From positions 1 through 38,381 of IMG/VR virus record IMGVR_UViG_3300032331_001568: a stretch of DNA of 38,381 nt. One strand, given 5' to 3'. The stretch is from a virus. The position numbers and the translations under genes were made by a program. Under the pieces are notes generated by a model that did not search any database, had not been told where the DNA came from, and worked only from the letters and a program-made list of their open reading frames with translations. Each line of letters starts with the position of its first letter. Positions within the stretch are counted from its first letter, which is position 1. Shown one piece after another: positions 1 to 38,381 of this stretch.

Positions 1-20
1 AAACATATCTTGGCAATCTG

Positions 21-140
21 ATGAACAAACAAACCTGGCACTGCCCACAATGCAAACAAGAAATAATTACCTACATTAAACTTGTTGAACCACCCGTATG
101 CGAAAACAAACACCGACCAACACCAATGGAGGACAAATGA
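21..140 (+). CDS. Small zinc-ribbon-like protein (39 aa)
   Basis: A 39-residue protein with a CPQC pair at residues 8-11 and a second C-x3-H set near residue 27, the spacing of a short zinc ribbon. Its stop overlaps the ATG of the next gene (ATGA), which supports it as a real coupled gene despite its size. The frame directly upstream ends in a TGA overlapping this ATG, so bases 1-21 probably hold the last codons of an upstream gene cut by the window edge. The zinc binding is inferred from the cysteine and histidine spacing; the role is unknown. Confidence 0.6.
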   Translation: MNKQTWHCPQCKQEIITYIKLVEPPVCENKHRPTPMEDK

Positions 141-460
141 ACCTACTAGACATCATCGCCGCTACCGAAGCCAAAAACCAGGCAATCGCTACCGTTACCA
201 ACAACGCTGACCAAACATGGCTCACGGCCTGCTACAACGTGATCGTACAAATCGCTACCACTACCGACACCTTCACTACCGACACAATTTGGCAGGCATT
301 AGAAAACGCAGCACTACCGACACCACACGAACCCCGTGCGATAGGCGCGGTACTCCGACAAGCTGCCGCCGACGGACTGATTTGCCCTACCGATACTTAC
401 CAACCTTCGGCGCGTGTAGCGTGTCACGCTCGGCCTGTCCGTGTTTGGCGGCGCGTATGA
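137..460 (+). CDS. Hypothetical phage protein, winged-helix-like
   Basis: A 107-residue protein. I chose the ATG at 137 because it overlaps the previous stop and has a GGAGG ribosome-binding site at 127-131; an upstream in-frame ATG at 98 would overlap the previous gene heavily. The middle (about residues 50-85) reads like a small winged helix, with a pattern of the RAIGAVLRQAAADGLI type. The end carries a basic ARPVRVWRRV tail, a pattern I associate with small DNA-interacting actinophage proteins. DNA binding is inference; no catalytic motif is visible. It is coupled to the next gene by an ATGA overlap. Confidence 0.7.
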   Translation: MNLLDIIAATEAKNQAIATVTNNADQTWLTACYNVIVQIATTTDTFTTDTIWQALENAALPTPHEPRAIGAVLRQAAADGLICPTDTYQPSARVACHARPVRVWRRV

Positions 461-591
461 ACGATCAACCGTCACTATTTGACATCACCGATCCGTACCG
501 TGCCGGCGATAATCCGTTGGCCGACTGGACTGACGACCAGATCGAACACTTGTTGTCTGTCTGGAAAAAAAATATCCAAAACAATCCTTGA
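457..591 (+). CDS. Hypothetical small acidic protein (44 aa)
   Basis: A 44-residue protein starting at the ATG that overlaps the stop of the gene before it (ATGA at 457-460). It starts MNDQPSLFDITDPYRAGDN, a Gln-Pro-x-Leu-Phe segment resembling short clamp-binding peptides (QxxLF-like), which is suggestive because a clamp-like protein is encoded at 2764-3384. The C-terminal half is a charged helix ending KKNIQNNP. Its function is unknown. It is the last gene before the first clear promoter of the window. Confidence 0.55.
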   Translation: MNDQPSLFDITDPYRAGDNPLADWTDDQIEHLLSVWKKNIQNNP

Positions 592-615
592 CATTGTGCC
601 GGCGATAGGTAATAC
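588..615 (+). promoter_or_regulatory. Sigma-70-type promoter P1
   Basis: A perfect -35 box TTGACA (588-593) is followed after 16 bases by TAATAC (610-615). The 11-base context AATCCTTGACA (583-593) recurs exactly at 2074-2084. It drives the gene starting at 658. Confidence 0.65.
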
Positions 616-624
616 TCTTGTTAG

Positions 625-639
625 CCCCGCTTGACGGGG
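625..639 (+). other. Leader hairpin downstream of P1
   Basis: CCCCG and CGGGG flank a CTTGA loop just downstream of the P1 -10 box, within the presumed leader of the gene at 658. There is no U-run, so it is not an ordinary terminator. It may protect the 5' end or bind a regulator (inference). Confidence 0.4.
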
Positions 640-657
640 GATCACTTGGGAGAGTGT

Positions 658-1269
658 ATGAAACAAGTAACGGTTACAGAAACCGTGTTTTTATTGGGCG
701 AATTGTCTGATACGGCACGTGAAAAAGCGTTAGAAAAAATGCGTATGGCGTTGTACGACAACATTGATAGCAGCCAGATCACCGATCATCTGAACGGCGA
801 ACTATATTCCGCTCTCACTGGCGAATACGACGGCGAGATCAGCACAAAAGAATTGACTAAGCGTATTGGCCTTACTATTGAATGGTCATTATCACACTGT
901 CAAGGTGACGGGGTAGCTATTTATGGCGCACTTTACAGTGACAATGCACCTAACGTGGAATGGCACGGCGCAGATACAGCTATATTCACCCGCAACGATC
1001 ACGGCCACCATTACAGCCACGAAAATTGTATGAATATTTCGTTGTTCACTAAAGACGACGACGGTTGCTCAATAGACGTAGAGAACGAAACTCTCGAAAC
1101 GTTTACCCAACAATTTCGTGATCTATGCCGCGAATTAGCACGATCAGGTTACGCGGAGATTGAAAACTTGACTAGTGAACAAGCAGTACTGGATCATCTC
1201 GAATGGTCTGAGCCGCGCCGGTTCACGATTGACGGCGATATTCACCCGACAAAATGGTGGGGGGACTAA
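658..1269 (+). CDS. Conserved phage protein with a GDG-motif core
   Basis: A 203-residue protein. The ATG at 658 is chosen over a TTG at 631 because a CTTGGGAGAG ribosome-binding sequence lies directly before it. The N-terminus (LGELSDTAREKALEKMR) resembles the 'F-ELSD-AKEKA' opening of a family of hypothetical phage and plasmid proteins. The middle has LSHCQGDGVAIYGAL, the GDG core of that family. The region 110-150 is rich in His and Asp. Related proteins are sometimes annotated as antitoxin-like, but I see no partner toxin and do not assign that role. It is the first gene of the P1 transcript. Confidence 0.75.
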   Translation: MKQVTVTETVFLLGELSDTAREKALEKMRMALYDNIDSSQITDHLNGELYSALTGEYDGEISTKELTKRIGLTIEWSLSHCQGDGVAIYGALYSDNAPNVEWHGADTAIFTRNDHGHHYSHENCMNISLFTKDDDGCSIDVENETLETFTQQFRDLCRELARSGYAEIENLTSEQAVLDHLEWSEPRRFTIDGDIHPTKWWGD

Positions 1270-1427
1270 TGGCCACCAACACAATACCCGCCTGGCATTA
1301 CTACCTATCACAACTAGCAGGTACGCCTTGCGCCCAATGCGCTATTTGCGGAATGATCTACGTCTATTGGGAAACCGATGACTTGGAATATCACACTCAA
1401 CAACACGAAACGGAGACAGCACAATGA
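1269..1427 (+). CDS. Small Cys-rich protein (52 aa)
   Basis: A 52-residue protein whose ATG overlaps the TAA of the gene upstream (TAATG) and is preceded by a G-run (TGGGGGGAC) that can act as ribosome-binding site. It carries PCAQCAICG, a C-x2-C-x2-C cluster, followed by aromatic residues and later His residues, consistent with a small metal site. The end overlaps the next start (ATGA). Coupling on both sides supports a real gene; its function is not recognised. Confidence 0.6.
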   Translation: MATNTIPAWHYYLSQLAGTPCAQCAICGMIYVYWETDDLEYHTQQHETETAQ

Positions 1428-1693
1428 ACTTACGCGCATTACAACAATTCACCGATGAGATATTTGGCGCACCACAACCTACAACAAAACAATTTGTAGC
1501 ACAATGGGGATTTTGTCCGCACCTAGCCGGCAAACTATGTACCGACTGTCTAACTGACCCGTCACAACGGTCATATCATCAGTCCGAACTACTTGACCTC
1601 ACCCACGAACGACAAGTAGCGATATTCAATTTTTGTTTATGCGAAGACAACGAAGGTAACGAAAACCCATATTCCGACTGCCCGACACAATGA
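1424..1693 (+). CDS. Hypothetical Cys-rich protein (89 aa)
   Basis: An 89-residue protein with seven cysteines, including FCPH, LCTDC, FCLC and a final SDC. The pattern suggests one or two metal sites but matches no finger family I can name. A GGAGA ribosome-binding site sits about 8 bases upstream of the ATG, which overlaps the preceding stop. Together with its neighbours at 21 and 1269 it makes a group of tiny metal-binding candidates in the early block. Confidence 0.65.
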   Translation: MNLRALQQFTDEIFGAPQPTTKQFVAQWGFCPHLAGKLCTDCLTDPSQRSYHQSELLDLTHERQVAIFNFCLCEDNEGNENPYSDCPTQ

Positions 1694-1851
1694 CCGACAG
1701 CATCATATTCCGCGCTACCACCACCACTATTATTGTGACCGTAGCTATATGTGCCGTGACAGTAGGTGCCAACGCCGGCCGTCTATGGTGGGCAACAATG
1801 CTCATCTCGATCTACCCATTCATCCACCTTTACTACCGACACAAACAATAA
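1690..1851 (+). CDS. Small membrane protein (53 aa)
   Basis: A 53-residue protein with two hydrophobic stretches (about residues 9-25 and 30-46) and a short basic end (YYRHKQ), so a two-pass inner-membrane hairpin is likely. Its ATG overlaps the previous stop (ATGA). Nothing in it identifies a function; early phage membrane proteins of this size may act in exclusion or host takeover, but that is conjecture here. Confidence 0.6.
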   Translation: MTDSIIFRATTTTIIVTVAICAVTVGANAGRLWWATMLISIYPFIHLYYRHKQ

Positions 1852-1891
1852 CGCCGCTAACAAGTAACGGTAGTGGGGTCACACTCCCAAG

Positions 1892-2026
1892 TTGGCACCA
1901 CTACCGCTACCGGCACCACAACCGACTACACCGCGCACGAACGCGCAACGCCCGCCATTCGATCAGCCGGCAAAACACCGCCACACTTGGCAAAATGATC
2001 TAGGAAACGTTCACCGCCACACTTGA
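1892..2026 (+). CDS. Possible small Pro/His-rich protein
   Basis: In the 300 bases between 1851 and 2160 the most protein-like frame starts at a TTG (1892) and gives 44 residues: Pro-rich first half, then KHRHTWQNDLGNVHRHT at the end, a His-rich stretch with a plausible fold-like pattern. There is no ATG or GTG and no good ribosome-binding site, so this may be noncoding or the remnant of a longer gene. A second frame (GTG 1873 to TGA 1998) is less convincing. Confidence 0.25.
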   Translation: MAPLPLPAPQPTTPRTNAQRPPFDQPAKHRHTWQNDLGNVHRHT

Positions 2027-2078
2027 CAGCTTCGCACCAGAACCCGCGCACCCCGCCAAAAATAAATAAACATAATCC

Positions 2079-2112
2079 TTGACAACGCGCCCAAAATATG
2101 ATCTAATCATAT
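2079..2112 (+). promoter_or_regulatory. Promoter P2 with palindromic operator
   Basis: TTGACA (2079-2084), a 17-base spacer and TCTAAT (2102-2107) make a good promoter. A perfect palindrome lies across the -10 box: ATATGAT (2096-2102), CTA, ATCATAT (2106-2112). A repressor or activator dimer there would directly control P2. The half-site TGATCTA recurs in the palindrome at 3970-3988. Confidence 0.65.
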
Positions 2113-2159
2113 AGCGCACGAAAAACAAACGGGCGTACAGCTTGGGAGAGCTACAAACA

Positions 2160-2567
2160 ATGAACACAACAACAAACACAGCCCGCAACTATTGCCGGAA
2201 TATTGTCAGAGAATTAGACGCGCTAGACTTCATACTTACCGCCGGCCACGATCTAGACGACGAAACCGCCGCAGCATACGCCGAAGCAGTAAACGAATTA
2301 GGCGCAGACATCGAACTCGACGCCTACGACATCGCAAACCAGTATCTAAGCGAAACAGTGCTAGAACTTAAAATTTTGCGCACCGACGACCGCAACAATA
2401 CCCGCGTGGAAATCTTGCGCACTTGTGGCGGCCCGCATTGTGAGATCACCCGCGACAGCAACGACGGACACATAGTCGCGGTAACAACGTACGACGGACA
2501 CGACCAAGCCACAATCCGCAACAGCTACACTGAACTATCCAACTATCTAGACGAGATAGCACAATGA
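2160..2567 (+). CDS. Conserved hypothetical phage protein (135 aa)
   Basis: A 135-residue, strongly acidic protein. The ATG at 2160 is preferred because the CTTGGGAGAG ribosome-binding sequence (2141-2150) lies 9 bases upstream; the upstream ATG at 2142 falls inside that site. Residues 83-105 contain RTCGGPHCEI, a GGP turn typical of a small alpha/beta phage protein that I have no function for. It is the first gene of the P2 transcript, which runs through the clamp-like gene to the terminator at 3417. Confidence 0.7.
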   Translation: MNTTTNTARNYCRNIVRELDALDFILTAGHDLDDETAAAYAEAVNELGADIELDAYDIANQYLSETVLELKILRTDDRNNTRVEILRTCGGPHCEITRDSNDGHIVAVTTYDGHDQATIRNSYTELSNYLDEIAQ

Positions 2568-2767
2568 CCGAACTACAAACAATCCCGCTCACCGCGCTAG
2601 TTATGGCGTCACCGTTTATCGCCGGCGCACTAATTGGCGAACTGATGAGCCACCGCAAACCCCGCACCAAATACACGCAACCCGAACTAATCGCCCGCCA
2701 GCGGGCAAAGATCGAGCGCAACAGCGCACGAAAAACAACCCAACAAACAAGGAAAACAGCAAAATGA
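2564..2767 (+). CDS. Small membrane-anchored basic protein
   Basis: A 67-residue protein with one hydrophobic segment at about residues 7-27 (including ALVMASPFIAGALIG), followed by a strongly basic tail of about 40 residues (many Lys and Arg). A single-pass protein with a cytoplasmic basic domain is likely. It overlaps its neighbours by ATGA at both ends. Its function is unknown. Confidence 0.6.
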   Translation: MTELQTIPLTALVMASPFIAGALIGELMSHRKPRTKYTQPELIARQRAKIERNSARKTTQQTRKTAK

Positions 2768-3384
2768 GCAACGACCAAAAAACCCAAATAGGACAAATCA
2801 CCGGCACACTAAAAGACCTCGCGCAAGTGTTCGCAATAGTCACACCGTACGCCAGCACTGAGAAACAGGCTTTACAACTGGCCACGATCACCGGCCAAGT
2901 GTTCGAGTGTTGCGATAGTTACGCAGCAGTAAAACACACCACCGGCGAACAGATCACAACAACGCCGGACAGGTTCACACTGCCAGCCAGCGAAGTATCA
3001 AAAGCACTCACAGCAGCCGCCAAACTCGCCGGAAAACGTGCCGACAACGTAACCGCCACACTCACCGCCACACCGGAAACGTGGACACTCACAACGAGCG
3101 CAGGCCAAACCCACACCGGCAACAACCCACAACACGAAACACCAAACACCGAAACAATCTGGACAACAGCACAAACCACAACACCAGACACGTTTGAGCC
3201 GTTCAGCTTGGCAGCCTGGCAACTCGAACGCCTAGCCAAAACCACCAAACAAGCCGCCGGCAGCGACCAACCCGCAACACTCACCAACTACAGCACACCC
3301 ACCAAACCAGTCATCTACACAATCAGCGCACCAAACAGCACCACTGAGTTACTCATAATGCCAACCAAGCTGCAAAACAAATAA
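2764..3384 (+). CDS. Sliding-clamp-like protein (DnaN/PCNA-type candidate)
   Basis: A 206-residue protein. The visible evidence is the C-terminus: PTKPVIYTI, a short gap, then TELLIMPTKL, which matches the way beta-clamp subunits end (KPV... strand, then '-MP-RL'). The region 45-120 alternates short strands (SYAAVKHT, VTATLTATPETWTLTT) as clamp domains do. Bacterial beta clamps have three domains and about 370 residues; this length would hold two domains, as in T4 gp45 or PCNA, which work as trimers. A polymerase processivity role is therefore inferred, not shown. It is the last gene before the terminator at 3417. Confidence 0.5.
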   Translation: MSNDQKTQIGQITGTLKDLAQVFAIVTPYASTEKQALQLATITGQVFECCDSYAAVKHTTGEQITTTPDRFTLPASEVSKALTAAAKLAGKRADNVTATLTATPETWTLTTSAGQTHTGNNPQHETPNTETIWTTAQTTTPDTFEPFSLAAWQLERLAKTTKQAAGSDQPATLTNYSTPTKPVIYTISAPNSTTELLIMPTKLQNK

Positions 3385-3416
3385 CCCCCCAACCCCCACG
3401 CCGGAACACCGGCCAC

Positions 3417-3446
3417 AATAGCCCCGCCTAAACAGCGGGGCTATTT
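3417..3446 (+). terminator. Rho-independent terminator
   Basis: A perfect 11-bp stem AATAGCCCCGC / GCGGGGCTATT with a 7-base loop, running into TATTTG. It closes the rightward early block 33 bases after the clamp-like gene. Confidence 0.85.
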
Positions 3447-3758
3447 GCTGCCCCCACACACACAAGCCCGCCAACAACACAGCTACCCACAACACCGGCC
3501 AACCAACAACAACCACACAAGCAACTACGTCTAGGCGATCGCCGCAAATGCTTACTACTTGCCACCTAGCAGGCCACTTGCCGCGCCGTATTGGGTAGCC
3601 CCCACCTATTCGACCGGCCAAACTATCTAGAAACGTGCCGGCCAGAAACAATCAGCAACCACCAGCCCAAACCCCCAGCAAAATAGATCAACTGGGGCTA
3701 TGCCTTAGCACCCGCCCCCTCTATATATCTATTACCCGTTGTGTCGACGTTTGGTTTT

Positions 3759-3783
3759 GTGGTCACTGTGAGTGGTTGACCAC
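3759..3783. repeat. GTGGTCA/TGACCAC inverted repeat
   Basis: GTGGTCA (3759-3765) and TGACCAC (3777-3783) are perfect reverse complements around an 11-base spacer. Inside and beyond it the motif CACTGTG-x-GTGGTT occurs twice in tandem, so there are several half-sites in about 35 bases, as in a multi-copy protein binding site. Confidence 0.5.
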
Positions 3784-3814
3784 TGTGTGTGGTTTGGGGT
3801 TTGTATCGTGTTGG

Positions 3815-3840
3815 GAGATATATACATAAATGTGTATCTC
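3815..3840. repeat. GAGATA/TATCTC hairpin
   Basis: GAGATA (3815-3820) pairs with TATCTC (3835-3840), with further imperfect ACAT/ATGT pairing in the AT-rich loop. TTGGG flanks both sides as a direct repeat. Confidence 0.4.
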
Positions 3841-3851
3841 TTGGGGTGATG

Positions 3852-3917
3852 TTGGCTAAAGATTGTGGTGTTTGCTCCCCCCACGGTTCGCTCCTGGGAG
3901 CAGGTCGCCGTAGCCAA
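3852..3917 (+). ncRNA. Candidate compact structured RNA element
   Basis: An outer 7-bp stem TTGGCTA (3852-3858) / TAGCCAA (3911-3917) encloses an inner 7-bp stem TGCTCCC (3873-3879) / GGGAGCA (3896-3902). Both are perfect. The 66-base length and a GGTTCG segment superficially recall a tRNA, but the T-arm is not next to the 3' acceptor strand and no anticodon arm can be drawn. It could be a small RNA or a protein-binding RNA/DNA structure. Confidence 0.35.
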
Positions 3918-3949
3918 GTTCTTTTAGCCGACACCTTTATTTTGATGAG

Positions 3950-3988
3950 TTGACGTTCATCACGCTGCTTGATCTATAAATTAGATCA
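3950..3988 (+). promoter_or_regulatory. Possible promoter with TGATCTA palindrome
   Basis: TTGACG (3950-3955) is followed by TATAAA (3975-3980, 19-base spacer) or TCTATA (3973-3978, 17-base spacer). A perfect palindrome TGATCTA-TAAAT-TAGATCA (3970-3988) covers the -10 region. The TGATCTA half-site is shared with the operator at 2096-2112, so one regulator may bind both. Confidence 0.45.
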
Positions 3989-3993
3989 TCGAA

Positions 3994-4007
3994 CCACGTT
4001 TCCGTGG
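3994..4007. repeat. CCACG-TTTC-CGTGG hairpin
   Basis: A 5-bp stem with a TTTC tetraloop, extendable by ATCAT/ATGAT pairing on the outside across an unpaired CGAA. It sits directly after the TGATCTA palindrome. Confidence 0.35.
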
Positions 4008-4058
4008 ATGATTGTCCCGCCCTGTGCAACGAGGGTACGACCGTGGAGTAATGGTTTG

Positions 4059-4073
4059 TCGTCATCCCGACGA
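4059..4073. repeat. TCGTC-ATCCC-GACGA hairpin
   Basis: A perfect 5-bp stem with a 5-base loop, one of the series of short hairpins between 3759 and 4176. Confidence 0.3.
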
Positions 4074-4105
4074 GTGTGAATGTTGAGTGTAGCAGATGTT
4101 TTTAA

Positions 4106-4176
4106 TGTTGGTGGGCGAGGGGAGAACCGGAGTTAGTAACCCGACGAAACTATCTCAACGGACACACCCACCAACA
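4106..4176. repeat. 10-bp inverted repeat before terminase
   Basis: TGTTGGTGGG (4106-4115) and CCCACCAACA (4167-4176) are perfect reverse complements separated by 51 bases. The right arm ends four bases before the TATGAT box and 19 bases before the terminase ATG, so a stem here could influence terminase expression or mark a terminase recognition site. Confidence 0.5.
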
Positions 4177-4186
4177 GGTGTATGAT
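4177..4186 (+). promoter_or_regulatory. Candidate -10 box for terminase, leaderless start
   Basis: GGTGTATGAT contains a near-consensus -10 box TATGAT (4181-4186) whose end is 9 bases before the ATG at 4196; that spacing would put the transcript start at or next to the start codon. No good -35 is visible. The same 10 bases occur at 18617-18626, after the capsid terminator. Confidence 0.4.
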
Positions 4187-4195
4187 AGCACCACA

Positions 4196-6172
4196 ATGAC
4201 TGCTGGACGTTCAGGGCGACGACAAATACCGCCACAAGATGTAGCCCGTTTTTGGCAGGCCCGTGCATCAGGTATGTCAATCAAAGATGCAGCAAAAATT
4301 GCTGGTGTGCATATTAACACTGCACAAAAATGGGACTCCAAGAAACGTAAAGTTAAAGCAGAGTTAGAGTTAGCGAACCTTGATGGGGCTAAAGTACGCA
4401 AAAAAGAAGGTGGTGTTCAGGCTGACGCATGGCAAAAGGTTATGGATGTGTCCGATTTGCCACCGGTTATCCCGTATGACCGTTTGAAACCTGAAGCGCA
4501 ACGGGCGTTAACAGATTTTGATTATTTCCGTAGACGCTATTTGGGTCGTGTGCCGTCACCGTGGCAGGTTGATGCCGCATATCAGATCGAAGCATGGCTG
4601 TTGAATGATGATAAAGAGTTTGTGGTGTTGAACTGTCCTCCAGGTGCAGGCAAATCCACGTTGTTCCATGATGTGGCTGTGTGGCAGATTGTCAAGAACC
4701 GCAAGATTCGTGTGATGATCGGATCCGTGTCACAAGCATTAGCAAAAATGTATTCGCGTCGTATTCGTGAAACTTTGGAACGCCAGTTTCCTTTAGACCC
4801 TGACCCGATTCTGATAGACAAAGGGTTGGCGATCAAAGCCGAAGCATGTCTTGCCATAGACTTCGGTAGGTTTAAGCCATCAACTAGTGGTAGTCTGTGG
4901 AGAGCCGAAGAATTTATTGTCGAACAGGAGGACATGGGTGGACTGGACAACAAAGAACCTACTGTTAGTGCTTATGGTATCGAGTCTGAGTTCATTGGCC
5001 ACCGTGCGGATCTCTGCTTATTTGACGACGTTGCGAGTCCAGAAAATGCTAAGGAAAGTGCGGCAAGAGATAAACTTATTGAACGATGGGACTCCATGGC
5101 AGAAGCTCGCGTCGACCCAGGCGGCCTTCTCGCAGTTGTCGGACAAAGACTCGGACCTCTTGACCTCTACGCCCACTGTCTCGCCAAAATCACGTACGAA
5201 GATTTTGAAGACAACTACGACGGGTCAGACACCACGGACATCTCCGAAGAAAAAGAACCCCTCAAAAAACACAAGTACCACCACCTCATCTACAAAGCGT
5301 ATTACGAAGAACTAGACACAGGTAAACTTTCTAAACGCAACACAGCAGCCGCATGGCCTGTTGGACCGTTGCTAGACCCGTATCGTTTGTCGTGGAAAGA
5401 CTTGTCGTATGTGAAGCATTCTAATCCTGCGAAGTTTGCTGTGGTGTATCAGCAAGAAGATCAGGCTGAAGGCAACTATCTGATTGAACGGGTGTGGGCG
5501 ACTGGTGGTGTGGGTGCTGATGGTGTGATGTATCCAGGGTGTATTGACAATGATCGTCGACCAGGACATATCCCACAAAATTTGCAACCACCACTTATTT
5601 CGATTGCTTCGGTTGATCCGTCACCAACAATGTTTTGGGCTATTCAATGGTGGATATATCAACCTGAAACAAACCTGCGATTCTTGATTGATTGTGAGCG
5701 CGTAAAACTTACTGCCGAAGGACTACTCGGATACGACATTTCAGGGCGCACATATTCAGGGATCATGGAAGATTGGCAGAACAGGTCGTTTGAATACGGA
5801 TATCCGATTTCGCATTGGATTGTGGAAGTGAACGCAGCACAACGATTCTTGTTGGCACACGACTTTGTTCGCAAATGGCAGGCACTACACACCGTAAACG
5901 TGATACCTCACACCACTAGTCGCAACAAGTTGGATGAAAACTTGGGTGTGGAAGCGTTGCTACCCAACTTGTGGCGTTCTGGTCAGGTGCGTTTGCCGAC
6001 TATGCGTGAGAACTGGAAGACTTTGGCGTTCATTGAGGAGATGTCTTCGTGGACTAGAGACAAAAAAGCGGGTACTGACCTTGTGATGGCACACTGGTTT
6101 GCTGAATTACATGCACCGAAACTTCGACAGGGTGTTGCCCCACCAAAACAGTGGCGACCTTCTTGGATTTAG
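4196..6172 (+). CDS. terL: Large terminase subunit with N-terminal HTH
   Basis: A 658-residue DNA-packaging motor. Residues 27-47 (SIKDAAKIAGVHINTAQKW) form a helix-turn-helix of the type normally found in small terminase subunits. The ATPase follows: Walker A PPGAGKS (148-154), Walker B LCLFDD (273-278). The C-terminal RNase H-like nuclease shows SVDPS (about 472-476), the acidic residue in IVEVNAAQR (542-550) and GTDLVMAHW (626-634). I start at the ATG 4196 because a -10 box ends 9 bases upstream; a GTG at 4178 is in frame. No separate small terminase gene was seen. Codon choice shifts to C-ending codons at about 5090-5330 and back. Confidence 0.92.
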   Translation: MTAGRSGRRQIPPQDVARFWQARASGMSIKDAAKIAGVHINTAQKWDSKKRKVKAELELANLDGAKVRKKEGGVQADAWQKVMDVSDLPPVIPYDRLKPEAQRALTDFDYFRRRYLGRVPSPWQVDAAYQIEAWLLNDDKEFVVLNCPPGAGKSTLFHDVAVWQIVKNRKIRVMIGSVSQALAKMYSRRIRETLERQFPLDPDPILIDKGLAIKAEACLAIDFGRFKPSTSGSLWRAEEFIVEQEDMGGLDNKEPTVSAYGIESEFIGHRADLCLFDDVASPENAKESAARDKLIERWDSMAEARVDPGGLLAVVGQRLGPLDLYAHCLAKITYEDFEDNYDGSDTTDISEEKEPLKKHKYHHLIYKAYYEELDTGKLSKRNTAAAWPVGPLLDPYRLSWKDLSYVKHSNPAKFAVVYQQEDQAEGNYLIERVWATGGVGADGVMYPGCIDNDRRPGHIPQNLQPPLISIASVDPSPTMFWAIQWWIYQPETNLRFLIDCERVKLTAEGLLGYDISGRTYSGIMEDWQNRSFEYGYPISHWIVEVNAAQRFLLAHDFVRKWQALHTVNVIPHTTSRNKLDENLGVEALLPNLWRSGQVRLPTMRENWKTLAFIEEMSSWTRDKKAGTDLVMAHWFAELHAPKLRQGVAPPKQWRPSWI

Positions 6173-6211
6173 TATGGTATCTTTAATCTAAATACCTATC
6201 TAGGAGTTGTC

Positions 6212-6478
6212 ATGGCAAAAGTGCAGAAAAAAACATCAGATACCCCTAAACCAAAAGTAGATGCACCAGACCCAATTCAAGGACCACCAGGAAAAGGTCA
6301 GTACACAATGCGTTATATGGATAAAGGTCAATGGCGCGAATCATTAAGCGGAAAAAAAGATGCCAATGGTGCTGGTGCTGGTCGTGGTGGAATGACATAC
6401 ACCGAAAGCGGAAGTGCTAGTGCCGCTATGCGTGAACTTATGGGTCGTGGTGGCGGTCTTCGCAACCAAGGTAAATAA
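6212..6478 (+). CDS. Small Gly-rich basic protein
   Basis: An 88-residue protein with a Lys-rich N-terminus (MAKVQKKTSDTPKPKVDAPD), a Gly-rich centre and a short helical end. TAGGAG (6202-6207) serves as ribosome-binding site before ATG 6212. It lies between terminase and portal, where a small head-assembly or virion accessory protein is expected; the low-complexity sequence gives no direct function. Confidence 0.65.
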   Translation: MAKVQKKTSDTPKPKVDAPDPIQGPPGKGQYTMRYMDKGQWRESLSGKKDANGAGAGRGGMTYTESGSASAAMRELMGRGGGLRNQGK

Positions 6479-6482
6479 TTAA

Positions 6483-8243
6483 TTGCTTACCACTGAAGAA
6501 ATCGTTGCTCTCTATGAGCAGAGGCGCAGAGCGCAGGGTCCTTTGCAGGAACAAATGCGCCGTGTACGCGACCTCGCTAACGGTGATGTGATCGTTCCAC
6601 TAAACGAACTAGATAAGAATGCTAAAGCATCTGTAGCAAACCTTTTAGTGCAGGGCTTGGATCAAATGTCGATGCGTGTCGCATCAACAATGCCAACCCC
6701 ATACTTCCCGCCAGTTAAAGAAGGCTCAGACCGTTCAAAGTCCACAGCCAAAATGCGTAAACGGGCGATGATGTCAATTTGGGATCACAACCGTATGCAA
6801 ATGAAAATGCGTCGCCGCGCACGTCACCTTCTTGGCTACTCACAGTCTGCGGTTGTACTTAAACCTGACTTCAAAACTTTGATGCCAGTGTGGACTGTAC
6901 GCAACCCACTAGACACCTATCCTGCATTCACTGATGACCCAGACAACCCAGTTCCAGATAACTGCATCTTTACTTACAAAGCCACAGCCGCCTACCTGTT
7001 ACAAAATTATGGTGATTTAGTTATTGGTAAATTACGTATGGGCAAAGTTGATGGCTCAACCAAATACACAATGCTCGAATATGTGTCACCAGAGTGCATC
7101 CATTTGGTTGTTCTTGGTGCAGAAGACAACCCAACCCTAAACGCATCAGAACGTGCCGGTATTGAAGCACTCACCATTGAGTACATTCCCAACCGCACCA
7201 ACATGCCATTGGCTGTTGTAGCAAACCGCATTACCCTAGACAAGCCTCGCGGCCAGTTTGACGGTGTGATGGGCATGTACTACACACGCGCCCGACTACA
7301 AGCATTAACCGAAATCGCTATCGAGCGAGGCATTTTCCCTGAAGAATATCTGATTGCACGACCAGGCGAAAACCCTGAAATCATGCAAGTAGCCAACGGC
7401 AAACAAGGACAGTTGGGTATTGTCAAAGGTGGCGACATTCAACAGTTGCAACTTAACCCAGGCTATAAGACCGATACCGCATTAGATCGATTGGAGCGTC
7501 AAGAACGGTTAGAGGGTGCAATCCCTGCCGAGTTTGGTGGCGAATCAGGATCAAACATTCGCACAGGTCGTCGCGGCGAATCAGTCCTATCAGCAACCGT
7601 AGATTTCCGTGTTCAAGAAGCACAAGCAACCTTTGAACAATCACTGTTCGCAGAAGACAAGATCGCTATTGCAATCGAAAAAGCGTATTGGGGTAATCAA
7701 ACAAAAACTTTTTATATGTCATCTAAACAAACTGTTGGCATGGAAACATATCAGCCAAACAAGATTTGGCAAACCGATTTCCACTATGTCGCATACTCGG
7801 CAGCAGGATCAGATGTAAACAGTTTGATCGTAGGTTTAGGTCAGCGGCTCGGAACGGGCTTAATGAGTAAAGAATCAGCGCGTGAAGCGGACCCACTCAT
7901 ATCCGACCCTGACCTAGAACATGACCGCATCATCGCAGAAGGAGTGGAATCTGCCCTACTATCATCCATACAACAGCAGGCTGCGAATCCTGAAGGCCCG
8001 TATCAGCCAGAAGATTTGGCATACCTCACCAAACTCGTCGTCGAACAAGACGTACCCCTATTCGACGCTGTTAAACGGACAGACCAAAGAGCCAAAGACC
8101 GTCAAGCAGCACAAGCACCAGCAGGCGCACCAGAAACAATGCCAGGACTAGCGATGCCAGGAATGGGTGCGCAACAACCTGCCGCACCACCAGCAGGACC
8201 AGGTGGCATAGAAGGATTGTTAGCACAACTAGGGGGTAGATAA
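6483..8243 (+). CDS. Portal protein
   Basis: A 586-residue protein in the position and size of a portal. The N-terminal helices (EEIVALYEQRRR..., then LLVQGLDQMSMRVASTM) match the opening of the SPP1/HK97-type portal fold, and an internal helix-rich region (about 260-420) is followed by a Pro/Ala/Gly-rich tail (530-586) common in portals. It forms the dodecameric DNA channel at the head vertex. The start is an unusual TTG directly after a stop codon, with AAGG about 11 bases upstream; no ATG or GTG precedes the conserved helices. Confidence 0.85.
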   Translation: MLTTEEIVALYEQRRRAQGPLQEQMRRVRDLANGDVIVPLNELDKNAKASVANLLVQGLDQMSMRVASTMPTPYFPPVKEGSDRSKSTAKMRKRAMMSIWDHNRMQMKMRRRARHLLGYSQSAVVLKPDFKTLMPVWTVRNPLDTYPAFTDDPDNPVPDNCIFTYKATAAYLLQNYGDLVIGKLRMGKVDGSTKYTMLEYVSPECIHLVVLGAEDNPTLNASERAGIEALTIEYIPNRTNMPLAVVANRITLDKPRGQFDGVMGMYYTRARLQALTEIAIERGIFPEEYLIARPGENPEIMQVANGKQGQLGIVKGGDIQQLQLNPGYKTDTALDRLERQERLEGAIPAEFGGESGSNIRTGRRGESVLSATVDFRVQEAQATFEQSLFAEDKIAIAIEKAYWGNQTKTFYMSSKQTVGMETYQPNKIWQTDFHYVAYSAAGSDVNSLIVGLGQRLGTGLMSKESAREADPLISDPDLEHDRIIAEGVESALLSSIQQQAANPEGPYQPEDLAYLTKLVVEQDVPLFDAVKRTDQRAKDRQAAQAPAGAPETMPGLAMPGMGAQQPAAPPAGPGGIEGLLAQLGGR

Positions 8244-8611
8244 TGGCTGCATACGCTCAACGAACTGATTTGAACTCATCTGCGATGACACCACAATACG
8301 GTGGCATCAAAGCGTTGGCTGACGCGCAACGGGCTGTACCAATGGGACCATCGCCAACCAATGCTGCACCACCGATACAACGCCCAATGCCAGGAGAACT
8401 GGGTTCGCTTACACGCCCAACCGAAAGCCCGAATGAACCGATTACAGCAGGAGCAGATTTTGGCCCTGGACCAAATTCTTTGGCCGCTGGTATCCCCATC
8501 CCACGTTCTTCAAACATGATGGCAATGGATGAACTTCGTTCGATTGCCAAAATGTATGCGTCAGACGATTTGCTTGATTTATTGGATGCGTATGGGAACG
8601 ATGTTCAGTGA
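8243..8611 (+). CDS. Hypothetical head-region protein (122 aa)
   Basis: A 122-residue protein, Pro-rich and apparently disordered through residue 90, then a short amphipathic helix (MDELRSIAKMYASDDLLDLLDAY, residues 92-117). The ATG overlaps the portal stop (TAATG) and a strong AGGGGGT site lies upstream. A disordered body with a terminal helix fits a portal- or scaffold-binding adaptor, but that is inference from shape and place. Confidence 0.65.
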   Translation: MAAYAQRTDLNSSAMTPQYGGIKALADAQRAVPMGPSPTNAAPPIQRPMPGELGSLTRPTESPNEPITAGADFGPGPNSLAAGIPIPRSSNMMAMDELRSIAKMYASDDLLDLLDAYGNDVQ

Positions 8612-11600
8612 AACTTGGTCAACAGATTCCCGCAATAAACATTCTTAACGAAACAAACAAACCTACAATCGCACCCGCTCCTGCGGCGATGACACCACAA
8701 CAACTGCAAAAACTTAGCGAAATCAAAACCCGTGCAGGATGGCTTTCCCCAAGCGAAGTAACATCGTTGGCTAAAGGAAACGCCACAACCCAAGCCATAG
8801 ATGCTGTGGCAACTATGAAAGCAAAACAAATTGTTGACGGACAAGGATCAAACGAACCTGGAGGCAATTGGATTCAACGCAACGTGTACGATAAAATTAA
8901 AGCAACAACGCGGTATACGTTTGCTGGATTAAATTTCATTCCCGAATTTGTGCAAGGTGGTGTTGCTCAATTTTTTGACAAAAATACAGATGTCAACGGA
9001 GCAATCATTTCTACAACATTGGGTTCTATGTTGGCAAACCCAGAATTACAAGGTGAAGGATTTTTTGCTGGCGACAAACTCATGGAAAAACAAGCCGAAC
9101 GTGCGCGTCGCTACCGTGGGACAGTGAACGGTTCGGCGTGGACTGTTGGCCGTGGTGCAGCAAATCTGGTATTCAAACCCAAATCGTTTTGGTACAACGT
9201 GATGTCCGGTGTGTTGGATGCGGCGGTGATGATCAAAGCCGATCCAACAGGTCCGATCACCAAAGGTGTCAAATTGGCAACTGCTGGTCCGAGCAAAGTT
9301 CCACGTTTATCTGTTGCTGCTTTGACAGCATTACGCGAAGAACTTGCTTCTGGAATTGGTTTAACTAAAGGTCTTGCCGAATACGGTTTAGACGGAACAG
9401 CATACGACACGTTTTCTCGGACCAATCGCCGTTTTGTAACACTGATTGATCGCCTTACTGGAGAAAAAAGTGCTGCCCGAATAGCAGAAGACATCTTTGA
9501 CCACAAACTTCCCAACGAGGTTGTGAACGCTTTGGCTGACGCAAACGATCCCGAAGTGGTACGAGCAATCCTTGCTACTGGTTGGGGTATTTCGGATCAG
9601 GCATTACCACAAGATATTCGCGATATTCAAAAAACTTTGTTAGGTTCACGTACGGTTATGGGAACCGCTATAGGTGACATCATGCACGAACGCATGCCAA
9701 TGATTGACGGTATTCGCAAGTCGCGATATTTCACTACTATGGCAAAAGGTTTGGTTGTTGTTAACGGTGACACCAACGACAACCGTAAAGCAGTAAAAAC
9801 AATTGTTTCATATTTGCGCACAGCCGGCGTAGACGCTGACAAAGTTGACGAAATAGCAAACATGGCGATGCGATCATTTGTTCCGTCTGGGTCTGATGCT
9901 GCCCGCAAGTCAACAATGGAAGTTTTTGAAGGCACACTAAAATCCGTAATGAAACAAGACGGAGTGACCGACGAAGTGATAAACGAATTGTTCACCAGGT
10001 CACGAAGCGGCATAGAAAAAGCCCGCATCTATCTTCAGAACAGGGCAGGGCAGGCAACAGACAACGGATATCACACATGGTTAATGAACAAAGACCGTGG
10101 TTTCATCCCAGAACAACAACTTGAATTGATGTTGTCCGAGTTGGGTTATCGAAATGGCGACCAAATGGCGTTTACTTCACCAACTGAATTAGTGGAAATG
10201 TTGGATCGTGTTCAGGTGTTGCCGGATTTGCGTGATGTTCGACGTATCACAAGAAACAAACTGTTCCGCGACGTATTAGGCCAACAGGATGTTGTCGGCA
10301 AGATTCCGTTGGCGGCAAAACGCGGGAAAAGACTTGTCACCACTATTACGGATCAAGCAGAATTTGATCGTTTAAGCAGAGAATTGATCCAGTTGCGTAA
10401 AGCACCAAACAAAACAGAAGAGATGTTTAACAAGATAGAAGAACTGCTATCTAAGCAAAACTCGTTGAAAGTTAAAGAATTAAAAAAAGTTATCACCCCA
10501 GAACAACGTGGTGCCATAAACGCAATTGACTATGTGCAAAACCAGTTGTGGAAACCTTTGGCTTTGGCAACAGGTGGATATGTTGTACGTAACTCTCTTG
10601 ACGCACAGGTTCGTATGGCATTCAGTGAATTGCCAAGTTTGATTACGCACCCAATGCAATACATTGGTCTTGTTACTGGCACATCAAAAAAGATGAGTCT
10701 AAAATTTGAAAACCTAGCCGCGCTTGGCACAACAGCAAGCCAAGAAACGATTAGCAAACTTGGAACCCAAATTGACGAACTAAGAGGAATCACAAATCGA
10801 ACAGCAAAACAGGAAGCAAAACTAGCCAAACTTGTAGGAAAACAAGACGAAATGATGCTCACCAACGAAGGTTTGCTGGATGAAGGTCTACAAGATTTGG
10901 CAAAAGAATTGGGTTTTGGTTTAGACAAACAAGGTCTTGGTGCGATGGACATTGACGACACCATGACCAAAACAGGTCACTTTGAAAACGTGTCCAGAGG
11001 CGATGCTGGTGGTGTTGCCCGCCACACTGACGCTGTAGCGCAAAATGGGTACAGAACATTTAATGATCCTTTCCGTCGAATGGCGGCACAAACCTTTGTC
11101 GAGTTTGGTGGGGTGTCGCAAGCATCACGCGATGCTGCGGCAAGTCGAATTGTCAATTTGATCAGAAGTAATCCAAAACTCAAAGAAGATGTTTTTGCGA
11201 TGCACCTCAAAGGCTTCCAAGTGACAAATGCCCGCACAGGGCTACGAAGCATGACTGGTGCTATTGATTTAGCCGCGTTGCCAGAAGATGAAATGGTTGC
11301 AGCATTATGGCAATATGCCCAAAGAATTTCTGTTGAAAATGCACAAACATTTACTGGTGGAGTTTACGAAGTCCAGTTTATGTATTCGTTTAATCGTGTG
11401 CCAAAAACCATTGGGAAAAAAATTGTTCCGTCGTTTGAAACAGAAGCGGGAACCTTGGTTGACGCAGAAGGCGGAATATTACGAGTTGGTTCAATCGTAG
11501 AAATTTCCGACAACGAAGTTGGTGTTGTAACAAGTTTTAAGGATTCTGTTTCAAGAGAAATGGTTATTGATCCGTACACTGGTGGCGTTGTTGAGGCAAC

Positions 11601-13608
11601 AGGTTACGGAGATGATGCTATTGCGATAGTGCAACCAGTTGAAAATGGTGATGCTTTTGGCAACGGCGAAGGCACACAAGCAGCACGTCGAATAATTGGC
11701 AACACGCCAGTTTATGATGAAACCACCAAACGTGGATTGCCTCAAACATTGAAGCGCGAAGTATCCCAGTTTGATCCAAAAGATTCGGGGAAAATCAAAT
11801 CTTTCCAAGATTCTATGGACACCAGCACTGAATGGTTTTTCAGCCACATTTACGGTACGGTCACACGCAAACTTGAACGATCACCAGTGTTTCGTGAATA
11901 CTATTACCAAGAAGTCAACGCTTTGGTTGATCGTCTTGATCCTGCCGAAGCACAAAAGTTTTTGTTGAAAGTAGAAAAATCAGCAAAAGACGCTGGCATG
12001 ACCCCAGAAAAATATGTTGGCGACAAAGAAATTATTGCCCGTATGCGAGCATCAACCAAAACTGCCGGCGATGTAACTATTAACGAATTAGACGAATTTG
12101 CCAAAGTTCAAGCAGTTACCAAGATGAAAGAACTTTTGTACGATGCCTCGGAACGAAGCAACTTGCAAGACGCATTACGGATTATTATGCCGTTTGCGCC
12201 AGCGTGGAAAGAAGTTGTCGGAACATACGCAGGTTTCCTAAAATCAGACCCAATTGGTGCAGCAAGAAATTTTCAACGAGTTTACAAAGGTGTTGGAAAC
12301 GCTGACCCAGACAACGATGGTCGAGGTTTCTTCTACAAAGACCCAACCACCGGCCAAACCATGTTTACGTTCCCAGGATCAGGAACTTTGGCTAAAGCGT
12401 TGACAGGTTTGGATGCCACCTTAGAGGCACCTGTGGCTCGTTTATCGCAAGGTATTCAGTCGTTCCCTGCGTTGGGTCCAATGGCACAAATTGCTGCGTC
12501 TAAACTAATCCCTGATGTCCCAGAAACAGATTTCATTGTTGGACTGTTGTTGCCGTATGGTCGCAAAGGCATTGGGGCGGTAGCACCACTTCCACCGTAT
12601 GCCACAAAACTTGCTGCTGCGTTCACAGCAAACGAAGATGACCTGACAGGGATCTACGCCAATACTTATATTGAAACGATGAGAGCCTTATCCGCTACGG
12701 GCGATTACGACATGTCTAGCAAAGACGACATTTTGCAACTACAAAAAGACGCAAAATTCAAGGCACGGATTTTGACTGCGTTTCGAGCAATCTCGCAATT
12801 TACCGGTCCAACAGCAGGAACAACAGAGTTCAAAATTGAAACTAAAGGCGGCGACCAATTTGTGTCGGCGTTGATTAAAGAGTTTTATGACATGCAGGCT
12901 GATCCTGCTATTGGATACGACAAAGCGTTGCCACAGTTTTTGGCTAAATACGGTGATGAAGTGGCACTGTATGTTGCGTCAAAAAGCCGATCAACTGTTG
13001 AAGGCCTAGAAGCAACGTCAGAGTTCCGTGAATGGGAATCAAAAAACAAAGACATTATTGCCGTATATCCAGAAGTGGCACGATACCTAGCACCGACTGG
13101 TTCCGAGTTCAATTTTGCTGTATATGACCGCCAACTTCGAGCCGGCGAACGAGTCAAGTTGACAGACAACCAAATTATTGAGTTGGCTCAAATCCGTATT
13201 GGTTCAGCAAATTTCCGTCATGCCCGCGAAATGGTTGGGCCATATCCTGACGCTAATGCCAAGGACATGTTGAAACAGTATCGAACATATTTGTCTAAGA
13301 AGTATCCTGGGTTCCCCGCTGTCGCAGAGTTCCAGGTTGGTAAGTATTACAACGACATTATTGATTTGAAAGAACTGGTGTTTGATAAGCGTGTTCAACC
13401 TGATGGTACTGTTGAGTCTATTAAACAGTATTTGCTGGCACGTGAACAGGCTATTGCTGCTTCGGGTGTTTCTGAGCAAGGTTTCCGTTCTGCAAAATCT
13501 GCGGAAGGGTTGCGGGATCAGTTGGCTAGTATTGGTTTAGCATTATCTCAGCGTGAGCCTAATTTTGCTCGTATTTATGATCGTCTATTAGCATCGGAAG
13601 TTGAATAG
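8608..13608 (+). CDS. Giant virion protein, likely ejected internal protein
   Basis: At 1666 residues this is the largest gene in the window. The GTG start overlaps the previous stop (GTGA). The sequence is mostly alpha-helical without transmembrane tape-measure features. Recognisable stretches include WKPLALATGGYVVRNSLDAQ (about 630-650) and, near 1190-1290, an aromatic/Pro-rich segment with MPFAPAWKE, GRGFFYKD and FPGSG; the same arrangement occurs in large structural proteins of other actinophages. Between portal and capsid of a phage with no tape measure, an internal-core or DNA-ejection protein is the best guess. No lysozyme or polymerase motif was found. Confidence 0.7.
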   Translation: MKLGQQIPAINILNETNKPTIAPAPAAMTPQQLQKLSEIKTRAGWLSPSEVTSLAKGNATTQAIDAVATMKAKQIVDGQGSNEPGGNWIQRNVYDKIKATTRYTFAGLNFIPEFVQGGVAQFFDKNTDVNGAIISTTLGSMLANPELQGEGFFAGDKLMEKQAERARRYRGTVNGSAWTVGRGAANLVFKPKSFWYNVMSGVLDAAVMIKADPTGPITKGVKLATAGPSKVPRLSVAALTALREELASGIGLTKGLAEYGLDGTAYDTFSRTNRRFVTLIDRLTGEKSAARIAEDIFDHKLPNEVVNALADANDPEVVRAILATGWGISDQALPQDIRDIQKTLLGSRTVMGTAIGDIMHERMPMIDGIRKSRYFTTMAKGLVVVNGDTNDNRKAVKTIVSYLRTAGVDADKVDEIANMAMRSFVPSGSDAARKSTMEVFEGTLKSVMKQDGVTDEVINELFTRSRSGIEKARIYLQNRAGQATDNGYHTWLMNKDRGFIPEQQLELMLSELGYRNGDQMAFTSPTELVEMLDRVQVLPDLRDVRRITRNKLFRDVLGQQDVVGKIPLAAKRGKRLVTTITDQAEFDRLSRELIQLRKAPNKTEEMFNKIEELLSKQNSLKVKELKKVITPEQRGAINAIDYVQNQLWKPLALATGGYVVRNSLDAQVRMAFSELPSLITHPMQYIGLVTGTSKKMSLKFENLAALGTTASQETISKLGTQIDELRGITNRTAKQEAKLAKLVGKQDEMMLTNEGLLDEGLQDLAKELGFGLDKQGLGAMDIDDTMTKTGHFENVSRGDAGGVARHTDAVAQNGYRTFNDPFRRMAAQTFVEFGGVSQASRDAAASRIVNLIRSNPKLKEDVFAMHLKGFQVTNARTGLRSMTGAIDLAALPEDEMVAALWQYAQRISVENAQTFTGGVYEVQFMYSFNRVPKTIGKKIVPSFETEAGTLVDAEGGILRVGSIVEISDNEVGVVTSFKDSVSREMVIDPYTGGVVEATGYGDDAIAIVQPVENGDAFGNGEGTQAARRIIGNTPVYDETTKRGLPQTLKREVSQFDPKDSGKIKSFQDSMDTSTEWFFSHIYGTVTRKLERSPVFREYYYQEVNALVDRLDPAEAQKFLLKVEKSAKDAGMTPEKYVGDKEIIARMRASTKTAGDVTINELDEFAKVQAVTKMKELLYDASERSNLQDALRIIMPFAPAWKEVVGTYAGFLKSDPIGAARNFQRVYKGVGNADPDNDGRGFFYKDPTTGQTMFTFPGSGTLAKALTGLDATLEAPVARLSQGIQSFPALGPMAQIAASKLIPDVPETDFIVGLLLPYGRKGIGAVAPLPPYATKLAAAFTANEDDLTGIYANTYIETMRALSATGDYDMSSKDDILQLQKDAKFKARILTAFRAISQFTGPTAGTTEFKIETKGGDQFVSALIKEFYDMQADPAIGYDKALPQFLAKYGDEVALYVASKSRSTVEGLEATSEFREWESKNKDIIAVYPEVARYLAPTGSEFNFAVYDRQLRAGERVKLTDNQIIELAQIRIGSANFRHAREMVGPYPDANAKDMLKQYRTYLSKKYPGFPAVAEFQVGKYYNDIIDLKELVFDKRVQPDGTVESIKQYLLAREQAIAASGVSEQGFRSAKSAEGLRDQLASIGLALSQREPNFARIYDRLLASEVE

Positions 13609-13610
13609 TT

Positions 13611-14381
13611 ATGCCAAACACGCCAGTTGAAACAGTTGATCCTAACGCTGGATACGATACTGGTTTCACTTTTTCCACTCCTGTCCAAACCGATTACGAA
13701 TTGCGTTACCGCCCTGTTTACGGTTTTGGTGAAAATATTGTTGAAACCGAAAAGGCGACACTTAAAAAACAGTTTAGAAAAACTGGTTCACCAGGCGACC
13801 CTCGCGCCGGCTCGTTGTATAAGGGGGCGTACCTTGTCGACGACAGAGGGCTGATTGCCCGTAAACCGTACGATCCAAACAAAGATGTTGAAGGTGAACT
13901 GTATGCGATGGATGACGCAACGCGGGCAACAGTTCAATCGTTGCTATATTCGAGAGGTTTTTATGGTTCGTCTAAACCATCCAGAACAGGAACGATGTCT
14001 GCTGACAGAACAGCATTCAAAGAGTTTTTGAACTACGCCAACAGCGAAGGCTATACGTGGAAACCCTTGTTGGCTAAAGTGTCCTCAATGCCAATGGTCC
14101 AAGGTGCGAGTGGTGGGTCTAAGTATCGTGTTTCTGCACCGGAAGATATTACCGAGTATTTGCGTCAGGCTTCGTTGGAAAAGTTGGGTCGCACAATGTC
14201 TAAAGAAGATGTTGACAAGGCGATTGCTGCCATTCAGCAAACTGAGCGTACGAAGGGTCCTGATGCTCCTGCGATGCAGGTGGCTGCCGCACAGCAGGTT
14301 TCTGCTGCTGATCCCGACCGTGAGAAATCTGTTCGATTCCGTCGTGGGATTGATATTGCTATGAATTTATTGGGAGGCTGA
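13611..14381 (+). CDS. Structural/ejection protein (256 aa)
   Basis: A 256-residue protein starting two bases after the previous stop (junction TAGTTATG, which recurs at 16051 and 19601). Residues 100-165 contain LYSRGFYG and DRTAFKEFLNYANSEGYTWKPLL, like the small repeat-type domains of phage virion proteins that resemble peptidoglycan-binding folds. Residues 185-225 (DITEYLRQASLEKLGRTMSK) match a short helical segment common in internal virion proteins. It probably works with the 1666-residue protein upstream; there is no catalytic motif. Confidence 0.65.
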   Translation: MPNTPVETVDPNAGYDTGFTFSTPVQTDYELRYRPVYGFGENIVETEKATLKKQFRKTGSPGDPRAGSLYKGAYLVDDRGLIARKPYDPNKDVEGELYAMDDATRATVQSLLYSRGFYGSSKPSRTGTMSADRTAFKEFLNYANSEGYTWKPLLAKVSSMPMVQGASGGSKYRVSAPEDITEYLRQASLEKLGRTMSKEDVDKAIAAIQQTERTKGPDAPAMQVAAAQQVSAADPDREKSVRFRRGIDIAMNLLGG

Positions 14382-14382
14382 T

Positions 14383-16053
14383 ATGGCACCACGTGAAGTT
14401 TCTGAACCAAATACAACAACGGAAATTGGCCCTCTCCGTAGTGCCGCAAAGCAGGTGCGCGATGACCTTAAAAAAGCGTTGGGTCAAGAAGGTTTAAGTG
14501 ACGCAGAGTATGCGGCCGTACAAAAACAATATGAGGCCGCCAAAAAACAATACAACTTGTTGGATGATTTGTATGGAAAAGCAAAAGACAAAGAAAGTAA
14601 ACTTGGGCGTGAATTAAAACTTAAACAAAACGCTGACGAAGAAGCAAAACGTATTATTGGTATTGCTGAACAAAAAGCAATTGATAGAGCAAAAGATTTT
14701 TCTGATGATCCTAACAATCAAAATAAAAAAGGTTTGCGCGATACCGCATATTTGGAATTAAACAAGTTATACGGTCAGGCAGATGCGAAGTCTATTAAAG
14801 TTAACCGCATTATTGCCCCAATTCAGGGTGGTGGTTTTGGTTTGGTAACTCCTGCGGCTGCAACTCCTGCTTCAGAAACGGTTGTGGCGGCAACTAGTGG
14901 CGGCAACGTTGGCGGTCGTGTACTGACTGAAGCCGAATCGGTTGCTCTTGCTACGGGTCGGAAACTCCCCGCATCAACGACCAAGGATGAACCAACTCCA
15001 GGGGCAGGTGGAACTACCAATGTCAAAAATTTGGCGGCAGATCAAAAGACATTTGTTAACGCACAAATAGTTGCACGCAAACTTAAAGACACACCAGCAA
15101 ACCGTAAACTGCTGCGAACCGAATATCAGCAAACCGCTAAACCAGCCGACGACATGGCATGGATGGAAATATTCCGCCAAGACTATCCGGCATATTCGGA
15201 TTGGACCACATCAGCCGTTACAGAACATTTTGGTCAAGACTTTATTGACATTCTAAACACTGTTGCCCAAGGAACCATTGAATACTCCGATGAAGAATTA
15301 AAAGCGTTACTTAGAAACACCAAATACTTTACTGATATTACCGACAAACAGTATTCGTTTGATACTCAACGTAAGGGTCTACAAGACGACCTAGTGGCCA
15401 CTGCTCGCAGAGCAATCATCACAGACTATGCGGATGTTGGTTTGTCTGAAACCGATCTGGCCGACCTGTCAAAGACGGTTGCTCGATCAGGTTTAACTGG
15501 CACAGGACTGAAACAGGCTGTGTACCAGTATGCGTTCCGTCGTGCTGCTGCTGCCCCTACAGCGACAGATACGAAGATGGTGGCCAACGTGTTGCAGGGT
15601 GCTGATGCTGATGCGATCCGCCAGTCCGCCCGTGCGTACGGGTATGCGGTATCGGATACTGAGGTTCAGGCTGCTTTGACTGGTGGGATGTATAACGGTG
15701 TGGCTGTTTCTTCTGAGTCTATTTTGCAGAAAGCACAGAAAGCGGCAAAGGGTGCGTACGGTCATTTGTCGGATCAGATTGATTCTGGTTTGTCGTTGGA
15801 TGACATTTTTTCTAATTACAGGCGGTATGCGGCAAATATTTTGGAGTTGGATGAGTCACAAATAGATTTCACTAAAGACCCTAAGTGGCAATCTGCTTTT
15901 GGCACGAAAGAGTCTGGTCAGATGGGTTTAGGGGATTGGGTTACAAAGTTGAAATCTGATTCGCAGTTTGGTTATCAAAACACTAAGCAAGCTAACCAGG
16001 ATGCAAGCAGTCTTGCTTTAGCAATAGCCAAAGCATTTGGAAAGGTTAAATAG
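14383..16053 (+). CDS. Large helical structural/ejection protein (556 aa)
   Basis: A 556-residue protein with a long coiled-coil N-terminus (about 15-130, repeating Lys/Glu/Ala-rich heptads), a low-complexity Ala/Thr linker (140-215) and a globular helical C-terminal half ending ASSLALAIAKAFGKVK. The C-terminal part contains YRRYAANILELDESQIDF and KWQSAF, a pattern I associate with internal virion proteins of short-tailed actinophages. The order 1666/256/556/286 residues resembles the set of ejection proteins between portal and scaffold in other podoviruses; this is an analogy, not homology shown here. Confidence 0.65.
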   Translation: MAPREVSEPNTTTEIGPLRSAAKQVRDDLKKALGQEGLSDAEYAAVQKQYEAAKKQYNLLDDLYGKAKDKESKLGRELKLKQNADEEAKRIIGIAEQKAIDRAKDFSDDPNNQNKKGLRDTAYLELNKLYGQADAKSIKVNRIIAPIQGGGFGLVTPAAATPASETVVAATSGGNVGGRVLTEAESVALATGRKLPASTTKDEPTPGAGGTTNVKNLAADQKTFVNAQIVARKLKDTPANRKLLRTEYQQTAKPADDMAWMEIFRQDYPAYSDWTTSAVTEHFGQDFIDILNTVAQGTIEYSDEELKALLRNTKYFTDITDKQYSFDTQRKGLQDDLVATARRAIITDYADVGLSETDLADLSKTVARSGLTGTGLKQAVYQYAFRRAAAAPTATDTKMVANVLQGADADAIRQSARAYGYAVSDTEVQAALTGGMYNGVAVSSESILQKAQKAAKGAYGHLSDQIDSGLSLDDIFSNYRRYAANILELDESQIDFTKDPKWQSAFGTKESGQMGLGDWVTKLKSDSQFGYQNTKQANQDASSLALAIAKAFGKVK

Positions 16054-16055
16054 TT

Positions 16056-16916
16056 ATGGCAACAAACCCTAATGCAAAGGATGCTATTGATGCACAACTT
16101 GCACAATATGGACTAAGCGGACTGACCGATGCTTTGTGGACAAATTATACAAATGGTTTGGTTGACATGGGGAACTTAGAAGCGGCAGTTTATGCGCTCA
16201 GAAACGAAAAGGTTTACAAAGAACGGTTCAAGGCAAACGAGTCTCGCACAAACCCAAACCGCCCTGGCGGTCCGTTGCCAGAACTTTTGCCAAGTGAATA
16301 CATTGACCTAGAAAACAAATATAAAGAAGTCATACGTGTTAACGGCCTCCCAGCAGGGTTTTATGACTCAATAGACGATACACAAAAATTGATTGAAGGT
16401 GTTGTTTCTCCGGCGGAGTTTCAACGTCGAATCACACAAGGCTATAATGCTGTGGCAAGTGCTGATCCTGAAGTGTTACGCCAATTCAGCGAACTGTACG
16501 GTGTTTCACAAGGCCAATTGGCGGCCTATTTTATTGATCCTGTTCGTGGCGAAACTCTTATCAAACAGCAAGCCGATGCAGCCAAGATTGCGGCTAGTGC
16601 ATCAAAGTTGGCGAACCTACAGTTGACCAAAAGTTTTGCTGAAGATCTTGCTCGTAGTGGTGTGGCCGATATTTCTGCGGAAACCTTCACCAAAGTTGGT
16701 CAACTTGGCGAACTCACTACAGCGATGGCAGGCGAAACAGAACTCAACGCCGAACAGATCGTAGGTTCGCAAGCAGGCACTAACACTCAGGCAGCGTTAG
16801 AACTTGAACGTCGTAAACGTTCCCGTGTTGGCGAATTTCAAGGTGGCGGCCAGTTTGTTCGTACACAAGGTGAGAGTGCTGGTTCGATTACCACTTCGGT
16901 TGGTACAGCCCAGTAG
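16056..16916 (+). CDS. Structural protein of the head/ejection block (286 aa)
   Basis: A 286-residue, largely helical protein. The N-terminus (YGLSGLTDALWTNYTNGLVD) has the short 'YGL--L-d-LW--YtnG' opening shared with other actinophage virion proteins; the end is Gly/Ser/Thr-rich and probably flexible. It begins two bases after the preceding stop and is the last gene before the scaffold promoter. Ejection or neck function is inferred from position. Confidence 0.6.
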   Translation: MATNPNAKDAIDAQLAQYGLSGLTDALWTNYTNGLVDMGNLEAAVYALRNEKVYKERFKANESRTNPNRPGGPLPELLPSEYIDLENKYKEVIRVNGLPAGFYDSIDDTQKLIEGVVSPAEFQRRITQGYNAVASADPEVLRQFSELYGVSQGQLAAYFIDPVRGETLIKQQADAAKIAASASKLANLQLTKSFAEDLARSGVADISAETFTKVGQLGELTTAMAGETELNAEQIVGSQAGTNTQAALELERRKRSRVGEFQGGGQFVRTQGESAGSITTSVGTAQ

Positions 16917-16921
16917 GGTAC

Positions 16922-16952
16922 TTGACATGCGCCCTGTGGGTGTGTGTATACT
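16922..16952 (+). promoter_or_regulatory. Promoter for scaffold/capsid
   Basis: TTGACA (16922-16927) is followed by TGTATA (17-base spacer, 16945-16950) or TATACT (19-base spacer, 16947-16952). It starts six bases after the previous stop and leaves a leader of about 105 bases before the scaffold gene. Separate high-level transcription of scaffold and capsid makes sense. Confidence 0.65.
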
Positions 16953-16972
16953 GAGAGTGTTCAACAGAACAC

Positions 16973-17044
16973 CCATCGGAAGTTCCCCGTCTTCGATGGT
17001 TAAAAGGGGTGAGATTTGCAGCCATTCTGAACCCTCCGGTCAGA
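16973..17044 (+). other. Two leader hairpins upstream of scaffold gene
   Basis: CCATCG-GAAG pairs with CTTCGATGG (16973-16999, one bulged G). A second stem is TCTGA-CC / GG-TCAGA (17026-17044, one bulged A, CTCC loop). Neither is followed by a U-run, so they look like leader structure rather than terminators, perhaps stabilising an abundant late mRNA. Confidence 0.45.
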
Positions 17045-17066
17045 GTGTGGGCAGAAGGAGTGGGTC

Positions 17067-17519
17067 ATGTCAGAGTCAGACTTCGAGTTTGAGGATGAAG
17101 CACAAGACCAAGCGACACGGAAAGATCCAGTACGCGCCAGAATGCGTGAATTGGAACAACAGGTCAAGGCGTTTGAGGCGAAAGCTAAAGAAGCCGAAGC
17201 AGCCACACGCGAGTTGGCGTTTGTTAAAGCAGGAGTTGATCCTGATTCAGCAGCAGCCAAATATTTCGTTAAAGGCTACGACGGTGAGTTGACACCTGAA
17301 GCTATCCGTGCAGCAGCCGAAGAAGCAAGTCTCATACCTTCACAGAAAAAAGAAGTGGCTGCTGAACAGCAGGCATGGAATCGGGTGGCTCAGGCCAGTC
17401 GTGCGGGCGAGACAAGTGATGCACCGGTGGATTATGTGCAGCGTTTCAATAACGCCAAATCCGCAGAAGAAGTGATGGCTTTAATGGCTCAGGCAAGAGC
17501 AGAAGCAGAAAAATACTAA
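17067..17519 (+). CDS. Capsid scaffold protein
   Basis: A 150-residue acidic protein: disordered acidic N-terminus (MSESDFEFEDEAQDQ), a coiled coil at about 20-55 (RMRELEQQVKAFEAKAKEAEAATREL), and an Ala/Glu-rich helical C-terminus. This layout, and its place directly before the major capsid gene, are those of phage scaffold proteins that shape the procapsid and leave before DNA entry. AGAAGGAG (17053-17060) is a strong ribosome-binding site. No protease domain is present. Confidence 0.8.
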   Translation: MSESDFEFEDEAQDQATRKDPVRARMRELEQQVKAFEAKAKEAEAATRELAFVKAGVDPDSAAAKYFVKGYDGELTPEAIRAAAEEASLIPSQKKEVAAEQQAWNRVAQASRAGETSDAPVDYVQRFNNAKSAEEVMALMAQARAEAEKY

Positions 17520-17541
17520 TCACTCCCCAGTAGGCGCACTA

Positions 17542-17563
17542 CCTTTTGGGGCTACCCCAAAGG
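17542..17563 (+). promoter_or_regulatory. Hairpin enclosing the capsid ribosome-binding site
   Basis: CCTTTTGGGG (17542-17551), loop CTA, CCCCAAAGG (17555-17563), with one bulged T. The AAAGGA ribosome-binding site (17559-17564) of the capsid gene lies in the 3' arm, so it is hidden when the stem forms. Ribosomes finishing the scaffold gene 22 bases upstream could open it. Confidence 0.55.
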
Positions 17564-17570
17564 AAACATA

Positions 17571-18539
17571 GTGGCTATTACACAAGCAAGCTCAGTAGGA
17601 ATTGACCAGGCGGCGTATGACAGGTTGGCGTATTTCGCCCTCCGTTCAGAACTGTTGTTTGATCAAGCAGCAGATGTTCAAGCAACCAATCAGGCTATGC
17701 CTGGTTCGTCGGTGATTTTCACCATTTTCAACGAACTCGCAGCAGCAACATCAACACTCAGCGAAACTGCTGACCTTACCCCTGCAACCATGGGTGATGC
17801 AAACGTGACGGTAACTCTTGCAGAATACGGCAACACTGTTGCTACAACTGCAAAACTCCGTGGCACAGCATTCTTGGATGTTGATGCAACAGCAGCAAAC
17901 TTGATCGGCTACAACGCTGGTCTTTCGATTGACACTGTTGTTCAAGCAGTTTTGGGTGCAGGCACAAACGTGGCTTACGCTACGGGTGGTGCAGCAGTTC
18001 CAACAAGCACGGTAACAGTTAAGGCTGATGCAATTTTGACTGCAAACGACATCCGTAAGCAGACAGCAGCGTTGCGTTCAGCAAACGTTGCAACATTCAA
18101 CGGCTACTACATGGGTTACATTCACCCAGACGTTTCATACGATCTCCGCAAGGAAACCGGTAACGCTGCATGGAATGCACCTCACATCAACGTGGACACC
18201 GCAGGTATCTACAATGGCGAAATCGGCACTTTTGAGTCGGTTCGTTTCATTGAGACACCACGCGCACCATTGAATGCCAACGCATCAAACGGCACCAGCA
18301 CAACTGGAACGATTGACGTTTACAGCACTTTGATCATGGGCCGTCAGGCTTTGGCGAAGGCTTACTCAGCAATCGATGGAAACGGTGTTGTTCCAAAGGT
18401 TGTTCGTGGACCTGTAGTTGACTCGCTCATGCGTTTCAATCCAATTGGTTGGTACTGGTTGGGTGGCTACGGTCGCTTCCGCGAAGCCTCGTTGCGTCGT
18501 ATTGAAGGCGCATCAAGCATTGGTGCAAACGCTTCCTAA
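17571..18539 (+). CDS. Major capsid protein, N4-gp56 family
   Basis: A 322-residue protein. The pattern fits the N4-gp56 branch of HK97-fold capsids: early helix (AYDRLAYFALRSELLFDQAAD), strand pair (PGSSVIFTIFNELAAAT), a spine helix around residues 155-170 (TANDIRKQTAALRSAN), then YMGYIHPDVSYDLR and GEIGTFESVRFIETPRAP, the latter two being the family's clearest marks. The start is a GTG with an AAAGGA site partly locked in a hairpin. It is followed by a strong terminator, as expected for the most abundant virion protein. Confidence 0.88.
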   Translation: MAITQASSVGIDQAAYDRLAYFALRSELLFDQAADVQATNQAMPGSSVIFTIFNELAAATSTLSETADLTPATMGDANVTVTLAEYGNTVATTAKLRGTAFLDVDATAANLIGYNAGLSIDTVVQAVLGAGTNVAYATGGAAVPTSTVTVKADAILTANDIRKQTAALRSANVATFNGYYMGYIHPDVSYDLRKETGNAAWNAPHINVDTAGIYNGEIGTFESVRFIETPRAPLNANASNGTSTTGTIDVYSTLIMGRQALAKAYSAIDGNGVVPKVVRGPVVDSLMRFNPIGWYWLGGYGRFREASLRRIEGASSIGANAS

Positions 18540-18565
18540 TTAGGTTGCGTTAGTTACCCCAAAGT

Positions 18566-18612
18566 GTGGGGCGGCCCAGGTTCCCCTCGACCTCGGTGCC
18601 GCCCCACTTTTT
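18566..18612 (+). terminator. Strong terminator after capsid gene
   Basis: A 10-bp perfect G/C stem GTGGGGCGGC (18566-18575) / GCCGCCCCAC (18598-18607) is followed by five T. It should stop most transcripts coming from the scaffold/capsid promoter. Confidence 0.9.
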
Positions 18613-18616
18613 GTTT

Positions 18617-18626
18617 GGTGTATGAT
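18617..18626 (+). promoter_or_regulatory. Candidate -10 box restarting transcription
   Basis: GGTGTATGAT, identical over 10 bases to 4177-4186, starts five bases after the terminator U-run and 21 bases before the next ribosome-binding region. TATGAT is a near-consensus -10 box; a -35 would fall within the terminator stem and is not recognisable. Confidence 0.4.
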
Positions 18627-18646
18627 GTTTTTGTCGAAAGGTTTGT

Positions 18647-19015
18647 ATGTCTATTTCCAATTATGCAGAGTTAAAAATTCTGGAACACACGACAGGTAAA
18701 ACTGCGTGGACTATGCCTTCTACGGTGTATGTGAAACTGCATTTGGGTGACCCTGGTGAGGCTGCTACTTCTAATGCGGCTGTTGAGGCGACTCGTAAGG
18801 TTGCTGCGTGGGCTACTGCTGCGTCGGGTTCTATTGTGACTTCTGGAACGATTGAGTGGACTAACGTTTCGACTACTGAAACTTATTCGCATTGGTCTTT
18901 GTGGGATGCGTCTACTGCTGGTAATGCTTTGTGGTCGGGTGCTTTGGCTACTACGGCGGCTGTGACTGCTGGCGATACTTTTCAAATCACGTCACTTACG
19001 TTGACGCTGGACTAG
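18647..19015 (+). CDS. Tail protein, Gp80-like fold (122 aa)
   Basis: A 122-residue beta-rich protein. The opening SNYAELKILEHTTGKTAWTMP followed by VYVKLHLGDPGE matches the widespread small phage tail-fibre-like family exemplified by mycobacteriophage Gp80 ('-YLE-kIL-h--g---y--P---YvgL---dP-e'). AAAGG serves as ribosome-binding site. Codon choice here is strongly T/G-ending, unlike the A/C-ending choice of the genes from 21695 on. Confidence 0.7.
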   Translation: MSISNYAELKILEHTTGKTAWTMPSTVYVKLHLGDPGEAATSNAAVEATRKVAAWATAASGSIVTSGTIEWTNVSTTETYSHWSLWDASTAGNALWSGALATTAAVTAGDTFQITSLTLTLD

Positions 19016-19029
19016 GAAGGTAGCCCTTA

Positions 19030-19266
19030 GTGGCAACAGGTTTTCCTACTTCTCTTGATGCGTTGACTAATCCGCTTTCTACGGATGCGTTGACGAGTCC
19101 TTCTCACGCTGACCAGCATGCGAATGTGAACGATGGTGTTGAGGCGTTGCAGGCTAAGGTTGGTGTGGATGGTTCTGCTGTTTCTACATCATTGGATTAC
19201 AAGGTTTCTAAGCCGTTGAATAGTGAAGTTTTGGCAGCAATTATACTTATGGATATAGGAGTTTAA
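19030..19266 (+). CDS. Small tail/fibre protein (78 aa)
   Basis: A 78-residue protein with a GTG start. It matches a pattern common near phage tail fibres: FPTSLDALTNPLSTDALTSP, then HADQHANVNDGVEALQAKVG and TSLDYKV. The PxHAxxHxxxNDxVxALQxKVG segment probably forms a trimeric coiled-coil connector. The final 15 residues are hydrophobic. Its partner is likely the beta-sandwich protein that follows. Confidence 0.7.
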   Translation: MATGFPTSLDALTNPLSTDALTSPSHADQHANVNDGVEALQAKVGVDGSAVSTSLDYKVSKPLNSEVLAAIILMDIGV

Positions 19267-19267
19267 T

Positions 19268-19603
19268 ATGGCATCAGGTGACAGAGCGGAAGCACGGTTG
19301 TGTGCGCCTACACAGTTGGGTACTTCTACAACAACTTTGTTTACGGTGACTACTGGGCATACGTTTGTGGTGAAGCAAATCATTATTGCTAATACGGATA
19401 CGGTTGACCGTACTGTGACTTTGGCTATTGGTTCGGCGGCTACTGCTGCTAATAGGATTATGTCTTCGTTGCCGATTGGTGCGAATGATGTGATGGTTTG
19501 GGATACGGCTCTTGTGTTGTTGACTACTGAAACTTTGCAGGGTTTGTCTGATACTGCGTCGAAGGTGAATGTGACTGTTGTTGGTTGGGATAAGACCAAC
19601 TAG
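19268..19603 (+). CDS. Beta-sandwich virion protein (111 aa)
   Basis: A 111-residue protein of alternating beta strands (TLFTVTTGHTFVVKQIIIAN, RTVTLAIG, TLQGLSD, KVNVTVVGW) with no charged core, as in small capsid-decoration or tail-tip proteins that accompany fibre genes. The ATG follows the previous stop by one base. A decoration or fibre-head role is inferred. Confidence 0.65.
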   Translation: MASGDRAEARLCAPTQLGTSTTTLFTVTTGHTFVVKQIIIANTDTVDRTVTLAIGSAATAANRIMSSLPIGANDVMVWDTALVLLTTETLQGLSDTASKVNVTVVGWDKTN

Positions 19604-19605
19604 TT

Positions 19606-20457
19606 ATGGGTTTGTCTTTTGCTTTGGGTTCGTCGGCGTTGTTGCCTGCTGGCTTGGGGTTTCGTAACTTGTTGATTAACGGCGAATTCCGTATCAACCA
19701 ACGAGGTTACGCATCGGCATCAAACCTTGCTTCAGGTTCATACGGTTTTGACCGTTGGAAATCTAGTTTCACAAACACAACTTTGACTTTTACTTCTGCG
19801 TCACAAGGTCAGATAGTTACTATCAACTCTGGTGGTTCTATCAAGCAGATTATTGAACGAGAAAATGTTTCTGCTGGTACATATATTTTGTCTTGGACTG
19901 GTACTGCTACTGGCAGGGTGTATAACACTGGTGCTACTCCTCCTTCGTATGCGGCTTCTCCGTTGTTTGTGACGTTGGATGGGTTGGCGAATGTTGATGT
20001 TGAGTTCACGGCTTCTGGCGGTACACAGACTTTGTGGAAGCCGCAACTTGAAGCGAATTATCAGGCGACCCCGTTTGAACAACGACCTATCGGTGTAGAA
20101 CTAGCATTGTGCCAACGGTACTACCAGCGTAGAACTGGTACTGGTTCAACTACATACACATCATTAGGTGGGTTTGGTGCTTTCGGTTCTTCCACTGCCG
20201 CCGACTTTGATTTTGTATTGCCGGTTGTCATGAGAGTGGTGCCACATACTCTTGATTATCATTCTGCATCTGGTTTTGTTGGTTCAACAAGCAATGCAAG
20301 TTACACATCAACATCTTTGGGAATACAAACGGTTACTGCCACTGCGCAAGTGTTCGCAATAACATTGTCAGGAATGTCAGGAACTGCTGGTCTTGCAGTA
20401 CGGCTTTTGGTCAACAACAGCACATCAGGTTATTTAGGTTGGAGTGCAGAACTGTAA
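19606..20457 (+). CDS. Tail fibre/carbohydrate-binding-like protein
   Basis: A 283-residue protein. The segment FRNLLINGEFRINQRGYAS followed by YGFDRWK is the typical entry of phage fibre domains with a CBM-like jelly roll, and QLEANYQATPFEQRPIGVEL-CQRYYQR is the conserved exit of that domain. The last 100 residues are a separate Ser/Thr/Gly-rich beta domain. It likely contacts host surface glycans. The junction upstream is TAGTTATG, as at two earlier gene borders. Confidence 0.75.
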   Translation: MGLSFALGSSALLPAGLGFRNLLINGEFRINQRGYASASNLASGSYGFDRWKSSFTNTTLTFTSASQGQIVTINSGGSIKQIIERENVSAGTYILSWTGTATGRVYNTGATPPSYAASPLFVTLDGLANVDVEFTASGGTQTLWKPQLEANYQATPFEQRPIGVELALCQRYYQRRTGTGSTTYTSLGGFGAFGSSTAADFDFVLPVVMRVVPHTLDYHSASGFVGSTSNASYTSTSLGIQTVTATAQVFAITLSGMSGTAGLAVRLLVNNSTSGYLGWSAEL

Positions 20458-20630
20458 TGTTTTATTTTATTGATATTGAATCATACGGTCAAACCCAACG
20501 TCACATTATTCAACGCTTAGAAGATGGTAGTGGGTTGTCTTTCCCTCTTACGGATGACAACCCGAACACGGCTGCGTATCTTGCGTGGGTTGCTGAAGGT
20601 AACACCGCAGAAGAATGGAATCCACAATGA
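20457..20630 (+). CDS. Small tail-fibre-associated protein (57 aa)
   Basis: A 57-residue protein starting at the ATG that overlaps the fibre stop (TAATG). It ends AYLAWVAEGNTAEEWNPQ, the short C-terminal pattern (YLAWVAEGN-PE) common in tail-fibre assembly or fibre-tip proteins. Placement right after a fibre gene supports a chaperone or attachment role, which stays an inference. Confidence 0.65.
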   Translation: MFYFIDIESYGQTQRHIIQRLEDGSGLSFPLTDDNPNTAAYLAWVAEGNTAEEWNPQ

Positions 20631-21157
20631 CTATTTCTGCTACTACACAAGGGCTTCGACCAGGCGTAACAACTTCGTCTAACAGACCTGCAACACCGTT
20701 TGAAGGTCAAATGATTTACGAAACCGATACCGATTTAATGCTGGTGTATAACGGGTCCGCTTGGGTTTGTATAACACCCAAATCTTCGCTTGACGAAACA
20801 ACAAGAACAACATCTAGTACGAGTTATGCAACGCTTACTGGTGCGCCATCGGTTACTTTGCAAACTGGAACAAAGGCGTTAATAACGGTTGCTGGAATGA
20901 TGAGTCAGGCTGGAGTGGCAGGGTATGCATTTTTAGGTTGCGTTACTTCTGGTGCATCAACTATTGCTTCGTCAAGCACAAAAGCAGCAGCAATCTATTG
21001 GGGGTCTGGCGACTTGGGTAACGACAAGACAACATCATTTACATATTTAGAAACTGGTTTGACTGCTGGTTCAAATGTATTTACAATGCAAGTTATGGCT
21101 GCTGGTGCAACCCTATACATAAAACAAAAATCGCTCACCGTTGTTGGGATTCCCTGA
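20627..21157 (+). CDS. Fibre-tip protein, tandem paralogue A (176 aa)
   Basis: A 176-residue protein. The ATG at 20627 overlaps the preceding stop (ATGA); an ATG at 20615 is also in frame. Residues 18-52 carry RPATPFEGQMIYETDTD and LVYNGSAWVCITP, a short beta module found repeatedly in phage fibres and structural proteins. The rest is a Thr/Ser/Ala-rich beta domain ending LTVVGIP. It is clearly related to the next gene. Confidence 0.7.
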   Translation: MTISATTQGLRPGVTTSSNRPATPFEGQMIYETDTDLMLVYNGSAWVCITPKSSLDETTRTTSSTSYATLTGAPSVTLQTGTKALITVAGMMSQAGVAGYAFLGCVTSGASTIASSSTKAAAIYWGSGDLGNDKTTSFTYLETGLTAGSNVFTMQVMAAGATLYIKQKSLTVVGIP

Positions 21158-21687
21158 TGCCTCTTAGTTCTGTTGTTGGTGCGCAATCGATTATTAAACC
21201 TGGTGTGTGTACGTCGTCTACTCGCCCTGCTTCGCCGTTTGAAGGTCAAATGATTTATGAGACTGATACCGACACACTTCTTGTTTACAACGGTTCTGCT
21301 TGGGTTTGCATAACACCAAAATCATCAACCCAAGATGCTTCCGTAAACAACCCTAGTGGTACCGCTTTCGCTGCTTCGGCAGGTTCAGACCCAACCGTTA
21401 CCGTGCAAACAGGAACCAAAGCATTGGTAACAATTTCTGCTCGTATAAGTTCTGCTGGCAATTATCATTTTGTTGGTTGTGCTGTATCTGGTGCAACAAC
21501 TGTGGCTGCCGCTGACGCAAACTCTGCGACCATTGGGGCTATTTCAACTGCAACAATGTCATCCGTGACATATCTTTTAACGGGCTTAACTGCTGGTTCA
21601 AACATTTTTACTATGCAATACAGATGCAACGTGTCTGCTAGTGGAAGTTACGATTTCCGAAAATTGACTGTAGTTGGGATTCCGTAG
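21157..21687 (+). CDS. Fibre-tip protein, tandem paralogue B (176 aa)
   Basis: A 176-residue protein overlapping the previous stop (TGATG). It repeats the plan of its neighbour: RPASPFEGQMIYETDTD, LVYNGSAWVCITPKSS, then TVQTGTKALVTISA, GLTAGSNIFTMQ and LTVVGIP at the same positions. The first 100 bases of this module are nearly identical in DNA while the middle has diverged, as expected for a duplication under receptor-driven selection. Confidence 0.7.
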   Translation: MPLSSVVGAQSIIKPGVCTSSTRPASPFEGQMIYETDTDTLLVYNGSAWVCITPKSSTQDASVNNPSGTAFAASAGSDPTVTVQTGTKALVTISARISSAGNYHFVGCAVSGATTVAAADANSATIGAISTATMSSVTYLLTGLTAGSNIFTMQYRCNVSASGSYDFRKLTVVGIP

Positions 21688-21694
21688 GTAGCAA

Positions 21695-22519
21695 ATGGCT
21701 ACCTCCTATAACCAAACAGGATACACCTACAACCAAATAGGTGCAATCTACAACCAGGCTGCAATCGAACGCACAGCCACAGGTAGTGGTCAAGGAACAC
21801 AAACAGCCACCCAAAACTTCTTTACCACCCTCACCACCACAGCCACAGGCTCAGGCACAGGGACATCCAACAACACCATTGTTCACGGTGTACTACGCAC
21901 AGGTTACGGTGCAGGTGGCGCAACCGCATCAGACATCGCCCAATGGAACATCAACCCTGTCAGAACTGCTACAGGTTCGGGCACAGGTGACGGTACCGCT
22001 GTCCGTGTAATCGTAAAACTTCGTGCAGCAACAGGGGAAGGCTTAGGAACATCCACTACACTCGGACTTCATGTTGCACCACGAACTGCTACTGGGTCTG
22101 GCACAGGCACACAAACAGCCACACGTATCGTCACGGGCATCCGTACAGCAACGGGTTCGGGAACGGGAACGTCAACTACGGTTAGTGCAAGAGCATTATT
22201 TAGAACTTGCACAGGAACAGGTTTAGGTAACTCAACAGTCACCTGGGACAAATCACATATCTTCCGTGTCCCATACAACTACCAATACGTTGGCGGATTC
22301 TTCAACGACAAAGACGGAGCCAACCGGTTAGGTTCCTACATCAAAACCAATGTTCGAGCAAGAAACCTATACAAACTCACAGACGGCAGCTACACCATTG
22401 TTGACCAACGGGATCTAGGACAAGTCAAAAAAGTTTGGTATGGTGGGCGTGACCACTTCTTAACACCAGCAGAACAAGCAGAACTCACAGCAGACGGATT
22501 CGGAGCAAGTATTACCTGA
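21695..22519 (+). CDS. Repeat-rich tail adhesin (274 aa)
   Basis: A 274-residue protein in three parts. Residues 4-22 hold three YNQ-x-G units. Residues 26-178 hold eight copies of an R-TATGSGTGT-like unit; from residue 90 on they recur every 20 residues exactly (90, 110, 130, 150, 170), with degenerate copies earlier. Residues 215-274 form a C-terminal domain (NLYKLTDGSYTIVD ... VWYGGRDHFLTPAEQAEL) that is duplicated in the next gene. Regular Gly/Thr repeats suggest an elongated beta structure displayed on the virion. Confidence 0.7.
   Translation: MATSYNQTGYTYNQIGAIYNQAAIERTATGSGQGTQTATQNFFTTLTTTATGSGTGTSNNTIVHGVLRTGYGAGGATASDIAQWNINPVRTATGSGTGDGTAVRVIVKLRAATGEGLGTSTTLGLHVAPRTATGSGTGTQTATRIVTGIRTATGSGTGTSTTVSARALFRTCTGTGLGNSTVTWDKSHIFRVPYNYQYVGGFFNDKDGANRLGSYIKTNVRARNLYKLTDGSYTIVDQRDLGQVKKVWYGGRDHFLTPAEQAELTADGFGASIT
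21770..22228 (+). repeat. Tandem repeat region within the adhesin gene
   Basis: Eight degenerate units encoding R-T-A-T-G-S-G-T-G-T, with a 60-base period in the last five. Repeat number may vary between related phages. Confidence 0.65.
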
Positions 22520-22815
22520 TGGCCATATTTCGTACACCAACCGACAACTATGTGACACCACTATTAGCCGATTTTGATGTTAAAGGAAATCGTCTGTCCG
22601 AAGAACAACGCCTCGCTAACAGACTGGCCCGACATCGCGCCCCTACAGCCCGTGGTCGTAACGTGTTCCAACTTACCGATCTGTCATACACAGAGAACCA
22701 GCCGTCAAACATGGCTACCGTTATCAAGGTGTACTACGGTGGGCATGACATTGAGGTGAATGCTGCCGAGGTAGCATCGTTAACAGCAGCAGGATACGGG
22801 AGTTATATATCGTGA
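22519..22815 (+). CDS. Small protein sharing the adhesin C-domain
   Basis: A 98-residue protein whose ATG overlaps the adhesin stop (TGATG). Residues 45-98 (RGRNVFQLTDLSYTENQ ... KVYYGGHDIEVNAAEVASL) match the C-terminal domain of the adhesin, including the V-x-YGGxD core and the final AGYGSYIS/DGFGASIT. The N-terminal 45 residues differ. The shared domain likely docks both proteins on the same tail site. Confidence 0.65.
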   Translation: MAIFRTPTDNYVTPLLADFDVKGNRLSEEQRLANRLARHRAPTARGRNVFQLTDLSYTENQPSNMATVIKVYYGGHDIEVNAAEVASLTAAGYGSYIS

Positions 22816-23096
22816 TCAAACATCAAGAGACACATCCAAACCTGGATGTTGAGGGTTGTTTCGGATGCAAAGTTTCAGCAGTCGGATTCAGTGCAGAACT
22901 TATGCCCACCCGTACAGGTTCCTCACGGTCGGCAACTATCGCACAAAAGGATCGTGTGCTAGAAAAGGATCTAGACGCATACAAACGATTACGTGACGAC
23001 GGTATCCAACCAAGAAAAATTGATGGTGCTGCAAACGTGGAAGCGAGAGCAACAGAAAAATGGCAGGCAGAATCAGGGATACTTCCCGACTTTTAA
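22812..23096 (+). CDS. Conserved phage protein with CFGC motif
   Basis: A 94-residue protein with a GTG start overlapping the previous stop. It has HPNLDVEGCFGCKVSAVGFS near the N-terminus and AYKRLRDDGIQPRKIDG in the middle; both are hallmarks of a small protein present in many actinophage tail regions. The two cysteines could bind a metal with the nearby His. Its function is unknown. Confidence 0.75.
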   Translation: MIKHQETHPNLDVEGCFGCKVSAVGFSAELMPTRTGSSRSATIAQKDRVLEKDLDAYKRLRDDGIQPRKIDGAANVEARATEKWQAESGILPDF

Positions 23097-24184
23097 GTGT
23101 TGAAGGTGTCAACATCCCGCATATTGGTTACGGGAAAATGGTTCAAGGGTTGAAGACAGCGTTATCGGAAAAGGTAACACTTGATGACCATGCCGAAACC
23201 GTAATGTTTGCGTTACGCCCAAATCTAATCACTGGCTGGTTTAATGACCAACGTGTATCGGTGCTAACCATGTGGGAAACAAATTGGTTGCCACCAGAGT
23301 TTTATGAATATATGCCGTTAATTGAAACGGTAATTGTTCCATCCATGCACAACTTTGATCTGTTCTCTCAGTTCCACAACAATGTCCACATGATCCCGTT
23401 AGGTGTGGATCGTGATACATGGTGCCCATCAGGGGACAAACCCGAAGGCAAGTTCCAAATCATGTGTGGCGGATCAGAGTGGTATCGCAAAGGGTTAGAT
23501 GTAGTACTGGAGGTGTTTAACAAGTTGCAACTACCTGACGCTGAACTACACATTAAGATTGTGCCACCTCATCTGTCTGCACCAAAGAACCTAGATTATC
23601 CAAACGTGATCATCCACCGTGAATGGCTGACCGTTGAACAAGAACGTGATTTAGTGCGATCTATGGATGGGTTTGTATCGGTGTCCCGTGGCGAAGGGTT
23701 CGGTCTAATGCCATTACAAGCCATCTCAGCCGGTATCCCAACCATCTTGTCCAACGCTCATGGGCATCGAGAGTTTGCTGATCTAGCCACTCATCGCATA
23801 CCCACTACCAGTGTCCCTACAGGCAAAGGTGAATGGAAAAACATGGGTGATTGGGATGAACCTGACGCAGACGCACTCGCAGAAGCAATCATAGACCTAT
23901 ACAACAAACGTGACAAGTACCGTCGTCAGGCGGTCCTGACAGCCCCACAAACAGCAGCGTTTAACTGGGACACAGCAGCCGATCAAGTGCTACAGATCGT
24001 GCAACCAACCAGCAACAGGTCTACTGGTACATGGAAACCGTTTGAACCTACATGCGAAATTGAGGTATCTAAACGGATACAAGCCACCATCGGTCAACAT
24101 CATGTGGAACTATTGCCTGGAATAAAACACCGTGTAGTGTTGAATGTTAGAGACGTTCTATCAAAAGCAGGAGTGTTGGCATGA
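23060..24184 (+). CDS. Glycosyltransferase, GT4 family
   Basis: A 374-residue GT-B-fold transferase. Diagnostic points: MIPLGVD (111-117), CGGSEWYRKGLDVVL (136-150, with the RKG donor-site basic pair), and SRGEGFGLMPLQAISAGIPTI (209-229), the E-x7-E-type nucleotide-sugar motif. It transfers a sugar from an activated donor; candidate acceptors are tail proteins or the host wall. The start at 23060 overlaps the preceding gene by 37 bases. The last 45 residues (EVSKRIQATIGQHHVELLPG... DVLSKAGVL) form an extra domain not typical of GT4 enzymes. Confidence 0.85.
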   Translation: MAGRIRDTSRLLSVEGVNIPHIGYGKMVQGLKTALSEKVTLDDHAETVMFALRPNLITGWFNDQRVSVLTMWETNWLPPEFYEYMPLIETVIVPSMHNFDLFSQFHNNVHMIPLGVDRDTWCPSGDKPEGKFQIMCGGSEWYRKGLDVVLEVFNKLQLPDAELHIKIVPPHLSAPKNLDYPNVIIHREWLTVEQERDLVRSMDGFVSVSRGEGFGLMPLQAISAGIPTILSNAHGHREFADLATHRIPTTSVPTGKGEWKNMGDWDEPDADALAEAIIDLYNKRDKYRRQAVLTAPQTAAFNWDTAADQVLQIVQPTSNRSTGTWKPFEPTCEIEVSKRIQATIGQHHVELLPGIKHRVVLNVRDVLSKAGVLA

Positions 24185-24348
24185 AAAAGACTAAAGCACA
24201 GAAAAAGGTTGGAAAAGTTATGACCGAGTTTGGTGCAGGCAAACTGCATTCAGGTTCCAAGAAAGGTCCTGTTGTCAAGTCCCGTAAGCAGGCTGTTGCT
24301 ATTGCGATGAGCGAAGCCGGAATGAAAATGAAGAAACGTGGAAAGTAA
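24181..24348 (+). CDS. DUF6496-like small basic protein
   Basis: A 55-residue Lys-rich protein. The sequence KVMTEFGAGKLHSGSKKGP followed by SRKQAVAIAMSEAG fits the DUF6496 pattern ('KVM-EFk-GkLkSGs...--RKQAIAIAlSEA'). The ATG overlaps the glycosyltransferase stop (ATGA). It is likely DNA-associated because of its charge; family members are found in phage and bacterial genomes without a known role. Confidence 0.75.
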   Translation: MKKTKAQKKVGKVMTEFGAGKLHSGSKKGPVVKSRKQAVAIAMSEAGMKMKKRGK

Positions 24349-24496
24349 ACCTGTTTGGGATCGACCGAACCCTAAAAAAAAGTCAACAAAACTTAGCCCT
24401 AAAAAGAAGGCTATGGCTAAAGCATCAGCAAAGAAGGCTGGTCGCCCATATCCCAATCTGATTGACAATATGAAAGCAGCAAAAAAGCGTGGCTGA
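24338..24496 (+). CDS. Small basic protein (52 aa)
   Basis: A 52-residue protein, GTG start, overlapping the DUF6496-like gene. It reads ESKPVWDRPNPKKKSTKLSP, then Lys/Ala repeats and GRPYPNLIDNMKAAKKRG. This 'WDRPNPKK ... GRPYPNLVDN' layout is common in small phage proteins near virion genes. A virion-packaged DNA-binding role is a guess from charge alone. Confidence 0.7.
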   Translation: MESKPVWDRPNPKKKSTKLSPKKKAMAKASAKKAGRPYPNLIDNMKAAKKRG

Positions 24497-24878
24497 GAAA
24501 CTTATCAACGGTTGTCCTCCAGCAACCCAAGACATCACGATCAACTTGAAGAACCGTAAGAGCGCGGTTGATAAAGCAAACTACGGTCCACTTGTACCAA
24601 TGTTCGCCAACACAGACTTTTGGCGTAAGAAAGCAAACCTATTCAACACCACTGTTGAGATGGCTAAAGAAGCCCGTTGCAAGAACTGTGCTGCGTTTAT
24701 TCAAACCCCACAAATGAAATCCTGTATTGAAAAAGGTTTAGGCGACGAGCCAGGCAACATGTCTAAGCAAGTGATTGCCAAAGCCAACTTGGGTTACTGC
24801 GAAATCTTTGACTTTAAGTGCGCTGGCGACCGTACTTGTGATGCTTGGGTTATGAACGGACCGATTACCCGTGGCTAA
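24489..24878 (+). CDS. Conserved Cys-rich phage protein (129 aa)
   Basis: A 129-residue protein, GTG start overlapping the previous gene. Opening GCPPATQDITINLKNRKSAV, then YGPLVPMFANTDFWRKKA, and seven further cysteines: RCKNCAAF, KSCIEKG, GYCEIFDFKCAGDRTCDAW. This cysteine pattern is strongly conserved among phages of aquatic bacteria and would suit an Fe-S or zinc site. Its role is unknown. Confidence 0.8.
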   Translation: MAEKLINGCPPATQDITINLKNRKSAVDKANYGPLVPMFANTDFWRKKANLFNTTVEMAKEARCKNCAAFIQTPQMKSCIEKGLGDEPGNMSKQVIAKANLGYCEIFDFKCAGDRTCDAWVMNGPITRG

Positions 24879-25131
24879 AACTGCTGCATGGCAACGCAAA
24901 GAGGGTAAGAACCCTGCTGGCGGATTGAACGCTAAAGGTCGTGCATCAGCCAAGGCACAAGGTATGAACCTAAAACCACCTGTATCAGCAAAGCAAGCAG
25001 CGAAGTCACCTAAAGCGGCTGCTCGACGTAAATCGTTTTGCGCACGTATGGGTGGCATGCCAGGCCCGTTGAAGGACAGCAAAGGCAAACCTACCCGTAA
25101 GGCTTTGGCGTTACGCAAATGGGATTGTTGA
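24871..25131 (+). CDS. DUF6321-like basic protein
   Basis: An 86-residue basic protein, GTG start. It shows AWQRKEGKNPAGGLNAKGR, NLKPPVS, SPKAAARRKSFCARMGGMPG and KPTRKALALRKWDC in order, matching the conserved phage family I know as DUF6321. Two cysteines are conserved-looking. Coupled by overlap to the Cys-rich gene, it belongs to the basic-protein cassette. Confidence 0.8.
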   Translation: MAKTAAWQRKEGKNPAGGLNAKGRASAKAQGMNLKPPVSAKQAAKSPKAAARRKSFCARMGGMPGPLKDSKGKPTRKALALRKWDC

Positions 25132-25179
25132 TGTGTGGTAATCTGTTTTTCTAATTACTTGAAATGAAAGGCAACCAGC

Positions 25180-25305
25180 ATGTCTATGAAGGGCGAAAAA
25201 TACAAGTCTAAAGGTGCTATGAAAAAGCACGAAAAAGGCGAAAGCAAAAAAGACAAGATGATGGAATACGGCAAGCCTAAAATGAAGGCCAAGAAAAAGA
25301 AGTAA
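25180..25305 (+). CDS. Tiny Lys-rich protein (41 aa)
   Basis: A 41-residue protein in which nearly half the residues are Lys (MSMKGEKYKSKGAMKKHEKG...). AAAGG lies 11 bases before the ATG, and the next gene starts directly after its stop. Similar micro-proteins accompany the DUF6321/DUF6496 genes in other phages. A histone-like or packaging role is speculative. Confidence 0.6.
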   Translation: MSMKGEKYKSKGAMKKHEKGESKKDKMMEYGKPKMKAKKKK

Positions 25306-26190
25306 ATGTCTACTGCTGGTGCGCTTCTAAACCGCGTATCGCGTCAACTGCTGTCTGGAACGATTGAGGAACGGAACAAACTAGCTTCGACCGTTACCTC
25401 GTCAAGTACTTCTATCCCCATGTCTTATGACTTGAATGCGCTTCGTGTGGGTGGAGTGTTTGAACTTGACTCAGAACTTCTTTATATTTGGGAAGTTGAC
25501 ACAACAAACAAAACAGTAACCGTTGAACGAGGGTACGCCGACACCACACCAGCAGCACACACCGCTGGTGCTATCGCCATTTTGAACCCACGGTTCCCAC
25601 AACAACAAATGTTGGATGCGTTAAACCAAGACATTGATGACCTGTCCAGCCCGTTGAACGGTCTGTTTCGTGTTGTGTCAGCAACCGTGGACTACAACGG
25701 TTCCGACCGTCAAGTGAACCTCACAGGTGCCACTTCGGTTATTGACATTATTGATGTCCGTTTACGTTACTTGTCGTCAGATTATCCAGTGTTGCGTGGT
25801 GCCCGTTTGTCCAGAGGACTGCCTACATCAGATTTTGCTTCTGGTTATGCAGTTACTTTCGATGAGCAATCTATGGCAGGCACTTTAACTGTTCGTTATA
25901 AAGCTCCATTTGTTCGTGCTGCTACCGCTACTTCTGATATTCAAACTTCATGTTTGGTTCCTCAAACGATGGAGGACATTTTGGAAATGGGTGTGATGTC
26001 ACGGATGTTGTCGGTGCGTGAAGTAAAACGTAACTTCATTGAATCACAGGGCGATACTCGTAGATCTGATGAGGTTCCTGCTGGTTCTATTTCTAATTCG
26101 TTTACAAACATTTCTCGTTTGCGTCGTGATCGTATTATCGCCGAAGCAGCACGATTGGCTAGACAGTTTCCGCTAACTATCAGGAATTAG
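25306..26190 (+). CDS. Tail/neck structural protein (294 aa)
   Basis: A 294-residue protein. An N-terminal beta domain contains SSTSIPMSYDLNALRVGGVFELDSE, LLYIWEVD and VERGYADTTPAAHTAGAI, the latter a widespread phage structural pattern ('v-RG--gT-aaaHaaGa'). A helical C-terminal part follows (MEDILEMGVMSRMLS, RRDRIIAEAARLARQF). It precedes a large beta protein, the order seen for the tail-tube/gatekeeper pair of short-tailed phages. A tail-tube-A-like role is inferred. Confidence 0.65.
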   Translation: MSTAGALLNRVSRQLLSGTIEERNKLASTVTSSSTSIPMSYDLNALRVGGVFELDSELLYIWEVDTTNKTVTVERGYADTTPAAHTAGAIAILNPRFPQQQMLDALNQDIDDLSSPLNGLFRVVSATVDYNGSDRQVNLTGATSVIDIIDVRLRYLSSDYPVLRGARLSRGLPTSDFASGYAVTFDEQSMAGTLTVRYKAPFVRAATATSDIQTSCLVPQTMEDILEMGVMSRMLSVREVKRNFIESQGDTRRSDEVPAGSISNSFTNISRLRRDRIIAEAARLARQFPLTIRN

Positions 26191-26191
26191 C

Positions 26192-28045
26192 GTGACTGCG
26201 CTTCTTGATTTTTCATCTCCGTTTACTGGCGGTGCATCATATTTTACTGGTGTTGGTGCGTCTGTTCTTGTTCCACATGTTTTTCCTGTTGCTATTAACG
26301 GTCGCCCATATCTGATTGATTCTAAGTCGGGTGAGTTCAGCCGCCAGTTTGATGATCGTGTCCGTAACTCAACTGATCAATCTACTGAGCCTGGTGAGTC
26401 GTCTATTAACTCGCAAGGTTTGTGGCGCAGGTCGCAGTCGTCTTGGCATTATGGTGCTGGTCAAGAGTATTCGGATACCGCTGATGCAGAGCCTTACCGT
26501 TTCAATACGTCTAAGGGTGTGGATGTTTGGGAGCGTGGCAAGTTGTCGCTGTTGAAAGACACAGCAATAGCGTATTCGACATCTAACACAAACTTGTATA
26601 TGGCTAGTGCTGGTGATCGTATTTATGGTTCGGATGGTCAGTCTGTAAAGTACACAACTGATTGGTCAACTTTTGTGACTGTGACTAGCACCAATGCTTC
26701 AAACATTTACAGTCTCGCTTCTGACGGTTACAACGTGTTTATCTCTTACGATGACGGTGACATAGACCAAACCAACTCTGGAACATCGGCTGCATCCAAC
26801 TACATCACCGGTATCGAAGCAGGCAAGATGGCGTATGTCCGCGGCAGATTGATGGTTGCTGGACAGCAAGCAGATAAAAACAAAATTTGGAACATCACCA
26901 CAGCCCCAGGGTCATCAGCAAACAACCCTGGAACCCTGTTTACCCACCCGAACACCAACTTTAATTGGGTTTCTTTTGCTGGTGGACAAAACCATATTTA
27001 TTGTGCAGGGTATGCAGGCAACAAATCGTTCGTTTACAAAACAACTATTAGGCCTGACGGCACAGCATTAGATATTCCTACTGTTGCAGCCGAACTCCCA
27101 CAAGGCGAAATCATCCATGAGATTGACGCATACCTTGGATATGTTCTGATCGGTACAGATTTAGGTATTCGTTTCTGTTCCGCTGACGGTGACGGCAACC
27201 TTGTTGTCGGACCGTTGATTGAAATAGGTAAACCAGTTAAATGTTTTGCTGGTATCGGCCAATATGTTTATTTTGGTTACACAAACTATGACAGCGTTTC
27301 TACAGGTATCGGTCGAATGGATATTGCTAACCAAGTTGCAACCAACCAGCCTGCCTATGCCACAGATTTGATGGCAACAGGTCAAGGAACAATCTTAGAT
27401 TTACATGAGTTTGGTGGGAAACCTGTGTTCACTGTTTCAGGTTTGGGTGCGTACCGCCCTCATGCCACCAACCTAGTTGCGTCAGGAACTTTGGAAACAG
27501 GGTCGTACCGTTGGGGTGTCATTGACCCTAAACTTGTTCCGAAATGGGATTTGCACACCGAAGCATTAAACGGTTCAGTTGCGGTTGCTATCTCGCCCGA
27601 CAAACAGGGTTACACGACGGTTGGTACTGCATCCGAGGCAGGTACATCAGCGTCAACGTTTGACGGTTTAGAACCATACATAGTTGATGTTGAAGTTAAG
27701 TTAACTCTTACAGCCAAAGCCGGTTTGTTGTTGGGTCCAGTTGTGAACCGTTGGATGGGCCGAGCCTATGCTGCACCGTTCCGTTCAGAGATTTTTTCTG
27801 TGCCACTGCTGCTACATAAACGGGTCAATGTGCGTGGTCGAGACTATTTCTTTGATGTTGACGACGAACTAGAACGGTTGCGTCTTTTGGTGTCTGAGCC
27901 GTCAGTTATCTCGTATCAAGAAAACACAAGTAAGTACTCTGTTATTGTGGAGAACATCCAATGGAAACCTTTGGATTCGCCTCAATCACCTAACGAGTGG
28001 GATTGGGATGGAACGTGTGTCATAATTATGAGAAGTATCAGATAG
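26192..28045 (+). CDS. Large tail protein, nozzle-like (617 aa)
   Basis: A 617-residue protein made of repeating short strands and loops (for example RIYGSDGQSVKYTTD, IYSLASDGYNVFISYDDGD, YLGYVLIGTDLGIRFCSADG), consistent with beta-propeller blades from about residue 100 to 430, followed by a C-terminal beta domain (490-617). Size and place just after the neck-like protein suit the tail nozzle (tail tube B) of podoviruses. The GTG start lies one base after the previous stop. No enzyme motif was seen. Confidence 0.7.
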   Translation: MTALLDFSSPFTGGASYFTGVGASVLVPHVFPVAINGRPYLIDSKSGEFSRQFDDRVRNSTDQSTEPGESSINSQGLWRRSQSSWHYGAGQEYSDTADAEPYRFNTSKGVDVWERGKLSLLKDTAIAYSTSNTNLYMASAGDRIYGSDGQSVKYTTDWSTFVTVTSTNASNIYSLASDGYNVFISYDDGDIDQTNSGTSAASNYITGIEAGKMAYVRGRLMVAGQQADKNKIWNITTAPGSSANNPGTLFTHPNTNFNWVSFAGGQNHIYCAGYAGNKSFVYKTTIRPDGTALDIPTVAAELPQGEIIHEIDAYLGYVLIGTDLGIRFCSADGDGNLVVGPLIEIGKPVKCFAGIGQYVYFGYTNYDSVSTGIGRMDIANQVATNQPAYATDLMATGQGTILDLHEFGGKPVFTVSGLGAYRPHATNLVASGTLETGSYRWGVIDPKLVPKWDLHTEALNGSVAVAISPDKQGYTTVGTASEAGTSASTFDGLEPYIVDVEVKLTLTAKAGLLLGPVVNRWMGRAYAAPFRSEIFSVPLLLHKRVNVRGRDYFFDVDDELERLRLLVSEPSVISYQENTSKYSVIVENIQWKPLDSPQSPNEWDWDGTCVIIMRSIR

Positions 28046-28051
28046 GAAAAC

Positions 28052-29170
28052 ATGGCTGCTGTAACTAGACGACAATATAAAGGTGCTGCTGCATCGACAA
28101 CGATCACGGCTGGTATCAACTCATCTGCTACTAGTTGTGCTTTGGCTGCTAATACTGGTTGGCCTTCGTCGTCTGGTGTTCCGTTCTATGTGGTTATTGA
28201 TCCAGGTACTTCTACCGAAGAAAAATGTTCGGCAACTATTGCTGGTACGACCCTCACGTTGACTCGTGGGCAGGATGACACTACGGCTGTTGCTCATAGC
28301 GCGAATGCTGTGATCTATCCGGTGTTTAGTGCTGATGAGGCTGATGAGGCAAACTTGTTTGCTTCGACGATGACTACTCGTGGCGATTTGTTGACTATGG
28401 GTTCGGGTCCGACTGTTGCTCGTTTGCCGATTGGATCTAATTCAGGTTACGTGTTGAAAACTGATGGTACTGATCCGTCGTGGGGTCAGGTGGCTGCTGC
28501 TGGTATTGCTTCTGATGCTGTGACTACTGTAAAGATTCTTGATAGTGCTGTGACTTCCGCAAAGATTGCTGATGCAACGATTGTTCAAGGTGATATTGCA
28601 TTGACGTTGTTGAAGGCTCTTTGCCCTGTTGGTACTATCAACGCGTACGCTGGTGCTACTGCCCCTACAGGTTGGATTTTGTGTAACGGTACTGCTGTTG
28701 TGTCGGGTACCCATCCTGAACTTTATGCGCTTTGTGCTACTACTCCTGACTTGCGTGGGCGTTTTGCGCTAGGTAAAGCAGCATCAGGTACAGGTAGTAC
28801 TTTGTTGGGTACTGGTGGTTCAACAACTATTACTGAAGCAAACCTGCCAAGTCACACTCACGTAAACACTTTGACCAATAACACTGTGACTACTAGTAGT
28901 ACTACTTCTACATCACACTCTCATGGAATTAATGATGGTAATACTTATTGGGGAGAAAATGGAACTCTTGATTGGAGTCTTGCTAACGGAAGCAGTATCA
29001 GTTTCAAAAGATTTAACGAGTTTGACAGAATAAGTGATGCTGCCAGCGTAGACCATAGCCACAACATAACCTCCAACGTCACTATTTCAAACGGTGCTAT
29101 TGGTAGTGGCACTGCCTACAATCAGCCCTTTGTTGCTGTGAGTTACATCATTAAACACGACTACGTTTAG
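28052..29170 (+). CDS. Tail fibre with collar domain
   Basis: A 372-residue fibre protein. The N-terminal 90 residues form a beta module ending LTRGQDDTTAVAHSANAVIYP. A helical stalk has repeated SAKIADATI-like units (155-185). The phage tail-collar domain follows: CPVGTINAYAGATAPTGWIL-CNG, PDLRGRFALG, then SHTH (residues about 195-275), with the usual closing NQPFVAVSYIIKHDY. Such proteins bind host receptors. Confidence 0.85.
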   Translation: MAAVTRRQYKGAAASTTITAGINSSATSCALAANTGWPSSSGVPFYVVIDPGTSTEEKCSATIAGTTLTLTRGQDDTTAVAHSANAVIYPVFSADEADEANLFASTMTTRGDLLTMGSGPTVARLPIGSNSGYVLKTDGTDPSWGQVAAAGIASDAVTTVKILDSAVTSAKIADATIVQGDIALTLLKALCPVGTINAYAGATAPTGWILCNGTAVVSGTHPELYALCATTPDLRGRFALGKAASGTGSTLLGTGGSTTITEANLPSHTHVNTLTNNTVTTSSTTSTSHSHGINDGNTYWGENGTLDWSLANGSSISFKRFNEFDRISDAASVDHSHNITSNVTISNGAIGSGTAYNQPFVAVSYIIKHDYV

Positions 29171-29172
29171 AG

Positions 29173-30549
29173 ATGCGGTCTAGCCGCTGGCTGATATTTG
29201 CGCCTGTAGCAATCTTGGCGTTGTTCGCACCAACTGCTAACGCTGAACCAGTACAAGGGCTACAAACCACCTACTACACGATTACCGAGATACCGCCAAC
29301 ACGGTCAGACAACATCTATACCGAATGCGGTAGTGAAGTGGAAAACAACATCAACCGTTCCTATGACGGTGAGCCATATCTTGAATGTACCTATGACCTA
29401 TTCATGGTTCACATGACTGGGGCAATCATTATTCCTGAGCATGAGACCATCGAGTTTTGGTTAGCTTCAGATGACGGTGGCACCATCAAGATAGGTACCC
29501 ATGAGTGGGGCAACTGGGGCGACCAAGGTTGTACTTGGATGGAGTCAGGTCAGATAGACATTAGTGCAGGCATCCAGCCGCTTGACTTGTGGATGTACGA
29601 AAACGGTGGAAATACCTGCATACTTCTTGCTTGGAACATTGATAACACAGGTTGGGCTATTGTTCCTGACGAAGCATTTTTAACGGAGCCATCATGGGAC
29701 ACCACAACAACATCCACGACTACAACGACGAGCAGTTCTACTTCTGTACCCTCCACGACTGTGCCTGTGGTAGAAGAATCGACTACTACGACACTTCAAA
29801 CAACGACCACACTGCCCCCAGACACAACGGTTCCAGAAGCAACAACAACGACGGTGGTGGAAGCGTCAACAACAGTGTTAGAAACGACAACGGTTCCTGA
29901 AGTTGTGGACACAATCCCACCAGTTGTAGTCACAACGGTACCCGACACCACCGTTCCTGACACCACGGTGCCTGACACCACGGTGCCTGACACCACGGTG
30001 CCCGACACCCTGCCACCAGACACCCTGCCAGACGCACCAGAAACGCCTGTAACACCCCCAATAGACATAACCGAGGAAATACCAGCCGAACTCGTACAAG
30101 CCCTCATAGACGCTATAGATAGCGGTGAACCACTAACCGATGAACAGTTTGCCACAGCCGTAGAAGCACTCGGCGACCTCAACGAAGAACAAGCCATAGC
30201 CCTCATAGACCAACTCCTAGCCACAGACGTAACAGCCGACCAAGCCACAGAACTCGCCACCAACCCCGACGTGCTGGCTGTCATCACCTCAGACCAGGCT
30301 GAAGAAATTTTTGCCACCATCGAAGTAGACCAACTAGACGACACACAGATAGCCAAACTCACAGCCGCAATCCAAAACGCCCCCCTCGCCGTACAAAAAG
30401 CGTTTGAAAATACCATAGACATCTTCGGCGGATTCGACGACTACGTGCCAACAGGATCAAATATCCCTGTAGGTGAACGACGAACCCTTATCGCCATCGC
30501 AGCAGGGACAACCCTCACAGCAGCAGGTAGTAAGATAAAACGGAAATGA
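29173..30549 (+). CDS. Exported PA14-domain protein with Thr-rich stalk
   Basis: A 458-residue protein. Residues 1-24 are a signal peptide (RSSR, hydrophobic core, cut after ANA). Residues 28-170 read as a PA14 domain, usually sugar-binding: FWLASDDGGTIKIGTHEWGN, then ISAGIQPLDLWMYENGG and ILLAWN. Residues 176-290 are a Thr/Val/Pro stalk with DTTVP repeats. Residues 300-420 are acidic helical repeats with DEQ-/EEQA-like turns. The end has a hydrophobic stretch (about 437-451) and a KIKRK basic tail, resembling a cell-surface anchor. It lies between tail fibre and lysis genes. A surface role in the infected cell is inferred. Confidence 0.8.
   Translation: MRSSRWLIFAPVAILALFAPTANAEPVQGLQTTYYTITEIPPTRSDNIYTECGSEVENNINRSYDGEPYLECTYDLFMVHMTGAIIIPEHETIEFWLASDDGGTIKIGTHEWGNWGDQGCTWMESGQIDISAGIQPLDLWMYENGGNTCILLAWNIDNTGWAIVPDEAFLTEPSWDTTTTSTTTTTSSSTSVPSTTVPVVEESTTTTLQTTTTLPPDTTVPEATTTTVVEASTTVLETTTVPEVVDTIPPVVVTTVPDTTVPDTTVPDTTVPDTTVPDTLPPDTLPDAPETPVTPPIDITEEIPAELVQALIDAIDSGEPLTDEQFATAVEALGDLNEEQAIALIDQLLATDVTADQATELATNPDVLAVITSDQAEEIFATIEVDQLDDTQIAKLTAAIQNAPLAVQKAFENTIDIFGGFDDYVPTGSNIPVGERRTLIAIAAGTTLTAAGSKIKRK
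29944..30003 (+). repeat. 15-bp tandem repeats coding DTTVP
   Basis: Four consecutive 15-base units (GACACCACGGTGCCT and close variants) encode DTTVP repeats in the stalk; degenerate units extend on both sides. Confidence 0.8.
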
Positions 30550-30713
30550 AACGCCTCACTGACCTCATCAAAGACAACGCCTGGACATACGCAGGCACAG
30601 GTCTAGTCCTCATCACCCTGTCAGGGCCTACGCTCCGGCAAGCAATCTGGGTGGTTGGTGTATCATTGGTGTTACACGCAGCATTAACTCTCAGCACAAA
30701 GGAATCAGAATGA
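30546..30713 (+). CDS. Small two-pass membrane protein, holin-like
   Basis: A 55-residue protein overlapping the PA14 gene stop (ATGA). It has a charged N-terminus (KRLTDLIKDN) and two hydrophobic segments (about 13-25 and 32-47), the plan of a small class II holin. It sits directly before another holin-like gene and the endolysin. Paired membrane proteins upstream of an endolysin are common in actinophages; which one makes the lethal hole cannot be told from sequence. Confidence 0.65.
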   Translation: MKRLTDLIKDNAWTYAGTGLVLITLSGPTLRQAIWVVGVSLVLHAALTLSTKESE

Positions 30714-30946
30714 AGAAAGCACAAGACATCGCAGGTCGTATCGTGGCAGTGTTCCTGTCCTCAGCATTGGCTATCGTTGGTGGTAGTGCTGTGATTGCCC
30801 CAGAGTTGCAGATTTGGAAGTCAGCTGTGCTTGCTGGTTTCGCTGCATGTGCAACCGTTGTTCAGAAGCTCGCTCAGTCATCGCTTGATGGCAAACTGAC
30901 ACTAGAAGAAATCAACAGTGCGTTCGGCGCAAAAACCGAAAAGTAA
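30710..30946 (+). CDS. Holin
   Basis: A 78-residue protein with two hydrophobic stretches (about 9-28 and 34-50) and a charged, helical C-terminus (SSLDGKLTLEEINSAFGAKTEK), typical of actinophage holins that form membrane lesions and release the endolysin. It overlaps the preceding small membrane protein by ATGA and precedes the endolysin by four bases. Confidence 0.75.
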   Translation: MKKAQDIAGRIVAVFLSSALAIVGGSAVIAPELQIWKSAVLAGFAACATVVQKLAQSSLDGKLTLEEINSAFGAKTEK

Positions 30947-30950
30947 ACCT

Positions 30951-31478
30951 GTGGCATATCCAGTTGTGCCGGTCAAACTTTGTGACCACCTAAAGAACGC
31001 TGTCCCAGGCAAACTCACTGCTGAACAGTTACGCAAAACTGTTGGTGGCACACTCCACCATTGTGCTGCTGACGCATGGGAAGCGATGGTCGATGCCGCA
31101 GACAAAGACGGTATTAAACTAACTCCCGTCTCAATCGGCGACACATATCGCACACTCGAATCCCAAACCAAAGCATTCTTTCAGCGTTACCAACTTGAAT
31201 CAACAGGAAACCCTGACACACGCACCTTTGAAGGCAAACTTTGGTACCTAAAAAAAGGTCAAGCTTGCCTTGCCACACCAGGAAAATCGCAGCACAACTT
31301 GGGCATCGCAGTCGATGTGGCTACAGCATCAGGTCCACGTTTGGCATGGATGCTAGAGAACGAACACCTTTACGGCTTCTCACACGAAGTCCAATCCGAA
31401 CCGTGGCACATCCGCTACACCCAAGGAAACCAAGTCCCACCTGCCGTTGCAGCCTTCGTTACTGCGAAAGCCGTATGA
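30951..31478 (+). CDS. Endolysin, M15 (VanY/L-Ala-D-Glu) peptidase
   Basis: A 175-residue zinc peptidase. Zinc ligands and catalytic residues are visible: SQHNLGIAVD (113-122; His115, Asp122) and EPWH (150-153; Glu150, His153), the M15 signature. It should cut the stem peptide of peptidoglycan at lysis. The GTG at 30951 is preferred since it avoids overlap with the holin; a GTG at 30918 is in frame. No separate wall-binding domain is present, which is short for an actinophage endolysin. Confidence 0.85.
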   Translation: MAYPVVPVKLCDHLKNAVPGKLTAEQLRKTVGGTLHHCAADAWEAMVDAADKDGIKLTPVSIGDTYRTLESQTKAFFQRYQLESTGNPDTRTFEGKLWYLKKGQACLATPGKSQHNLGIAVDVATASGPRLAWMLENEHLYGFSHEVQSEPWHIRYTQGNQVPPAVAAFVTAKAV

Positions 31479-31479
31479 C

Positions 31480-31686
31480 ATGGATGCTGTTTGGGCTGCT
31501 GTCGTTACTGGTAGTTTTGGTCTGCTAGCAATCGTTGTTGCCAAACTAGGCAAAGAAAACCGTGCCGACCACGCCGTAGTGCAAGGCATCCTCAGAGGAA
31601 TGCACAAGTCTTTGAACCGTACAGAAGACAAAGTAGACAGAATTGACACTGCGCTCACAGACCATGTAAGGTCCAAGCACAACTAA
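31480..31686 (+). CDS. Membrane/coiled-coil protein of lysis cassette
   Basis: A 68-residue protein: one transmembrane helix (residues 4-24, VWAAVVTGSFGLLAIVVAKLG), then a charged coiled coil (RGMHKSLNRTEDKVDRIDTAL). This is the layout of DUF2746-like actinophage membrane proteins and of one half of spanin-type pairs. It starts one base after the endolysin stop. A lysis helper or second holin role is likely but unproven. Confidence 0.6.
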   Translation: MDAVWAAVVTGSFGLLAIVVAKLGKENRADHAVVQGILRGMHKSLNRTEDKVDRIDTALTDHVRSKHN

Positions 31687-31708
31687 ACCGATTGAAAGGT
31701 GCTTGCAA

Positions 31709-31900
31709 ATGGCGAGGGGATTCACTACCGTTGAACTCACACTTATCCGTGACAGTTTGCTGAAGGTCACACCTTCAAGAAACCAAGCTGACGAACTGTG
31801 GGAAATCATAGAGAAGTTGAACAAAACGATTGAGGGAGCGCACATTGAATACGCCAAAAAAGTCCGTGAAACCAAGCCTGCTACAAGAGATAAAAAGTAA
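31709..31900 (+). CDS. Hypothetical helical protein (63 aa)
   Basis: A 63-residue, charged, helical protein (ELTLIRDSLLKVTPSRNQADELWEIIEKLNKTI). The ATG at 31709 is chosen over a TTG at 31703 because AAAGG lies 9 bases before it. Nothing identifies a function. It is the first of a run of small genes after the lysis cassette. Confidence 0.6.
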   Translation: MARGFTTVELTLIRDSLLKVTPSRNQADELWEIIEKLNKTIEGAHIEYAKKVRETKPATRDKK

Positions 31901-31925
31901 CACAACAGTTACAGGGAGAATCCCG

Positions 31926-32111
31926 ATGCTGTTACAAATCATCAATAAACTAGACACCCAAGACAAAGCCGATCTTCTCGCTGCGTTAAACGACTACACT
32001 ATTTCTGCACCGGCAATTAGTCGGGCATTAGAAAACCGTGGTCATCGGATCAGTGTTGGTTCGATTAACTCTTATCGTAGAGGAGAACTTATACATGTCG
32101 CTCGCGGATGA
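31926..32111 (+). CDS. Small helix-turn-helix protein (61 aa)
   Basis: A 61-residue protein. Residues 25-52 (TISAPAISRALENRGHRISV followed by SINSYRRG) form a helix-turn-helix in which the recognition helix would be SVGSINSYRR. AGGGAGA (31911-31917) is a strong ribosome-binding site. Such single-domain proteins may be transcription regulators or adaptor-like DNA binders. The gene overlaps the next one by 17 bases, so the two are probably co-expressed. Confidence 0.7.
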   Translation: MLLQIINKLDTQDKADLLAALNDYTISAPAISRALENRGHRISVGSINSYRRGELIHVARG

Positions 32112-33081
32112 TTTACGGAAATCAAGCGCACCCGCTTGGCCGATCATTGGGCAAGGCAAACAGTATCGTGTTCCGAAACTTGCACCCAGTGTTGTTTCAA
32201 CAAACAAATATCAAACAGCCGTCATCTTGCCAGACATGCAACTCGGTTACTTTCATGCAAACAACGATGTGTTGGAACCGATACATGATGAGCAAGCCAT
32301 CGAGGTTGCGATGCGAATTGTTAAAGCATCTAAACCAAATCAAATCATTTTGGTGGGTGACAACTTAGACCTTTGTGAGTTTGGTAAGTACCGCTACACG
32401 CCAGCGTTCGCACGAACAACACAAGCAACGATAGACCGTGCAACAGAACTTTGCGCCCAGTTACGCACGATTGCACCACAAGCCAAGATCGTATGGATTG
32501 CAGGCAACCACGAAGAACGTCTCGGCAACTATGTGTTGGATTCAGCAGCAGCAGCGTTTGGGTTGCGTCGAGGCAAAGTACCCCACGAATGGCCTGTCAT
32601 GTCTGTTCCGTATCTATGTCGATTAGATGAGTTTGAGGTGACGTATCTCAGCGGATACCCAACTGGTGCGCATTGGATTAACGAGCGTCTGCATGTTATC
32701 CACGGTGACAAGGTTGCTTCCGGCGGTTCTACAGCACACAAATATTTGGCGACAGTAAAAACCTCGGTCATCTTCGGGCATATCCACAGGCGTGAATGGG
32801 CTGAACGAACCCGTGACGACCATGATGGGGCAAGAACTATCTTGGCTGTATCACCAGGATGTTTGGCGCGTACTGATGGTGCTGTGCCTTCGACCCGTGG
32901 TGGACATGATTTGGATGGCAGACCGTTGTACCGTTCAGAGGACTGGCAACAAGGTGTAGCTGTAGTGGAGTATGAACCTGGTGACGGTAATTTCAATTTA
33001 GAGTTAGTACCAATCAGGGATGGTTGGGCTAGGTGGCGTGGCGTAGATTATTTATCAACAAACCCGAAGGGAAACAAATGA
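32095..33081 (+). CDS. Calcineurin-like metallophosphoesterase
   Basis: A 328-residue protein with the metal-binding motifs of the family in order: DMQ (47-49, where DxH is usual), GDNLD (88-92), GNHEE (137-141), HGD (203-205) and GHIH (228-231). It should hydrolyse a phosphodiester or phosphomonoester bond; nuclease or nucleotide/ppGpp-type substrates are possible. AGAGGAGAA precedes the ATG. The His-to-Gln change in the first motif is unusual and may alter metal use. Confidence 0.85.
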   Translation: MSLADDLRKSSAPAWPIIGQGKQYRVPKLAPSVVSTNKYQTAVILPDMQLGYFHANNDVLEPIHDEQAIEVAMRIVKASKPNQIILVGDNLDLCEFGKYRYTPAFARTTQATIDRATELCAQLRTIAPQAKIVWIAGNHEERLGNYVLDSAAAAFGLRRGKVPHEWPVMSVPYLCRLDEFEVTYLSGYPTGAHWINERLHVIHGDKVASGGSTAHKYLATVKTSVIFGHIHRREWAERTRDDHDGARTILAVSPGCLARTDGAVPSTRGGHDLDGRPLYRSEDWQQGVAVVEYEPGDGNFNLELVPIRDGWARWRGVDYLSTNPKGNK

Positions 33082-33221
33082 GTTCAATGAAAGAGTTGGT
33101 GTATCAGCGTGAAACAGCAGCGTTTATGATCGCTGAACGTATGGAAGAAATTAAACAGTTGCGCTCAGAGATTGAGCGTTTGCGTCAACAGATTCGTGAT
33201 GTGAGAGCGAGCCTTGTATGA
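33078..33221 (+). CDS. Small coiled-coil protein (47 aa)
   Basis: A 47-residue protein, almost entirely one amphipathic helix with heptads (RMEEIKQLRSEIERLRQQIR), likely a dimeric coiled coil. Its ATG overlaps the phosphoesterase stop (ATGA) and its own end overlaps the next start. It may be a partner of its neighbours; no function can be assigned. Confidence 0.6.
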   Translation: MSSMKELVYQRETAAFMIAERMEEIKQLRSEIERLRQQIRDVRASLV

Positions 33222-33394
33222 GACTGTTCAACATTGGTGACAGGGTGATCATTGATGATGAGTCGGGGACTATTGAATCTGTGATCGTTGACGGACAGCA
33301 AACCAAATATGATGTGCGCTACGGACACACTTACATGCTTGCTGTTGATGTACCCGAAGATGAGATTGAACCGTGGATAGCAGACGAACAATGA
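33218..33394 (+). CDS. Small KOW/SH3-like protein (58 aa)
   Basis: A 58-residue protein opening RLFNIGDRVIIDDESGTIES followed by YDVRYG, the pattern of a KOW or SH3-like barrel (phi-x-G-D-x-V, then G-x-I/V). Such folds bind RNA polymerase factors, RNA or proteins. It is coupled on both sides by ATGA overlaps. Confidence 0.65.
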   Translation: MRLFNIGDRVIIDDESGTIESVIVDGQQTKYDVRYGHTYMLAVDVPEDEIEPWIADEQ

Positions 33395-33564
33395 TTTACC
33401 AAGTGAAATGTAACGCTTGTAAAGGTGTGATCGTTCACGACCCGAAGAACGTGACCGGCTGTTTGTGTGATTCGGATGCCCCGACATGGTGCGGTATCGG
33501 CAAAGACGGCAGGCTCATACATTATTCACAATCCGATATGTCAGTGATTGCGTACCCAGAATGA
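33391..33564 (+). CDS. Small zinc-ribbon protein (57 aa)
   Basis: A 57-residue protein with CNAC (7-10) and GCLCDSD (about 22-28), plus another Cys at 33, suggesting a zinc ribbon, then a short beta tail (KDGRLIHYSQSDMSVIAYPE). It resembles small phage proteins of the DUF7695 type (C-x2-C, later C-x-C), an identification I hold loosely. Overlapping starts and stops support a real gene. Confidence 0.65.
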   Translation: MIYQVKCNACKGVIVHDPKNVTGCLCDSDAPTWCGIGKDGRLIHYSQSDMSVIAYPE

Positions 33565-33659
33565 GTATCTTCGGTCGTCGCAACAACCCTTGCCCATGCA
33601 AGACACCCCTACCACAACAACCGTTCTGTGGTGATCGAGGGGTAGAAGATGACGACTGA
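33561..33659 (+). CDS. Micro-protein with CPC motif (32 aa)
   Basis: A 32-residue protein (starts MSIFGRRNNPCPCKTPLPQQ) whose ATG overlaps the preceding stop and whose end overlaps the next gene by 11 bases. Three cysteines and an acidic tail. Its reality rests on the coupling; it could also be a leader for the next gene. Confidence 0.4.
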   Translation: MSIFGRRNNPCPCKTPLPQQPFCGDRGVEDDD

Positions 33660-33897
33660 CCACGCATTCGTTCACATCACCTGGCTAGACGCACACTCCG
33701 GCACAGACCAATGGACACAAATCGAGAACCTAGACCAAGAAGGATGCCTGGTACACACAGCAGGATTCTTGTTACCAGACGCTAAAGCAGGCCATGTCAC
33801 CATCTACCAGTCACGAACCCCGAACAACGATGTAGACCATGTGCTACACGTACCTGTGGCTATGGTGCAAACAATCCAAACGATTGACTTGACTTAA
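33649..33897 (+). CDS. Hypothetical beta-rich protein (82 aa)
   Basis: An 82-residue protein with alternating strands (FVHITWLDA, EGCLVHTAGFLLPD, GHVTIYQSR, HVLHVPVAMVQTIQTI), consistent with a small beta barrel. GAGGGG lies before the ATG. It is the last gene before the promoter of the recombination cassette. Its function is unknown. Confidence 0.65.
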   Translation: MTTDHAFVHITWLDAHSGTDQWTQIENLDQEGCLVHTAGFLLPDAKAGHVTIYQSRTPNNDVDHVLHVPVAMVQTIQTIDLT

Positions 33898-33917
33898 CCC
33901 TGTTACACCCCTAGAGT
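33884..33917 (+). promoter_or_regulatory. Promoter of the recombination cassette
   Basis: TTGACT (33889-33894, with a second overlapping TTGACT at 33884-33889) is followed after 17 bases by TAGAGT (33912-33917), a TAnnnT -10 box. AAGGAG (33936-33941) then precedes the exonuclease gene. Confidence 0.6.
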
Positions 33918-33946
33918 AAACCTAACTGCAACGACAAGGAGAAATC

Positions 33947-34894
33947 ATGCAGAACAGATACACAATCCCAAAGCCACCACACGGCAGCCAAGAATGGTTG
34001 AACGCACGATGGCAAAACGATGAAGGTCTAGCACGGATCACAGCATCCGTGGCCGCCGTAGTTCACAACGAACACCGCTTCACCACACCAGCAGACCTCG
34101 CAGTAGAACTCTTGGCAAAGATACCCCCCGTGCCAAAAGAACAAAACGATGCGATGCGTCGAGGAACAATCCTTGAAGGGCCACTCATGTTGTGGGCATC
34201 AGAAATCCTGAACGTCACCATTAGCGAACCACAAGACTTGTACTGCTACGAAGAAGAAGGCGTACGCCTGATGGCAACATTGGATGGCAAAGATTTGTCA
34301 GGAAAAATCTATGAACTGAAAACCTATAACAAAAGGTGGAACGGTCAACTCCCCCCATATTGGAAATGGCAAGGAGTACAACAAGCGATCTGCGCTGATA
34401 CAAACGAAATCACATGGATCGTTTTTGACTCCGATCTTCAACTGCAATTCCACACACAAACCGTCACATCCGACGAACGCCAACAACACATAGACGCAGT
34501 ACGCAAATTCTTGGGGTTCATCGACATGGGGATGATGCCGGAAGGTGCTGACCCCACCTACGACAACGTTTCGGCTTTGTACCCCGAAGGATATGAGAAC
34601 ACTGTTGTCTTGGGCCATGAGGTATACAACACTTTAGAGCGTCTGTCTATCGCCAAAGAACAAATCAAATCTGCTGAAGCAGTACGCGACCAGTTGCAAG
34701 GTGAGTTGGGGATGCTGCTCGGTGACGCAGAGTACGGCTCGATTGATGGGGTGCAGGTCGTATCGTGGAAGAACTCGTCACGTACATCGTTTGATGCTAA
34801 ACAGTTTGAGAAAGAACATCCGGCTTTACACGCAAAGTTTAAGAAAACATCAACCTTCCGCACTATGCGGATCACAGCAAAGGAGAGCAAATGA
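33947..34894 (+). CDS. YqaJ-type exonuclease
   Basis: A 315-residue nuclease of the lambda-exonuclease/RecE group. Landmarks: GSQEWLNARW (13-22) and ITASVAAVV (31-39) for the substrate-binding start, Glu77 in ILEGPL, Asp113 in TLDG, and the ELK triad at 123-125 (YELKT). It should degrade one strand of dsDNA ends to give 3' tails for the annealing protein encoded downstream. Its size is slightly above the family average because of a C-terminal helical domain (about 225-315). Confidence 0.88.
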   Translation: MQNRYTIPKPPHGSQEWLNARWQNDEGLARITASVAAVVHNEHRFTTPADLAVELLAKIPPVPKEQNDAMRRGTILEGPLMLWASEILNVTISEPQDLYCYEEEGVRLMATLDGKDLSGKIYELKTYNKRWNGQLPPYWKWQGVQQAICADTNEITWIVFDSDLQLQFHTQTVTSDERQQHIDAVRKFLGFIDMGMMPEGADPTYDNVSALYPEGYENTVVLGHEVYNTLERLSIAKEQIKSAEAVRDQLQGELGMLLGDAEYGSIDGVQVVSWKNSSRTSFDAKQFEKEHPALHAKFKKTSTFRTMRITAKESK

Positions 34895-35163
34895 TAGATG
34901 ATTCAGATGTATTCGCAGTCAACCCATACCGCATGATGTCACAGGAGCAAACGGTTGCCATGTTTGAACACATGGAATTAGACGAACTACTGCTGTGTGT
35001 AGGCACATACCTCCTTACCGCAACAAAAGGCGAACAGGGTGTAAGTGTCAACGAAACTATGGCAGAACTCTCCAACCTATGCCCACATGAACTTGCAGTC
35101 AAATGTTTCAAGTTCACAGACCAACTCGTAATAAAAGCACAACTAACAAAAAGGAACAACTAA
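34891..35163 (+). CDS. Hypothetical recombination-cassette protein
   Basis: A 90-residue acidic, helical protein (QEQTVAMFEHMELDELLLCVGTYLLTATKG), start overlapping the exonuclease stop (ATGA) and placed one base before the annealing protein gene. Conserved position suggests an accessory factor of the exonuclease/annealase pair. No motif was recognised. Confidence 0.6.
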   Translation: MIDDSDVFAVNPYRMMSQEQTVAMFEHMELDELLLCVGTYLLTATKGEQGVSVNETMAELSNLCPHELAVKCFKFTDQLVIKAQLTKRNN

Positions 35164-35164
35164 A

Positions 35165-36127
35165 ATGAAACTGGAAGAAATCCTCGGAGCATACGGTGTG
35201 CCAGACCCAAAGATCGTTGGCAAACTACCAAAGGCAGGCACCTCGCTTGATTTTGTCGGGCATGCGGACATTACACGAATCTTGTTGGAGATTGACCCGA
35301 CATGGCGTTGGGTTCCTATCGCATGGGATAACGGTCGACCATCAATCCATGTTGAGAACGGCATCGCAACCATGTGGGGTGAACTCACAATTCTTGGACA
35401 AGCCCGCCTGGGTGTTGGTTCGGTTCGTGCAGACAAACAAGAATTAGACAAAGAACTTATCGGTGACTTCCTTCGTAACGCTGCGATGCGTTTCGGTATC
35501 TGTCTATCGTTGTGGACTAAACAAGAATGGGATGATGTATCCCACATCACAACTAAACCGATGCCTAAAGTTGCAACACCAGCACCCCAGGCAAAACCTG
35601 CGACCGACGCTAACCCGTTGGTATCAGCAGAGAACATCGAACGGTTCAAAGGTGCATGTGCAGAGGTTGCTTTGGATTGGCGCGAAGTAGCCAACACTGC
35701 CGGAGTCAACCTTGACAACTTGCATGAATCCGATATGGATTTGTTACGTGCCGCATATGCCACAGCCAAGAAAGCGTTATACGCACCGAAACCTGTTGTT
35801 GAACCTGAAGTAATGGATGACTTCAACCCTGCATACAACACTGAAGAAGCATTAGCCACAGTGGTTGACCTGTTCGTGGGTGCAGAAGTGATCGAACCAT
35901 CACGCAGCAACCACCCTGCGAACGGCACACCACAAATCAAAGAACCAAACGCATCGGCCACACCGCCACAATTAGGCAAACTTCGTGCGTTATGCAGTGG
36001 TGCAGGTATCAACAGTAAAGAAGACCAGCTCTCAATGGCATCAGATCACACGAAACGAACCATCACATCGTTCAATGATATAACCAAAAAAGAGGCATCA
36101 GAACTCATCAGCATCCTCGCACCGTGA
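35165..36127 (+). CDS. Single-strand annealing protein
   Basis: A 320-residue protein. Residues 28-115 (DFVGHADITRILLEIDPTWRW, GQARLGVGSVRADKQELDKE and ELIGDFLRNAAMRFGI) match an actinophage annealase core related to Sak/Rad52- or RecT-like recombinases. A Pro/Ala linker (135-150) and a C-terminal adaptor (about 265-320: PPQLGKLRALCSGAGI, then KRTITSFNDITKKEASELI) follow, as in other annealing proteins. Downstream of an exonuclease, it should pair the single strands during recombination or replication. Confidence 0.78.
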   Translation: MKLEEILGAYGVPDPKIVGKLPKAGTSLDFVGHADITRILLEIDPTWRWVPIAWDNGRPSIHVENGIATMWGELTILGQARLGVGSVRADKQELDKELIGDFLRNAAMRFGICLSLWTKQEWDDVSHITTKPMPKVATPAPQAKPATDANPLVSAENIERFKGACAEVALDWREVANTAGVNLDNLHESDMDLLRAAYATAKKALYAPKPVVEPEVMDDFNPAYNTEEALATVVDLFVGAEVIEPSRSNHPANGTPQIKEPNASATPPQLGKLRALCSGAGINSKEDQLSMASDHTKRTITSFNDITKKEASELISILAP

Positions 36128-36459
36128 GCAAAAACAAATCTAAAGGCACAGCCTTCGAGACACTCATCGTTGACTATCTGAAACAGTTTTATCCGAACTG
36201 TGAACGACGCGCACTACAAGGAGCGTTAGACAAAGGTGACATCACCGGTGTAGACAACCGCTTGGTTTTTGAATGCAAATCCCACAACACCCTCAACTTC
36301 TCTGGCTGGCTGAAAGAAGCCGAAACAGAACGGATAAACGCCAACGCAGAAGTTGGGGTTGTGGTTGCCAAACGTCGAGGGTATGGTAAAGCCGAAGATC
36401 AGTACGTGGTACTCACCGTAAAAGATTTGATCAAGCTGTTAAACATTACTGAATACTGA
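36124..36459 (+). CDS. PD-(D/E)XK Holliday-junction resolvase-like nuclease
   Basis: A 111-residue nuclease, GTG start overlapping the annealase stop. Active-site residues are visible: Glu12 (KGTAFETL), Asp39 (GDITGV), and Glu50-x-Lys52 (FECKS). The pattern RRALQGALDKGDITG is typical of small phage resolvases/VRR-like enzymes. It probably resolves branched DNA made by the exonuclease/annealase pair before packaging. Confidence 0.82.
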   Translation: MSKNKSKGTAFETLIVDYLKQFYPNCERRALQGALDKGDITGVDNRLVFECKSHNTLNFSGWLKEAETERINANAEVGVVVAKRRGYGKAEDQYVVLTVKDLIKLLNITEY

Positions 36460-36463
36460 TGTA

Positions 36464-36546
36464 ACAACAACATTCAGGGTACGCTCCCTCATAACCGGCG
36501 CGTGTTGTTGTCCCCTAGCCATTGTCTGATCGCGGTGGACTAGGGG
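36464..36546 (+). other. Two consecutive hairpins in 141-base gap
   Basis: ACAACAACA (36464-36472) pairs with TGTTGTTGT (36503-36511), enclosing an AGGG/CCCT stem. Directly after it CCCCTAG (36512-36518) pairs with CTAGGGG (36540-36546). The last arm could instead pair with ACCCT at about 36551-36555. The gap lies between resolvase and the exported lytic protein. Confidence 0.55.
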
Positions 36547-36580
36547 TAAAACCCTTTACAAGTAAGCAACTCGACCTTTT

Positions 36581-36589
36581 TGCTATGAT
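36581..36589 (+). promoter_or_regulatory. Extended -10 promoter element
   Basis: TGCTATGAT: TG at -15/-14 and a TATGAT -10 box (36584-36589) form an extended -10; no strong -35 is seen. It overlaps AGGAGA (36590-36595), the ribosome-binding site of the gene at 36601, so any transcript from it would be almost leaderless and may lack part of that site. It may serve the genes after the one at 36601. Confidence 0.3.
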
Positions 36590-36600
36590 AGGAGACACCA

Positions 36601-37122
36601 ATGCGAAACCTTGTACGGCTATTTGCCGTTTCTATGGTAGGGATTATCACCTTCGGCAGCATAGTTTCAGCAGCCAAAGCCCCTTTGCCAACCCCTGAAC
36701 CTCTTAGCGTGGCTCTCCGTGCGTCTGACAGTGTGCCTGAACCTGACATCGTGTTCCGTCACGGCGACATCTCATGGCTACCAGAACTAGCTGCTAAAGC
36801 AGGCTGGCCACCTGAAACATGGCAACGCTTGGGTGAAATAATCTTACGCGAATCCGGCGGATGCCCGACCCGTATCGGCGGCTCGGTAGTCGATGAGGAT
36901 TGCAACTTCATTCGCATGGCAACCATGACCCACCCTTCAGATAGCGGCCTACTGATGATTAACGGTATTAACTGGGATTTGAAGCGAACCCAATTTGCAA
37001 TCGTCTGTGTTCGTATGGGAGTATGTACCCAGGAGGCGTTAATGAACCCGATAACAAACCTACGTGCTGGCAAACTACTGTTCGATGTGGCAGGCTGGAG
37101 TCCATGGAATCCACAGAAATGA
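36601..37122 (+). CDS. Exported lytic transglycosylase-like protein
   Basis: A 173-residue protein with a signal peptide (residues 1-25, RNLVR then a hydrophobic core, end VSAAKA) and an SLT-type fold: ILRESGG (81-87, catalytic Glu84 followed by Ser), DSGLLMINGINW (114-125) and NPITNLRAGKLLF (149-161). It should cleave the glycan strand of peptidoglycan outside the membrane. Cysteines 88, 101, 136 and 142 could form two disulphides, fitting an extracellular enzyme. It is not in the lysis cassette and is exported without a holin. Confidence 0.8.
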   Translation: MRNLVRLFAVSMVGIITFGSIVSAAKAPLPTPEPLSVALRASDSVPEPDIVFRHGDISWLPELAAKAGWPPETWQRLGEIILRESGGCPTRIGGSVVDEDCNFIRMATMTHPSDSGLLMINGINWDLKRTQFAIVCVRMGVCTQEALMNPITNLRAGKLLFDVAGWSPWNPQK

Positions 37123-37406
37123 GCTTGCTAGACAACTTCATTAACGAACTAAAAGACAACAACTTCGGTTGGCAAAACAAAGCAGAATGCCGAGGCGAAC
37201 TCACCGAACTGTTCTTCATGGACATTGAAGAAATATCTATCAACCACATCAAGATGCGTGAAGCCCGCGCAATCTGCGACCGATGCCAAGTAAAAAAACA
37301 ATGCCTTGACTTTGCTCTAGTAAACAACATAGATTATGGGGTATGGGGTGGCACATCCCCACATCAACGGAAAGGTATGCGCAGTGAGCAACGAAACAGA
37401 GTTTGA
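37119..37406 (+). CDS. whiB: WhiB-like transcription regulator
   Basis: A 95-residue protein with the complete WhiB signature: Cys24, Cys53, Cys56 and Cys62 (AICDRCQVKKQC) for a [4Fe-4S] cluster, then GVWGG (74-78) and a basic C-terminus (RKGMRSEQRNR). WhiB proteins bind the host sigma factor and alter promoter choice. The ATG 37119 overlaps the previous stop (ATGA); ATG 37104 with GGAG is an alternative. A phage copy can compete with host WhiB proteins, as shown for a mycobacteriophage WhiB (WhiBTM4). Confidence 0.92.
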   Translation: MSLLDNFINELKDNNFGWQNKAECRGELTELFFMDIEEISINHIKMREARAICDRCQVKKQCLDFALVNNIDYGVWGGTSPHQRKGMRSEQRNRV

Positions 37407-37599
37407 ACTTGAATACTGGCAGGATCGAGTAGACGCACTCGCTGTCACCAACCAAGCGTTACAAGAAGAACGTGACCGCTACATGGATGCAGCCGAATCG
37501 CTCGCCAAAGAACTTGACGCACTCAAAGCAACAATGAAACAAGCCGAGTCTGTCATCTCACGGCTACGAACCCACATCGCACAAGGCGTAGAACTTTAA
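37384..37599 (+). CDS. Coiled-coil protein (71 aa)
   Basis: A 71-residue helical protein (VTNQALQEERDRYMDAAESL, then DALKATMKQAESVISRLRTH), likely a long dimeric coiled coil. The GTG at 37384 is chosen for GGAAAGG about 8 bases upstream; the gene overlaps the WhiB end by 23 bases. The partner is unknown. Confidence 0.6.
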   Translation: MSNETEFELEYWQDRVDALAVTNQALQEERDRYMDAAESLAKELDALKATMKQAESVISRLRTHIAQGVEL

Positions 37600-37617
37600 G
37601 CAACGCCGAGGGGCAAC

Positions 37618-37995
37618 ATGAAACCAGTACACATCGAACTTTTCATTGACCGGCTCTGCGGCCTGTTCCCGACAACTAACATCGCACGTAACACGTTGAA
37701 ATCTGCGTGGACACGCGACGACATCATGCTTGACGCATCAGAAGAAGACGGTAAAGCCGTACTCAAACTATGTGAATCACTATCCAAATTCCCTGCCTCA
37801 ATCGGCGAAGTACGCCACATGTTTCGACAAGTTGGCGGTCACATTGGTGGCACATTTGGCTGCGAACTTTGTGACTTTACAGGATGGGATGTTGGCAGAC
37901 AAACCATTGACCGTGTAGAAACGTTTTACACAATGGAATTTATGGGCGGCACATACGGCTATGTAAAACCATGCGAATGCAGGAAAGCAGCATGA
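37618..37995 (+). CDS. Helicase-loader-like protein with zinc motif
   Basis: A 125-residue protein. The N-terminal helical half (IELFIDRLCGLFP, LKSAWTRDDIM, LCESLSKFPASIGEVRHMF) resembles the G39P-type helicase loader/inhibitor domain ('FP---E-'). The C-terminal half is a zinc-ribbon candidate: CELC (82-85), TGWD, then YVKPCEC (115-121). GAGGGG precedes the ATG. It would help bring the replicative helicase to DNA; the match is by pattern only. Confidence 0.55.
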   Translation: MKPVHIELFIDRLCGLFPTTNIARNTLKSAWTRDDIMLDASEEDGKAVLKLCESLSKFPASIGEVRHMFRQVGGHIGGTFGCELCDFTGWDVGRQTIDRVETFYTMEFMGGTYGYVKPCECRKAA

Positions 37996-38381
37996 AAGTC
38001 CTATCACTGTTTAGCGGTGTCGGTGGGTTTGACATGGGTTTAGAGAACGCCGGTATGGAAACAGTGTTCCAATGCGAATGGGACAAACATGCGAACAGCA
38101 TTCTGCACAAGCATTGGCCTGATGTCCCGAAATGGGATGACGTTTCTACGCTGACAGGCAAGCACATTCTTGCCAACGCACCTGTAGTTGATGTTGTTGC
38201 ATGGGGTTCACCATGCCAAGACCTGTCCGTTGCTGGTAAACGAGCAGGGTTGGAAGGTGGCAGATCAGGTTTATTTCACGAAGGAATCCGTATCATCAAA
38301 GAACTACAGGAGGAAACAAATGGACAATATCCAAGAATCTCTATTTGGGAGAACGTCGTCGGCGCACTCAGTTCCAACCGA
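37992..38381 (+). CDS. dcm: DNA (cytosine-5-)-methyltransferase, partial
   Basis: The first 130 residues of a C5 methyltransferase, cut by the window end. Motif I FSGVGGFDMGLENAG (7-21) binds S-adenosylmethionine; motif IV GSPCQDLS (72-79) carries catalytic Cys75; motif VI WENV (119-122) carries the partner Glu. The target recognition domain lies beyond the window. It may protect phage DNA from host restriction. ATGA overlap with the gene before it. Confidence 0.9.
   Translation, partial: MKVLSLFSGVGGFDMGLENAGMETVFQCEWDKHANSILHKHWPDVPKWDDVSTLTGKHILANAPVVDVVAWGSPCQDLSVAGKRAGLEGGRSGLFHEGIRIIKELQEETNGQYPRISIWENVVGALSSNR

Follow-up and report, generated by a model that had tools for sequence, protein, structure and literature searches.

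A lysozyme-like enzyme gene and a whiB gene form a conserved pair in phages that probably infect actinobacteria, in many of them behind a structured RNA

The stretch of DNA analyzed here, referred to as the window, is the whole of the IMG/VR record IMGVR_UViG_3300032331_001568 (38,381 bases). Toward its right end, a gene for an exported-looking enzyme of the lysozyme type is followed by a gene for a WhiB regulator (Table 1). The stop codon of the first and the start codon of the second share the bases ATGA (37119-37122), an overlap that an earlier note on this DNA had reported and that we confirm. That note also placed the pair outside the lysis region, and this is correct: the VanY-type endolysin candidate lies about 5 kb away on the same strand, and recombination genes stand between it and the pair. 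On the 3' side of whiB there are a small coiled-coil ORF, an unknown ORF and a C5-methyltransferase gene truncated by the end of the record. Elsewhere in the window, a glycosyltransferase gene (23060-24184; PF00534, also GT4-conflict) occurs amid virion-type genes. Immediately before the VanY gene, positions 29173-30549 encode a 458-aa protein with a hydrophobic N-terminal segment, a long Thr-rich region and a weak PA14 match that falls below the cut-off.

Table 1. Positions of the genes, RNA helices and signals discussed in the text (numbering of the window)
Feature	Position	Strand	Details
VanY-type endolysin candidate	30918-31478	+	PF02557, E 8e-16
RecE-like exonuclease gene	33947-34894	+	phrog_434, E 4.7e-51
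Single-strand annealing protein gene	35165-36127	+	phrog_3290, E 9.7e-49
Holliday-junction-resolvase-like gene, upstream of the enzyme gene	36124-36459	+	phrog_244, E 5.5e-29
Structured RNA element, 97 nt, between resolvase and enzyme genes	36461-36557	+	covariation
RNA P1	36465-36471/36504-36510	+	
RNA P2, inferred pseudoknot	36477-36480/36551-36554	+	
RNA P3	36481-36484/36500-36503	+	
RNA P4	36512-36520/36538-36546	+	
TATGAT (-10-like), abutting the AGGAG ribosome-binding site	from 36584; ribosome-binding site 36590-36594	+	
Putative signal peptide, about residues 1-25	36601-36675	+	hydrophobicity heuristic; cleavage site by eye
Exported-looking lysozyme-superfamily (SLT_3 / C-type-like) enzyme gene	36601-37122	+	173 aa, ATG start
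WhiB-type regulator gene	37119-37406	+	ATG at 37119; PF02467

Relatives of the enzyme were gathered by scanning viral contigs. The protein retrieved 19 loci, a pattern made from the leader 21 stretches, a first alignment (A1) 24 loci and the domain of one divergent relative (L019) 5 loci; with a second alignment (A2), the best 80 of 222 relatives were kept. Since the enzyme itself served as query and only these best 80 were retained, the collection is biased to near relatives. For several analyses we used 35 representatives, excluding sequences shorter than 115 aa, containing X, on minus-strand loci or at least 88% identical to one already kept. Two scans of prokaryote genomes confirmed no relative, which is weak evidence of absence because confirmation was made against the divergent window sequence. 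Among cultured phages, the window enzyme found no match. The L019 protein matched DSL-LC01 (E 4e-2) and two TPA2 records (tape measure; E 6e-2), and another relative, L127, matched DSL-LC01 at E 2e-5; WhiB is not among the 10 annotated features of the matched DSL-LC01 stretch.

The window enzyme matched no family in Pfam, PHROG or NCBIfam, and a phmmer search of PDB sequences gave a single unrelated match (E 0.9). Its assignment as a wall enzyme is made through its relatives and a structure model. Pfam matches among 38 aligned members (E <= 0.01) were to SLT_3 (PF18896) in 33, to C-type lysozyme (PF00062) in 28 and to SLT in 23, and one member (L048) exceeds the PF00062 cut-off, with 28.9 bits against 27. 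When the profile of the 38 members was compared with PDB chains it reached solved structures of C-type lysozymes from animals (best E 1.2e-8), and all 60 chains listed among the 257 matches carry the name lysozyme. A PHROG match at E <= 0.001 was obtained for one of the 38. These are thus phage proteins whose profile extends to animal C-type lysozymes, yet which are scarcely represented in phage family libraries.

The putative catalytic residues Glu84 and Asp114, at the positions of Glu35 and Asp52 of lysozyme, are invariant (38/38). Gly116 and Gln119 are each conserved in 37 of the 38, the exception for Gln being the window protein, which has Met there; the window member also has an insert between the Glu and the Asp. 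According to PMC2976769, Asp52, Gly54 and Gln57 of the GH22c lysozymes have the same spacing as the Asp-x-Gly-x-x-Gln of the phage family. The likeness to C-type lysozymes (GH22c) and SLT_3 therefore comprises the family profile over about 110 residues, the Glu and Asp positions and this motif; the differences are that the enzymes here are phage-encoded and paired with whiB, and that the window member has no library match.

A model of the window protein built from a deeper alignment had a mean pLDDT of 70.5 (an earlier one, from close relatives only, reached 39 and was discarded). Glu84 falls at the end of a modelled helix (residues 71-85), as does the general-acid Glu of the central helix in the lysozyme superfamily. 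The best VIA-align superposition had a Z of 6.1 over 98 residues (rmsd 4.1), a value below 8 and so in the range that can reflect no more than a shared arrangement. C-type lysozymes were on top (Z 6.1, 5.5, 5.5), followed by lytic transglycosylases, and no other kind of enzyme occurred among the 18 matches listed with a Z of at least 2. Foldseek gave an insignificant best match (E 2.7). The window protein probably belongs to the lysozyme superfamily, and the family is closer to C-type lysozyme and Pfam SLT_3 than to the classical lytic transglycosylases. The description in the earlier note, a lytic transglycosylase-like enzyme with its own signal peptide, stands as to the type of gene, one for a wall enzyme, given the relatives and the model, and needs revision as to the family, though SLT is matched by 23 of the 38 members; its export signal is recovered by a heuristic.

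On the Kyte-Doolittle scale, the N-terminus of the window enzyme has a 12-residue maximum of 2.38 at residues 7-18, and its own mature part reaches 1.92. By the same kind of simple scale, 34 of the 35 representatives have a hydrophobic N-terminal segment, a count to be read knowing that the threshold of 1.6 is also exceeded by the mature parts of the window protein, L004, L014, L048, L098 and L110 and that the long proteins L098 and L110 were scored at residues 46-90. The sole exception (L077) has a misassigned start; the longer frame, in L136 of the same contig, contains MKFPTSILLAAILFFSS. Several members have Pro/Thr-rich linkers after the hydrophobic segment. As evidence of export, the hydrophobic N-termini are suggestive only, and the putative exported form would be either secreted or membrane-anchored.

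The regulator is a clear member of its family, with a PF02467 match at E 4.9e-20 (72.3 bits; cut-off 23.6). Its cysteines 24, 53, 56 and 62 are invariant (18/18), and the window protein has the turn GVWGG (G-[VI]-W-[GA]-G). Most records hold a single WhiB (21/23). The earlier note had suggested comparing the gene pair across phages. The WhiB profile was run over all loci gathered by then; across IMG/VR contigs, whiB comes directly after the enzyme gene in 73 of 85 distinct related sequences, fragments included. Four of the remaining 12 are cut off (L017, L020, L021 and L078, L021 being the second piece of the L018 contig), and the other eight form a single clade (L098, L100, L103, L104, L110, L115, L120 and L126). 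Members of this clade have a long basic N-terminus; in L115 the enzyme gene (2656-3321) is followed by an HNH-like and then a terminase-like ORF, as identified by eye.

In each pair aligned at the junction, a start for whiB is available within about 50 nt of the enzyme stop. The group of the window has the whiB ATG at -3 (ATGA), and most others have ATGs at about +5 to +11 and about -50, of which the one at -50 may represent the codons of a conserved Tyr-Asp-Tyr. Protein distances of enzyme and WhiB correlate (r 0.67, n=33, reached in none of 1000 permutations), a result that shared ancestry could give as well. A search with one single WhiB found six loci, one being a known pair; another (L144) has no lysozyme ORF beside its WhiB.

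Comparison of the window with eight close relatives puts dN/dS at 0.06-0.32 in the enzyme gene and at 0.06-0.43 in whiB: both genes are under purifying selection. Because the enzyme is constrained and is followed by whiB in so large a share of the sequences, the pair is more than a chance arrangement. Phage whiB is treated as a marker of actinophages in PMC6802176 and PMC10202952. Enzyme and whiB constitute a conserved two-gene unit of viruses whose hosts are probably actinobacteria.

The enzyme gene is mosaic. Its dS is 0-0.20 within codons 1-40 and 0.23-0.80 beyond them, which points to exchange or to constraint at the nucleotide level in the leader. The leader (36601-36720) is identical to positions 5001-5120 of L042 at 109 of 120 nt, and the catalytic domains of the two have diverged beyond nucleotide alignment. 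L019 and L042-L044 have the leader of the window and then, in the same place, a divergent yet recognisable lysozyme-like domain. The gene of L014 (2490-3008) is near-identical to that of the window save at about codons 80-120, the active-site stretch of about 120 nt, where L015 and L016 carry the same protein segment as L014. In these three loci the active-site stretch is a mosaic replacement.

Such mosaicism would also suit a history in which an ancestor acquired the enzyme gene at a site flanked by the resolvase gene and whiB, and its descendants kept this order, with the enzyme and WhiB serving separate ends. The clade that has the enzyme without whiB fits this history, as do cultured phages. 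WhiB relatives occur in 841 cultured-phage records. In the five regions that we viewed, whiB adjoins an annotated resolvase gene, with no enzyme gene between them, in Thermobifida phage P1312 and Mycobacterium phage Moostard, and stands beside hypothetical genes in Jamie19 and Circinus. Set against this, the pair is kept at enzyme identities down to 24% amid changing flanks, as in L047 and L048, and we regard neighbours that lack a joint function as the most improbable of the explanations considered. Conservation over diverged phages supports the view that the coupling itself matters.

The gap between the resolvase and enzyme genes contains a structured RNA that the earlier note did not mention. 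When 21 sequences were aligned by sequence only, 91.5% of 495 cells were paired and 15 of 24 pairs had changes on both sides; neither value was reached in any of 500 shuffles, although the structure was drawn from the same sequences, so that slid controls favour it. An alignment fitted to the model (24 matches, 22 distinct rows), which leans to the structure, gave 96.0% paired cells and double changes in 16 of 20 pairs. P1, P3 and P4 covary. P2 is paired in 81% of its cells with zero changes on both sides and is therefore only inferred. The single-sequence fold of the gap beats shuffles by a modest margin only (z -1.68; 13 of 200 as good); the case for the RNA is a case from covariation.

The position of the RNA is consistent. 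All 24 matches of the model in 60 sources lie 5' of the enzyme gene (the weakest, in L054, at E 0.016), and L031 (E 2.8e-14) and L050 (E 1.7e-7) match from outside the training set. The RNA was found in 11 of 27 records, once in each and twice in none. A scan of all viral contigs with the RNA pattern retrieved nine contigs, seven of which the enzyme had already yielded; the other two, L132 and L133, likewise have an enzyme gene beginning after the RNA, truncated where the contig stops. L136 has a small ORF separating the RNA from the enzyme gene. The pair can do without the RNA, as the model found no match in L022, L042-L044, L047 or L048/L049.

In the window, every Rfam family stayed below its gathering score, and no DNA similar to the RNA region was found among cultured phages. 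The names returned below threshold were taken as chance: mir-935, TLS-PK6 (E 0.63, over 36542-36576) and, in L061, 12 names including RAGATH-13 (minus strand, E 3.6). An HDV-like ribozyme was considered for its topology. In that ribozyme the catalytic C lies between P4 and P2; here the base after P4, read by eye, is C in 13, T in 5 (the window included) and A in 3 of the 21 sequences, and none of the HDV-type families in Rfam matched, so this identity was rejected.

The -10-like TATGAT between the RNA and the enzyme gene bears on what the RNA serves. The motif TAnnnT occurs just 5' of the ribosome-binding site in 17 of the 35 representatives, against 6.9 expected by shuffling, and also in RNA-less loci such as L019 and L047; the -10-like pattern was derived from the site itself, so that a zero expectation for it proves little. 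The pair could accordingly have its own promoter at 36584, downstream of an RNA that belongs to the upstream operon and serves to terminate the recombination transcript or to shield its 3' end. This arrangement is somewhat unlikely in our judgement. A sigma-70 scan of 35900-37700 passed over TATGAT and gave numbers at the shuffled level, and a scan for intrinsic terminators over the same interval was likewise at the shuffled level and found no T-run terminator; moreover, the scans found the RNA only before the enzyme gene.

As an alternative we entertain, tentatively and at a little short of an even chance, that the element represents a novel class of regulatory RNA in phages. It would have the topology of the HDV ribozyme, a nested double pseudoknot, with no conserved catalytic C, and would be dedicated to one operon, sensing or being processed in the state of an infected actinobacterium and so gating the joint output of lysozyme and WhiB. 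Streptomyces rpfA is an example of an exported wall enzyme controlled by RNA, and shares with our locus a structured RNA before a wall enzyme gene. The same likeness holds for the exported wall enzymes of actinobacteria under riboswitch control that PMC9960051 treats. The present RNA differs in falling below every Rfam gathering score and in that its ligand is hypothetical.

The main rival to a function shared with WhiB is accessory lysis, in which the exported lysozyme acts late alongside VanY, cutting the glycan as an endolysin of the signal-peptide or signal-anchor-release type, and WhiB is a mere neighbour. VanY domains are a peptidase family, and a glycan-cutting partner would complement them. 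Of 23 records, 18 have VanY and the five that lack it are shorter contigs of 17-35 kb, so the lysozyme-like enzyme is not the sole lysin of those phages. All the genes are on one strand, and shared late transcription is possible given that the pair lies on the strand of VanY at the distance stated above. The N-terminal segments of the family are rich in Gly, Ala, Ser and Thr, as are the N-termini of signal-anchor-release enzymes. Against these points, the gene stands after the recombination genes rather than in a lysis cassette, and its conserved link, in 73 of the 85 sequences, is to WhiB. We consider accessory lysis unlikely, at perhaps one step above the inherited gene order discussed earlier.

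On balance we lean, with reservation, toward a module, placed after the recombination genes and apart from a separate VanY gene, whose joint products are an exported muramidase and a WhiB regulator, with expression perhaps controlled at the RNA level. The muramidase, secreted or membrane-anchored, would cross the membrane and cut or loosen peptidoglycan during infection, and WhiB, translated in overlap with it, would alter host transcription of division and wall genes; envelope and transcription would thereby change jointly. The RNA would control the expression or processing of the unit. The arrangement suggests that the attack on the wall and the reprogramming of the host may start together. 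For the phage, the gain might be to keep other phages out, to let the wall go on growing while the infection runs, or to assist VanY at lysis. The proposal of the earlier note that early expression could reshape the wall, impede superinfection or work jointly with WhiB is a conjecture at this stage.

Full-text literature searches found no earlier report of a lysozyme-WhiB pair. A survey of whiB neighbourhoods (PMC8612146), in the text available from it, gives DUF732 in 37.9% without naming any lysozyme domain, and mentions neither lysin nor transglycosylase. That text also relates that the WhiB of mycobacteriophage TM4 inhibits host whiB2 and excludes superinfection, and gives TM4 as the only phage with a WhiB studied for its role in infection; TM4 resembles the present case in having a phage WhiB and differs in that no lysozyme partner is named there. 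The accessible parts of PMC6802176 and PMC10202952 mention none of lysozyme, transglycosylase, endolysin or peptidoglycan, the latter stating that genes for host-wall degradation are present, and PMC10914622 mentions neither lysozyme nor transglycosylase. With a constant partner gene whose enzymatic activity can be assayed, and an RNA found only before it, the role of a phage WhiB becomes testable; the question raised is whether a change of the envelope is part of the same programme as the reprogramming of the host.

The closest likeness in the cultured phages viewed is Mycobacterium phage Saroj (gp56-gp57), in which a small DUF732 protein with an evident signal sequence is encoded right before whiB, with one base shared; it differs in that DUF732 has no known enzyme function. 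Going by annotation, Saroj alone of the five has a protein of this kind before whiB. Its DUF732 gene (969-1316 of L140) may be a parallel pairing.
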